Shown one piece after another: positions 1 through 64,000 of a stretch of DNA of 64,000 bases (the stretch's first letter is position 1; each line of letters begins with the position of its first letter). Source of the stretch: Triparma columacea (lineage: Eukaryota > Sar > Bolidophyceae > Parmales > Triparmaceae); contig BRYA01000053.1 of NCBI GenBank assembly GCA_030267965.1, positions 1-64,000 of the forward strand. Reading direction: 5' to 3'. The notes beneath the pieces are model-generated. The model did no database searches, was not told where the DNA came from, and was given only the letters and a program-made list of their open reading frames with translations. The position numbers and the translations under genes were made by a program.

Positions 1-70
1 TAACCCTAACCCTAACCCTAACCCTAACCCTAACCCTAACCCTAACCCTAACCCTAACCCTAACCCTAAC
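1..70. repeat. Telomere, (CCCTAA)n
   Basis: Perfect CCCTAA hexamers run from the first base to position 70. The C-rich strand reads 5' to 3' into the chromosome, so the complementary TTAGGG strand ends at position 1. This is the expected orientation for a left chromosome end rather than an internal telomere-like tract. TTAGGG is the common telomere repeat of many eukaryotes, including stramenopiles, and does not identify the species. Confidence 0.98.
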
Positions 71-95
71 TTTACTTTACTTTACTTTACTTTAC
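71..95. repeat. TTTAC pentamer array next to the telomere
   Basis: Five perfect TTTAC units directly follow the last telomeric hexamer, without a spacer. They do not match the telomere repeat and form a distinct boundary tract. Confidence 0.9.
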
Positions 96-274
96 TTTTC
101 TCTCCTCTACTCTCTTCTCTCAACTTCTCTAACACACTTACACTCTCTCTCTCTTTCACACACACACACACACCCACACAAACACACACACACACCTCTA
201 CCTTATACCTATCTCTCCCCTATTCTCTTCTCTCAACTCCTCTATTACATTCATACACACACTCTCTTCCTCTC

Positions 275-316
<42 letters not shown>

Positions 317-728
317 CTACCTTATACTCTTCTTTTCCCTCCTCTCTTCTCTCAACTCCTCTAACACACTCACACACTCACACACCCACGCACTAATACA
401 CTCACGCACCACTCTTCCTTATATTCTCCTCTCTGCTACTCTCTCCTCTCAACCCAAAACAACTATACAACCCCCCACAAGCCTCAATCCTCCTCTCTCC
501 TCCCCCTTCCTCTCACCTACACAATACTTTCCCCACACACTCCTTTCCCTTATCCTCAGTCGCCCTCCCTCACATCCAACAAACTTCTTTTTTATCACAC
601 ACTTCTACACAGCGAAGCCTAGAACAAAACGATGCAAAAAACAAATAAACTAACAGTTTCCTACATACAACATTTCTCTAGTTTACCTCCACACCTAGAA
701 AGATCTTCCTTCCCTGCCACCAATCTCT
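96..728. repeat. Subtelomeric CT/CA-rich repeat region
   Basis: This stretch holds no gene that I can see. It is strongly strand-asymmetric, with almost no G on the plus strand. A unit of roughly 110-130 bp recurs about three times (near 100-190, 195-310 and 315-400). Each copy has a CT-rich segment containing TCTCAACT followed by CTCTA and then a long CA/CCA microsatellite. The last 300 bp are more diverged CT/CA-rich sequence leading to the 3' end of the receptor kinase gene. Confidence 0.8.
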
Positions 729-3700
729 TTAACCTTCATACTTGAGTCCAGCCAAAAGCATTGTCATCCCAGAACCACTGCTTTCAATTCCTTCCTTGTC
801 ACCTTTCTTGTCTTCTTCTGAGTTAGCTTTCACCTTTTCTTCCTTTACTGAAACTTTACTTTGCTTCACCTCCATTGGCTCTGGCATTATGCCATCATTT
901 AAAAGGCCATCAAGAAAGCTAGGCTTTACCAAAACATCAGCTGCTGTTGTAGCTGACCTTTTCATTGGTGCTGAAGCTGCTAACTTGTTTTTATGAACAG
1001 GCTCAATAGTCCTAGGCTTGTCTTCCTTCTCACCCTGCTTCATCAGCAAACCCTTCACTATCTTTGTCTCCTTGACAAGAACCTTCTCCTTGAAAAATGT
1101 CACCAGCTCTTTGGCTGTGGGCCTCTCGGTAGGCTCATGCTGCCAACACTTGCGAATGATATCAGCAAGCTCCTTATCTTCCTTCTCAACAAGCTTGAGA
1201 TCAGGCCTCCAACCCTCTCCTACCTTTTTCATTACAAGAACAGGGCCCCATCCTTTCTTGAAGCCCTTCTTTACTTCTCCATCATAGAAGATTTCTAATA
1301 GTAGGACACCAAAGGAATAGATATCTACCGCATTAGAGTATACTCTGTCTTTGCCTTCGGTGCTGAAAACTTCTGGGGCCATGAAGAAGGGGGTTCCCAC
1401 TGTAGTCATGGCTCGTTCGTCTTTTCCATCCAAATGCCTGCTCTCACCAAAGTCAGTAATCTTTGCCTTGAGGTCGTCACTGACTAGGACATTGGCGCTC
1501 TTTAGGTCCCTGTGGACGATAGGAGGATTCTTGCCGTGCAAGAAAGCACATCCCTTTACAATCTCTAGTGCCCAGACCATCTTGAGGCCAATTCCCTTGG
1601 CGAGAAGCATAGACACGGCAGACCCCTGCATATCAGTCTTCAGAGACCTTCCCTCATGTGACGCTAGGACAGCTGCTGTTTTGCTCCAGCTAGTAAGCCC
1701 GAGTTCCTTATATTTCTTCATGAAGTCATCAAGGCCGCCATTTTTGCAGAGCTCGAACATAATGCCGTGGTCCTCAAGCTCCCAAACAACCCCAAGACAT
1801 TGAGCAATGTTGGGGTGCCTTAGCGAGCCAATGAGCTTGAGCTCAAGGAAGAACCTCTCCAGGGTCTCTTGAGAGAGAGCTGATGGGAGGATCTCCTTGT
1901 AGGCACACTTTGTCCCGTGGTAATCTGCCACAAGTACATTTCCAAATGCTCCTCTACCCAATGATATTGGGGCTCCCTTTGCGTCTCTATCAAACTGAAG
2001 CTCAAAGCTTTCAACGAGTAGAGAAGGCTCAATATCATTTCTGTGGCCGTTTTTGTATTGTTGTGAGAGGGTGAGTGCCTTGTTAAAGTACTTTAATCCT
2101 AAAATGTTCTTCTCTTACCTTGTCAATTCGGAACTTTCACTACTCCTACTTTTGTACTCTTGAATCTCTCTACTCTTGTCAAACCTCTTACGCAAGTCTG
2201 AAAGCAAAGAGAGAAATTTGGGGGCTGCTACTTTGGTGAGTAAAGAAGCACTCTTTGATGAGAAAACTCCGCCTAGGTTGAATTGAGCCGATAAGGTAAC
2301 AGCTGTTTGAGGCACATTTCCAATGGGTTCCATTTTCTCGAACACCCACACAACGTGCGACTGAGTCAAGACATTTTTTTTGCCAATTGGTAATTCTTCA
2401 AGGAGATCATCAGTATCTGCGACATTTAAGATTACCTTGTCATTCAACTTCTTCCATGTGATTTTGTTTCTTGCCTCTCTTAGGCTAAATCCAGGAATAC
2501 CAAGATTCCTTGTCGAGCTGTAGTAATAGGAGTGATCGCTTATTTTCTGTACCTGGTGAAATGTGATACCCCTTTCCTTGGACTTCTTCTTGAAGCTACG
2601 GCTATACAAGTCCGAATATTCAGATCCGACGCTTTCTTCAACACTTGCATCGATGACAGCAGTAGCAAGACCAGTAGCTAAACTCCCTTCAATGGGGACG
2701 GACTTCATGGTAACCTTATCATCAGGGCTTTTCACCTTATCAAACTTGTCCCACATTGCCATCTCCTTGCACTTCTCGTACAACGCAATGCCCTTCTTGA
2801 TTGCTGCATCTTCCTCTGGGGTATAATTTTGGGGCTCGTTCTTGATGGTGTTTGCAACAGACATCACTGAAGCCCTATCAAGTACATCATCTTGAATTCC
2901 TAGGTCGTTCAACGTATTAGAAGGCGCAACTGCTGCTAATGCAGCCTTTTTTGCCAACATCCTCTCTTTGTTGGCCTTACGGATTTGAATGGTTAAGAAG
3001 AGGATGATACAAGCAGCCGCAATAATTGCTGCTATTTCTCGCTTTTTGATAGTAGAGTTGTCTTCATTTGCGTCAATTGCCATAGATGCAGTTTTATTTG
3101 CGCAGTGAATTCCAGCAAACCCAGGGTTACACTGTGTGCAGGTGCAGTTGCCTGTTGTGCCTCCAATTGTTCCACCATTGGCACAAAAGAAGTTCCCATC
3201 TCCCCTCACATCAGTTGGCTCCAAAGTGGGTTGACAGTCAGAAGGAGTCTCGCAGTGAGGACCCTCAAACCCAGAGCTACATTGGGTACAGGTGCAAGAT
3301 CCTGTACTGACTTGTGTGCTGACGTACTGACTTTCACTTGCTGACGTACTGACTTTCCCCTCAACTTTCCCCCCATTGATGCAGTAAAATCTTCCTGACT
3401 TTTCAAGTGAGCCGTCATCAGTACGATTAGCAGTTGCTTGACAACTAAGGAAAGCACAATCAGAGTAAGAATAAGGACTACCATATACATCGCCTTTAGT
3501 ATCAAGTTCACGTCCTGGGGGTGTGTCTTGGGTTAGATTTTGGCTGAAAAGGCAATTAAAGGCAGGTTGCTACGAACTTAAACCTACCTTTGGTAGCATT
3601 ATTTGAATAGTATGGGTAGGGGCATGAGTCGTGCACAGTAATGTCTCCACGAAAGTCTGGAACAGGCTTGTTGTAAATGTCATCTCCTTCATCTCCGCCA

Positions 3701-6700
3701 GTGTTGTTAAAGAAAACTGTTCCGTAGATGTTGACAATTGTCCCAGTGTTATAGACACGAACGGCTCCACCTCCAGAAAAGTCTGCATTGGGATTTGTAG
3801 CTTCACAATGGGAGAAAACACAAAGTGTAACGTCTACAATACCGCCACGACTGACATAAAGCCCGCCCCCCATATCATACTTTCCATTTGTGATAGTGAG
3901 TGCTCTGAGGGTAACAGTCTTTCCGAATGTGTAGAAGACATCAATTGCTCTACCTGATTGTTTGGGATCCAAAACACATTTTGAGCTATCGTCGATGCAC
4001 TTGCCTTCTCCGTACCAGCCGCCAACGCCAAGCATGCACCACACGGAAGCACAGTGGTTCTCACTGTTTTCTTCATCGTCATTAGTGCAAGTGTAGACTC
4101 CAGTTTCTAGAACGACTGCTTCCCCACTTTGTACTATTGCATTTCCAGTTCTGTAGGGGGCTCCTAGCATTTGGGCTTTTATGCAGAAAAATTCACTCAC
4201 GCAAACGTAACTGCTGAACTTGTTGAAAAGCTCTTCCATACTGGTTACAAGGTTATCGCGACAACCAGGGAAAGAATATGGGAAACCCAAGACAGCTCCA
4301 CTTGTATCTAAAGGAAATCCTAAGAGTTGGACAGTATTAGTTAGTACCTAAGTGCTTCAGAGAAGATCTTTGTGAACTTACCTTGTGTCGGATTGTTGGA
4401 CTGGTAGGGTGGAGGGCAGGTCTCGTGTAGGGTTATACTACCAGGGTCATAGGGATTGATCATAATATCATTGCCACCGCTGATTGCTTCATTATCCAAA
4501 AAGCTCACACCAAAAGTGTTAACAGTTGTTTCCACACCAAGTACAAGAATGGCGCCACCGCCCAAAATTGCATTCTTGGAATTGCACTTAGTGAAGTGGC
4601 ATAGAACAAGATCTACTATGGCACCACTTGAGATGGCCATCCCTCCTCCACCAGCATTTGTGCCCACCCCCTTGAAAAAGGAAATTGCTCTGAGAGTGAA
4701 TTTGGCATCTCCAGTTCCTGCAACATACATTCCTTTGTTTGCACTTTCTCCGTCTAAAACGCAACTTGCATCATCTTGCACACACTTCATTTCTCCATGC
4801 AAGTCTTCTGTGTACAACATGTAGTTGTCGTACCCCTTTGCACAAATCCCCTCAGAGCATTTATATGCTCTGACAGCCAAAATCACTGTGTCATTGTTAG
4901 CCATGATGTAATTCCCTGCTTCGGTAGCTTCATAGGATATATCTCCTTTAGAATTGCTGATGGTATTGAAAAGCCCTTCCATGTCATCAACGTGGTGGGG
5001 GTTAGCACAGTTGACGCCGTCAAAACCAGTGTTGCATGAAGTGCAGCTGCAGGAACCTAAATTCCCGCCAATCTCCCCGTTGATACAGTAAAATTTAGCT
5101 TGTGAGCTAATGGACCCATCGTCGGTTGGAGTTGACGTTGCGAGACAAAGTTCAGGAACACAACTTGGAAAGTTGCCACTGTACCCTGAGGGGCACCTTG
5201 CACAGTAGAAGGAGTGGGCTGGGCCAAAAATGCTGCCTATAGAGCTCAAAACAGCACGATCTTGTGAAAATTTAAGGGTTTGGAAGCAAGGTGTAGTTAG
5301 AAGTCAGTAATGTCCATTTAGATAAGGGTTGCACACTACTTTTTCTAGACTTACCTTTTATTGGAGGGTGGGAGTAATGTGGCGAGGGGCATGTGCTGTG
5401 GATATTAATGTTTCCGCCAAAATTGCTGATGTCATTACAATCTCCACAAACTGCACTATCTGGTGCGATGTTGTTAGTGAAGCTTGTTCCAAACAGATTG
5501 AATGTGACTGGTCTGTGGTAGATTGCGATTCCAGCGCCAAATCCAGCCACATTATTCTGGAAGTGACATAGAACTAAATCACAAACACCTGAAGCCAATT
5601 CTACCCCCGCACCACCATTAGCTGTAAAACAGTTCTGAAAAGTTAATGCTCTGATAGTGAGTTTATTACTATCGAGATCGCCATGCACAAACATGCCTCT
5701 TCTTGAGGCCTCTCCATCTATAATGCAGCTTGCATCGTCTTCGGTACACCTCACATAACCATTCAGATTATTTGTTTTCAGCATGTTTTCATCGTGATTG
5801 CAAATAGCAAAAGGCACTGAGCAATTGTATGTTTTGACTGACAAGAGTGCAGTCGTGCCACTTTCCAAAATGCTGCTGCCAGTGTAGTGGACCCTGTTCT
5901 TCAATTCAGTCATGGAAGAAACCTGTACAAATTGAGACTCGCAACTATCTCCAAAGAAACCAGTATCGCAAGAAGTGCAAGTACAGAAGCCAGTAGTACC
6001 ACCAAGACTTCCCCCATTTACACAGTAGAAGTTGCCGTCAGATCCGTCATCAGTTGGGGTGCTTGTAGCAACACAGTCATCTGCTGCACAGGTTGTCCCA
6101 CTATAGCCAGCTGCACAAGTGGCACAGTTTGGATCACCGAAACCAATGTTGCATCTGCAGTAGCAAGTTCCTGCCACCCCAGATCCTGACGTCCCCATAA
6201 TATTCCCATTGACACAGTAAAGGTTGCCGTCAGAGCCATTATCTGAGGGGTTTGATGTCGCGGTACATGGATCACCAGAACATATAAATCCCATGGAACT
6301 AGAGCCTGTATTGTCGTTAAAACCATTGGCATCAATCTGAAGATGATTTTCTCCACTTCCTACTACATGAGGGTTGAACCCAGAATTACTGGGTTCTCCG
6401 ACTTGCCACTTTTGGTAGTCCCACTCAGAGCCGTCTGTCCATGCCCAGACACCTTCCGTGGTGGCATCGGTCCCTCCTATCCAGCACCCAACAGCTTCAG
6501 GACAAATGGATGCAACATTAGAAAACTCTTCGTCATTGTGGATGGATGCGAGATCGTGGAAATTGTCGCGGCAGTAGGTGAGTGCATCATTGAAGGGCTT
6601 TGCCTGGTTGATGAAGGCAAAGCCTTGGCTTGTTGACAGTATCCTGCGAAGAGCGGAGTAAGTATGGAGATCAAAGGGGGACAAACCTTTAGTCGATTGT

Positions 6701-6889
6701 GATTGAAACGGTGGACTATGAGACACCCCATTTAAGAAGTTTAGTTCCTGTCAACATCGTCCTTATCCTCCCTTAGCTTTCTTCTGCCCATTCTCACCTT
6801 TGTGAACTTTCTTCCTTCGCAGCAACAAGACTGGCCAAGACACTGAGTCCAAACAGGCACTTGCCAAGACGACCTACCCTCCCAGTCAT
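729..6889 (-). CDS. Transmembrane receptor kinase: C-type lectin, EGF-like, three PMP-like beta-helix modules, TKL-type kinase
   Basis: Proposed CDS is complement of 729-2040, 2119-3514, 3588-4319, 4382-5236, 5355-6643 and 6798-6889; every junction keeps frame, giving 1,891 aa. Residues 1-26 form a signal peptide (ATG at 6889; another ATG at 6916 is possible). A C-type lectin-like domain spans about 35-150. Cys-rich EGF-like modules follow, with three right-handed beta-helix modules at about 260-430, 540-715 and 780-959, each with GGGA-type and FxxN motifs as in chlamydial polymorphic membrane proteins. More EGF-like repeats, a membrane helix near 1122-1141 and a possible START-like region (about 1240-1420) come before the kinase (about 1453-1760). 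The kinase has the glycine loop LGRGAFG, AYKE lysine, HRDLKSAN, DFGES and MAPE, so it should be active. The hinge region has an extra insertion. Likely a cell-surface sensor of carbohydrate or particle ligands; ligand unknown. Confidence 0.8.
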
Positions 6890-9800
6890 CACCAAGGGCT
6901 TTCTAGTCTTCCCCATTATTGATCCGACATTGCTCACGCAACCGCTTGCCCGAAGGATGAGTGATGCAAACATTCCAACAGAGCAGAGAAGGAAGCTCAT
7001 GGTTGTGCTTGTACATGCTGATATACTATCGGTACCATCGAGCATCACGCAGCGCATGTCGCCTTCAGCAGCGATGCTCTTTTCTTGAACAGGCTCACGA
7101 CGTGCATCGTCCCCCGAACCGGCAACATCGGAGTCCTCAGATATCCAGCCATCGTCACAGTCGTAGAGATATCTAGCGCGAATCGATTTAATCGCCTCAA
7201 ATGGCATATGCCTTGTCTGTGTTGGGGTCGGTTCACTTTCATCCGAGTACCTGGTTACTGATGTTGCATCCCTGCTGACAGTAATGTTGAGCTTTGAAGG
7301 AACTGCAGTGCCAACCCCACGTTCGATGGTGGACGAGACGTCGCTTGAATAATTCTCGATTGCAAAGGGTGCATCAATAGGACCAACAGGTCGACCTGAA
7401 ACTGTCGGTATGACGTCCGTCGCCAACGTTAGCTCTGAAAGAGCCGAAGCGACAGTCGCGTGTCCAGCGGCCAAAAGTATCTTCTCGTGGGTCGTGTCCT
7501 TGGCGTAAGCAAGCATCTCGGTGACACTGTCGTCGCCGTTTCCGGCAACACCGTGCATCACCATGCCCATTGCTAGGCCGGCTACCTCTCCGGCGACGGC
7601 GGAGTCTGTGTAAAGCACGTCCTTGAGCTCGTTAAAGATGGCGGGGTCCCTGCAGCCGAGGCCGGCAAGGCCAATTCCAGTGGCGGCGCCAATTCCAGTG
7701 GCGGCGCCAATTCCAGTGGCGGCGCCAATTCCAGTGGCGGCGCCAATTCCAGTGGCGGCGTTCGAGGAGCACTTCCTGAGCTGATGCTTGAGGTACCCAG
7801 TGGTGGATTGCCTCTTCTCGTACGGGTAGTTTGGCTCAGCGTGGTTGAGACCAAGGGCCATGAGGGCTCGTCCCTCAGAGTAACCGGACTTGGGAGCAAT
7901 GGTGGCGCCATCTGCGGGGAGGTACGGGTCCAGGAGCTCCATCGCCTCCCCGACATGGCCGTGGCGAATGCAGCCGAGCCCCGCGTTGGAGGCCTTCTTG
8001 AGGAAGTCAAGGTTGTCGCGGAGGAAGGTATCGTTGGTCGTGCCTGCGTTAATTAAGGCGTGGGTATGGATCGACATAAAATGGAGCATGGAGTTGCGGG
8101 AGCTCTGCGGGATGAGGAAGTAGGGGAATGGGGGGGTTTGGGTTGTTAGGGTTGTGCGTCCTGCTGAGACCCTGCCTGCTGCTGTGCGCCCTGTCTGCTC
8201 GTGTGTGCCCTGCCTGCTACTGCCTGCCCTGCATGCCATCTCGCTCACCTTTTCTTCGAGCGACTTTTTGAGGTTCTTGATGATGAGGGGGTCGGAGTCC
8301 GACTCCTTGTAGACGAAGGCGAGCTCGAGCTCTCCCGCGAATCCTCCGAGCATGAATCTCATGCACTTGTCGTAACCGTCCTTGAGGTCGCCAACCATCT
8401 CCCCCCCCATTCCCTTGATACCCTTGGCCACGGCCGCCACAAAATGCTGGTCGCCGGTGTTGACGAGGTCGAAGCAGAGCTGAAGGGCCATGAGGTTGGA
8501 GTCCTCGCCCTCCTTGAGGAGGGCATGGATGAGCTTCCAGACGTCCTCGCTATTGCCTAGGAGGTGGTCGCACATGCAACGCGACGCGTAGTCCATGTGC
8601 GAGGGAGGGAGGCCCTTGATCTGCTCCGCGATGACCTTGAGGGCGGCCCTACTCCTAGACTCGGCTCCCACCGATTGCAGAGGAACTGAGGCGGTCATGT
8701 TGTCAAACAGCAACCCTGATAAGTTGGCTGGGGCAACAGCGTTGTGCTGCGCAAGATCCTCGAAAACGGTCAGGACATTCTTCTTCACCCCCTCCTTTAG
8801 GCCTTTGGGGGCTTCGTTTCGAAGAAGGTCGTTCTTGACTTCAAAACCAAGGCTTTTCTCATCATTATGCCAATCGTTGAGGCGAGCTGCGACAGGAACA
8901 GTGTCGTAGGCAATATGGGGGGAGACGACTGTGGTGCGGTGGGAGGCGCGGGGAGGAGGGAGATGAGCGGCAGAGGGCGCACGAGGGAGGTGAGTACATT
9001 AACGTAGAAGAGAGCGTGCATGGTACGCAAAGGATGAAACCCCCCTCCTCCTAGACTCACCTCCCAAGGATTGCAGAGGAACTGAGGCGGTCACGTTGTC
9101 GGCGACAACGAGCTCGACGTTGTTGTATACAACATCGGGTTGCTCGGTGGTAATTTGCACTGCACCGTTGACACGGGCTGCCTTTGCCTGAGTTGTGGTT
9201 GCCTGCTTCTTCACCGCAGCAGCTCCTGGTTGTTTGCCGAATGGGCGTTGTGGAGCAAGCTCGATCACGGAAATGACCTTATCAGCCACATGCGCACGCA
9301 CGCCGTCGTTCGCCTCCTGCCCCCTGTTCACCCCTCCCGATGCCCCGTTGGGTGCACAAGAATTCTCCAATCCATCCACGACCTCGGATCGCTCAAAACC
9401 TCCGTCGTCTTCAGCTACCACCCTTCCGTCGTCGTTTCCTGCAGTCTGTCTGCCACAGAAGGCATGTCCTGGTTGTGAAATGGGGGGCAGAGCTGATGCA
9501 AAGATGAAGCACAAAATTGCAAGGAGACATGTCCAGCAGGTCAAACGAGAGGAGCCCCAGCCGCTTCCCCTGTTCACCGTCCCGGAATCTCGACCGCGTC
9601 TCTTCCAATGTCCCAATTCGCCACGCTCGGAAGCTTTGCTACGGCCAACTCTTGATTCTCCCTCAATGCTCTCAATCTCGGTCTTGGCAAGTCTCACTGA
9701 GGGGCCGTTGCGACCCTCCAGGCGAGCTGCGACGGGAACACTTTCGTCGGCAACATGGGGGTAGGCGACTGCGATGCGGTGGCGGGGGATGAGGAGAGAG

Positions 9801-10788
9801 ATAAGCGGCAGAGGGCGAACTTGGGAGGTGAGTACATGAACGTAGAAGAGAGCGTGAACGGTGTGCAAAGGACATGGTGCGCAAAGAACATGGTACGCAA
9901 AGGGCATGGTACACAAAGAACGAACCCCCGCCTTCCCCCCCCGTTCCACCTCCCCCCCTCCTCCTCAACTCACCTCCCAAGGATTGCAGAGAAACTGAGG
10001 CGGTTGACACGTTGTCGACGGAAGTGTGATCGTTATTGCGGTTTTTGTCGCCGGGGCCCTCTGCAGTTATTCGCACAGCGTCGTTGGCACGTCCTAAGGC
10101 AACCTTAACCCCAACTACTGTGAGCCTGCCCTGCAAATGGGCAGGCTGCACCCCAGCTGCTCCAGATTGTTTGCGGAGTGGACATTCTGGAGCAAGATCG
10201 GGCACGGAAGCGGCCTTTCCGACCACATGTGTCCCCTCTCCAAACTCCCACTGCCCCCTGTTCGTCCATCCAAGCTCCCCGTTGGGTGCACTACGTGTGG
10301 CCATGTCGAAATCATCAGTCGCTGCGGAAGCATAAGCACTTGCATTCTCAGCATCGGACAGGACAAAGCCTTCCTCAATATGCAAAGCAGTACGACTTTC
10401 ATCGTGTCCGCGAAAGGGACTCCAATCTGGGTGGGGATACGAAGGTTTTCCACACATGGCAGCACGGTGTGAGCAAGTCAAGTTTTCCAGCAGCCCAAGC
10501 TAGCGTCAAATCGATCCCCACAACCCTCCCCCGCTCTGACTCTTTCCAGCCACGCCCTAACTCACCTTGCTTGGCATCGTAAGAGGAGAATAGAATATCT
10601 GTTGCGCTGCTGGTTGATGAGGAGCTGTCGTGCCCCTCGCCTTCTAGTCCGGAATGCTCATCGTGCTTATTCGTCATATTGTCTCTCGTTTGATATGATC
10701 GTCGCTTTATCTGTGGCATGGTGGTGGGGTGAACAAGATGAGGAGGGTTAGGCTTGTATGATTCGATCTGAGAGGGTCTATCTCCCAT
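6794..10788 (-). CDS. Mosaic subtelomeric protein with duplicated units and an RPN2/PSMD1 fragment
   Basis: Proposed CDS is complement of 6794-8104, 8249-8928, 9061-9768, 9974-10426 and 10566-10788; all phases agree, giving 1,124 aa from ATG 10788. Exons 2, 3 and 4 carry related units ending in a TASVPLQSLGGE-like motif. Unit B has a hydrophobic segment (LLAILCFIFASALPPI). From about residue 545 to 830 the sequence matches the middle of 26S proteasome subunit RPN2/PSMD1, including GTTNDTFLRDNL, SGYSEGRALMALGLNHA and AYAKDTTHEKIL. About 380 N-terminal residues and the C-terminal half of a normal RPN2 are absent, so it cannot be a working proteasome subunit. An 18-bp repeat expands AATGIG inside this part. 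The C-terminus has two hydrophobic segments, the last of which also serves as the receptor kinase signal peptide. It could be an expressed chimera or a young pseudogene that is still open. Confidence 0.55.
7671..7760. repeat. 18-bp minisatellite, five copies, in the RPN2-like segment
   Basis: The unit CCAATTCCAGTGGCGGCG occurs five times head to tail without mismatch. On the minus strand it encodes repeated ATGIGA. It extends the AATGIGLAGLG-type motif that a normal RPN2 has once in its repeat region. The unit length is a multiple of three, so the frame is kept. Confidence 0.95.
8104..8248 (-). other. Stop-free, frame-neutral intron in the RPN2-like gene
   Basis: On the minus strand GTGAGC (starting at 8248) and a CCCGCAG acceptor ending at 8105 delimit a 144-bp intron. 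It has no stop in the coding frame and its length is a multiple of three, so retention adds 48 residues without a frameshift. Splicing joins the RPN2-like segment ending KKSLEEK to SSRNSML, which matches the known order in RPN2. The presence of an intron argues against origin by retroposition. Confidence 0.75.
8878..9974. repeat. Tandem segmental duplication with an 840-bp period
   Basis: The segments starting near 8880 and 9720 share blocks: GGCGAGCTGCGAC, then CAA-ATGGGG, then the GAGATGAGCGGCAGAGGGCG-like block, GAGGTGAGTACAT-AACGTAGAAGAGAGCGTG, and CTCACCTCCCAAGGATTGCAGAG-AACTGAGGCGGT. The offset is exactly 840 bp at their 5' ends and drifts by about 70 bp toward the 3' end because of small insertions. 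Each copy contains an exon start, an intron and an exon end of the mosaic gene, so the duplication added a whole exon-intron unit. Confidence 0.85.
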
Positions 10789-11435
10789 TCAAGACACATT
10801 TCCCTCTCCCAAGATCTTTACGACGCTAAGTAATCAAAATATATCTAATAGTTCAATGGAGCCCAACGACTCTCACGATGATGCCGTTCAGGATAGGAAA
10901 ATGGGCGTGGAGAACAGCCAACTCTGGCGAAACCTCCCACACAAAAAAGCTTCCCCCTCCGACCCAGTGTTATAACTCTGCTCCTCCGACCTTTGTGGTG
11001 CATTTATGAGAATAAATACCCCCGCCAACTCCCCAAACTCCCAACATGCCACAAAATTTCCTTGGACCAGAGGTCGTTACTTAGAGCCGAAGGATTGCTC
11101 TGCCAACCCCAAAAGCGCCGATGGGCAGTAAAGCCCCCGGGAAATGCGACGCAAGGGTTAGGGTCGGTCGTCGCGCCGCGTCGTGAAGACTTACCACCAA
11201 CAGGTAAACAAATCTTGAGTTTTGAAGATCTGTTCTTTTCGTGCAGAGACATAATTCCTAAAACAACCTGGACTGGACTGGACTACTTTTTCACCTTTCT
11301 GCACATTTCAAGTTTCAATGGTGTAAACGGGGGCGGGTGGGGAAGTCATGAAAGTTATGAGCGAAATCAAGAAAAGTTGTAAGTTTCATTCATTGTTAGA
11401 AGCCGGTTCACCTCAAATAACCTGTTACACCCCAC
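10789..11435. other. Intergenic, 647 bp
   Basis: This lies between the start of the mosaic gene and the 3' end of the Rossmann protein gene, both on the minus strand, so it should hold the mosaic gene promoter and the other gene's terminator. I see no supported ORF, RNA or repeat. Small ORFs here have no recognisable protein features. Confidence 0.6.
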
Positions 11436-12868
11436 TCAGTACTTGTAGCTCACACCCTTGTCAAGGAATTCGCCGAGGGCAAGTGCAGCGCTCTGGAGGC
11501 CTTCATCTCCGTCCTCTACCTCCTCGGATATCACATCGAGGGCGAAGCTTTCTTCGGCCTTAAGTGCTGCGAGGCAGAGTGTGGCCACATCCCCCCTGTA
11601 GATGGACCTCTTCTTCCTCTCCAGCAGCTTGTCGTCGACATCAATGACCAGCTTACGTGACTTCGCGGGCTTATCAGTAAGGCCGCCGGGGTGAATAATG
11701 GCGTATTTCATGCCAGATACGATCAACTCCTCCTCGGCTTTCCTCTTCCATTTCAAAATGTCACCCTCGGATCCGTCCTCCTTCTTGCCAATGGAGTTCA
11801 GGAAGTTGTCGTCCTTAGGGGGTAGAGCAAATCGCGGAAAGGGTTGAGTTGATGGATTAAATATTCTTCACGTCGGGGGGTCGGGATATTGTTGAGGACA
11901 GAGGTGGTGACTTGCGACGTGGGGATTGTCGTTTTCGTGATGTGGTGCAGTTTCGCTCCTCATCCATCCTCACCTGGGTCCCACCCATGGAGCTCACAAC
12001 GATTACTTTCTCCACGCCGGCGGCCTTGGCAGCCTTGAACTGAAGTAGCTGTCCCTGTCCCAGCGGAAGCCAAGAGAAAAAAGGGGTGATTAGTCATTTT
12101 TGGGACACTGAGGCGACATTTCGCATTGATATTTTGAAACGTGTTTGAACACTCCCTCTCGTCTTCATGGCGCTCCTCCAATTCTCATCTTTCTCACCTC
12201 AAAGTCAACCTTCTCGGGGAACCCATCCTTGGCGCTCCACTTGAACTGCGGGCGACCGACCTCCTTCCCTAAAAGCTTCTTGCCCATCATCTTAAAGAGG
12301 CTTCTTTTCAGCAAAACTGGGACAGCCGAGGTGACGACAATAAGAGCTTCGCACCCTTTCATGGCGCCCTGCAAGGCATCCGCGTCAAAGATATCCCCCA
12401 TGACAACCTGATCATCTCCTGCACCCATTTTCTTCAACTGCGACGAATGACGAGCAATATTGCGGTAAAAACAAGTCGCGGAAGGGGGTGGTTGAGCTCT
12501 CCACTGTTGTCCCCACCCGCCCACTCCCCCAAACTCACCATTTTCATCTTCTTTGGGGACCTTACCATCCCGATCGGAGTGTATCCGTCCATTTTATTGA
12601 GCTTTTCGAAAACCTGCGGGAGTTTATTGTGCGTTGTATTTCGCGAGTTGCGTGTAGTATTAGGGTTGCGTGTAGTGTGTCCGCGAGTTGCGTCTAGGGT
12701 GAGTGTTGAACCCCCCTGTGAAGAAAAGTCGAAGCCACATCACTTTTTTTTTTTTCTACTCACCAACCTCCCAGTCTTGCCTCCCGCGCCTGTAATCAAT
12801 ACTGATGTCGTAGAAAGCCCATGGGCAGACAGCAAGCAAAGCGCTAGCAACCTAATGAAAAGTTTCAT
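11436..12868 (-). CDS. NAD(P)-binding Rossmann protein, atypical SDR a5 (NmrA-like) family
   Basis: CDS is complement of 11436-11813, 11974-12054, 12198-12437, 12539-12613 and 12764-12868; exons 35, 25, 80, 27 and 125 codons long join in phase 0, giving 292 aa. The start at 12868 gives an N-terminal hydrophobic signal-like segment, then the dinucleotide-binding turn LITGAGGKTGRL. Further family marks are ALQGAMKGCEALIVVTSAVP, AAKAAGVEKVIVVSSMGGT and KRKAEEELIVSGMKYAIIHPGGL. The closest known relatives by memory are plant plastid or thylakoid-associated SDR proteins with the same block order. The signal-like N-terminus suggests import into the secretory system or a complex plastid. Substrate is unknown. 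The divergent neighbour SURF6 begins 68 bp away. Confidence 0.85.
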
Positions 12869-12936
12869 GCAGAATCAATTTTTTGATCCTTCATCCAAAG
12901 CCCAAAGCCAGGACATTTCCAAAAGCTTATAAAACC
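12869..12936. promoter_or_regulatory. 68-bp divergent intergenic region
   Basis: The start codons of the Rossmann protein gene (minus strand) and the SURF6 gene (plus strand) are 68 bp apart. Both transcripts must start within it or inside the opposite gene, so the control region is shared. No specific factor site was recognised. Confidence 0.6.
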
Positions 12937-14700
12937 ATGAACGCTCAAGCGTTGAATTTGTACTTCGATGGAGTTGCCGATATGATACCAGCTCAATTCT
13001 ATGTGACGGAGCAGACTGACCGGGAGGAGGAGGAAATATCAAAGTGAGTGCCCCCCCCAGAGTCCACTCGTCCATCCAAGATGTGATGTTCTTTTTTTGC
13101 TATTCTCGGATGATTTTATTACTTTCAGTTGTATCAGTGGTTACGATATGGTATTATAATCATGATTGTACTATATTATTCAACCACTTCTTACGATTAG
13201 TGCAATTAAATCCAACCTGCACACCAACCCATCGACCCCTCCACTGCCCCTCCACTGTCCCGACTCATCCCTCGTCTATTCCCTCCCTTTGCCACAGTAA
13301 ATACAAGAAAGGGTTGAACTCGGAGTCGAAAATGGCAAAGAAAGCCAAGAATAAGCAGAAGAAGGCGGAGAAGTTTGCGAGCCCAGAGAATGCTTCGTCT
13401 CTCAAGGTCAAGCAGAGGAAGTGGGATGAAATGAGGGCGGAGGAGGAGGAGGTAGAGGAGGAGGATGAGGAGGGTGAAGGCGACTCCAGCGACGACAATT
13501 TGGTGGCGTCTCATGTCTCGGATGAGGACGATGAGACCACCACCAACGACACTGTCGATACGGCATCGACCGTCACTTCAGAGGCCGTTGAGGCGATTCC
13601 GGGAGAGTCTCGCATTGAGGCTTTGCGCCGCAAGCTCAACGCGAAGATCGAGGCCAAGAAGAATCGCCCCGCCAACGGAGCCAATCCATCTGGGGTTTCC
13701 AAGAGGGCTGCTCGCAAGGCAGCTAAGAAGGAGGTGAGAGAGAGGCATGGGGTGAATCGGCTGAGCATAGATTGCACTACTCCTCAACGTGAATCTCAAT
13801 CTAACATCTCACTCTTTCTCTTTTTTCGCAGCGGCAAGAGGCTGCCAAGAGGAAGGCTAAGGGAGGTTTCAGCAACGCCGAAAGGGCTAAGTCGAGTGGT
13901 TCCTTCTCCGGCGCTGCCACTGGCGGCCCCAACGATCAGGTCGACCCTAATTCCCCTCCCCCCTCCACTTCCAACCTTGCCGACGACCTTTCAGGGATTG
14001 ATTTCGGCGGGATATCTGGGCTCAAGAAGAAGAAATACTTCCAGGACAACAAGTCCTTAGCGAACCAGGGCAAGAAGAAGAGCTTGGAGTCCATGCTCTC
14101 CGAGGCCGAGGAGAAGAAGAGGCGCTTGAAGGAGCTCAAGGGCAGCTCGAATCCTGAGGACAAGGAGAAGGCAAAGAGAATACTGTGGGGAGGTGAGTTT
14201 GCTGTTTTGGGTTGGACGAAAGTTGACCAACGTGGGCTATGTTTTACACCAAACTTATTCCCTTCCCCCGTTCCCCCCCCCAACTCTCCGCAGACACCCT
14301 CAAGGCCGCTGACGGAGAAATCATCAGAGACGACCCTGAGAAAATCAAGAAGGCCATGAAGAAGAAGGAGAAGAAGAAGGCCAAGTCCGCGAAGCAATGG
14401 GAGGACAGGATCACCACTGTCGCCGACTCCATGCTCGAGAAGCAGAGAATCCGCAAGCACAACCTAGATAAGCGAAAGCTCGGAGGAACCGAAGCTGCCA
14501 ACCTAAGCTCCAAGAGAATCGCAGAGGACGACGACGCTAAGGGGGAGGGGGGCAGTAAGGGTAAGAAGCAGAGAATGGGGCCACACAGCGGCAAGGGAAG
14601 GGACGGCTTTGAGGGAAGGAAGGGAGACTTCATTACGTCTGGGGGAGGAAGTAGTAGCGGAAAGGGGGGGAAAGGCAAAAATGCAGGAACTGGGCAGTAA
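12937..14700 (+). CDS. SURF6: Ribosome biogenesis protein SURF6/Rrp14
   Basis: CDS joins 12937-13043, 13298-13733, 13832-14192 and 14294-14700, all in phase, giving 436 aa. It is a nucleolar RNA-binding protein needed for ribosomal subunit maturation. The N-terminal SURF6 motif (ALNLYFDGVADMIPAQFYV, residues 5-24) is split from an acidic Glu/Asp stretch (about 75-100) and from the basic C-terminal SURF6 domain (about 230-360). That domain carries KKKSLESMLSEAEEKKRRL, the WG...AADGEIIRDDPEKIKKAMKKK block and EKQRIRKHNL, as in SURF6 of animals and fungi. The tail is Gly/Ser/Lys-rich. The start was chosen because exon 1 supplies the conserved N-terminal motif; the ORF through intron 1 does not. 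Confidence 0.92.
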
Positions 14701-14865
14701 AGCAAAACGAATTTCTTGCCTGAAAATAAAACGCGATTATTAATGTCTTATATGTGTATAAACTCCTCATATATCCCATAATCCAGGGTTCTGGGAGGGA
14801 AACTGCACCCCCCAAAAAACGCACTCCCACCAGAATTTCAACCAGAGAATTCCATTCTTACCTCC

Positions 14866-17800
14866 ATGGGGAATATTAACCCATTTGTGAGTATTAATTC
14901 CGATCCTTACCAATCTTATACTCGTGTATTGACAATATCTCCCCTCTGTGGCCTCTAATTTCTAATAATGATAGCCCTTTGTGTGAATTTTGTTGTTCGA
15001 GACTCCACCGTGATCTTTGACCCTGTTGTGTCTTATTTTGCCTTTTTCCTCAGCTTTCCAACCCCAGAAATTGCGTTATATTATCTAATCGTGTTTCATG
15101 CTGATAGTAAAGTCATCTATAAGTTCCCTTATGCCATTAGTCCCTATAATTCAACAAGATTCTCCCCCCCAACACCGCCTTTCCGTTTTTCCTCTAACCC
15201 GTTCATATATATTTGCCTCTTCTTCTCGCTTATCTTGGCGCTCGTCTCGTTAGAAAAAGAAAAGCAGCGATGATGCTGAAGCAGCCGATGCTGAATTGAA
15301 GCGTAATGTTGTAATGACGGAACATACAGAAGGTGAGGAAGGGGCAATGAGGTGGGGAAGGGGGGGATGAGCTGTTGATTGCCAACAAGCTCTTCTCTTT
15401 TGACATCTTCTAACGAATTTATTACTCCCCTCTACTCGTCTCTCCCCTCCCTCCTCTAACCGCCGCTCCACGTCAAAACCCCTTTCCCATCCCTCTCGTA
15501 TCCCTCAGACTTGGATGTCCTCCTTGCCCGTCTCAAGACCAACCCTGCAACCGGCCTCGATGCTGCTGGCGTTGAAGAGAAGTATTTGGAGTTCGGTGAC
15601 AACGTCCTCACACCCCCTAAGCAGACTCCGGAGTGGGTGAAGTTCTTGAGGGAGGTGAGAGGCGGAATTCAGACGTGCCCTGAGAAGCCCACCCCATACA
15701 CTAACACAACCTTTTTTCACGGCTCGCTTCGCTCGCTCGTCGTTGCACCCGCGCCCCCCTCCCCGTAGCTTACTGGCTTCTTCTCCCTCCTCCTCTGGGC
15801 CGGAGCCATTCTCTGTTTCATCGGTTACAGCATCGAACAAGCCCAAGACAATCTTTACCTCGGCATCGTTCTCGTGACGGTGGTGATGGTAACCGGCATC
15901 TTCTCGTACATGCAGAACTCCAAGTCCGAGAACCTCATGGCTTCCTTCGCGGGGATGCTTCCACCCAAGGTGAAGCTAATGCGAGGTGAGAATGATGACC
16001 GCGTCGGGAAGCATCTTACTGATTCACCGGCTACTATTTTCTGCCTCTTGGACTTCATCCCGCTCCCTTCAGCTCTGTCGCTCTCCTAACTCATAAATTT
16101 AACCCTTTCTTTTCGCGATTCTTTTCGCTCGTTGCAGAGGGGAAAACTGACGAGGTTGTCGCTTCCAAACTGGTGCCTGGTGACATCTGCTTCATCGAGG
16201 GTGGTGATTTGATCCCTGCCGATCTTCGCATCCTCGAGTGTTCAGACAATCTCGTGATTGACAACTCTGCACTCACGGGAGAGTCAGAGCCTCAGAAGCG
16301 TAAAGGTGAGACTAGATTTGAGCCTTAAGCCTTCAGTCGCTCGCGCCCGTTTTAACCCTTTGAGGCCTCGCTGCCGTTTCGTTCCTTCCCACTGTAGCTG
16401 TGTGCACCCACGATGATCCCCTCGAGACGCAGAACCTTTGCTTCTTCGGAACCCAAGTTCCAGAGGGCTCTGCTAAGTGCGTCGTCATTTCCACCGGTGA
16501 CCACACGGTCATGGGGCGAATTGCGAAACTGGCCATGTCGACCAAGAACGAGCAGACGCCAATCAACAAGGAGCTCCACCACTTCATCATTATCATCTCC
16601 GGCATCGCCATGACTCTCGGCATCATCTTCCTCATCCTTGGTTTCGTCATCGGGACGCCGATCGTCGAGAACCTCGTTTTCATGATTGGCATCATTGTCG
16701 CCAACGTTCCCGAGGGCTTGCTTGCTACTGTGACCGTATGCCTCACCCTGACAGCCAAGCGCATGTTCTCAAAGAAGGTGAGAATCTCTCACAACCTTAA
16801 ATCACAACTCACCTTTAAGATAAACTTCTCACCCTAGTCTTCGCGCAGGTCCTTGTGAAGAACCTCGAGGGAGTCGAGACTCTCGGCTCCACTTCTTGCA
16901 TCTGCTCTGACAAAACCGGAACTCTCACACAGAACGTCATGACCGTCGCTCAGCTCGTGTACGGAGAGGAGAACGGCTGCGTTACGCACGACGCTCCCTC
17001 CTCCTTCACTGGGGGTCGCAAGACTTACGACACTTCAAATGCTTCCTTTCAGCGCATTCTCCGCTGCGCGGTCTTGAACAACGTCTCAACCTTCAACGAG
17101 TCCTCCAAGTGGGTTTGCGACGACGAGGGTCAGAAGATCCTCGACGCGGAGGGGAACGCCACCCCGATTCCCTTCCAGGGTATCACCGTCCAGGGAGACG
17201 GGAGCGAGCTCAAGGTCGTGAACTGGGTCCCAGTCGGGAATGCGTCTGAGGCCGCTTTCATCAAGTTGGCCCAGTCGGAGGCTAATGATACTACGAAAGA
17301 AGGAGATGTCGAGGAGATCCGCAAAGCGAACCCTTCCATCTTCGTCATCCCCTTCAACTCGAAGAACAAGTACCAGATTCACGTTCACGAGATTGACGAC
17401 GGTCCGAGGACAGTTCTTATGAAGGGTGCTCCCGAGCGCGTACTCGACAGGTGCACGCACGTCCTCCTCAACGGCCACATCCAGGCCATGACGGACGAGG
17501 AGCGCCAATCCATCGTTGACCAACAGGTGAGAGTAATTGAAACGACAATGGCTAATTTTGCGCCATGCCCTACGCATCCCTAACCCCTTTGCTCGCAGGA
17601 GGCTCTCAGCAGGAACGGCTTGCGCTGCCTCGGTTTTGCTGAGTACGAGCTCTCTGAGAGGGATTACCCGCATGGTTACCAGTTTAATGCTGGAGACGAG
17701 GACTACGACACTCCAAACTTTCCTATCGGCGAGACAAAGGTGGGTATGGCTAATATGCAGGGCCCTGTACAAGATCTCGTCGCCAACCCACATCGCTCGC

Positions 17801-20406
17801 CTCGCCGTCGAAGGAGGGGAATGTCCACCCCAGTGCCACCACTGGCCTCGTCTTCCTCGGTCTCATGGCCTTGATCGACCCCCCCCGTCCCGCAGTGCCC
17901 CCCGCCGTCTCCAAGTGCAAGACAGCAGGAGTCAAGGTCATCATGGTAACCGGCGATCACCCTGTCACCGCCCAGGCGATTGCGTATAAGGTTGGAATCC
18001 TCTGGTCGAAGACGCGGGGGGACATGGAATTGGACAATGCCAAGTACGGGAGGTCCCCCGGAGATTCCGATTACGAAGAGCCCGACTCTGCCAGGGCGAT
18101 CGTGGTCCCTGGTCATACCATCTCTGTGGATATGTCCGATGAGAGGTGGGATTTCATCCTCGACCACCCTCAGATTGTCTTTGCCCGCACCTCCCCCCAG
18201 CAAAAGCTCGTCATCGTCGAGAACTGCCAGCGACAGGGTCATATCGTTGCCGTCACTGGGGACGGAGTGAACGACTCCCCCGCCATTAAGAAGGCCGACA
18301 TTGGGATTGCGATGGGCATCTCCGGGTCGGAAGTCTCCAAGGCCGCCGCCGACATGATCCTCGTCGACGATAACTTCGCCTCCATCGTCAATGGGGTTGA
18401 GGAGGGTCGTCTCATTTTTGACAACTTGAAGAAGTCCATCGCTTACACGATTCAATCGAACATCCCTGAGATCACGCCCTTTTTGGGTTTCATCATCTTC
18501 GCCATTCCTCTCCCGTTGACTACCATATTGATTCTCGCCATCGATCTAGGCACTGACATGATTCCGGCCATCTCCTTCGCTTATGAGACTGCTGAGGCAG
18601 GTAAGGATTGGTGCGACGGTGGCGATATGTAATAAAGGCGAAAGTGCTCAGCTGTTACAACCCACTTAGTCTCCACTAACCCACACGTCACGTACACTGC
18701 TCCTTACCCTCCTACAAACAGACATAATGACTCGTCCCCCGCGTAACGCCAAGACAGATCGCCTGGTCACTCGCAAGATGATTAACTTTAGCTACCTTCA
18801 GATTGGCCTCATTCAGGCTTTCGCCGGGTACTTCACCTACATGACTGTGCTCAATAGTTACGGGTACCCTCCTTGGATCCTTTTGAACAGAGGGAGCGCC
18901 GAGTTCTGGGGAATGCAGCCGATGATGTGCAAGTTCGTCGGAGGCGCATACGCCAATCACTTTGGTGAGATTGATCGCGTCACGGACCCAAGAACGCAGC
19001 CCCCGAATGCGCTTTACCCCCTGTACGTCACGCTTGGATCGGGCTTTGTCAATGATTGCGTCTTTCCGATCAAGAACTTCAAGGGAACCAAGGGTGACAC
19101 CAACAAGAACTTTTTCCAGGAGCCCAAGTGCAAGGGAATCCAGTGCGCCACTCCCAGCTTTTACGAGACGGCGCCTTCGGCTGCCAACCCAGGTAAACTC
19201 TACACCGACGAGGAGAGGCAGATTCCTTACCAAGCCATCCTTGCGGCTGAGGCAGCCGGTTACTTCAACTACGTCCCCTTTGCATCGAAGACGTCTCCTT
19301 TTTGGAAAGATAGCTTCTTGTGGCATGATAGTGAGGATAGGTTTCTGCAGCTAGGGAACCTCCCATTTGAGAATGCTCATGCGTTTTTTCGCGGGAATGT
19401 CCCTGGACTTTTCTCCATCTGTCAAGGAAACACGGCTGCTGTCCCTGCAACCCCCCAAATTACGAACGTGCTCGGTACACCGAAGGATGAGAGTTCACTG
19501 GTTCGCGGGGCTCAAATCCCCAACATTCCCCCCCCTAATGTCCAGCTCTGCCCCGGCAGCGCCGCAGCAGGTGGCACGACGAACTTTTGGAACGCCGAAG
19601 GTGACGAGACCTACGGGCCGACTGGGATTTTCTGCAACGGTCAGGCGGGTACGGCCACGAACCAAGATTGTAGGTTTGTGGATTTCTTATCCCCGTGGAA
19701 CTTAGCGACTGCGAGGGATGGAAAGAATCGCAACCCACACCAAGCTTTCTTCTGCAATAATCAGTGCGGTCGCTTCATCTCCTCGGATTACTTGAACGTC
19801 CCGTTCTGCCTCGTCACAGGTGATCCCGAGAGCGCGTCTTGTGGAACCTTCAACGCAGCAGCAAGCTGCAACAAGGTTTGCAGCGGAGTTTGTTACCCCA
19901 CCCTGCAGTCGTTGGAAAACGACTTCACTGGCGCGTATACTCCGGCCCAAATTGCTGCTTACAATGCCGTGTTCCCGAACCCAAACGTCCGTCAGTGCAG
20001 CAACATCGGGTCCTTCGTCAGCAATGGACAGGCCTTGCTACAGGCCCAGGGAGCATACTGGGGATCCATCGTCCTAGTTCAGATTGCTGGATTGCTTTGT
20101 GCCAAGACTCGTTGGTTGTCCCTTCGCAGCCAAGGGATGAAGAATTCCTTCATGAACTTTGGTATATTTTTCGAGCTACTGTTGGTCTCCTGGTTGGCAT
20201 ACTGTCCCCCTATCAACTCAGCCCTGGGGACGGCGAATATTAGGTTGACACATTGGTTTTGTGCTATCCCATGGGCTATCTTCATCTTCATCTACGATGA
20301 GACGAGGAAAGCACTCATGAGGTCGACGTCCCCAGAGAAGGTTGATCCCTACACAGGACAGGTGACGAGGACGGCTGGGTGGATCGAGAGGTTCACATAC
20401 TATTAG
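14866..20406 (+). CDS. P2C-type Na+/K+ (or Na+)-transporting ATPase alpha subunit with giant M7-M8 loop
   Basis: CDS joins 14866-14886 (tentative), 15254-15332, 15509-15654, 15769-15985, 16138-16305, 16398-16777, 16849-17526, 17599-17739, 17814-18600 and 18722-20406, in phase throughout, 1,433 aa. It is a plasma-membrane P-type cation pump. LTGES, the M4 motif [15 protein letters not shown], the phosphorylation site [26 protein letters not shown], and M5-M6 SNIPEITPF with IDLGTDM all match animal Na+/K+-ATPase. Between M7 and M8 (about residues 918-1316) lies a Cys-rich extracellular loop of about 400 residues, where animal pumps have about 45. The intron before exon 9 begins GTGGGT. The 7-codon first exon is inferred; otherwise translation could begin at an ATG in exon 2 (MTEHTE). 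A separate beta subunit is not seen in this window. Confidence 0.92.
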
Positions 20407-20429
20407 CTGTCGCGTCGTGTCGCGTGGCG

Positions 20430-20475
20430 GTAGGTGGAGTGGGAGGGTGGGTGGAGTGGGAGGGTGGGGGGACAA
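20430..20475. repeat. Short G-rich direct repeat, two copies
   Basis: GTGGAGTGGGAGGGTGGG-like units occur twice directly after the ATPase stop codon, in the 192-bp convergent gap before the next gene. It is probably in the 3' UTR, and four G runs make a G-quadruplex possible on the plus strand. Confidence 0.7.
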
Positions 20476-20598
20476 ATATGTTGTCACGATGAAGTGGACA
20501 GTGAAGGGGGGGGCGTGAACGAATATCATTGTTTTTACAATGAAACGACAAATCGATGTTTTTGCTTTTTAAATGGGAGGCTCACAAAGGATTTAAGA

Positions 20599-22645
20599 CT
20601 AAAAGGAATCGAGACGAGATATTATGTTGGCATCAATGGGTGTAAAGTCGATTCTATCTTCCGATAAGTGTGTGCTCATGTCAGTGCCACACACCGACCC
20701 ATCGCGTGCTGCCTTGACTTTTAGGACTATATCCGCGATTTCAGTCGCCAAATCCAACGACGGAGCAACTAAAGCAAATCCTCGTTTTCTGCTTTCCCTC
20801 TCGTAAGGGTTAGTCGACGCGTCCTCGTAATGAGGGACATCTAAAATCATTTCGATGAAGCACTCCTTATCAGTCATGGATTTTACCTCATCGGGACGGT
20901 TGTTGTATAGCACGTGCGACCTCGCTAGGTGGATGCACAAGGTTGCGCTGAGGATTCCAAGCCCGGCGGCTTTGGATGCTTTTGCCTTAGTCGCATTGAC
21001 CAGGTATTCTTCAGATTCCTTGGGTGAGGACTGAAATCTTGTTTTGTTTGCGAGTTCCATCAGGTGATAGAAAGTATTCGTGTAGTCAAGAAGGGAGTCT
21101 AAGATTCCTCCAAGGAGTAGGCACCTGGGGGGAGGGAGGGAATGACGGGAGGGGGGGGGGGGTGCAGGGGGGGACACGGGGTGAGCAGTTGCAGCGGCAA
21201 GGAAACCGTGAAAGCTTCGATAGAGGCGCACGCACCTAGCCAATCCGATATCGTCGGTGAACGCCATGAGACCGTCCAGCGCCAGCAGCTTCTCGGACAT
21301 GGTGGCGTTCTTTGAATATACCTTCGTCATTAAGTGGTGAGGCCTTTCGCGGATGTCAAGTCGCTGGATCTGTATGGAGGTCAGGGGGTTAGGTTATGGT
21401 GACGTGTTATTGAGGAGTTGTAACCAAGCTCTGACTGCCCTCGCTTACCTCCCCCATCGACAAGCCGGGCCCCGCCTCCACATCAATCTTGGCGTTTGTC
21501 CCTAACCCCTCCCTTTCTCTTGTCGACGACGCGGAACCCGTGGTGTGCGTCATAGCTGCTATCGAAGCCGATTCGAATGCCTTTCTGACCAGATTGTCAT
21601 CAACGGCAGAGTAATTTACGGGGGTTGAGAGAGAGGGGGAGAGAGAGGGGGGGGGGTTTGGAGTGTTGACGTCCTTGCAAGCATAATTGACGTCCTTGCA
21701 AGCATAAAGGGGGGAGGGGGGGGTGCTGTATTGCGTAGTCGCACACTTCGAAAATGCCTCCTGGATGCTCCGGATGCTTGTGCTTGTATCTGACTTGCGA
21801 CGAGAGTGCCGCGGGCCGGTTGTGTTTCGGATAGGAGTATTCGGCGGTGCTGGAGCGCTGTCGGCGCACTGAAAAGATCTGCTGGTAAAATTGGTTGAGA
21901 ACGACTGCGGGGTGGGGAGGAAGGCCGGGGGGGGGAGGAGGAGAGTTGTGGTGAGAAAGAAAAAGTGGCTCAGAGGTGTGGGGGTGGGGTACAATGAGGA
22001 CACAAAGGGCATCAGAGCGCAGAAAGAATTCCGGGCGTAACCCGAAACCGTAAACCGTCTCACCTTCTTCGGAGAAGGATTGCACGTGGTGAAAGTGTCC
22101 CTTAGTTTTTCTTTAACGTCTGCAACTTCGCCCATGATTTCATGCTTACGCTTGGGACTCATCTCCTTGATCCCTGCAGTTGCCGCTCCGGCGGCTCCTC
22201 CGATCAAAAGTCCCAGAGGTCCCGCGGCGAGGAACCCCGCAGCAGCTGCAATGACGGGGAACCTTAAGTCCCCCCTGGTTTTATGACCATTCTCATTATT
22301 GGTGATGCTGCTGGTGGAGCTGGTTACCTCATTATCCCTGCCTGGCGTCCTGCCACGGCTCCGTCGCTGCCCCTGGTGCACTCCATTCCCCCCCTCGATC
22401 CTAGTCTGTGTCCTAGGACTCTCATCGTCACTCTCAAATGAACCCGTAAGAGAGGAAGTGTCTGAATCGAGGCTCATGAAGGTTGAGTCTTCTGATGTCG
22501 ATGGCCCCAACACTAAGGACCTCGTAGTTGTCGTTTGAGAACCAAACGATCCCTTTAGTGATTGTTGAGTGGTGACATGTCCGGTGAAAATGGCGGAACT
22601 GCTTCTCACGTCTCTGTCTCGAATTTCAAGCTTTTCAGGAATCAT
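20599..22645 (-). CDS. Uncharacterised protein with glycine-zipper segment and helical C-terminal domain
   Basis: CDS is complement of 20599-21124, 21236-21369, 21449-21904 and 22064-22645, all in phase, 565 aa from ATG 22645. Residues 1-125 are Ser/Thr-rich and probably disordered. About residues 130-160 form an Ala/Gly-rich hydrophobic stretch (VIAAAAGFLAAGPLGLLIGG) of glycine-zipper type that could insert in or contact a membrane. A Ser/Pro-rich linker follows. The C-terminal 220 residues (MTKVYSKNATMSEKLLAL..., GILDSLLDYTNTFYHLMEL) look helical with some hydrophobic faces. PEX11 was considered but no diagnostic motif supports it. Exon 4 begins after a GTGCGT donor, which is less typical here. 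Confidence 0.7.
21666..21707. repeat. 21-bp direct repeat, two copies
   Basis: TTGACGTCCTTGCAAGCATAA is present twice head to tail inside exon 2 of the glycine-zipper gene. On the minus strand it encodes YACKDVN twice, a recent in-frame duplication. Confidence 0.85.
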
Positions 22646-22855
22646 TTCGGTTCTAATTATGAAAGATATTGTCTGACAATCCTAATATACGTCTATCTTC
22701 GGGCTATTGGGTTCCGTGACTAATGATAACTGTCATAAAATGAGCCTCAAATTGTTACAAAGACTTGAAAATCTCTTCCTTTTTTTTCCGCCTTTCTCCC
22801 TCATCAACGACCATATTTGGACTCAAGCTTTAACAAAGTCACAACAAATCAGACC
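22646..22855. promoter_or_regulatory. Divergent promoter region of beta-tubulin and the glycine-zipper gene
   Basis: These 210 bp separate two divergent start codons. They are more AT-rich than the genes and contain a T/C-rich tract (near 22785-22800) and an AATATACG-type stretch. No consensus site was identified. Confidence 0.5.
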
Positions 22856-25054
22856 ATGAGAGAGGTAAGTGGAGGAGTAGGGGCAATGAATCGTTTGTTG
22901 ATGCTATGGATTAACTGTTGTCGTATGCTTCTGTCGATATTAGGGCCTTGAATGTGGTGAATTTAGAGAATCCAAGGAGCATTGACAACGGGATTGATTT
23001 GAATGAAAAGGGTCATTTTCCTCACTAACCCGTCCTCGTTCCCTCCAATTTGTAGATCGTTCATCTTCAAGCGGGGCAGTGTGGTAACCAGATCGGTGCC
23101 AAGTTTTGGGAGGTCATGTGTAAGTGCTGAAAAATTGCTTCCAAAGATTTGTGACGGCGAATGTTGGGCGTTGCTTAAAATTTTGTGCCTCATTTGGCGC
23201 TGGTTGACAAATCGTTTTATAATATCGGGATCCATCTGTGGTCTCTTGCTCCTGGTCAAAGTTTTCCGCCCTTCAATGCACATTATTGCCCTCTAACCAC
23301 CCCTCTCATACTCCCCCCCGATTTTTCAGGCGAAGAGCACGGCATTGACCCCCTTGGAAGCTACCATGGGGACAACGACATGCAGCTCGAGCGTATTAAT
23401 GTTTACTTCAACGAGGGCCAGGGTGGACGCTACGTCCCTCGCGCCGTCTTGATGGACTTGGAGCCCGGAACCATGGACTCCATCCGCACGGGTCCCTACG
23501 GTACCATCTTCCGCCCTGATAATTTCATCTTTGGTCAGGTGAGTGGGGGGGGGGGGGAGGGGAGGGGGGGAGGGTTGTTGCTTGTTCTGATGAAAAGATA
23601 GCCCACAACCGAGTGATGCATGCAATTTATGGCGTGCAATAACATAACAGCACACAGCAACAAACAAGCCCAATCTCGTACACCACCACAAACTCTCGCT
23701 AACAACGTCCTACCCCTCCGCGCGCTCTGATACAGTCCGGAGCTGGAAACAACTGGGCCAAGGGTCACTATACTGAGGGTGCCGAACTGATCGACTCCGT
23801 CATGGACGTCGTCCGCAAAGAGGCTGAGAACTGCGATGTGATGCAGGGCTTCCAGATCACCCACTCCATGGGTGGAGGGACCGGGGCCGGCATGGGCACC
23901 CTCCTCGTCTCCAAGATTCGCGAGGAGTACCCCGACAGGATCATGTCCACGTACTCTGTCATCCCTTCCCCCAAGGTTTCCGACACTGTCGTCGAGCCCT
24001 ACAACGCCACTCTCTCGGTCCACCAGCTCGTCGAGAACGCCGACCAGTGCTTCGCTCTCGACAACGAGGCCCTCTACGACATTTGCTTCCGCACCCTCAA
24101 GCTCACCACCCCCACGTACGGTGACCTCAACCACCTTATCGCTGCCGCCATCACCGGGACCACATGCTCCCTCAGGTAAGTGCAACGGAGTGACATGGCG
24201 AACTGCATAAAGGGTGGATAACGACGTGTCTTATTGCTTACCCCTTTCGGTGACACTCGGTCGTCGTTTCGCTCCTGTCCTCCTTCCTCGCAGGTTCCCT
24301 GGCCAGCTCAACTGCGACCTCCGCAAGCTCGCCGTGAACATGATCCCCTTCCCCCGCCTCCACTTCTTCATGGTCGGCTTTGCCCCCCTCACCTCTAGGG
24401 GCTCCCAGCAGTACCGCCAGCTTTCCGTCGCGGAGCTCACCGCCCAGTCCTTCGACGCCAAGAACATGATGTGCGCCGCTGACCCCAGGCACGGCCGCTA
24501 CCTCACCTGCGCCATGATGTTCCGCGGTCGCATGTCCTCCAAGGAGGTCGACGAGCAGATGATGAACGTCGTCAACAAGAACTCCAGTTACTTCGTTGAG
24601 TGGATCCCCAACAACCTTAAGGCTAGCATTTGCGACATTCCTCCCAGAGGGTTGAAGGTACGATGAGGTGAAGGGGGGGCGAAGCGATCCCTGAGGGTGC
24701 CAGGGGGGGGCGTACTGAACATGAAAGCAATACTAACTCTATTACGAACTTCCCCCTCCTCTGCCACCCTCCCGTCGCACCTCCACACCCCAGATGGCTA
24801 GCGTTTTCGTCGGTAACTCTACCGCAATTCAGGAGGCATGGAGGCGAGTAGGCGACCAGTTCACTGTCATGTTCCGCAGGAAGGCCTTCCTTCACTGGTA
24901 CACAGGCGAGGGCATGGACGAGATGGAGTTCACAGAGGCAGAGTCCAACATGAACGACCTTGTCTCTGAGTACCAGCAGTACCAGGACGCCACCGCGGAG
25001 GAGGAGGACGGCTCTGTCGAGTTCGATGAGGACTTTGGCGACGACTTGATGTAA
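22856..25054 (+). CDS. TUBB: Beta-tubulin
   Basis: CDS joins 22856-22864, 23056-23119, 23330-23538, 23736-24175, 24294-24657 and 24794-25054; phases agree and give 448 aa. Beta-tubulin pairs with alpha-tubulin to build microtubules and axonemes. The first exon holds only ATG plus two codons (MRE), with the fourth residue of the MREI autoregulatory motif in exon 2. [14 protein letters not shown], the GTP-binding [64 protein letters not shown] and YQQYQDAT are all intact. The acidic tail after residue 430 is unusual in ending with Phe-containing [12 protein letters not shown] rather than poly-Glu. The proposed exon structure is certain apart from the microexon, which fits the invariant MREI start. 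Confidence 0.97.
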
Positions 25055-25384
25055 ACAACGCACTTGGAGGGGGATCGTCACAGATCAAGGGAGGGCCGGG
25101 GGGTTTAAGTCCGGGAGAGGGGGCGGGGGGGCAAGGAGAGTGGGGGACGAAGTTCCATCCTTAAGTGGGGGGAACGTAGACCTCGAGCTCGTAATTAGTG
25201 ATAACTGGATTGACCAGGAATGTGCAGATGGATAATTCTTATTATGTAGAGTCTGGTTGGGGGGGGGGGGGAGAGCTTGAGGAAAGATCCGAGCAATTGC
25301 GGTATGATGGGAGGGGGAATCCAATGGGATGAAATGTAAATTGCTAAGGAATACGCACGGTGATTTCGTTTTCAACAGATAAAT
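25055..25384. other. Convergent intergenic region, 330 bp
   Basis: This lies between the stops of beta-tubulin (plus) and the ribosomal protein gene (minus), so it holds two 3' ends. It contains a G13 tract near 25260-25272 and other G runs. No ORF or RNA gene is supported. Confidence 0.6.
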
Positions 25385-25633
25385 CTAGTCAATCTTCCTG
25401 CGGAAAGAGCATCCCTCAGTAAGACGAGCCTTTCCACCGGTAGGCTGGCAGAGCATAACGTTGCACGATCCGCAGACGACGACGGTCTGGGCGTGGGAGA
25501 AGACAGTGGTGATGTTGAAGCAGCCGGGGCACTTAACATCCATGAAAAAACTGTTGGGAGACTGCACGAGACGCTTGAGCTTGTGCATCTTCTGCTCATC
25601 GGCGGGGTCACGGTTGAGGAGGTCCACAGGCAT
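25385..25633 (-). CDS. RPS27: 40S ribosomal protein eS27
   Basis: A single-exon gene for 82 aa, the usual length of this family. It is a small-subunit ribosomal protein with one zinc finger. The four ligands CPGC (residues 35-38) and CGSC (54-57) are in place, as are the conserved blocks [25 protein letters not shown] and [15 protein letters not shown]. The ATG at 25633 gives the expected MPVDLL-type N-terminus. Confidence 0.97.
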
Positions 25634-26788
25634 GTTTATTTATTTATTCTACAGAGGGAGGGAGCGAAGAAGTGGGGGGGGAGGTTGAGTTAGTGTTGGA
25701 AATTGGTGCAAAGGACAACCACGGGGAATGGGTGAGGGCCCTATTTCAGCCAAATCATCGTTTTGTGACGCATTGTTCACTGAGAGTGGGTATTGGGGCC
25801 GTAAAGTCGCGTCATTGTTGTCACGTGCTAAATTCGGGGACAGGAAGGGCGTAATTAGACATTTCTCCGCCCATAGAACGAGTCCTGTGGTGGCTTTGTT
25901 TTGGGACAAGGGGGCACATAATGAATGTTCGTTCCTTCGTGGGGGCTTCAAAGTTCATCAGAGGCACATTGCTAAAGTGGGAATCAGCATTTCGCACGTT
26001 TGGGAGTGTTTGGGAGGTGGACTCACTGTCAATTTTGGCTTTTTCTTGAGAGGAAATTGGGTGATGAGACATGTTGGAGAGCTCAGATTTTGAACTTTGA
26101 AAAAACAAAGGTTCTTGCGGGATTGGGAAAGTTTGCGAAAGGCTGACGGCAGTGGGTTGTGTTGTGTTTTCATGGGGCCGTTCGCTCTCGAAGAAATTGC
26201 GACGATTGACCGCAAAATGTGAGAAATTTCCCCCAAAATAGGGAGAAATGGGATTGCCGTCGTAAGATTTCAGTTTCGTGTGGTTGGAAGTCATCGCGTG
26301 GCAGAGATCAAATTTTCCGCAATTATAGATGCACTCACGTTGGTCAAATTTCTCTGTCAAAATTCATGCCTGAAACCAGCACGGAGCCAGCACGCCAGGA
26401 TCAGAATTGAATAATTGCAGTTCATAGATCATTTTGTTTACTGATCTACCAGGTATGTGTGGGTGTTGTAGGCGCTTGTCTCCCCTCTATTTAACTCCTG
26501 TGACCTCAAACGTGCGCCAATTGTGCTTCTTGGTGAATCTAGGCAGTGACAACTTTTTCGGTCCCCCTCACCCTTGGTGATTTTCCGCCACTATACTCAC
26601 TCTCACCGCTCATCTAGCCCCATATCATTCGCATCGTTGATTAGAATTCCCTAATTAGGCCATAAACCTTCGTAGGTTACCCTTTCACAACACCAAACCT
26701 CCTACCACACTTCACACACACGCCCCTCCCTACTTCCACACTTCACACACACGTCCCTCCCCCCCCTCACTTCCTCGGCCTACCCGCC
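25634..26788. other. Long divergent intergenic region, 1.15 kb
   Basis: This is the longest gene-free stretch in the inner part of the window. It separates the eS27 start (minus) from the ZIP transporter start (plus). The longest ORF (25821-26360, minus, 179 codons) has low similarity to anything I know and does not look like a real protein. Near 26700-26765 the block CACTTCACACACACG-CCCTCC occurs twice in direct repeat. No conserved snRNA or tRNA motif was recognised. Confidence 0.5.
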
Positions 26789-28389
26789 ATGCCTCTTCTT
26801 AACACGTCCCTCCTTCTTTTGGTCCTGACTCTGACCCTGTCACCCTCTTCTGATGCTTTGGCGTGGAGGAGGGAGGGAAACTCTGGCAGTCCAAGGTGAG
26901 AATGGGCACGAACAAAGCAGCATAGCAGCAGCTGGTTTATTGACCGCGGAAAGCGCTACATCTGACATGCTAACGCAACCATCTCCGCGTCTCTCTTCTC
27001 TCGTCTCAGTGGTTCTTGCCCTGGCTCCTGCAGCGCTGCTCCCATGTTCTCACCCAAGTCGCTTAGGCTGAGTAGATTAGGGAGGATGAATGACCAACCT
27101 GACCCTAGCGGGGCTAATAAGGACCTCGATTGCTGCAGTGAGTGCTCCCACTGCCTTCACTTTGCCCTTTCCAAATGCAGGGGGGGGGGGGTGCTGTCGG
27201 CCGCGAGCAGTGTCCTGGAAGGAGGGATGGGGGGGGATAGTGCTGCTGTGAAAACCACCTCCAAGATCGTGGAGCTTCTGCCCCTCAACGTTTGGAAGTG
27301 TGTCTTCCAGTTGATACTTACTTCCATAAATGTAGTATGTTGGCTGGTACCCCTTCGGGCCAAGAACTTTGCAGAGAACAAAATCCTCCTCTCCCTGGCA
27401 AACGCCTTCTCCGGGGGGGTCTTCCTATCCCTCGCCTTCGCCCACCTTATCCCAGAGTGCGTTCACGGTTTTGGAGAGTTGGAGTCGTCCCACAATGAAG
27501 GTGAGGTTGGGTTGGGAGGTGGGGGTTGAGGGCGTGAGGAAGGATCATTTCACCCAAAAACCACCTCTGTCTAATAGGAACACTAACACAAAACAACCCC
27601 CCTCCCCTCGCAGTCCTCCCTTACATGGCAGTACTCTTTGGATATTTGCTGATATTTTTCGTAGAGAAGGTCATGTTCGACGCCGATGGCATCATGCACG
27701 ATATGGAAGGGGGGCATGAGAAGGAGATTCTCACCGAGGCCACTGGCGAGACCAAGCTTGACAGGTGAGAATGCGTGAAGGAGGGCGCTGCCAATCAATG
27801 TACACTGCAACTAACCTCTCCCTTCCCCAGGGACTCCAACTCCTCCTCCCCGGAGCCCTCCCCCGAGAGGGCCACCCCACCCAGCCTCGCAGAGGGTGCG
27901 CACTCCCGCGGGGAGAACGGCCACAGCTCCAAGGGCGCCGTTATCCTCTTGGGAGCCCTCGCCGTCCACTCAATCCTTGAGATGGCCGCACTGGGACTAG
28001 CCAACAGCTTCAACGACTCCGCCCTCCTCTCCCTTTCCATCGCCCTCCACCAGCCCGCGGAGTCCATCGCCCTCCTCGTCGCCTTCCTCAAGTCCGGCAT
28101 GCCCAAGCACAAGATTGGCCAGTTCCTTGCCGCCTTCAGCATGATGGGACCCATCGGGGTCGTCCTTGGCATGGCCGTCAAAGAGGTCGCACCGCCTCTC
28201 TTCGACGTTCTCATGCTTGCCACCGTAGCCGGAACCTTCATCTACGTAGGAGCCACGGAGGTCATTCCTGAGGAGTTTGAGGACCAGGATAACAAGTGGA
28301 AAAAGTTTGGCAGTTTGGTAGGCGGAATCGTTACCATCTTCATCATCACCCAGTACACAGCGGGATTGGAAGGGCACGCACACGCTTAA
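26789..28389 (+). CDS. ZIP-family metal transporter (SLC39-like)
   Basis: CDS joins 26789-26895, 27010-27500, 27614-27764 and 27831-28389, in phase, 435 aa. ZIP proteins move zinc, iron or related divalent metals into the cytosol. Exon 1 encodes a signal peptide (MPLLNTSLLLLVLTLTL). A Cys-rich luminal or extracellular segment (DLDCCSECSHCLHF) follows. The first helices lie around FQLILTSINVVCWLVPL and SLANAFSGGVFLSLAFAHLIPE. A variable loop with few His residues precedes the transport helices HSILEMAALGLA and ALHQPAESIALL, which carry the expected His/Glu pairs. The protein ends with more membrane helices and a short His-containing tail. Metal specificity cannot be read from sequence. Confidence 0.9.
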
Positions 28390-29143
28390 GGAGGGTAGTG
28401 GTCAAATGAACGACGACAATTGCCACCAATACCACCATAATTACTTCATGCGTGCAAATAACAAACGCAAAAAGTTGAATATAAATGCCAAAAAGGGTAG
28501 TCGCTATACGGGACGCTTGCTTTATCACTTTATTTGGGAGTTCGGTAGGTACAAGCACAATTTTTTTAACTCTCAAAAATTGAAATTTGTTGTGTTCTCA
28601 ATAAAATCATTCATATTATTTTTAGATCAAAATAGTAAGTCTGTTATCAATCAGATAATTTCAAAAGGGGTTCTTAACAAGTCATCAAAATATTTTTCTA
28701 AATCGACTCTGCATTATACAATATTCAATACGTGACATATTACATCACCTAATTTATAAAAAATATGCTAAATTATATTTTCATTATCAAAACAAAAATA
28801 TAGTACTAGGAATAATTTTGAAGTTGGTTGTTGATTCATTTATTAATTCAATGATTATCTCTATGTACATTAAAAAATCGAAATTTGCACAGTAGTGATT
28901 AATGAAGCTCTTTCAAAAATTGGCTAAGTAAAATTTTTATTTTCGGAAACTACATTTAGACGTTTTTAGCTCTACAGCATCGGGTTACGAACTACTTTGC
29001 GATACTCTTTATATCTGGGTCTCACTTTCTTGAGGTTTGAATCATCTTATTCCCACATCCATCTCCCTCCGTCACCCTCTGAAACACCAAGAACACTCCA
29101 CCCTGGCCTCCAGCTCGCCTAATTCCCCCCCAAATATCTCATC
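28390..29143. other. AT-rich intergenic region, 754 bp
   Basis: This holds the 3' end of the ZIP gene and the promoter of the PSMD9 gene. From about 28540 to 28960 the base composition shifts sharply to A+T, unlike the rest of the window. A 109-codon ORF in it is Asn/Lys/Ser/Phe-rich, as expected for random AT-rich DNA, and was not called a gene. Confidence 0.6.
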
Positions 29144-30096
29144 ATGGCCTCCTTTACATCTCCTGGTAACCTCAAAGAGCTCGACAGCCTCAGAAAGGGG
29201 TATGAGGAGGAAGCCCTTGCCATCACCTCAGAGTTGAACTCTGGAGACAACCCTCCTGGTGTTTCGTCGCCACTCGTTGATTCTGAGGGCTTCCCCAGAG
29301 GCGACATTGACATATACCGGGTGCGTAGCCTGCGCCAACGCCTTGCTATCATTCAGACTGATCACAGGGGTGTCATGAAGAAGATTGAAGCTGCACTTCT
29401 GACTGGCTCGAGTGGGGCTCAAGACGAGCAGGACTCCGAGGTGAGAAAGTTTGGGTATTGTTGTATCGTGAAAAGTGCAAATAATGACGATATTGTTGAT
29501 GAACAACCTGCTGCACTCTTCCCCTGCTAACACCTCCCTTCACTCCCCCTTAGCTCCGCAAGCGCCTCGCCAGTAAGCCCCGCCCTAAGTACGACAACGT
29601 AACGGGGAAGTGGGTGGTCCGCAACTGGGATGGTTCCGTGAGCGGGATAGATGGTGGCGACAATCTGCGCTTTGAGGATATTGGCAACGAGGCAGTCGAC
29701 CGTCTCAGGTTGGCCGAACTCACGGTAACCTCTCCCACTGCAGCCCCCAACGCCACCCCCACTGCTCCCCTCCCCTCCGCCAACGCCAATCCTCCTTCCT
29801 CCTCCATCCTCGTCGTCGAACCCTTTGCGAAGATCGACGAGGTATCCCCTCATTCCCCCGCCTCAGAGTGCGGCCTCATTCCCGGTGATGTTATCCTCAA
29901 GTTCGGCGCCGTCCACTTCCAGAACCACATGCAGCTCCGTGCCGTGGCCGAGGAGGTCAAGGGTGCCGCAGACAACCGCCGGCCCGTCGTAGTTGACGTG
30001 CTTCGTGATGGGTCACAGACGCGCATATCTCTACGCCCTCGCGCTTGGGCAGGGAGGGGGCTCCTCGGTTGTCACATCGTACCTTACTCTTCGTAA
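29144..30096 (+). CDS. PSMD9: 26S proteasome assembly chaperone p27/PSMD9 (Nas2)
   Basis: CDS joins 29144-29440 and 29554-30096 in phase 0, 279 aa. PSMD9/Nas2 is a chaperone for assembly of the proteasome base with the ATPase ring. The N-terminal helical domain carries LKELDSLRKGYEEEALAI, the VDSEGFPRGDIDIYRVR block and LAIIQTDHRGVMKKIEAAL as in known PSMD9. The C-terminal half has a PDZ domain (about residues 190-275) with ILVVEPFAKIDEVSPHSPAS and ECGLIPGDVILKFGAVH. The middle contains about 50 extra residues, including a Pro/Ala/Thr-rich linker. The gene ends 95 bp from the stop of the convergent mevalonate enzyme gene. Confidence 0.93.
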
Positions 30097-30190
30097 ATCA
30101 ATCAATACTGATTTGGGGCTCTTTTAGCCTCTTCCAATTCATTTTTGTCGTTATTAATCCCCCCTCCCAATCAGTCCCAACACATCAAAC

Positions 30191-31753
30191 CTACTTCCTC
30201 CTGGCCAACCCCACCCCGAACAACACGGCCAAGCCCACCGCAATCCCCACCCCCGTCAATCCCCCCCATCCCACCTCTCCCCTCTGTTTCTTGAACCTGT
30301 TGAGCCCCGTCTTCAAATCGATCAGGCTCTCCCCGTCGTCCATGACGATCGGCCCCGGCCCGCTCTTCGTAACGTACACCATCTTGACGTCCCCCCTGAT
30401 CCCCCTCCTCCTCCCCTTCTTGTCGCACTCCCTCAGCAGCCCCTCGTCCAGCTTCGCCCCCCTCGCCCTCCCCCACGCCTCCCCGTCCCTCACGTACCGT
30501 CCGTCCAGCCTCCTCCCTGGGTAGTACTGCAGCATAAGCGCTAGGACCTCGTCGACAACGTCGTCCAGGCAGTAGATCACGGCGTTGGGTCCGGCGTCGA
30601 ATGTGTAGGCGGCGGCGACGCGGCCCTTCCAGGCGTTGTAGGCGTGGACGATCTTGATGACGGACTTGGAGGTGTCGTTCATGTAGAAGATGGGGGGGTA
30701 CGTGTCGAGGCAGGTGGCGTGGAACTGGGGGGGGGAGGCAGAGGTAGGGGATGGGTTAGGCAACACCCAAAAAAACGCTAAATGCAGCCCCTTTCTGCAG
30801 CTTCTCCGCTTCCTCACCTGGTTAGAATCCTGCATGGTGACCTTCCCGAAAGCCTCAAAGTCCCTCTCCTTATACGCCTTCTCGATAAGTTCCATCCTCC
30901 TGTCCACCACCCCCCCTTCCCTCGCCCTGAATCCCAGCAGCTCGCTTGTATCAACGCTCGTTCCCATGCCCTCCGTGCTGCTCGTGTCCTTCTTCAGGTC
31001 GCTAATTACCAGGATGACCGCCCGCATCTCCGGCCAGTGGTTCTCGTTGCACACCTGCTCGGCCATGGAGTCGCTGCCGTCGGCCTTGGACCCCATCCTC
31101 CAGGCGACGAACCCGCCCTGGAGGCTCCTGCAGGCGCTGCCGCTTCCCTGACGAGCGATGGTAGACAGCTCACCGGGGTAGCTCTCCGAAGCGCAGAAGA
31201 CCTCGGCGAGGCACTTCACGAGAGCTGCGCGTGTGTGAGTGCGTGTGTGTGTTTTGGGGGGGGAGGTGGCTGTTAGTAACGCCGCCAAAAGGCTTTTACG
31301 AGTTTTGTTGTTGTTGTGCTTCTTGTCGTCATTATTATTTTTGGGCTCACCTGAATACCCCGCCGCGGAGCTCGCCAGCCCCGCGGCTGTCGGGAACGTG
31401 TTCATGCTGCTCACGTGCACCTTGTAGTCCCCCCACCCCCCCTTCTCCACCAGGACTTCCTTGCCCTCCCCCCTCCTCTCCCCCCCCATCCTCCTGACGC
31501 CGTCAACGCAGGCATTGAACCTCTTGCTGTTGGTGACATCCTCCTCGGTACCGTTGAGCCAGAGCCTGTTCTTCTCGAACGACTTTGAGGCCACGACTGT
31601 AGTAACGGTCTTGAGATCCTTCTGGTCGAGGGTCACAGAGACTGATGAGTTGATGGGTGTGTTTAGGGCAACAGACTTTTTACCCCAGTACTTTATGCAT
31701 GCTATATTTGTACCGCTGCTAAGTGTGCACGTGAATGTGTGTTTTGAGTCCAT
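30191..31753 (-). CDS. MVD: Mevalonate diphosphate decarboxylase with C-terminal membrane anchor
   Basis: CDS is complement of 30191-30724, 30818-31224 and 31351-31753, in phase, 447 aa. The enzyme makes isopentenyl diphosphate from mevalonate diphosphate with ATP, so the cell uses the mevalonate pathway. Family blocks are complete: [24 protein letters not shown]-type motif, [56 protein letters not shown] and [13 protein letters not shown] with the catalytic Asp. After the normal end of the family (GPGPIVMDD...) about 40 residues remain, the last 23 forming a hydrophobic helix ([20 protein letters not shown]) with a basic tip RRK. This predicts a tail-anchored enzyme. An upstream extension to 31909 in frame was rejected because ATG 31753 gives the usual N-terminus. 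Confidence 0.94.
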   Translation of the reverse strand: [520 protein letters not shown]

Positions 31754-32333
31754 CTGTGGAGTGTATGGCGAACACAGGGCGAACAAACACGGGTTACCAA
31801 CCCAAATCGACGAGTTAGAAAATAAAAGTGAAACTAAATGAACAAGCCAACCAACACTTTCCTCCATATTGCATCCGCCATTCGTTATCCATTTGAATAG
31901 TACCCACAATGAATAAATACGATATAAGAGGCTCTTTTCAAAGTTTGGAAAGACTCGTCATCGCTCTTTCTTCAAAAATCATGCACTAAAACCGCTATAA
32001 CAATCATTACACATCATCCAGTTATATGACAACTCAAATATACCTATACATCCACAAAATCTGGTTTCAAACACGTCAGAAACTCCTTACAATCAATCAA
32101 CTCAATTTCTCAAAATTAATCTGAGAAAAATGGACAGCCCAGGCCGCCCCCCCCAGGCAAACACAAGTTAGAGCCCTCACATTCAATTCACTCCCCGTAC
32201 CGAAAGTAACCCCCACTCGGCCTCACTTTGCATAATCTCCGCAATTCCCTTCCATCTTCTGCGCCTTTTTCCCCTATAACCTCCCACTCAGTGCCCCATC
32301 TCCCCGGTATATCTTCTGCCTGAAATAGTAAAG
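31754..32333. promoter_or_regulatory. Divergent intergenic region, 580 bp
   Basis: It separates the divergent starts of the MVD and COMMD5 genes. It is A+T-rich in the middle (31900-32130). No ORF or specific promoter motif was recognised. Confidence 0.5.
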
Positions 32334-33273
32334 ATGGCATCATCACGGTACGGAACCCCCCCCCTTTCCTCCCCTTACCCCCCATATCTTACCCATCCAT
32401 CCATCTCCCCCCCTCTCAGCTGGAAGAAGGCGACAACAGCCGTAAGGATCCAGAACACGGCCCTGAAGGTTCTCTCGGGGGTCCCGCATGGAATTGACGG
32501 AGACACCTACTTCTCACCCTCGATCCCGAGGAGCGTCAAATCGGCGGTGGTGCTGCTCCAGGATACGGAAAACATGACCGAGGATAAAGTCAAGGTGAGG
32601 AGAAAGGTCTCTTCTTCACTTCCCCCCCCCTCTCCCCCACCCCCTCTCCTCACCTCAACCCCCCCCCCCCCCTTCCTCACCCACCACCCTCCAGTCCGCC
32701 CTCGCCACTGTAATGTCCGCCCTTTCCACCTGTCTCTCCCCCCTCGATTCAACCCTCACAATCCCCGCCCTGACCTCCCTCTCCTCCACCCTCTCCCTCT
32801 CCTTCTTTGAGACCTCCTCCCTAGTAACAGGTTTGACACTCATGGTCTCCACCGCAATCCGCAACCGCACCAAGCTGTCCGTCGTCAAGCGCGACCTCGC
32901 CGCTATGCAGGTCCCCCCCTCCACCATATCCCTCCTCACCTCCCACCTCCGCCAGTCCCGCCTCGAGCTGCAGACCTCCTTCGCTCGGAACAAGGTCAGG
33001 GCCCCCTCCCTCACCTCCTTCCGCTGGCGCGTCGACGTGGCCATATCAACCGAGTCCCTCCAGAAGGTATTCAAGCCCACCATCCTCTGCGAGGTCAACA
33101 CTGACGACGGCAAGTCCAGGACGTTCGAGATGCCGGTTGACCAGTTCCACCACCTCAGGTACGAGGTGGCAAAGGTGCTGAGGAACATGGAGGAGATTGA
33201 GAGGCACCCCATAATGAGGCTCGCGTTCCAGGCGGATATGGAGGCGTTCGAGAAGGGGGACGCCCTGGAGTAG
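32334..33273 (+). CDS. COMMD5: COMM domain-containing protein 5
   Basis: CDS joins 32334-32347, 32420-32594 and 32695-33273, in phase, 255 aa. COMMD proteins form the Commander complex that recycles membrane proteins from endosomes. The C-terminal COMM domain is clear: FRWRVDVAISTESLQKVFKP, TFEMPVDQFHHLRYEVAKVL and MEEIERHPIMR, closest to COMMD5. The first exon is only 14 nt (MASS plus two bases) and is supported by matching phase to the CTGGAAGAAGG exon. The 3' end lies 50 bp from an assembly gap. Confidence 0.85.
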
Positions 33274-33300
33274 AGGGAGCGCGGACGGAAGGGTTAGGGT

Positions 33301-33407
33301 GGGGGGGGGGGGGGGGGGGGGGGNNNNNNNNNNNNNNNNNNNNNNNNNNNNNNNNNNNNNNNNNNNNNNNNNNNNNNNNNNNNNNNNNNNNNNNNNNNNN
33401 NNNNNNN
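33301..33407. other. Assembly gap next to a G homopolymer
   Basis: About 23 consecutive Gs (from 33301) run into 84 Ns (33324-33407). This is in the convergent region between COMMD5 and the EML-like gene, so no coding sequence appears to be lost. Confidence 0.95.
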
Positions 33408-33562
33408 GGGCCCACAAAGAGATAGTTGGTACGGCAGACTGAGTCCCCCTCAGTCAACCTTCCTTCAATCTCCCGTAACCCTCTGTCTTTCACCTCCCCA
33501 CCCCCCTCGTAACTCCCACCCCCCACCCCAATAACCTGCACGCCCCCCCCCCCCACCACGCC

Positions 33563-36500
33563 TTAAACCTTGGTCCAAACAAACACCCCATTGTCAGCAG
33601 CGCTGCTCGAGTAGAATACCTCCCCTCCAGCCCCCCCGCTGATCCCTGTAACCTTCCCCCCGTGCGCCACCACCGTCCCCCTCTTCACGGCCACGCCTCC
33701 CCCCCCCATCCCCGCCACCCCCCCCCCGCTCGCGCTGACGTCGTCGTAGCCGGCCAGCTCGGCCCTCCAGGGCATGCTGCCGTTGCACCACTCCACGCTC
33801 ATGACGTCCTCCGCCCCGACCTCCTTGCCCGCGGGGGTGAGGAACCGGAGCTGCCCCCCCTCCCCGGCGACGGAGATCACGTTCCCGTCGACGCTGACGT
33901 CGACCCCGACCACGGAACCGCTCATGTTCTCGTTGACGGTGAAGCTGTAAACCCCTTTCTTGGCGTCGAAAACCTGCACGCTACCGCCGCTCATTCCGGC
34001 GTACACGAGATCTCCCTTTCCGAACGCCAGGCACGTGACGTACCCCCCCTTGTCGTCCTTTTGTGCCTTCCCAACCCCTTCCAAGTTAGAAGAGTCGAGG
34101 AACACCACCATTCCCTCAACGGTCCTAACCTCGCTGTCGTCCCCAACCCCGCTCCCGCAACCGACGGCCACGATCCCCCCCGCCCCAACCGCGACTGCTC
34201 CCACGGAGCAGCCCGCGTTGTACGTTGCCGAGGGGAGGGCGCCCCCGCCTGTGCTCCACTTCCTGACGATGCCGTCGGCCCCGCCGGAGACGGCGCCCCC
34301 CTCGCAGGCCGCCGCGCTGCTGAGGATCCTCCCGGGCCCCGGGACCTTGGCGTCGCCCTTGCCCCAGGATCCCTTGCTTCCCTCGACGAGCACGCCGACG
34401 TAACCGCTGTCGATGACGATCTCCTGAAGGGATCCGGAGCTCACGCCGGCAAGGAGCTTGGAGCCCCTGCAGTCGACGGCGACAGCCAGGCAGGAACCTC
34501 CGACCTCAAAGCTATTGATGCTCGCCATCGCCCCGTCAAAGATCTTGACGAAGCCGTCCTTTCCGCTCGTCACGACCCCACCACCGGGAATCTTGCTGAT
34601 GCTGGTGACGCACTGGGTGTGGGCAATGGTCTTCTTGACGACCGAGCAAGTCGAGATGTCCCACTCCATGACGCTCCCACCCACGGTCCCGGTGACAATC
34701 ACGCCGTTTTTCAAACTGGCTCCGCAGGTGAGGGGCTGGATGCTTCCCTCCTTTCCGAATTTGCCCTTCTTGCTGCTGATGTTTCCGCTCCTCAGCGTCC
34801 AGAACATGGCATGGTTAAACCCTCCAGTCACGAGGTCAGGTCCCTCTCCGCCCTCCGTGAAGCACACGAAACTAACGGCGGCGCTCACGTTGTTGCTCCT
34901 CGCATACAGCGTTCCGTCCTCCCAGGTTCCGCTACCGCTGAAGTAGACACTGAGAACGTGGTCGCCGTCCGAGCCGACCGTAGCGCACATCTTCCCGTCG
35001 ACGCTCCAGGCTACGCGCCCGACGCTCGAGCCGCCCGAGCCCTCCAGGCTCACGACGAGGTTTCCGCTGCTGGTATTGAAGATGTTGACCCCGCCGCCGG
35101 CGTCCCCGACGAGGCCGAACCTCCCATCCTGGCTGCAGGTCATGCTCCTAACAGCGCCGCTGCTTCCTGAGAAGACACTGAAGCTCTTTTCTGCCCCCTT
35201 GTATACGACGCTAGCGCCGCCACAGCTGTAAACTGCGTCTCCGCTCCCGTTGTATCCTAGACCGACCTTAGCGTTGGCGCCGTAGACGCAGCTAAGCTCG
35301 TAGTCCCCGGCTTCAGGAGTGGCCTCGGTTGACCCACTGAATTTCTCCCTCCAGGTGAGCTCGACAGGAGGGCTCTCCTCCTTCTTCTCCTCGCCCCCTT
35401 CCTCATCTTCCGCGGTGGCAACTGTCACCTCCTCCTCCTCTTCGATGGGGGCCATGGCGGCGTAATCGCTATCATCGCTGAGGCCGTACTCCTTGTCGGC
35501 GTCGTCTTCGGCATCGTCGACGAGCACATCCCAGACCATGACGCACCTATCACCGACGCCAACGCTGACAAGGAAGTCGTCGCTCTTGCTGAAGACGACG
35601 TTTCCGACCCCTCCTCCACTGCTGTGGCCGGCGAAGTCCTTGAAGGCAGCCCCAGCTTCAAGGCTAGGGTACCTCAGGAGCTTGAGGCCGCCGTTCACGT
35701 CGCCAGCGGCAACAAGTTTAGCCCCGGAGCTCCTGCTCACAGCGTTAACAACACTCAAATCCTTGCCTCCGTTGGGGAAGCACCCCTTAACGGTCCGTCC
35801 CAGGGTGCAAGTCCAAGTATTCCAACAGCTTTCAATCACGAGCTCATCGTCGTCCTCCAGGTTGGATCCATCAGCGGCAGAGTAGTACTTGACGGCGGCG
35901 TCATTCTTCCTAATGGTGTTGACCATGACGACGCTGCTCTCCGCATTCCAGTCGAGGTGGCAAATTGGTGAACCGTCGCCTTCAGACTTGCCGATCAGGA
36001 CAAAGTCCTTGAGGCAATCGTAAAAGTACACCGCTCCGTCCATGCTGGCGGCAGCCAGCTTGTTACCGTCGGGGCTGAATTTAATGTCGCCAATGTAGCC
36101 CTTGGCATCCTGGTTGGTGGAAACGATCCTGATTTCGTCCTCGAGCAGGCTCACGACCAACACAGCTCCCTCCTTCTCCCTGGGCTTGATGCCCTTTTTC
36201 CAGAGGGCAAGCAGCCAAGGATCCGTAGGAGGCTGCTCCTCCTCCTTCACCTCCTCGCCCTCAACAACCTCGGTCTCTTCAATAACGTCAGCGACAGGAG
36301 CTTCCCAAGCCCCGGTCGCTCCTCCGCCCCTGACTCCTCCCAACCCAACAGCGAGCAAGTGTCCATTGGGAGAGTAGTCGCAGCTCCTCGCGAAGTCCCC
36401 AACAGCGATGCTTCTGACTACCTTGTTTCCGTCCAAATCCCACAAGACGACATTCTTGTCGTCTCCGCAAGTAGCAATTTCATTTTTGACGGGGTGGGCA

Positions 36501-39500
36501 GCGACGCCCCAGAGCTGATCCTTGCTGTGGCCGACAACGAGAGCTCCATCGTTGATATTAGCGGGAACCTCCTCCTCGTCCCCGCCCCCGGCGGGGTTGC
36601 TAAACTCGTAAATCTCCGAGCCCTTTGTGGCAACAAGGAGCTTCCTCGAGTCCTTGTTCAAAGAGGCAGCACGAACAATCTTGCTCTTGCTGGCCCCGGC
36701 CATTGACCAAAGGTCAAAGCTCTTAAGCTCACCCAAAGCCTCGTCAAGAATCTTAACAACGCCCATCTCACCACCAACAATGACGGCGGGGTATCCACTA
36801 GCCTCAGGATCGGCAGGGGCAGGTAGCACTGTCAGGCAGTTGACGTGGCCCTTCTCGAAAGCCTCCGTCTCTCCAGCAAGCTTCCTTCCACCCTCCAGCC
36901 TGTAGAGCTTTCCGCCGGCGGTTCCGAGAGCATAGTCACCGCCGACCCACGCAGCGCAAGTGATGACCTTCCTGCCTCCGAGGGCACTTCCGAACTGTCC
37001 GCTCTTCATGGACATATTCTTTCCAGCGATGGTGAACACGCTGAACGTCTTGTCTCCACCAGCGACAAGGCCGCTTCCGTCGCCATTGAACGAAAGGCAG
37101 AGGATCTTCCCACCGCCAGTCTTCGAGGAGCACTTGAGCGCGCCGCTCTTCCACGCATAAACATACACAGTGTGGGCGGGATCCTGCGAAGCAACGGCGA
37201 GGAGCTCTCCATCGTTGCTGAAAGCGACCGCACTAATTCCCGCGGAAGCTTCTCCCAGGGCGAAGGCCTTCTTCGTGGTCACATTGGTGGTATCCCACAC
37301 AATGGCCTTGGGAGCCTTGCCAACCTGGCCTGTAGCGCAGAGGACGCCACCAGGCGCCAAAGTAAGGCAACTGACGGCATCGGTGTGTCCAAGATAGTGG
37401 CTCTGCTTGCCAGCAGCCTTGTCGAGAACGACGACAGCGGACCCTGCAGGGTATACAATGTTCCCAGCGTCGTTGTATACGACACTATTCCTCGTGCTGT
37501 TGGAGCTAACACCGTGGATCCACCTCAGGGAAAGATCTTCAGCTGGGAGATCCCTGGAGGGGATAACAGAAGCGGCATCGGCAGGCATGAGGCTGGCCTT
37601 AAATGCATCGACAGCATCGAAGCCAGAGCCCTCGACAATAAACTCATCAACATCGATTTCCAACCTGTCGACGAGGTCCTCGTCATCACAACTGTCAACC
37701 TCGATTTTCTTCTCCTCTTCCTCCTCCTCAGGCTCTTCCTCCGCGGGGGGAGCGGCAGCAGCCTCGGCCTCGGCATCGAGGGCAGAGTCGTAGCCCTCGT
37801 CCGGCCCAAAGGACCACTGGATAATGCAGCCATCTCCCTTGCCGGCAGAGACAAGGAGCGCATCTTCGGATGCGAAGCCTAAGCCGCACAGTCCCCCAGC
37901 CGACGAGGAGTGAGCAACGAAGGTTGAAGGCCAGGCAGCGCCGTACTTGGAAGTTGGGTAAGGGAAGAGAGAAATCACTCCAGTGCTGTCAGCAGCGGCA
38001 ACAACGCTCTCAACAACCTTGGGCTTAGCAACAGCGGTGTAGCTGCCACTTCCGTTGTCACCGTATAAGCCCTGTAGGCCAGCGTAGAGGGTGTTGGTGA
38101 AGGTGGAGAATTCAGGGCCAGGCTTCTCCTCGGTAGAGACAAAAGGCGTGCACTTGCCCCACTGAGTGTCCTCGCCCTCGGGTTTCTGCATGTAGACGAC
38201 CTCATCCTCGAGGTTGACGACAATTTCAGTGCCAGCAGTGGAGATGTCCATCTGCTTGATGGCCTCGGCAGTCTCAGACACAACAATTTTCGTGTTGAGG
38301 GGGAATGCCTTGGTCTCAGCGTCGGCTTCCAAGTTGTAAAGGAAGATCTCCCCGGTCTCGGTGGCAGCGGCAATATAGGAAGCTCCGAACTTGACTGAAG
38401 TAATAGCGGCCCCACTGAGACCCTCGTTGCCACTGCCCTTGATCTCAAGCTGAGCAGGGTCCTCAGCAGATGCGCCAAACACAGCAACGCTTCCCTTTTT
38501 GGGGCCGTCAGAGTATCCAACAGCTATCAAACCACCGTCGTTCGAGTAGGCAACGGTCGAGGGAGCGGAATCTAGGGAAAGGCTCTTGACCTGCTTGTGG
38601 GAGGCAGTGTCCCAAACAAAGAGCTTGTTGTCAGTTCCGACAGTGGCGTACTCCGTGGTTGATGCGTTGGTGGCGAGGGACGCGATGGAGACTCCGTTGT
38701 ATGTACCGTGGCCCGAGGTGACAGGTCCGCCATTGAGAACATCTCCGACCTGGGGGAAGGGCAGAGGAGCTCCCTCCTCCGCTCCCTCCTCGGCGGGAGT
38801 TCCGATGAGGGAAAGCTCGAGGAGCTCGTTTCCTCGGGTTCCGACGAGGACCTTACCACTGGAAAGGGCAACCGAAGAAACCGCAATATCGGCGACAAGG
38901 AAAACATTTCCGGTGGCCCTCAAATCCATGCTGGCAGTTTCCTTGACCTCTAGCTTCGGGGAAACGCTAAAAGTCTTGACCGCGCCATCTTCCCCACCGA
39001 CAGCAAGGGTGCCGTCAAAGTAATCCAAAGATGTAATGGGACCGGTGGAGGCCCCAGGGATAGTGAGTTTGAGGTTGCGAGAGGAGAAGACAAGAAGGTC
39101 TCCGGAAAGGGTTCCAGCGACGACAGACTCAGACGCAGCGGGGCCAATACTGGAGACACAGGTCAGGGGGACTGGGGCGGAGGCCCCGAACACGCCCTTC
39201 TTGGGGAACCAAGTATTGGCAAAGTCCTTGGACTTGACCCAGAAAACAATTGGCTTGACCCCGTTCGTTCCAGCGGAGACCACGGTGAGGGTGTCGACGT
39301 TGGAAGAGGAGAAAGAGATTCCTAGGACGGGAGACTTACCAGTCTTGGCAGAGAAGACGGGGGCAAAGGTCGCGACGTCAAGGACGACGATTGTGTTGTC
39401 AGGGTCCGACCCTACGACCGCCAGAAGCTTGCCGTCCTGGGAGAAGGCGAGGCTGGAAGCTGCAGTGGAAGGTGGAAGCGCCGAGGTGCACACCGAGAGG

Positions 39501-40803
39501 GTCGCCGCAGTTGTAGAGTTGAAGAGATAGACAGCTCCGGTCGAGGTACCGCAAGCAACAACTTTTTTGTCTGAAGATGTGGTGAGGGAAGTAATGTCAG
39601 AGGTCGAATCCAGGAAGTAGGTCTGGGTCGGCTCTGGGCGTTCGTTCTCTTCGTCGGCAGGGGAGTATATGACTCCAACAGTGGCAGCGGGGTAGACAAT
39701 GGAATTATTCGCGGTATAAGAAACATTGCCACGGCAGGAGCCGGCGTAGCCGTGGATCCACTCGATGCCGAGGGAACTATTCGGAGGAGCGGTCGCCTCA
39801 GGCTTAGGGGGAGGAGGGGGGTCCTCGCCCTCGGCAGGTTCAGGCGGAGGCGGAGGCTTCGACTGAAGGGGTGGGGGGCGAGTGTGGGGAGAGGAAGAGG
39901 GGGTTAGTTTCGCTCTTTCTCTCTTTAGTAATTCTTCAGCCAATTATCTCACCTTCTCTAGGGTGGCAAGGAAGGGCGCATCCTCTCCGTATTTGGTAGG
40001 AGGAACGGGAGGAGTGTAGTTCTTGGCCCCAGATGCGTCAGCCAGAACAGTTCCCGTCAGGGTGAGCTCCGAGAGGGTAGTCAACGTGGCCTCATCAGCC
40101 TCAAGGTCGTCGTAGGCGGAGACCCAGGAGGCCGAGGTGGGGTTCGACCCGACATAGGCGAGGAACTCCTCCGAAGTGATCGTCACCAACCTGTTGGTGG
40201 GGTCCTTGTCACAGCTCTGGAAAGCGAGCCTGGCGATCGCCTCGAAATCGGCAAGCGTCGGGATAGGATTACCCGAAATCTTACAAAGGCCCGTGATGGT
40301 AGACTTTAGAGACAAGGTAGTCTCGTCAAGGGTCAACTCACCGGACTCATCAAAGTCATAGCACGTAAACACGAACTGCATCTTCTCAATGGGGGACATT
40401 GAGGAGATCATGGACTGTGGGGCGGAATGATGAACATCGTAGAAAAAGGGAGAGAGGGGGGGTCAGAAAAAACAATACAAGGTGAGGGTGTTTTTGCCGG
40501 CGGCTGTTGAGAAGGATCAGCTCTGGAACTCACCAGAGTGGCCAAGAGCTCTAGACCGTCGACGATGTCGTTGGTATCGGTATCCATCGTCTTGAACAAT
40601 GCCGAAGCGGCTTCGGCGAGGTTTTCAATTGGCAAATCATCCTTAAGCGACTCCGCGATGGCCAGGAAGAGGGAGGGGTTGACTCCCCATCCATCAGCAT
40701 TCAGCATAAACGATTGCCAGAGCTTGCGGACCGCGCCGCTGCTGAGGTTCACAAATGGTTTGACTGAGGCGTCAAAAGACGCTTTACCCAAAACAACACC
40801 CAT
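33563..40803 (-). CDS. EF-hand, triple EMAP-like (EML) WD40 repeat protein
   Basis: CDS is complement of 33563-39862, 39953-40414 and 40534-40803, in phase, 2,343 aa. EML proteins bind and organise microtubules; long forms with several EML units are known, for example EML5 and EML6. The first two exons carry EF-hand-like segments (FKTMDTDTNDIVDGLELLATL and CYDFDESGELTLDE), suggesting calcium control. A Pro-rich linker follows, then three HELP-plus-WD40 units, beginning near residue 276 (IEWIHGYAG), 1022 (LRWIHGVSS) and 1764 (YELSCVYGANAK, the most diverged). Acidic Glu-rich linkers separate the units. The 6.3-kb last exon has no intron, unusual for this gene-rich window. The ATG at 40803 was chosen; the open frame extends to TTG at 40860, with no earlier ATG. 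Confidence 0.9.
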
Positions 40804-40886
40804 GGGATAAAGTTTAACCCCAACTCTGGATTTCGGTGCCTTGGCGGTTGGGTGGAACAAATAGTCTTGATGAGCTATACACAGCG
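40804..40886. promoter_or_regulatory. 83-bp divergent intergenic region
   Basis: The start codons of the EML-like gene (minus) and the next gene (plus) are 83 bp apart. It must serve as the promoter or 5' UTR of both. The frames on both strands stay open through it. Confidence 0.5.
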
Positions 40887-41609
40887 ATGAGCGCTAAAAA
40901 GGCTAACGCCGGGTCACCCCCATATAGAAGGGCATCGTGGGGAGGTGACGTTACGCAAGATTTCGACCAACTGAAAAGGCTGTATGCTCCGCCCAGCCCG
41001 GCCGAAGGGGGGGGGGGGGAAAGGGAGGAAGATGACGCGGAAGAAAAAGGAATTAAGGGGGAAAAAAATGTCGACAATGAGCTGGAGGAGCTTGGAGTTC
41101 CCGAGAGTGAGGCGTACCTCTACACCAACGTAGATGGGGGGGGGGGGTTAAAATTGGCGAGCATGTTCAAGAGTTTGATTTCTATGCTAGCGTCGTGCAA
41201 AGCGAGGAGCAAGAGGGTCGAAGCGGACGAAGATGGCACTGCGCATGAGTCTCCTCGAACCCCAGAGGCTGTCGATTTTACAAAGTTCAAATACATCAAC
41301 GGGCCACAGGCTGCTGCAGCTACCAAGTCGTTCAGGCACACGCTGCCGACGCAGCAGTTCAACTCGTCAGAGGTGACGAAATTTAAGACCAAGAACTTCA
41401 AGTACATGTCTACGCACCTGCGGGAGCAACAGCTCGCTGCTGAGCGGGGTGTAGAGTTGGAGAGGGAGCCCACTGAGGAGGAGAAGGCCATGAGGAGGGG
41501 GTATGCGGCGGCAATGAGGCAGTACCAGGGGGGGAACCGGTCGAAGAGCCAACTGATCAAGGCTTACAGCTACGGATCAGGCGCAAGGCACACCGAGGAT
41601 AGCTCATAG
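40887..41609 (+). CDS. Uncharacterised protein
   Basis: A single-exon gene for 240 aa. No known family was recognised. The N-terminal half has a Glu/Lys-rich stretch (PAEGGGGEREEDDAEEKGIK) and a Gly run. The C-terminal half is basic and helical (TKFKTKNFKYMSTHLREQQL) with an RGYAAAMRQYQGGN segment. The frame is open upstream to a GTG at 40836, but ATG 40887 is the first methionine. It ends 41 bp before the stop of the convergent ABC1 kinase gene. The head-to-head position with a microtubule protein gene might mean co-expression; this is inference. Confidence 0.7.
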   Translation: MSAKKANAGSPPYRRASWGGDVTQDFDQLKRLYAPPSPAEGGGGEREEDDAEEKGIKGEKNVDNELEELGVPESEAYLYTNVDGGGGLKLASMFKSLISMLASCKARSKRVEADEDGTAHESPRTPEAVDFTKFKYINGPQAAAATKSFRHTLPTQQFNSSEVTKFKTKNFKYMSTHLREQQLAAERGVELEREPTEEEKAMRRGYAAAMRQYQGGNRSKSQLIKAYSYGSGARHTEDSS

Positions 41610-41650
41610 GTCTCATAGGGCATGCTAAAAGAGAATTAGTTGTGTTGTTG

Positions 41651-43672
41651 TTAGTTGAAACCTCGTAATTTTACAATAGCCTTGGCAAGTGGCCCCCGTA
41701 TTATCTTGGGAAGCCTCGCCGCGCCCCTCCCCAGTTTCCCCTTCATCCATTCCTTGGCCACCACTACGATGTCCCTGAACTTCGTGTCCCCCATCCCCCC
41801 TGTCCCCAACTTGTTCTCCAGGACTGCCCTCGCAGTCGGAGCCCACTCCTTCGACAGGCTCCACGGTATCCCCAGCCTCGAACTCAGCCCCTTCAGGAGC
41901 ACCGTCGACCTCCCCACCAGCACTAGGTCCTGGGGGAAGGACTTTAGCTCCTTGACTGGTGAGTTTGGGTCGAGCTCCCCGTACGCGTAGCCCCCGGGGA
42001 GCTCCTTGACGCTCCCATCAAACAGCCACATTGCGACTGCCGCCGGTCCCTCTGGCTTCGCGTCCTCTCTAAGCTCCACCCCCAGCTCCAGGGCCAGATT
42101 CCCGATCTTCTCAAGGTCTTCGGGGTTAGTGTCTGACTTTCTGTCGTCCAGGGCTACCATGACCTTGGCGAGGGTGTTCTTGGCGCGGCCGCTTATCTGC
42201 TTGACCTGACCAAAGTCGATAAGGCCGATAGAGCCGTCGGAGAGGACAAAAATGTTACCGGGGTGAGGGTCAGCGTGGAAGAAACCAGACTCGAGGATGC
42301 AACGAGCGAAGACGTCCGTCAGGGAACGAAGAAGCCGCCGACCGAAGAGGATGCTGGGGGAGTGAGGAGCAAGGAGCGGGGGAAGGGGTTTCGTTTGGTG
42401 GGTTAGGAGGAAGCGTTCCAGAGAGAGTCGTCAAAAGGGTTCTCTCACCTCTCAGGCGACCCCGGTTTAATTCCCCTCTTCTCCATCTCCTCCCCCGCCC
42501 TCGAAAGCGGCACCCCCTCCAGGTAGTCCATAACAAGTACCCTCTTTGTCACGAGCTTCGAGACCGGGCGGGGCATCCTCAGGGGTAGCTCGCGCTTCAT
42601 TTTCGTGACTGGGTCTACAATGAGGTGGCTGTATATCCTGTCCATCGCCGCGGCTTCAGCCACGAAGTCGAACTCATCCGCCAGCTGCGACTCCAGCTCC
42701 TTGAACACCACATAGTAGTCCACCGGTATCGACTCGATATTTCTGAGGGGCTTGGCAAGCTGGATGAGGTTCTTTATGTCCCCGAGGAGCTTCTGCTCTA
42801 TACCCGGCCTCTGGACCTTCACGGCGACAACACCCCCCCCCATCTTTTTTGTTAAGACGGCGCGATGGACCTGGGCGACCGATGCGGCGCCGAGGGGTAA
42901 AGGGTCGAACGTTTCGAAAATGTCATCAAACTTCTCCCCTTTGACGCATAGTTCGCTCTGAATGACCTTCTTGACTAGACCTACATCCATGGGGTCAAGC
43001 ATGTCCGTCAGACTGGGTTGGGAGGGGGTTAGAGGTAGGCGAACACGATTAGCGGCTGCAACCTTGGTTACTATTCCTTACCCTTTTAGTTTCTCCGTGT
43101 ACTCTCTCGGGAACAGGTCCTGCCTCGACGCAATAATCTGCCCCGTCTTGACATAAAACCCCTTCAGGTCGTTGATCGTTTCAGAAAGGACCTCAGCGCC
43201 AGAGGAGTGGAGGTCATTCCAGATGACAGAACACTCCTCGTCAGAGAGACAGTCACGACCAACGAGGGGATTTACGCGCTCTAGGACATTCAGCTTTGTG
43301 TAAGTCGCGTAGTAATTGAATATCACTAACGGGCAGTGAGTGTATGGGGAGAGCGTGTGGGGGAGAGGGGGTGGAGGTTGGTGAGTCTGGGTCGGAACTT
43401 GGCCAGGTTTACACCCTCTCCTCCCTCAACCCTCCCCAAAACCTACCTGGCACCGCCGCACTCCAAAACTTCCCGGCCCTCAGTGCCCTATCAATAGGCG
43501 TCAAAGGTGCAGGAAAAGATATTTCGTCCTCCTCCTGGCGAGTTGGCACTGTTGTCGTGTCCTGTATTATGGCATTTTGGGACATGCGGACATTCTTATG
43601 TACAACTGGTGATAAAAATTGTTGAGTTAGTCCTATACTACATAGAATGGATACGATACATAGGTAACGCAT
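41651..43672 (-). CDS. ABC1/ADCK (UbiB) family atypical kinase
   Basis: CDS is complement of 41651-42353, 42449-43012, 43082-43325 and 43447-43672, in phase, 578 aa. These atypical kinases act in quinone biosynthesis in mitochondria and plastids. The family KxGQ motif is present in GFYVKTGQIIASRQD; the Ala-rich nucleotide loop reads PLGAASVAQVH, with Gly at its first position; VAVKVQRPG holds the lysine, HADPHPGNIF the catalytic loop and LIDFGQV the metal-binding Asp. Exon 1 encodes an N-terminal signal-like segment (RYLCIVSILCSIGL), which would fit entry to a complex plastid through the secretory route. No typical ASAFAP motif is seen. Organelle location is uncertain. Confidence 0.9.
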
Positions 43673-43857
43673 GTAAAAATGAAGTAGTGAGGCTTCCTCC
43701 TTCCACAGGTGGCTTCTCAATTTTTGAGCTTGATTTCCATGCTGGTCTTGGACCGTGCCCGTCGTTTTATAGCCTTTTTTGGCTTGTCGTAAGTATAATT
43801 GTAAACTGATCGGATAGAATTCGTCAAAACCACACATTTGCAATAGAAACTCACACA
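43673..43857. promoter_or_regulatory. Divergent promoter region, 185 bp
   Basis: It separates the divergent starts of the ABC1 kinase gene and a multi-pass membrane protein gene. No recognisable element beyond A/T-rich stretches. Confidence 0.45.
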
Positions 43858-45127
43858 ATGTTTCACACTCGTCGTTGTACCCTCCAATTTCTCACAATGT
43901 CCTCCAAATGCAGCCCCTTCAAGACAAAATTCCGGGCACACCGAGTTGGAGGCATATGCTTTCTTAGTGCTTACCTCCTCGCTTGGTTGTACTTCATCTT
44001 TGCCTACGAAACCTTCATTCAGAGCAGGTTGGCTGTCCTTCCGGCAATGATTGGCCTCTTCCAGGCGGTCTCTGCCGCTGCGACGTTCTGGTTCCTACCC
44101 AAGGAAAAAGACAGCGGTTTCTTTTCAGACAAGGGTATCCTGTCTGCCCTCTTTGTCAGGGAGAACATCTTCTACCAGCTCATCACAACCTTCGGCCCGT
44201 TCTATTACCTCTTCAGCGAGGATCTGGAGGGGCATTTCATGGGAAGGGGGCTCGTGGTTCTGTTCGTCTTCCTGCCCTACGCGGTACTCAGACCGCTGTT
44301 CCCGACGACAAGATTCGACTACGCGCAGGATGGGAAGAAGGTCGGGAAGTATAGGTCTTTGGAGGTGAGCATCTCCGTCGCATCGTGTCGGATGCCCTAC
44401 CTACTAACCCTTGTCCCTTTTCGTCCAACACAAACAGAACAAGGACTTCTACCAGATGAGCACAACCCTAATCCGCTACTTCTACATCTGGGGTAAGCAC
44501 GTAATGGGTATGGGCTTCAACTACCTCTTCTTCCTCAACAAGATCCCCCCCTCAGACATGAGGTCATGGGGTTGGCCTCTCTTCCTTCTCAACTGCGGCA
44601 CGGTCTCCATCGCAGTCTTTCTCCACACTCTCAGGTTCAAAAAGCTCCTCCGCCCCAGGCTGAGCCATGGGATATACGTGACGATGGCGTACCTGAGCTT
44701 CATATCGGTCCCGTTCCTTTGCATTAAGCTTTGGGAGGAGTGGCGTGTGGGCCTCGTCGTCGGGGGGGGCATCTTCGTTAACACGAGGAGGGACAAATTC
44801 TTAATGAACAGCTGGTGGCTCCTTGCCATGGCCCTCGTGTCCGCTCAGCGCTGGCCCTCCCTGACGGCCACCTACTTCGGGGGCGCGTTCGGGATCTCGC
44901 TGGAAACGGCAACACACCTCTTTTGGATGACTCATATGGCCGGTGTCCTCTTGAGGCGCTTTGATTCACGCTTCTTCATCGGGTCGCATCAGTGGGAGGT
45001 TTGGAACTCAAAAGAGGCTGACGTGACAGTCTCACAGGCAGCGGGGAGTGAGGTTTCGGGAAGGAGCTCGGAATCCAGCGACGACGACAGCGGCTCAAGC
45101 GTGGGATCCGTCCCAAATATGGAATAG
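43858..45127 (+). CDS. Uncharacterised multi-pass membrane protein
   Basis: CDS joins 43858-44364 and 44438-45127 in phase 0, 398 aa. About seven to eight hydrophobic helices are visible, for example GGICFLSAYLLAWLYFIFAY, GLVVLFVFLPYAVL, WPLFLLNCGTVSIAVFLHTL and VTMAYLSFISVPFLCIKL. The C-terminal tail is Ser/Asp-rich. Conserved-looking charged and aromatic motifs (FYYLFSEDLEGHFMG, DMRSWGWPLF, FRPTTRFDYA-like) suggest a real protein family, but I cannot name it. A role with the divergent ABC1 kinase is possible but unsupported. Confidence 0.8.
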
Positions 45128-45214
45128 CCCTTGTACGGCCTTTTGTACACCGCTGAGTTCAGTACACGTTCAGACACAAAGCATCGCCGGATTTAACTTT
45201 AACAGAATCAAATA

Positions 45215-46603
45215 TTAACGGTGAATCTCCATTACCCCCTTTCCACCGTAGCCGGGCTTCGTACCGCCCCGCCCATCGTCGTAAACAGTCCCGGCGAGGT
45301 CTCTAACCAGGCTATACATGTCCTTCGTGAACTTCCAAACGTTTTCCGTCGTCTCGAGAGGGTGCATTACCCCGTACCCTATCTTGCCCGCGGCGATCTT
45401 AGCTACGCCAGTCACTCCTCCCCTCCTCTTGACCTGCCTCTGCAGGATCCTGTACGTCATCTTGAAAAAGAGCTTACCCAGGAGCACATAGAGCTTGATA
45501 AGCTCAAACACTTGCCGGGTGGTTATCTCGACGCCATCGAATGTGTCGGAGTAAGCAGAAACGAGGGACCCGTAAACTTTGTGCACGATCTCGTCCGTGA
45601 TGAGGAGGGGTGGCATGAGGAAGACACTGAGCAGGACGGCGGGGGGGCTCAGCAGGAAAAGCGATATGAGGAAGGAGAGCTTGGGGTTATTGGAAATGTA
45701 GTGCCTTATTGGGTGGTCCGAGTGCGTGAAGGGAGAGAGAAGGATTTTGGAGATCCGCGGCCAGAACACTAGGGGGAGTTTCTTCAGTTTTCGCCTGCCC
45801 TTGCGCGCGCCTGCTCCCGCCGCATTTGAGCCCCCGACCCCCGTCCCCTCCTCCACCTCTTCCTCCTCCTCCTCCTCAACATCCAAGAACTCAACCTCCA
45901 TTTCACCCGAACCCTCCCCCACCCAAGGGTTTACAACCTTACCGTTTCGTACACCGATCATGCCGGCACCCCTACTGTCATACATCTCGTCTACGATCCC
46001 CTCAACATCTACCTTCTCCAGCACAAATCTTGACAATACAATACCCACGCAGCTCAACTCTAAGCCGACCTCAGAAATCTCAACAGCTTCCTCCAAGGAT
46101 AGGCTTTTCATAGCCGCAGAGACGTCTAGAAGCACACCCGGAGAGGAATTAATGAGACCAATCAGAGTGCCCTTGATGTAATCGTACTCCTCGTCAACGG
46201 GAGCGCCACTCTCAATAGCTAACAGCCCATCCACAAGCGACTCGCAATTGTCCTCGCTGTTCAACACGTAATCTGCAGCTGCCTTGAGAGATTCCCCCGT
46301 GGTGTCCAAGAAGTTTAGAACTGTGACGAGATGAGGGGGGTCAGCAAAGGGAAGCAGATAAGAGGAATGAGGAATAAAAGCGATTATTTGGAAAAACTCA
46401 CGAGATTCTCCAACGACTCCACCGTCAGCGGAGGCGATCTTGTCATCCAATGATTCCAATATATGTAAAATGCCGTCAAGCCCTCGTGACAGGTTCTCTG
46501 TAAGTCTGTTCTTCGAGGCAAGAGCGTCGCCTAAATCACCATCAATCGGCTGCGCTGGCGTAGAATCAAAGGAGAAATGGTTGGGAGCTCGGTGAGAGTC
46601 CAT
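45215..46603 (-). CDS. Uncharacterised protein with C-terminal membrane segments
   Basis: CDS is complement of 45215-46320 and 46402-46603 in phase, 435 aa. The N-terminal half is soluble and acidic (LDTTGESLKAAADYVL, VVNPWVGEGSGEMEVEFLD). After a poly-Glu stretch and a basic linker (ARKGRRKLKKL) come two strongly hydrophobic segments (LSFLISLFLLSPPAVLLSVF and adjacent MPPLLITDEIV). The end is a helical region with Tyr and basic residues. No known domain was recognised. Confidence 0.78.
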   Translation of the reverse strand: MDSHRAPNHFSFDSTPAQPIDGDLGDALASKNRLTENLSRGLDGILHILESLDDKIASADGGVVGESREFFQIIAFIPHSSYLLPFADPPHLVTVLNFLDTTGESLKAAADYVLNSEDNCESLVDGLLAIESGAPVDEEYDYIKGTLIGLINSSPGVLLDVSAAMKSLSLEEAVEISEVGLELSCVGIVLSRFVLEKVDVEGIVDEMYDSRGAGMIGVRNGKVVNPWVGEGSGEMEVEFLDVEEEEEEEVEEGTGVGGSNAAGAGARKGRRKLKKLPLVFWPRISKILLSPFTHSDHPIRHYISNNPKLSFLISLFLLSPPAVLLSVFLMPPLLITDEIVHKVYGSLVSAYSDTFDGVEITTRQVFELIKLYVLLGKLFFKMTYRILQRQVKRRGGVTGVAKIAAGKIGYGVMHPLETTENVWKFTKDMYSLVRDLAGTVYDDGRGGTKPGYGGKGVMEIHR

Positions 46604-46699
46604 CTAGGCAATATTTCAGATTTGAGCAAAGTGATGCTCCGAAAAAAAAGGCCTCCGACCTCCAACAAACCAAAGTCCCACACCAACCCATCAACGAAC
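46604..46699. promoter_or_regulatory. Short divergent intergenic region
   Basis: The minus gene starts at 46603. The plus gene starts at 46700, or at 46634 if an upstream in-frame ATG is used. At most 96 bp are shared by two promoters. Confidence 0.45.
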
Positions 46700-48372
46700 A
46701 TGGCACAGGATGAGATTTACGGGACTGTAAGCACGGTTTTACTCTGCCTGAAGTGTATTTCGCAGTTCCTTCACGACCTGCCTAAGAAAAAGGCACCCCC
46801 CACAACGTTGGAAAAGGCTCAGAAGGAGGTTTACAGGGTACTAAGCCTGACTAAAAGGTTCGCAGAGGAGCACCTTCTGAAGCCCAAGAGTTCGGTGGCC
46901 GAACACGACGCAGCGGTCCTGGAACCCTTCGATGAGCTCCTGAGCACCCTCCTGCCCTCGGATGTGTTGTTGTCTTTGAAAGAGAAGTACTGTTTCCCCG
47001 TGGGCGTGAAGAATAGGGAGGCCTCTTACCCTCCCTCTTCCGCGTTGGATTCCAAAATACTGGCAACCCTTGACCCCACGGTTGGCATCAACATCTCAGA
47101 GCAGGTGCTTTTGGACCAGGAGATCAGGCGAATTTTAAATATCCCGCTCGGTCACACCGAATTCTCTTGGCTTGGGGGCGACACACTTACGTCCACACCC
47201 CTCGGACACACCTCTTACAGCTTCCCTTTGGACGGGGACCTCGACCACCCTCTAATTTGCCTGAGGGACATTGTGAGAGATGTTCGGGCCTTTGAGAGAA
47301 CAAAAACGTTCCACAAGTTCCTCCTGAGGGGCGTTATTGCACAAAAGCGCGACGAAAGTGGCGAAGGAGACGGATACTCCAAGGAGAACTACAGTTACGG
47401 TACTACTCCCTACCAGAGTTACACGAAGTTGGCAGAGAACGCTGAGTACAAGACCGCTGTCGAGGCGACTAAAAGTTCCGAAGGCAGGGCGGTCGTGCTC
47501 GGGTCCAGGTGAGGATAGAGGGACGAGAAGTCCAAGAGCATTGAATAAAGTACCATGCTTCTCTACTCACCCCTTCTGTCGTCTCTTTGCTCCTCTCGCT
47601 CCTCTCTTCCCCCCCCCTCAGCCTCGGCCTCATCAATTTTTATATGTCCTTGACACACTCCGTCAAGACGGTTGGTTACGAGATTCTCGAGCCTCTGGTC
47701 GCCAAGGCCTCAAAGTTGAATGCGACCTTCAACAGAAAACCTGAGTTGGCCACCTTTGTCAAGGGCGACTTCATCGACTCTGGATCCACCCCTGATCTCC
47801 AACAGGCCAGGTTGGTCTTCCTCACGTCCATGTGCTGGGATGAAGGTCTGGTCCTCGCCCTCCATAAAAAGCTGATTGGAACACTGAGCGAGGGATGCCT
47901 CGTGGTCGACTACACAAAGAAACTTCAGAAAACCGACTCCTTCAAGCTAGTGGGATCAATCCCTGTTCAATGTAGCTGGAGTGACTCTCAGTGTTTGTAC
48001 TTGTTCAAGAAGACCACCGGAGACTCTATCTCTGCTGTATCTACCCCGAAAACACCTGAGAGGACCGGAGCCAATGCCAAGGACGTTGTGCAGAAGGCTT
48101 CACCCACCGGTTCTGATGCAAGCTGGGAGAAAGTCGAGGGGGAAGTCGAAGCAGAAGAGGAAAACGACGCTAAGGGCGAGGTAAAAGGGGTTGCATCAAA
48201 CCCGGCAGCTCCCGTCTCCTCCACCCCCTTCACCCCCAAAAGAGACGATTATGAAAGTGACATTCCCACAGAGAAGGCCAGTCCCATATCACCCGTTGCA
48301 GCTGCAGGTATTTGCGCTGCTGGAATCGCAATCGGCGCATCGCTGTGGGCTAAAGTCTGGAAAAAGAAATAA
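46700..48372 (+). CDS. SAM-dependent methyltransferase-like protein with C-terminal membrane anchor
   Basis: CDS joins 46700-47508 and 47622-48372 in phase, 519 aa. Splicing creates VVLGSSLGLINFYMSLTHSV, a Rossmann-type motif I with the glycine-rich turn, followed by GYEILEPLVAKASKLN (acidic ligand in strand 2) and GDFIDSG. A later block (ARLVFLTSMCWDEGLVLALH...LSEGCLVVDYTKKL) resembles the order seen in DOT1-like methyltransferases. The last 26 residues are a hydrophobic helix with a basic tip KVWKKK, predicting a tail anchor. The N-terminal half is helical and unassigned. Other in-frame start codons at 46577 and 46634 exist; 46700 (MAQDEIY) gives the least overlap with the neighbouring gene. 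The substrate is unknown. Confidence 0.7.
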
Positions 48373-48462
48373 TAATGCAGCGTAGTCGTAACCCTATTGC
48401 GTCAAAAATTCAAATGTTCTTATCTCTGCTTGGACTGGAAACTGTTGGGATTGGATTTTCCC

Positions 48463-51384
48463 ATGTCCTTTCCACACAAGGCCCCCACGTCCCGACAACT
48501 TAATTTACTTCTGAAAAATGTATCTAAGCACGCATCGGCATCCCTTTCAGCCTCGGAGATTCTCGAATTGAAGGATTTGAGAAACTCCTTGGACGACCTT
48601 ACCTGGTCCCACTGGCTAAGCTTTGCGAGGACGGAGAAGCATCGCCGGAAAAAGAAGAAGAAGGAAAAGGAGGAAAAGGGGAAGGAGAGGAGACTGAAAA
48701 AGGAGGCGAAGAGGGCGGACAAGGAAGATTCCAAGGCCAAGGTAATAACAACGACTCTGCCAATTGTACCAAGTGAGGATGCCTCGTTAATGAAGGTCTC
48801 CAGTATGCAAAGGGAGGCCGAGAGCGAGGCTCGACGCGAGTTGGAGGTCAAGATCGGTGTCCTTGAGGAGGCATTGGCCATGAGCATGGAGGAGATCAAG
48901 GAGAGGGACGAGAGGCACAAGTTTGAGTTGGAGGAGGCAAGGAAAGCGGCAGAAGGGGCCTTGACAGAGCTCACCGCTGTTCGATCGTCGCTGAATATCG
49001 GCGTGGGAGACGACGTCAATAAGGAGGGTGGCGGTGAATATGAGGAATTTTCTGCGCTCTACTTGAGTGAGGTCCCCCCTCCCCCTGCTCCAACCCTCCA
49101 AAGCAGAAAGCCAGCGTCATGGAAGATGGCATCGATCCGTGCGGCCCTCCTCAGACTTAAGTCCGCCGAAGTCGCAGCCGATGCAGCTTGCGCGTCTGCA
49201 AGTGCCATGGCCTCCTTTGTGGAGAGACACGCTCCCATCGACGTGCAGAGGGCACCTGGGATGCAGCAAGTGCTGACAGCGCTCATCACGGCCGCCGATG
49301 CACAGCAGCAATTCACGATGGTCGCAGGATCCGCCGGGGAGCTCATCGAGCCTCTTGTCGAAAGCTTTGAAGAGGTTGATGTTGAAGGGCTTCTTAATTC
49401 GAGTTGGGAGGAATGGGAGGAAGAGAATAGAGCTACTAGTGGGGAGCTTGGCGGTTGTGACGACAGTAACAGTAGTAGTAGTAGCAGCGGCGGCGGCAGT
49501 ATCAGCAGTAGCAGCAGCAGCAGCAGCGAAAGCGACAGTAGAGCCAACATCTCATCAGAGTTGGGTTCCGATGGTGATGGGGCCAGCATGAAAGGTGTGA
49601 AGAAGATAAAGAAAATCAAGAAGAAGACAATGAAAAGAGCAGGAATGATAAAGAAGGGGGGGAAGAAGCAGATGAAAATGGGCCCAGGGAAGTCACCACT
49701 GGGGAAGAAGAAGAAGAAGAAGAAGAAAATTGTCAAGAAGGCGGCGGACGAGAGTGACGAGCCCGAGCCACCCAGTGACCTAGTTCCTCCCCCTTTTGAC
49801 TTCTACCCCCCCCTTTGCGCGCTGCAGGGGCGCGTGTCCGAGATTAGGTCGCAGCACGGCTCCCTAAGGTCCTCAGTTGAGTCCTGCTTTGCGGGGGTGG
49901 GGAGGGACCTCGAAACGCTGAACAAGACCTTCGCCGGCGTAATGTGCAGGGTCATGGACGGTGAGAGGGAGGCTGGGGGACAGGAGGAGGAGGAGAGGAG
50001 GAGGAGGAGGACTCCTTCGGGCAGGGGGTCACCGGGGAGGGAAGGACCGAGCAGGAGGGTAGTGAGACAGCAGAGGGAGAGGAGGAGGCAGATGGCGGAA
50101 CCTGGCACGGTCAGAATATGCGCACACGTCAGGCTGGCGAACGAGGGAAAGGTCATCGAGGGACAGACGCCGTCGTACGGGTCGGGAAACCTAAAGATTT
50201 CAGGCAGCTCCCTGGAGCTGGGCATCCTCGGAGGCGGCGACTTGGACATTCTAAGGGTGCGCTACTCTCGCGTCTTCGCTTACCATGGCGGGGGCAGCGA
50301 GGTCGAGCTTTTCTTCAATAGGAACATCGTGGGCGAGGTGCGCCCCGCCGTCGTGCGTTCGGTCAGGGGTGAGGGCGTAGGGACGGTCACAATAATTTCC
50401 GCTGAAGCGGGGGGAGGGGACGGGAACAGGACTCTGCTGGAGGGAGAGGAGGGAGACACGGGTCTAATGTGGGAGATAATGAAAACGGTGTTCGAAGAGA
50501 TTGACTACAACGATGTCAAGAACCACGGGGAGAACAACGCGAGGAACAGGGCATTCTTCGAGAGCTTGAGGGTCAACGTGGAGGCGGTTGAGGTCGGGGG
50601 GGGGAGGGTCATCGACCTTTTACGGGAGGGCGGTGCGAAGGCTCGAAGGGAGCAAACCGAGGAAGGCTTCGAGGATGACAAGGATTGCAAAGGCCGGATA
50701 AGGGTTAATATCCGCTCCACGGAGGACTTCAATAAACTCGTTGGAGTAATCGCTTCCGCGCGGAGCTTGTCCCCGAACATGCACTCGCACATGGTCATTA
50801 GGGTCATGCTGGAGACCGGGGTCGGGAGCGAGAAGGAGGGAGGGGGCGGGGACTCGGATGGGAGGTGGTCGGAGTTCGTCTTTGTCGACATGAGGGTGCC
50901 GAGGGTGGACGCACAGGTCATCCACGGGGAGGACTGGGAGGACGAGGACGAGGGAGGGGTGGATTATGATTGCGAGGGAGGGAGGTACATTGACACATTT
51001 AACGAGCACAAGATGAGAGGGAAGAGAGCCAAGGAAAGCGAGGGGAGGGCAAAGGGCAAGGGCAAAGGCAAGGGCAGGCACAATATGGATTTGCTGTACG
51101 CGCAGGAGGACGTCGCTGCGATAGGCAACATCCTCGAGGGACGAGCTCGGATTCGGGAGGAGAAGAAGGACGACTTTGGCGGCGGCGGCGACCGCTGGGA
51201 GGAGCGCGTTCACGGTTTGCTCGAGACTTCCCGGCTGGCTAGGGAGATTGGAGGGGGGCTTGAGGGGGACGGGGAGGTCAGGTTCTTCGCGCAGATTTGC
51301 GCGGAGAGGTACGACGAGCTGGAGATCAGGGATTCTGCGAGCGTCATGCTAATGTCCAGCATCGCCATGGGGGAGGGCATGTGA
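48463..51384 (+). CDS. Kinesin-like protein with a degenerate motor domain (pseudo-motor)
   Basis: A single-exon gene for 973 aa. Residues 60-180 form a charged coiled coil. A Ser-rich run (about 340-375) and a Lys-rich block (about 380-430) follow. The last 430 residues follow the order of a kinesin motor: VRICAHVRL (start strand), VVRSVRGEGVGTVTI, a Gly-rich loop SAEAGGGDGNRTLLEG where the P-loop GxTGxGKT should be, GLMWEIMKTVFEEI, VNVEAVEV...VIDLL, NMHSHMVIRV at the switch I position and FVFVDMRVP at switch II (normally DLAGSE). All three nucleotide-binding motifs lack key residues, so no ATPase is predicted. Motor at the C-terminus is the kinesin-14 arrangement. First ATG is 48463; the frame is open from TTG 48397. 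It starts 90 bp after the preceding gene. Confidence 0.6.
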   Translation: MSFPHKAPTSRQLNLLLKNVSKHASASLSASEILELKDLRNSLDDLTWSHWLSFARTEKHRRKKKKKEKEEKGKERRLKKEAKRADKEDSKAKVITTTLPIVPSEDASLMKVSSMQREAESEARRELEVKIGVLEEALAMSMEEIKERDERHKFELEEARKAAEGALTELTAVRSSLNIGVGDDVNKEGGGEYEEFSALYLSEVPPPPAPTLQSRKPASWKMASIRAALLRLKSAEVAADAACASASAMASFVERHAPIDVQRAPGMQQVLTALITAADAQQQFTMVAGSAGELIEPLVESFEEVDVEGLLNSSWEEWEEENRATSGELGGCDDSNSSSSSSGGGSISSSSSSSSESDSRANISSELGSDGDGASMKGVKKIKKIKKKTMKRAGMIKKGGKKQMKMGPGKSPLGKKKKKKKKIVKKAADESDEPEPPSDLVPPPFDFYPPLCALQGRVSEIRSQHGSLRSSVESCFAGVGRDLETLNKTFAGVMCRVMDGEREAGGQEEEERRRRRTPSGRGSPGREGPSRRVVRQQRERRRQMAEPGTVRICAHVRLANEGKVIEGQTPSYGSGNLKISGSSLELGILGGGDLDILRVRYSRVFAYHGGGSEVELFFNRNIVGEVRPAVVRSVRGEGVGTVTIISAEAGGGDGNRTLLEGEEGDTGLMWEIMKTVFEEIDYNDVKNHGENNARNRAFFESLRVNVEAVEVGGGRVIDLLREGGAKARREQTEEGFEDDKDCKGRIRVNIRSTEDFNKLVGVIASARSLSPNMHSHMVIRVMLETGVGSEKEGGGGDSDGRWSEFVFVDMRVPRVDAQVIHGEDWEDEDEGGVDYDCEGGRYIDTFNEHKMRGKRAKESEGRAKGKGKGKGRHNMDLLYAQEDVAAIGNILEGRARIREEKKDDFGGGGDRWEERVHGLLETSRLAREIGGGLEGDGEVRFFAQICAERYDELEIRDSASVMLMSSIAMGEGM
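49470..49560. repeat. AGC/AGT trinucleotide repeat coding for poly-Ser
   Basis: A run of AGT/AGC codons encodes Ser interrupted by Gly inside the degenerate kinesin gene. In-frame trinucleotide tracts like this change length readily. Confidence 0.85.
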
Positions 51385-51480
51385 GGGGGTGGAGGAGGAA
51401 GAAAGAGAAGGAAACCCTTGAATTTACTGAACACTCCCAGTTATTTGTTACATCTGGAGGGGAAATTCCTCACGCCCTCA

Positions 51481-52452
51481 TCACCCCGATCTGTAGAGGC
51501 CCTCCATCACAACTGTGGGGTCTACGTAGGGCGTGCTTGCGTTCAGGAATGGGGTCTCCTCCACCTTCTTGGTCTTGAACCTCGCCATGTGCCTCTTCCC
51601 AGCAAGCTGCATCCTCCTGCGAGACAGGAGCTCCGCGTACTCGTTTGCTGTCATAACAAGCTGGAAGTCGATGAACTTGTTCGAGGACGGGGTCGCGCCC
51701 CTGAGCTCGTAAAAGCCAGAGTCGAGGGAGGGGATGAAGGTGCCGTGGGGGGTCTGGAGAGGAGAGCGGGAGGCTGGGGGGGGAACATCGGTGGCGCCAG
51801 CCTCCCAGGAGTAAAGGGGGGCGGGGGAGCGTACCTTCTTGCTGGGGGAGGCGGACTTGGGGGTGCTGGCCTTCTTGCCCTTGGACTTGTTAAAGGAGGT
51901 GGAACCGAGGGTCACGCTTTTGCCGGAGGCAGAGGGGCTAGCGACCATACCGGTGGCGGGCGTCCGGACCTGAGGGGTCAGGAAGGGCTGCGGGGAGGTG
52001 GTACTCTTGATCGACTGGCTGGCTTTGGTGGGGCTGGGCCTGGCAGAGGGGCTCGACGAAGGCACACTCTGAATGGCGTGCCTCAGTCTACCCCTCTGCT
52101 TCTCAAAGAGGACAGCGCGACTATCATCGTCATAAAGGGCGAAGAAATCCTCGAGGACGTCGATACGGGCCTCAAACTCAGAACGGAGAGAAGCAACCAG
52201 CTCGTGGTCTTTGGCTTTCAGGGCTGAGTTGAACTTACGGATAGCATCATCGACCTAAATGACGAAGGTAGAAGAGATGGACAGGACAAGGGGGACGAGA
52301 AGTTAAAGATTAGGTTAGCAAGAAAAATTTAGAGAGATGAGTACAGAGCAGTTGCGGGAAAGAAGCCCATGAGATTCACTCACCTCGCGCTGCACGGAAG
52401 AAGCCTTTCCGAGATCTTTCTCTGAGACAAGTGACACCCACTGGAGGGACAT
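51481..52452 (-). CDS. Uncharacterised Ser/Pro/Lys-rich protein
   Basis: CDS is complement of 51481-52254 and 52384-52452 in phase 0, 280 aa from ATG 52452. The N-terminal 95 residues are helical and charged (AIRKFNSALKAKDHELVASL, EARIDVLEDFF). The middle is Ser/Pro/Thr/Lys-rich and probably disordered, with repeated SPSKK/TPKS-type sites that proline-directed kinases could use. The C-terminus has a hydrophobic-basic block (FYELRGATPSSNKFIDFQLV, YAELLSRRRMQLAGKRH). No family was recognised. The stop is 96 bp from the stop of the convergent kinesin-like gene. Confidence 0.72.
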
Positions 52453-52758
52453 TATTTAAAGCGCTGGAAGTCGCGCTGCTGTTAATTGGGTGGAGAAGTT
52501 ACTACTTTGGGGACTCCTTTTCTGGATCTGAATCTTCTTCGCTTCTTCTCTGTCCTCTGCTCTTTTGTGCTGGGAGCCAATTTTGAGACTTGATTTGTGA
52601 AAGAAGGAGCGACAGTTGAAGAGTAATTGTCCGCACAGCAAATCACTACGATATTTGAATCGCTAGCGTAGCTTCACAAACATCCACACGTCTCTCTACG
52701 AAGATATTCATAATACACTCTGCCAACCATAACACATCCTTTAAAGTCTCTCCACAGC
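52453..52758. promoter_or_regulatory. Divergent promoter region, 306 bp
   Basis: It separates the divergent starts of the Ser/Pro-rich protein gene and TRAPPC8. It is moderately A/T-rich with no recognised element or ORF. Confidence 0.5.
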
Positions 52759-55700
52759 ATGACGTCCCCAAGCCCACTCCCACCCACATACACGTCCTTT
52801 CCAATGCTTGTGCTATCGACTCCATCATCCCGCTCTCTAGTACTCCCACGAAATGGTTTTGAAAATAGCGCCATGGGCATGGTGGAGTTTCTCGAACCTC
52901 TTGGCTTGGGGGTGAGGGTGGAGCCTGGCTATCCGCTGCGCAGCATTGGGGGGAAGGTCAAGACGTTTACGACGCTTGACTTGCACTTAATACCCTCCAG
53001 TATGATGAATAGACACAATGCCATCGACTGCACTACGTTGAGGGAACTGAAGGAGGGAGGAAAGGGGGAGATGCAGGAGATGGAAGAGAACGGCAGCGGC
53101 AGCGGCACCAGTAACGGCATCGACGTCGACAGGCCGAAGGCCAGGAGCGTCACGCCAACGGACGAGGAGATATCGGGGGTGCTTCAGAGGGGGACGTTGG
53201 AGGAACTTACGAAGCAGCTCAACACGTTCCCTTGGACGACCCCGGAGACGGCGCCAGAGGATCAGCAGGAGAGGTGAGAGTGCCGAGCCACGATACACTC
53301 ACGAATGAGGACAACAATACCAAAGTAGCAACTAACTTTCTCACCTCCCTTCGCTCCTCCCTTCCTTCCTCTCAGGGGCTGGGAGGTCTACGGTCTCAAG
53401 TCCGCTTGCACTTTGATGAACCGCCAGCTCTTCGGGCTCTACAATTCCCACTCCCTCACCCCCTCCGTCGTCCTCTACCTCCTAACCCCCTCTGACTCGA
53501 TCCGCGACGTTGTCACCACGTCCCTGCCCCGGCCTTACACTGAGGGGTGGCTGAACGGCAAAATGATGAGGAGCGTGTACTTGATCCTCGACTCCGACGA
53601 GAAGAGGGGCAGGGAGAAGGTCGAGGAGTGGAGGAAGGGCTACCCGCACTTGACCTTTGAGTTCGTCGCCTACCAAACCACGGCTCCCGAGGGCGCGGGG
53701 GCGGGCTCCAGGGGCTCTGTTTCAACCCTCTGGGGCTCGGCCCTCCTCGGTCACGACGTTCACGCCTCCACGGTGACGTCTCTTCGCGACTTTCTCGAGA
53801 CAACCGCCCGCACCCACGTCCTCCCCAGCGTTGAGAGGGTAATCTACACGCTGGGGGGAATTGTGACTGACAAGAGGAAGGGGATAAGGAACTTCGTAAA
53901 GGGAATGTTCGGGAGCAGCTCGAGCGGGAGGGAGAACGCGGGGGGGGGGGGGGCTGACGGGGGAAAGGTGAGAATCTTCANNNNNNNNNNNNNNNNNNNN
54001 NCCTCCCCCCCCCCCCCCCCCCAGGTACCGTACTCCCATAGCTCCGTCGAGAGCTGCACCAGCATGCTCGCCTGGAGCCTGATGACCGCCCGCGACTACT
54101 CTGGCGCCATTTCGAACGCCGGCTTCGGCAAGGCCGATTGGGTTCGCTCCCCCACGCTCAAGGCGGGGATTATGGAGCTCGAAGTCTGGGCTCGGTACGC
54201 GGAGCGGAAGGCCAAGGGGGAGAGGTGGGGAGAGGAGATGTCCAGGGGAATTTTCGAGGTTGTTAACACGCTCTGCGCAGGGCTTGAGGGCAGGGGCGAG
54301 GGGTGGGGGGGGAAGGACAGGTTGGTTAGAGGAAAGTGGACCCATGTCAGGGTCAGGATTGCGACCCGGTTCCTGCTGGAGGTCTGCGGGAGATGGGGGG
54401 GGCACTGCGCGCTGGACGGGATGACGGGGGCGGACCTGATGAGGGTCGTGAACGCGGTGGGGGTGGTGGCGAGGCTAGAGACGAGGGTGGTCACGGGGCT
54501 GATGTGGAGCTTGGGGGGGAAGATATGGGGTGGGGTTGGAAAGGAGAGGAAGAGGGGCTTCTACTATATGATGAGCGGATACTGGGAAGGGGGGAGGGAG
54601 GGGGTGAGGAGGGAACTCGAGGGGTGGGAGACGGACGGATGGCGAGGATGGGAGCAAATCTTAGAGCAGGGTGTGTTCCCGGGGGAGGGGGGAGAGGCGA
54701 GAGAGGTGAGAATTGGAAGGGGGAGAATTGTCATTTAAAAAAAGTGCTGTATCACAAGTCCAGTTTCAACCCTAACGCAATACCTTCGGTCGTCACAGAT
54801 AAGGGAGGGATGGGACCACCTCACCACCAAGAGAATCTCTACCCTCGCGGCTTGGGCTTACGAAGAGCCCAGCGTCGACAGGAGGCTGCCCCTCGCTCTG
54901 TACTTGGCGCTACTGAGGCACCACACAGAAAGAATTACCGGTGACACGCAGAGGACCGCGATCAATAGGATCTACGCGCTCGCCTCGAGCGTGGGGGTCA
55001 TCAAAGGGGGATGGCTCAAGGTAGAGAAGGTTGATTGGGGGGAGGAGGCCGAGAAAGGAGGGGCCGAGGGAGCGGGTATGGAGAAGGTGAGAATAAAGTG
55101 GGCAATAAGTGACGAGTTCAAACAGCGCGACAGTTCTAAGTACTAACTCCCATGCAACTATTCGGTCACCGCAGGAGTTCCTAGCCGAAGTCAGTGCCAA
55201 TCCTTCGAACAACAAAGAGTTTTCCAACACCGAGTGGTACATGGATTTCTTCAAACGCCGAAGCAACGAGAAGTACGAGATCTCGCGTTCCAAGTCGCAG
55301 GAGCCCCCCCTCAAGCAGCAAGCTACCGAGGAGACCATCAACGTGAAGGTCAAGGTCAAAAACAGTGCGGGGGGCGAGGTCAGGATCACGGACGTAGAGG
55401 CGGTCGCCATTCTTGAAACGGAGGACGGGACCATTTTCTCCAATAGTGTCATCCCTACAGAAGACCAAGCTGAGGGGGGAAATCAAATGGAAGCTGTCAC
55501 GAGAGAGATGGGAGGCATCACCCTCGATACCCCCACCATGTCAAAGGGATCGTCTACCAAGCCACTCTTCCTTACTTCCAAGACTTCCCTCAACCTGAAA
55601 TCTCGGAGCCACTCCTCCTTCACCCTCTCCCTCACCGCACTCTCCACTGGCAAGCTGACGGTGACGGGCTGGAGATACAAGCTCGCGGGGAACGACGGCA

Positions 55701-57242
55701 CTTGGGTCATCGACGAGTTTGACGTCGGGAGCGTGCCGCTGAACGACACCAGGGCAAACAGGGCCAACAGGGCGAGGTGAGAATCGGAAATAATCGCGGA
55801 ACTTGCAACACACACGGGCCATGTCCTCTAACGCAAAGCCCTTTTCGCGGCTCGGACCCCTTCCCTCACCCCGCAGGAGGAAGCTCACCGACAACGTCTG
55901 GGAGATCACCACGAACATGCCCAAATTGAGGCTCACGGTCGATGGCGTGGGTGGGAACAAGAGAGTGGGAGAGATTGGGAAGGCCAGGATGACCCTCGTT
56001 AACGAGGGTCAGGCCGATGCTGTGAACATATACCTCAAGACAAATCACCCCTGGGTTTACGTCCCAGCGAACGGGGCTTGGGAGGGGGTTAATAGAAGAG
56101 TCCCCAACTCTTGCGGTGCGAGTGGTACCGTTACTGACCTCCCAGTGCAGAAGCTCGCACCTGGGTCCACCGCGTCTGTGGACATGTTCGTCTTTAGCGG
56201 TACCCCCGGCCCCCAAGTGCTCGAGATGATTGTCCGGTATGAGGGCGAGAACGGAAAGGCGCGCACGGTATTTGCAAGGGAGGCCATGGATGTTTCTCCC
56301 GGCCTCGCCCTAGCTATCGCCACGCAGCCTAGCTACAAGAACGGGGCTGACTTTGTCACGAGCCTAGAATTTGGGAACGGGGGGGGGGAGGAGGTCAAGG
56401 TCGAGGATGTAATCATTGCGACACCGCACGCCAAGATCGCAAACGGTGGGGAAATGAGAGGAGGGGAAGAACTTGTCGTCGGGGTCGGAATGATGGGAGT
56501 CAAAAACATTGTCCTTGAGGGGGTTGAGGAGGCTGCTGGAGAGGTCTTGATAACGAAGTCAGACCCTTCTTCGACACCCGACAAAGACAATTCCGCCGTT
56601 GCCTTCTTTAACCTCCTTTACTCCAACGCCGAATACGTCAGAAGGGTGGCGGAGTGGGAGATGGAGAGGGAAAGAGAGGAGAAAGAGGGCTTCCAACCTA
56701 AGTCAATCCAGGAAATCAGGAGAGCCAACGCAGCTTTGACGAGGCAGAGGTCCCAGTCCGCTTCCGGCATGTCGTGCCAGCCCACGTCCATAGCCAGTAC
56801 CGTGGATTCCGAGGCTTGTAACGTAAATATCGCCGTCAAGTGGAGTGCCGGGGAAAGGCGGGGCGCCACCTTTGAAGTCGTGGAGATTCGTGGCAGGACC
56901 TTCAACAGCAGGTGCCCCTTCGTTGTTACTGCGGTCTACGACCCCTACGTGAAGTGGGAGGACGCAGGGGTGGAGAATAGCCTCGAAATCAAGCTTTATA
57001 ATCGACTCTACGCAAAGGAAGAGGTTGAGTTTCGCTTTGACTTCGGGGACGTTGACGGGGTTGAAGTGTCCGGGAAGAAATCCTTCAAGGGAAAGCTAGG
57101 CGGGGGCCAAGAAAACACGGTGCGCTTGCGCACCATGTTCACCACGTGCGGCGTCTACAACCTCCAAAATGTGACCCTAACAGTCAAGGAGATTCCTTTC
57201 CTTTTCTCCTTCCAGTGGCTTGTCGAGGTTTTGCAAGATTGA
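52759..57242 (+). CDS. TRAPPC8: TRAPP complex subunit 8 (TRAPPC8/Trs85)
   Basis: CDS joins 52759-53273, 53376-53967, 54025-54705, 54799-55086, 55175-55776 and 55877-57242; all phases agree, 1,347 aa, close to human TRAPPC8. It is a specific subunit of the TRAPPIII tethering complex, which activates Rab1/Ypt1 in secretion and autophagy. Supporting marks are the early STLMNRQLFGLYNSHSLTPS-type block, the TSLRDFLETTARTHVLPSVE helix and the RVIYTLGGIVTDKRKGIRNF motif, typical of the family just before its helical repeats (YSHSSVESCTSMLAWSLMTARDYSGA). The C-terminal half is beta-rich (Ig/ASPIC-like NVKVKVKNSAGGEVRI). A run of 21 Ns (53981-54001) lies in intron 2 and does not touch coding sequence. 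Confidence 0.85.
53981..54001. other. Assembly gap next to a C homopolymer
   Basis: Twenty-one Ns inside TRAPPC8 intron 2, followed by a C tract of about 18 bases. The intron splice sites on both sides are visible. Confidence 0.95.
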
Positions 57243-57333
57243 GGGGGCGACAAATAATATCATGAGAGAGCCGAGTTTTTGACCAAATTTTAGTTTGGGT
57301 CATTTATTAACATCACAAAAATATAACACCACA

Positions 57334-60300
57334 TCACAATTCTCCCTCGTCGTCACTCAACATTAAATCCTCTGTTTCCTTCCTGTCTCTCCCCCCCTCC
57401 CACCTCCCAACCGCAGCCCCAATCTTTCCTCCACCTGCATGCCTCGCGTAGGCCTTCATTCTTCCCATCATTGCTTCTTCAGAGAAAAAGTCGTCGACAT
57501 CGGCTATCCCAGCTTTGCCCCCAAAGCCGGAAGCTTCCGTCAAGTCCCTCATACTGAAATCTACATGTGCTCCCCCCCCTTTCTCCCCCCCCTCCCCCCC
57601 TCCACTCCCCCAGCTCCTTCCACCTCCTGTTGCAATTTCACCAACTACAAGCTTGAGTTCTCTGTGGTACTCAGAGACGAAGGCGGCGCTGCTATCGTCC
57701 GAAAGATCGCTCGGATTCACCTTGATATGGCTCAGTGCGTGCACCAGGCACATCATAATGTCCCCCTGGCTCCCGAACCTCTCAACGTGCAGGTAGAGGG
57801 TCTTTGATCTATCATCGTAGTGGTACGAGTTTCTGAATGCGTTACGAACGTAACTGCTGCGAGGAAGGGTGTCGGCGATCTTGATCACCAAAGAGTCACC
57901 CATCCCAACGATGGTAGCGACGCGCTTGGCAAATCCCAGCCTAACACACTCCACAGTGGTGAGATCAGATTCATCTCGAGACGACAGCTCGTTTGACGCC
58001 GGCGGTAGGAGCAAGACGTCTCGGGGATCTTGGTACACGTTTGCATCGACTCCCACTTTACCTTCCGCAACTCCTGCGGGGCCAACTTTCCCAGCAAGCG
58101 ACGCCAAGGCCCTTTCGATATTCTCGAGCTTTTCTCCAACCCAAGCTGGGGTCCCTCCCCCCCCCCCCCCATCCCCAATCCTCCCTCCACCTCCGACATT
58201 CATGCCTGCGACCGCCTTGGTCAGTGAGACCTTCCCTTTCTTGAATCTGGCTGCGGCAATAACCTTCTTTCCCGCGAGCAAAAATTTCTTCCTTGCCGCC
58301 CTTACCCCATCTTTTCCTCCACTGCTGCCAGCCACGACGCCAGCAACTGAAATTGCGCTATTCGCAACCTTCTCAACTAACTCGATCTCCCTTTCCTTCT
58401 TTCCCTCAAGCTCCTTCTTCTTCTTTTCCAACGCTAGCCTCTTCTTGTCCCGTCTGGCCTTCAGCTTGTCGTTGAGTTTCTTCTTCTTTTCAAGTTTCGC
58501 TTGCTCCAACGCTTCCATTTGGGCACTGTGCTCCTCATTAAACTTTTCAATTAGTTTATTTTTTTCCTCGTCGTTAGCCACATCGTCCAATTCGTTCATC
58601 CTGCTCTCCATTTCTTCCTTGTGTTTTTTCTCCATCTCCTCCTTCTCCTCCTCCAACTTCTTGGTCGCCATTTCTTGTTCCTCTCTCATTTGGCCTTCGA
58701 GTTCCTTCATGGCATTGACCCTATCCCTCTCCATCTCCTCCAAGGCCTTCCTCTTCTCCTCTTCGAGAGCTGCGATCTTTTCCGCCTTCTCCTTCTCGAT
58801 CCTTTCCTGCTGGGCCTTAATCTCCTCCTCAGCCCTTTTCACATCTGCGGCTAGCTCTTCCTCGCTCTTGTTAGTTGTGGCAAGGTTAGCCTGCCTCACC
58901 TCTTCAAGCTGTTGCTGCCTCAGTCCGATCTGCTGCATCATGTGAGCTTCTTCCAGAATGGCAGAAATGCTCCTCTCGGCCTCCTCCCTTTTGTTGCTGA
59001 ACTCCTCGTCCAAGTCTCTCATTTTGGCAGTACGTTCCTCCTCGCTGTACCCGTCGACGAGCAGAAGCTGCTTCCTCTTGATGCTCTTCTCGTCAAAAAC
59101 TGCATTCAAAGCTTCCCTGAGCTTCCCGCTCCTTTCCTTGTACTGCGAAGTCAGGAGAGCGGTCGTTTCTCTGTTGTGCCTATCAACGAACACCTTTTCG
59201 ACAGCCTTTTGCACAAAAATGTCAGGAACCAAATCGCCGTCTCCGATCATGCTCACCAGGGCTTGCTCTACCTCCTCCTCTTGCATTTCGTCATCCTCTC
59301 CAGCAATTTCAGCCCTCGCCTTGTCCAATGCTACCTCCCAAGGCGCCAACGATTTGGTCTTCTTCAGCTTCCCCACTGCCCCACCGCCCGAAACGACATT
59401 CTCCTTCATCTCCTCCTCCTCTTTCTGCGCCCTCTTCAAATTCTCGAGTTGTTGCTCTTGCTTCTTCTTCAACTCCTTCTGCCGCTTCTTCTTCAACCTT
59501 TCCGCGAGCTTTTGCTTCTGTTTGTTTTTCTTCTCCTCCATTGCGCCCTTCCTACCCTCATTCTTCTCTTCCTCCTCCCTCTTGAGCTTCTCCAACTTTA
59601 CCCTCGCTGATTCTTCATCTGCCTTCCTCCTTGTCTCCTCCTCAGCTTCCCTCGCAGCCAAGTTAACAATCTCTCTCGACTCTTTCATTTGCCCTTCTTC
59701 AGCCTCCAAACTTTTCTTGACGGCCTGTAGCTTCACCTTAGACATAACTTCCCTGAGTCTCCCCTTCCCCTCTTGCTTCACGTCAATCTCAATCTCCTTC
59801 TCCTTCTTATGCCTCTCAACCCCGCCTAGCCCTTGCAGCATGCTTTGCATTTCTTCCATCTTCTTGAGCATAGCCTCCTGCATTTGCCTTGCATTCTCTT
59901 CCATGGCCGCCTGCATTTGTTCCTGTAACCTCTTGTCTCCCTCAAGACTTAGCTGTTGCAGCTTGACAATCTCCTCCTGCATCGCAAGTTCCGCAGCCCT
60001 TGCTGCCTGCTGGTCGCTCCTCAACTCCAAGGACAGCTTGTTTGCGATTTCGACCTCTTGCTTCTTCATCTCGGTATGGAACTCTTCGTCAACCTTTTCG
60101 ATTTCTTCCTTCTCCTTCTCCATGAGTTCTTCGACAGCAGCAGCCTTCTCCTCCTGGGAGGCGCCCTTCTTACCCTCGATCATCTTCAGCTTTGCCTTCC
60201 TTCTCTTTTCCAATCTAGCCATCAAGGCGTCTTTCTTTTCCTTCTTCTTAGCTCCCATGTCTGCCTTCATGGCAGCGATGTCCTGCTCATTTTGATTCTT

Positions 60301-63300
60301 AAGCTTGAGAAGTCTCTCGTTATCACTGAGTTGCTTCTCCTGAGCGCTTTCAAAATCCATTTCCTTCATTGCCAACTTGCCCTCAAGCTTCTCTTCAATG
60401 AGGTTCTTCTCGGCGACAACGCTCTCATCAATCCTGCTGTCTATCTCCCCCATTCTTAGCTCGATGTCCTTCTCAGAAGCACCAAGATCCTGCATCTCTT
60501 GGGCTACCTCTACCTTCTCCTTGGTCTTTTCGGCTTCCAACTCAGCCAGGAGCGCCATCTTTTCAGCTAACATTTCGTTTCTCAGCATCTGCACCTCCAT
60601 CTCGTGCTGGGCCTTAACCTTCGCCATCACAGCCTCCTGGTCAGCGACATGCCCCGAGATGATATTTCCTTGATAGACGGCGTCCGTAACTGCCTTTGCC
60701 TCGCCAGCCACCAGGGTGTTCTCAAGCTTCTGAAGCTCAAATGCAGCCTTTGCGTCCTCCGCGGCAAGCTCCGCCTTGACAACCTCGTCGTTCTTCCCTC
60801 CTACTCCTGCCTTAGCCTTAGCCTCCTTCGCCTTTCGCCTCGCGGCAAGTTTGTCCCTCAAGGCGCTCTTCCTCTTTGCCTTGTCGCTATCTAAGCTATG
60901 TTGGAGAGCAAGCATGTCTTTGCTGTTGTCCGCCTTCATCTTCATTAGGTGGGCATTGTAATCATAGTCCCCAACATATGCCGCCTCGATTGTATCACTG
61001 TGCTCCTCCTCCTTCAACTTCGTCTTCTCTGCATTCTCCTTCTGCTGAGAAACCTTGAGCTGATTCAAGGCCACCTCTGCCTCGTTCTGTAGACTCTTTA
61101 CGGCAGTCTCAATTTCAACTTCTCCTCCACCCCCTTCCACGACTGACAAGATCTTCTTCTCCTTCAACGCATCGAGCTCTGCCAAGAGCTGCTCCCTCTG
61201 CCTAGCGTTTTCCTCCTCCATTCTGGCCTTTAGCCGAAGCAGGTCTTGCTCGTGAAGAACCTTGAGAACGGCGAGTTCTTCCTCAGTTGCTACGTGTGCC
61301 TTGGAAACACTATCATCGATCACCTTTATCTCCTCCAACTCGGCCTTCTCCGTGTCGAGGTCCGCCTCGAGCTTGGCCATCTTCGCACCCTCCTCTTCAG
61401 CCATTCTGCTCATCTCGTCATTGATGTCTTCATCGCTCAGCCCTTGCTTCTTCATCCTGGCAGCCTTTGCTTTCCTCTGCGCCGCCAACCTCCTTTTGAG
61501 CTGTTCCCTTCTCTCTCTCTTGCTCCTTTCAAGCTGGACGCTGAGGTCGGAAAGCCCAGCTTCATGGGTTCCCTTCACCCTCGCAAGCTCTAATTCGTAG
61601 TCAACTCCACCTCCGACGCCAGAAATCGCTTCATGTTGCATGTGCCTCATTTCCTGCAAAGCCGCCTCTTCATCCTTCTCGATATCGGACTCAAGCTTGC
61701 GGATGGCAGCCTTGGACTGCGTGACGGCAAGCTTCTCGGCAGCCTCTACCTGAGCTTCGTTCGCTCCACGCTGTGCAAGTTTGGCCAGTTTCTCCGCCTT
61801 TCTTGCAGCAAGCTTCGCCATCAGCTCCTGCCTCTTTGCCGCCGCTTTGGTATTGAGGGTTTGCTGCAAGTGGTTGAGTTCTGTGTTATGTAGGTTCTTC
61901 AGCTTCTCGAGGACCTCCGCCGAGTCATCGACGACGACCTCGATTGGATTCCTAGCGGCCACAACAGCGGCTTCGGCCTTATCGATCACAAGCCTAGCCT
62001 CGCCTTCCATCTTCGCAGCAAATGCCTCCTCGTTCTCCTTCGATTCAGCCTCCATCTTTTCCACCTCCTTCCCAATCTCTTCGCTGCTAGCCCCTTTGTG
62101 CTTCATCGAGAGCTCCTTCATTTTCCTTCTGGCTTCGAGTCGCTTCTTGAGTGCAGCCTTTCTGTCCTTCATACTCATTTCGGTTTCTCTCTTGAGGTCC
62201 TTGAGCCTTTCTTCATTGAGCTTCTTGAGTCTCTCGAGTTCAGCCTGGTAATTTTCTTCCCCGGACTGCTTCATTGCTGCTGCTTGCATTTGCTTCTCCT
62301 CGGCTATCATCTCCACAAGCTCCTCAGCAGCCGCCTTTTCGAACGCCTGGAGATCCTCGAAGTCCTGCTTTGCAAGCTCTTCCTCGGCCTTCTGAACTTC
62401 TTCAGAAGAAGAGTTGAACTTCGACATCTCTTGTAGCTTCTTGGCCCTCCGGAGTCGTAATTTCTCCTCCAAGCTATTCTTTGCCTGCTTTTGTTTGTCG
62501 CCCATGGTGGCGGCCAGATTGTGAAGATTGTCAACATGGAGCTTCCTTAGCCTCTGGAGCTCAGGATCAAAGTCCTCAGCCACCTTCTCAGCCTTAGCGA
62601 ACTGCTGCAATGTAGCGCTGACAACCTTTTTGTTCTCAACATCGATCGCAGCTAGAAGCTGCTGCTCTTCCAGGCTCGCCTCGGCATCAAAGTTATCCAT
62701 TTCTGCCTCAACTTCCGTGGACGTTTTCCCGCTTTCATTGAGCTCCTTCTTCCTCGCCTTTCTCTTTGCATCAAGCTTGGCCTTCAGCAAATCATGCCTC
62801 CTCTTCTTCTCCGCCTCAAGGTCCGACTGGAGGTTGGCCAAACCCTCGCCATGGCTTGCAAGAAGCCGCGCCATCTCATCCCTTGGGTCGTAACCGTCTT
62901 GCACTTGCTTCTGCTGCCTCGTCTTCTCAGCATATATTGCTCTGGCTTCTTGATTGTCTAGTCTGGTCACCAAGGCGGCCATCTCCTCGCTCTCCGAATC
63001 GTCGAGTTTCTTCATCTCCTCGTCAACGTCGTCGGGAGACGCGCCCTTCTCCTTCAACTGCGCCATCTTTTGGGCCCGTCTCGCAGCCAGCTTTGCTTTG
63101 AGACCATCTTTGGCCCTCTTGCCGTCCCGCTCAAGCGCAAACTTTACCTCCCTCATTTCCCTCTCGTGAAGCTTCTTCAGAGCTGCCATCTTTGCCTCAT
63201 CATCACCCACGGTGGAATCATGCCGAAGGAGCGTGGTGATGCCCTCGGGGAGGTTCTTCTCAAAGAACTTGGCAAATCTCTCCTCGCTACCTGTCTTGAA

Positions 63301-64000
63301 ATTCTTCATTAGGAGATCGGCGTCAAACGATAGCTCCGATTCTCCCCTTGCAGAGACAATCTTGGAGAAATCCTTCTCGAACTGCATAGTTTTTACAGCA
63401 AGATCGTCGAATTCTTTCATGAGTTTCTTCGCGAAGGAATACAACGCGACCAATACACTAACATCGGATGCTTGCATTTCAGCCCTGGCCTCGTGAAGAT
63501 ACCCGATGGTGCGTTTATCCCTATCTCCCTGGGCCTCGAGCATTCTTACTCTACTCGCGTTAGCCTTCTTGTCGAAGGCTTCTTGCTCATCCTCGCTATC
63601 GATCTTGATCCTCGCAGCAGCTGTGTGTTGCTCAAAGAGGCTAAGGTCCATCTTATTCTTCACAGCAATGAAATGCTTTGCGTAGCCCTCCTCAATCTCA
63701 CCCATGGTGTTGAGCATTCGAAGGCGTTCGGATTTGCTAACGGGGTTCAAGAGAGCCTTGGCACGCACGCTTTCTAGAACAAGTTCTCCATTTCTGTTCA
63801 CCCCGCTTTGGCTGGCTGGCAGAGATTCCAGCTCCGTTTTGAGATCATCAAGGGCAATCTCGGCTTGCTGTGCTAAGTAGCTCTTGAGCTCCTCATGCAA
63901 AGTTCCTCTCTCCAACTCCTCCCTCTGGCGATCTGTACATCTCTCCAACTCAGAGTGAAGATCCTGCTGCAATGTATCAAGGAGCCTCCTCCTTGCCTCT
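57334..64000 (-). CDS. Giant repeated coiled-coil protein, 5' end beyond the window
   Basis: The open frame runs from the stop at 57334 to the window edge at 64000 without interruption, so at least 2,220 aa are encoded and the start is not seen (the 63972 'start' is a TTG). The protein is almost all alpha-helical coiled coil. About ten tandem repeats of 90-110 aa run along 60200-63200, each with L..LH...L..L, a basic LKAKLAARRAQK-like helix, a G-A/S-S-x-E/D-E/D turn and an acidic helix. A Glu/Lys-rich region and a Gly-rich stretch lead to a distinct C-terminal domain (about 57550-58000) with RLGFAKRVATIVGMGDSLVI, SYHYDDRSKTLYLHVERFG and MMCLVHALSHIKV. Family not recognised; a cytoskeletal or scaffold role is likely. 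No intron is visible in 6.6 kb. Confidence 0.85.
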   Translation of the reverse strand, partial: EARRRLLDTLQQDLHSELERCTDRQREELERGTLHEELKSYLAQQAEIALDDLKTELESLPASQSGVNRNGELVLESVRAKALLNPVSKSERLRMLNTMGEIEEGYAKHFIAVKNKMDLSLFEQHTAAARIKIDSEDEQEAFDKKANASRVRMLEAQGDRDKRTIGYLHEARAEMQASDVSVLVALYSFAKKLMKEFDDLAVKTMQFEKDFSKIVSARGESELSFDADLLMKNFKTGSEERFAKFFEKNLPEGITTLLRHDSTVGDDEAKMAALKKLHEREMREVKFALERDGKRAKDGLKAKLAARRAQKMAQLKEKGASPDDVDEEMKKLDDSESEEMAALVTRLDNQEARAIYAEKTRQQKQVQDGYDPRDEMARLLASHGEGLANLQSDLEAEKKRRHDLLKAKLDAKRKARKKELNESGKTSTEVEAEMDNFDAEASLEEQQLLAAIDVENKKVVSATLQQFAKAEKVAEDFDPELQRLRKLHVDNLHNLAATMGDKQKQAKNSLEEKLRLRRAKKLQEMSKFNSSSEEVQKAEEELAKQDFEDLQAFEKAAAEELVEMIAEEKQMQAAAMKQSGEENYQAELERLKKLNEERLKDLKRETEMSMKDRKAALKKRLEARRKMKELSMKHKGASSEEIGKEVEKMEAESKENEEAFAAKMEGEARLVIDKAEAAVVAARNPIEVVVDDSAEVLEKLKNLHNTELNHLQQTLNTKAAAKRQELMAKLAARKAEKLAKLAQRGANEAQVEAAEKLAVTQSKAAIRKLESDIEKDEEAALQEMRHMQHEAISGVGGGVDYELELARVKGTHEAGLSDLSVQLERSKRERREQLKRRLAAQRKAKAARMKKQGLSDEDINDEMSRMAEEEGAKMAKLEADLDTEKAELEEIKVIDDSVSKAHVATEEELAVLKVLHEQDLLRLKARMEEENARQREQLLAELDALKEKKILSVVEGGGGEVEIETAVKSLQNEAEVALNQLKVSQQKENAEKTKLKEEEHSDTIEAAYVGDYDYNAHLMKMKADNSKDMLALQHSLDSDKAKRKSALRDKLAARRKAKEAKAKAGVGGKNDEVVKAELAAEDAKAAFELQKLENTLVAGEAKAVTDAVYQGNIISGHVADQEAVMAKVKAQHEMEVQMLRNEMLAEKMALLAELEAEKTKEKVEVAQEMQDLGASEKDIELRMGEIDSRIDESVVAEKNLIEEKLEGKLAMKEMDFESAQEKQLSDNERLLKLKNQNEQDIAAMKADMGAKKKEKKDALMARLEKRRKAKLKMIEGKKGASQEEKAAAVEELMEKEKEEIEKVDEEFHTEMKKQEVEIANKLSLELRSDQQAARAAELAMQEEIVKLQQLSLEGDKRLQEQMQAAMEENARQMQEAMLKKMEEMQSMLQGLGGVERHKKEKEIEIDVKQEGKGRLREVMSKVKLQAVKKSLEAEEGQMKESREIVNLAAREAEEETRRKADEESARVKLEKLKREEEEKNEGRKGAMEEKKNKQKQKLAERLKKKRQKELKKKQEQQLENLKRAQKEEEEMKENVVSGGGAVGKLKKTKSLAPWEVALDKARAEIAGEDDEMQEEEVEQALVSMIGDGDLVPDIFVQKAVEKVFVDRHNRETTALLTSQYKERSGKLREALNAVFDEKSIKRKQLLLVDGYSEEERTAKMRDLDEEFSNKREEAERSISAILEEAHMMQQIGLRQQQLEEVRQANLATTNKSEEELAADVKRAEEEIKAQQERIEKEKAEKIAALEEEKRKALEEMERDRVNAMKELEGQMREEQEMATKKLEEEKEEMEKKHKEEMESRMNELDDVANDEEKNKLIEKFNEEHSAQMEALEQAKLEKKKKLNDKLKARRDKKRLALEKKKKELEGKKEREIELVEKVANSAISVAGVVAGSSGGKDGVRAARKKFLLAGKKVIAAARFKKGKVSLTKAVAGMNVGGGGRIGDGGGGGGTPAWVGEKLENIERALASLAGKVGPAGVAEGKVGVDANVYQDPRDVLLLPPASNELSSRDESDLTTVECVRLGFAKRVATIVGMGDSLVIKIADTLPRSSYVRNAFRNSYHYDDRSKTLYLHVERFGSQGDIMMCLVHALSHIKVNPSDLSDDSSAAFVSEYHRELKLVVGEIATGGGRSWGSGGGEGGEKGGGAHVDFSMRDLTEASGFGGKAGIADVDDFFSEEAMMGRMKAYARHAGGGKIGAAVGRWEGGRDRKETEDLMLSDDEGEL
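60200..63200 (-). repeat. About ten protein-level coiled-coil repeats, 90-110 aa each
   Basis: Copies can be aligned by eye from the translation: each starts with a leucine heptad segment (such as KKLHEREMREVKFALERD), then KAKLAARRAQKMAQL-like basic helix, a glycine-containing turn (EKGASPDDVDEEM) and an acidic stretch. Copies are well diverged in DNA, so the array is old rather than a recent minisatellite. Confidence 0.75.

Follow-up and report, generated by a model that had tools for sequence, protein, structure and literature searches.

Gene families that recombine at chromosome ends are best known as antigen and adhesin genes of parasites and yeasts; the var genes of Plasmodium and the VSG genes of trypanosomes are subtelomeric antigen families whose sequences become mosaic by ectopic recombination. 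In plants, lectin receptor kinases join a lectin to a kinase, and wheat WKS1 combines a kinase with a START domain. Triparma columacea belongs to the Bolidophyceae, the sister group of diatoms. In the covered parts of a report on Tetrahymena, young leucine-rich-repeat (LRR) genes lie in subtelomeric and pericentromeric regions (PMC6564038), and the covered parts of a report on the Parmales list START among the most enriched domains and mention START multi-domain proteins with kinases (PMC10328945).

Here, we analyzed the first 64,000 nucleotides of T. columacea contig BRYA01000053.1 (the window; the contig is C53 below). On balance, we consider it probable that the receptor kinase gene at its start is an active-looking copy of a recombining chromosome-end family of single-pass receptor kinases, with recognition as the likeliest role. 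The family resembles var and VSG genes in its subtelomeric place and mosaic sequences, but the intracellular START and kinase parts appear to be exchanged themselves, the organism is a free-living alga, and the family is known from genome sequence. Unlike plant lectin kinases and WKS1, it combines an animal-type C-type lectin, EGF-like and helix-like modules with a START domain between membrane and kinase. The Tetrahymena genes are likewise a large young family near chromosome ends with symmetric exons of a single phase; this phase is 2 there, according to the covered text (PMC6564038), and 1 in the Triparma receptors, which carry lectin/EGF/helix-like modules instead of LRRs and a shared kinase whose exon points toward the contig end. 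The Parmales report concerns the same organism group, yet its covered parts do not describe this receptor architecture, a chromosome-end location or mosaicism, and the words “lectin” and “chromosome” have zero occurrences in the covered main text (PMC10328945). Our literature search, with most subscription journals outside its scope, gave no title or abstract opening describing this family, and for bolidophyte chromosomes only general telomere papers were among the matches listed. In the Triparma strigata protein TrST_g9744 (P0122), EGF and helix-like repeats are also present, and 72% of the ectodomain query aligns with it at 36% identity; in contrast to the window gene its chain has no Pfam match, hence no kinase.

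Architecture of the receptor gene next to the telomere

The gene is a predicted model of six exons on the minus strand (729-6916; Table 1), with splice sites placed by hand via frames, phases and homology, and encodes 1,900 aa with 0 internal stops. All introns are GT-AG, with phases 2,1,1,1,2. Since the stop codon is ~660 bp inward from the (TAACCC) array, the initial annotation was right to place the gene within 1 kb of the telomere. It also held that exons 3 and 4 are symmetric, which agrees with their phases and with lengths of 855 and 732 nt, both divisible by three. Its exon layout was confirmed as a gene model but had to be corrected at the start of exon 2, now 6643, and at the last intron, now 2118-2041 (78 nt); a 20-nt last intron (acceptor 2099) was discarded because it is incompatible in phase and because paralogue matches mostly begin near acceptor 2041. 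At the other end, exon 1 is embedded at the end of an RPN2-like open frame, which leaves the true 5' end of the receptor uncertain. Besides a match to the RPN2 N-terminus (E 2.2e-6), this ORF (6794-8998, minus strand, 734 aa) contains an 18-bp tandem repeat and a proteasome repeat; it looks like a proteasome-subunit copy adjoining or fused to the receptor 5' end.

Table 1. Positions in the window of the telomere array, the exons and the sequence tracts shared with other copies.
Feature	Position	Strand	Remarks
Telomere array (TAACCC)n	1..70	.	Start of C53; Tandem Repeats Finder: 11.7 copies, 100% match
99-bp tract, 3' flank	425..523	minus	Repetitive character; identical to end of contig C685 (C685a); raw run length
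60-bp tract around stop codon	727..786	minus	Identical to C557 start copy (C557a); raw run length
Exon 6	729..2040	minus	Protein kinase domain (~1964-1095) and C-terminal tail
101-bp tract	1156..1256	minus	Identical to C98; kinase otherwise ~75% identical
Exon 5	2119..3514	minus	EGF-like stretches, transmembrane segment (~3040-2979, by eye), START (~2864-2121)
Exon 4	3588..4319	minus	Helix-like repeat 3 (~4245-3588); symmetric 1-1
Exon 3	4382..5236	minus	EGF-like stretch and helix-like repeat 2 (~4988-4382); symmetric 1-1
Exon 2	5355..6643	minus	C-type lectin (6277-6603), EGF-like stretch, helix-like repeat 1 (~5919-5355); phase-1 end
Exon 1	6798..6916	minus	Signal-type N-terminus; ATG 6916 or 6889; 5' end uncertain

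For the ectodomain, the previously proposed C-type lectin was recovered as a Lectin_C match above the curated cut-off (Pfam E 3.9e-10), and its closest solved chain is the macrophage mannose receptor (E 2.8e-14). By eye, the translation contains putative GEPS and FND-type sites, and a cysteine pair is apparently missing. Searched against the genome, the window lectin matches only itself (1 match; 5 candidates scored); the Lectin_C profile has 8 matches on 6 contigs, and the window gene is the only member of the kinase family found with Lectin_C. Besides, a Bolidomonas transcriptome protein (P0123), a REJ/PKD protein that we take to be polycystin-type, carries related ectodomain sequence in one chain with a Lectin_C match below the cut-off (E 8.5e-4). 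The EGF-like modules of the initial annotation stand as cysteine patterns assigned by eye, but no Pfam EGF family was matched in the window; exons 3, 4 and 5 have zero Pfam matches up to E 0.1. Eight of ten paralogue ectodomain pieces lack any Pfam match up to E 0.01, and the other two have weak laminin/attractin-EGF matches below the cut-off.

The three modules described before as PMP-like beta-helices are mutually homologous repeats (29-39% identity), but their fold is weakly supported: a structure model of low confidence (pLDDT 67.6) gave many right-handed beta-helix enzymes among its top PDB matches, the best at E 0.096 and prob ≤0.89. As had been noted for the CP-PY-SNNPT-G-type ends, each window repeat terminates in a CP.PY..G motif that is cut by a phase-1 donor. 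A regular expression derived from the window's own motif found 16 matches in the family loci examined, and in 15 of them the Gly codon is divided as G|GTR. Three of these 15 lie in the window itself, and the sixteenth match runs antisense to the gene. The phase-1 join is thus a family-wide property. At the same threshold, two or three helix-like repeats per gene were found in the window and five longer loci, and one in the C463 stretch. Two adjacent repeats in C242 are 84% identical, which fits a tandem exon duplication.

Between the membrane segment and the kinase, exon 5 contains a START domain that was absent from the initial annotation. The region has no Pfam match in the window; a structure model from seven sequences (best of five pLDDT 77.8, pTM 0.79; two of five poor, ~35) matches human StAR in Foldseek (E 7e-11, prob 1.00, TM 0.53/0.68, rmsd 5.0, 17% identity) as well as the CERT START (E 1.4e-9) and STARD4 in the PDB. 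On the basis of this model, we assign exon 5 a predicted lipid-binding-type START domain of helix-grip fold. A START-only protein database search returned one protein. START is an optional part of the family genes, because the kinase genes of C242, C68a and C174 and the metagenome relative P0003 are without START match. An intron-like break ahead of the kinase exon occurs with some START groups and is missing with others.

Exon 6 encodes a kinase (PK_Tyr_Ser-Thr, Pfam E 8.8e-45) that we compared at 30 loci, namely that of the window and 29 further ones with 56-80% identity. K, E, HRD, DFG and APE are identical in 30/30 family kinases, as are 14 of 15 catalytic positions, the remaining one being identical in the 29 that align there. 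The best solved chain is plant CTR1 (Raf-like, E 1.9e-31), followed by STE20-like and Src chains. CTR1 is presumably a TKL kinase. Of the proposed apparently active TKL-type kinase, the intact catalytic residues are retained, and TKL is a candidate class suggested by the best chain. The median dN/dS is 0.09 over those of the 435 pairs with computable dS, a rough value as dS is mostly high, and by this measure the kinase is under purifying selection. As the catalytic residues are kept and dN/dS is low, the family copies look functional. The term “fast-evolving” used initially would therefore apply at most to ectodomain and START.

Position of the family in the genome

The published T. columacea assembly is a Platanus short-read assembly of 43.0 Mb in 1,858 scaffolds with an N50 of 63.5 kb, according to the covered parts of its report (PMC10328945); the genome set searched here comprises 37.85 Mb in 789 contigs. 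In agreement with the species, it matches the T. columacea database protein TrCOL_g854 (1,570 aa) at 100% along residues 1-1565, at C8:83261-87955. With 94 of 234 genome kinase candidates scored, all family counts are to be read as “at least”. At 24 of the 30 kinase loci, the 3' end of the match lies within 2.5 kb of the contig end that it faces. With place and strand randomized on the same contigs, 1.9 such loci would be expected, and none of 200,000 simulations gave more than 10; the opposite sense, with the 5' end at the contig end, occurs at 0/30. Consequently, the kinase side points at the chromosome end, and the paralogue search proposed with the initial annotation finds copies at many chromosome ends. 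Nineteen loci extend to a contig end; seven of them (C53, C557 start, C247, C329, C463, C242, C68) carry telomere repeats and the other twelve show none there. Six copies lie away from contig ends (C658, C685b, C557b, C369, C68b, C254). The location test covers the 30 loci and omits weaker or partial pieces (C13, C358, C743, C239, C500, C465 and others), of which C13, C358 and C743 are near contig starts and C465 is away from them.

A second, much larger family is found in similar places, mostly close to contig ends and with the 3' end facing outward. Its proteins of 1,500-2,500 aa join START-type domains to XK-related repeats, which are presumably scramblase-type; the two T. columacea entries among the 120 listed of 470 matches in a protein search are of this START/XK-related type and not kinases. 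On C48 (L039, 1006-7305), a contig that opens with telomere repeats, an open frame of this type terminates ~1 kb short of the contig start. Searching the genome with a DNA pattern taken from the XK-related part gave 442 exact matches (control 0); among the first 100 of these places, 45 of 48 on the minus strand and 0 of 52 on the plus strand are ≤10 kb from the contig start.

With one of the STARTs in the XK-related proteins, the window START shares 53-56% identity, against 35-44% with the STARTs of other receptors; for the STARTs of C247 and C463, identity to the same XK-related proteins is 47-51%, above their identity to the C53 START. Although these identities suggest that the C53 START derives from the XK-related family, we did not adopt this origin, as a START tree with a receptor-only clade is not rejected (AU p 0.25) and C247 and C463 are XK-nearest as well; the XK-related STARTs may merely have changed least. 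At a further locus near a contig start, C358 (L046, ~2081-8965), neighboring frames hold ectodomain repeats, a TRP-like membrane region (E 9.9e-6, which is below the cut-off), START, an XK-type stretch that is truncated, and the C-terminal tail of the receptor kinases. It is possibly a fusion between two chromosome-end families, and may represent a single gene, a pseudogene or sequences joined by the assembly.

Concerning chromosome size, outward-facing telomere-type arrays occur at both ends of C70 (~75 kb apart) and C364 (~65 kb apart), and nine contigs (C8, C34, C46, C67, C75, C97, C107, C126, C145) have an XK-module near the start (minus) and again 65-92 kb on (plus). The nuclear genome may hold many very small chromosomes. 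For C53 itself, a complete mini-chromosome is not supported: the contig breaks off at its far end within a gene of cysteine-rich repeats, with no telomere repeat in the last 876 bases, and this end is a plain assembly break. This large gene (67000-75174, L041) has repeated cysteine-rich modules that are Ephrin-receptor-like by eye.

Mosaic sequences and exchange between copies

In the kinase tree (30 rows), C53, C68b, C773, C254, C566 and C98 form one clade with support 100/99. The last five of these fall into three groups in the START tree (35 rows), with support 100/99, 100/100 and, for the group of C254, 89/82. AU tests reject the kinase clade on the START data (p 7e-9 for six rows, 3e-91 for five rows) and two START groups on the kinase data (p 1e-7 and 9e-6), the groups for each data set being drawn from the tree of the other. 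On these tests, a shared history of kinase and START is rejected.

Pairwise identities among 26 of the 30 loci (C242, C68a and C174, which have no START match, and C557b were left out) point in the same direction, with kinases of 96-98% identity joined to STARTs of 31-38% identity and the reverse combination also occurring. Kinases of ≥90% go with STARTs of <60% in 34 of 325 pairs, and kinases of <78% with STARTs of ≥85% in 12 of 325; these values come from local alignments of unequal length, and some START matches span only ~190 residues as only one blast piece was kept. C773 and C98, for example, share 98% in the kinase and 38% in START, while C773 and C369 share 76% and 91%, respectively, which argues for exchange in both directions. 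In DNA profiles, one breakpoint coincides with the beginning of the kinase exon, where C773/C98 identity rises from 44-67% to 89-100%, and another lies ~300 nt into this exon, where C773/C369 identity falls from 86-98% to 66%. Because high identity stops ~400 bp beyond the stop codon in C773/C98 and C773/C254, and sooner in other pairs, conversion tracts would fit better than an exchange of whole chromosome tips.

The window copy belongs to an old lineage (dS 1.5-2.8 where computable), and its kinase includes the 101-bp tract listed in Table 1, a length reached by 0 of 1,000 codon shuffles (longest run 41). Since the close relatives C773 (80 bp) and C68b, C566 and C254 (59 bp each) share parts of the same tract, it probably reflects one conversion or exchange event. 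The remaining paralogues have zero runs beyond the shuffle range against the window kinase. Further raw identical runs are the other two tracts of Table 1 and a 67-bp tract between the window gene and C685b. Together with the G|GTR joins across family loci, the trees, AU tests and identity profiles bear out the initial suggestion that the modules are phase-matched and swappable, and the recombining chromosome-end receptor family is well supported by these comparisons.

Rival readings and possible role of the family

A technical origin has to be considered, in which the mosaics are short-read chimeric contigs joined at near-identical kinase exons and the true family has simply diverged vertically. 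The covered text describes a Platanus assembly of Illumina reads (PMC10328945), and the 95-98% identity of the C773-group kinases is a condition that favors misjoins. However, the kinase sequence differs from copy to copy, and each border is crossed by an open frame or marked by an intron-like break; among L009-L038, N was found only in L035, which means that scaffold gaps are absent from the borders of the mosaic loci; the 101-bp tract sits within one exon between divergent flanks and would require two misjoins; and JGI metagenome proteins contain the kinase with (P0002) and without (P0003) a START-matching region. We therefore regard chimeric assembly as unlikely. Even less probable, and in our judgment very improbable, is that the lectin/ectodomain and the kinase are two neighboring genes. 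Exon 1 does lie within the open frame that has the RPN2-like stretch, but exon 2 holds lectin, EGF-like stretch and helix-like repeat in one open frame, all five intron phases of the model are compatible, and a single open frame covers EGF part, START and kinase in C463 (1,118 aa) and C116 (1,162 aa). The metagenome protein P0002 likewise joins a helix-repeat end, a membrane segment (by eye), the START-matching region and the kinase in one chain. As these paralogue frames and this chain link the parts, one fused gene is supported.

A more serious competitor concerns meaning rather than structure: the proteins could be generic sensors of cell wall, silica, osmotic or life-cycle cues, placed at ends as a by-product of many chromosome ends and without selected diversification. 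On many contigs, START/XK-related genes show this arrangement of strand and end too, so that the location is not receptor-specific, the kinase is strongly conserved, and two contigs carry outward telomere-type arrays at both ends only 65-75 kb apart. On the other hand, repeated START/kinase swaps, variable ectodomain repeats and a lectin in a single member go beyond what would follow from location alone, although the exchange may be neutral. Taken together, we see this reading as possible but rather doubtful.

In the recombining receptor family that we favor, the lectin, EGF and helix-like repeats would be displayed at the cell surface and bind ligands there, a START domain with a lipid-sensing or lipid-docking role would receive the binding signal through the membrane, and intracellular signaling would fall to the kinase. 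Through ectopic recombination and gene conversion among chromosome ends, varied ectodomain/START halves would repeatedly be joined to a shared kinase and tail, giving a receptor set with varied input and common output. Parmaleans are predicted to be phago-mixotrophs in the covered text of PMC10328945, and the likeliest use would be the recognition of particles or cells such as prey bacteria; mates or pathogens are also possible. More tentatively, and with a chance that we put somewhat short of even, many chromosome ends might act as a combinatorial workshop in which the telomere-side slot holds either a receptor kinase or a START/XK-related protein and exchange builds receptors. It would proceed via the shared START and the phase-matched exons, with the piece of kinase plus chromosome end as a shared plug onto which varied ectodomains fit. 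The window gene, with a START nearer to the XK-related family and a lectin found in no other member, would be a product of this workshop. Against this stand the STARTs of C247 and C463, which are likewise nearer to XK-related STARTs than to that of C53; at C358, XK-type and channel-like stretches adjoin a receptor-kinase tail.

If the favored reading is true, the family offers a tractable case of the evolution of a receptor repertoire in phytoplankton, in which the signaling half is the exchanged, telomere-side module, and whose setting is, unlike that of the parasite and yeast families, a free-living sister group of diatoms. It would also provide a concrete candidate for how small phagotrophic algae distinguish particles or cells.
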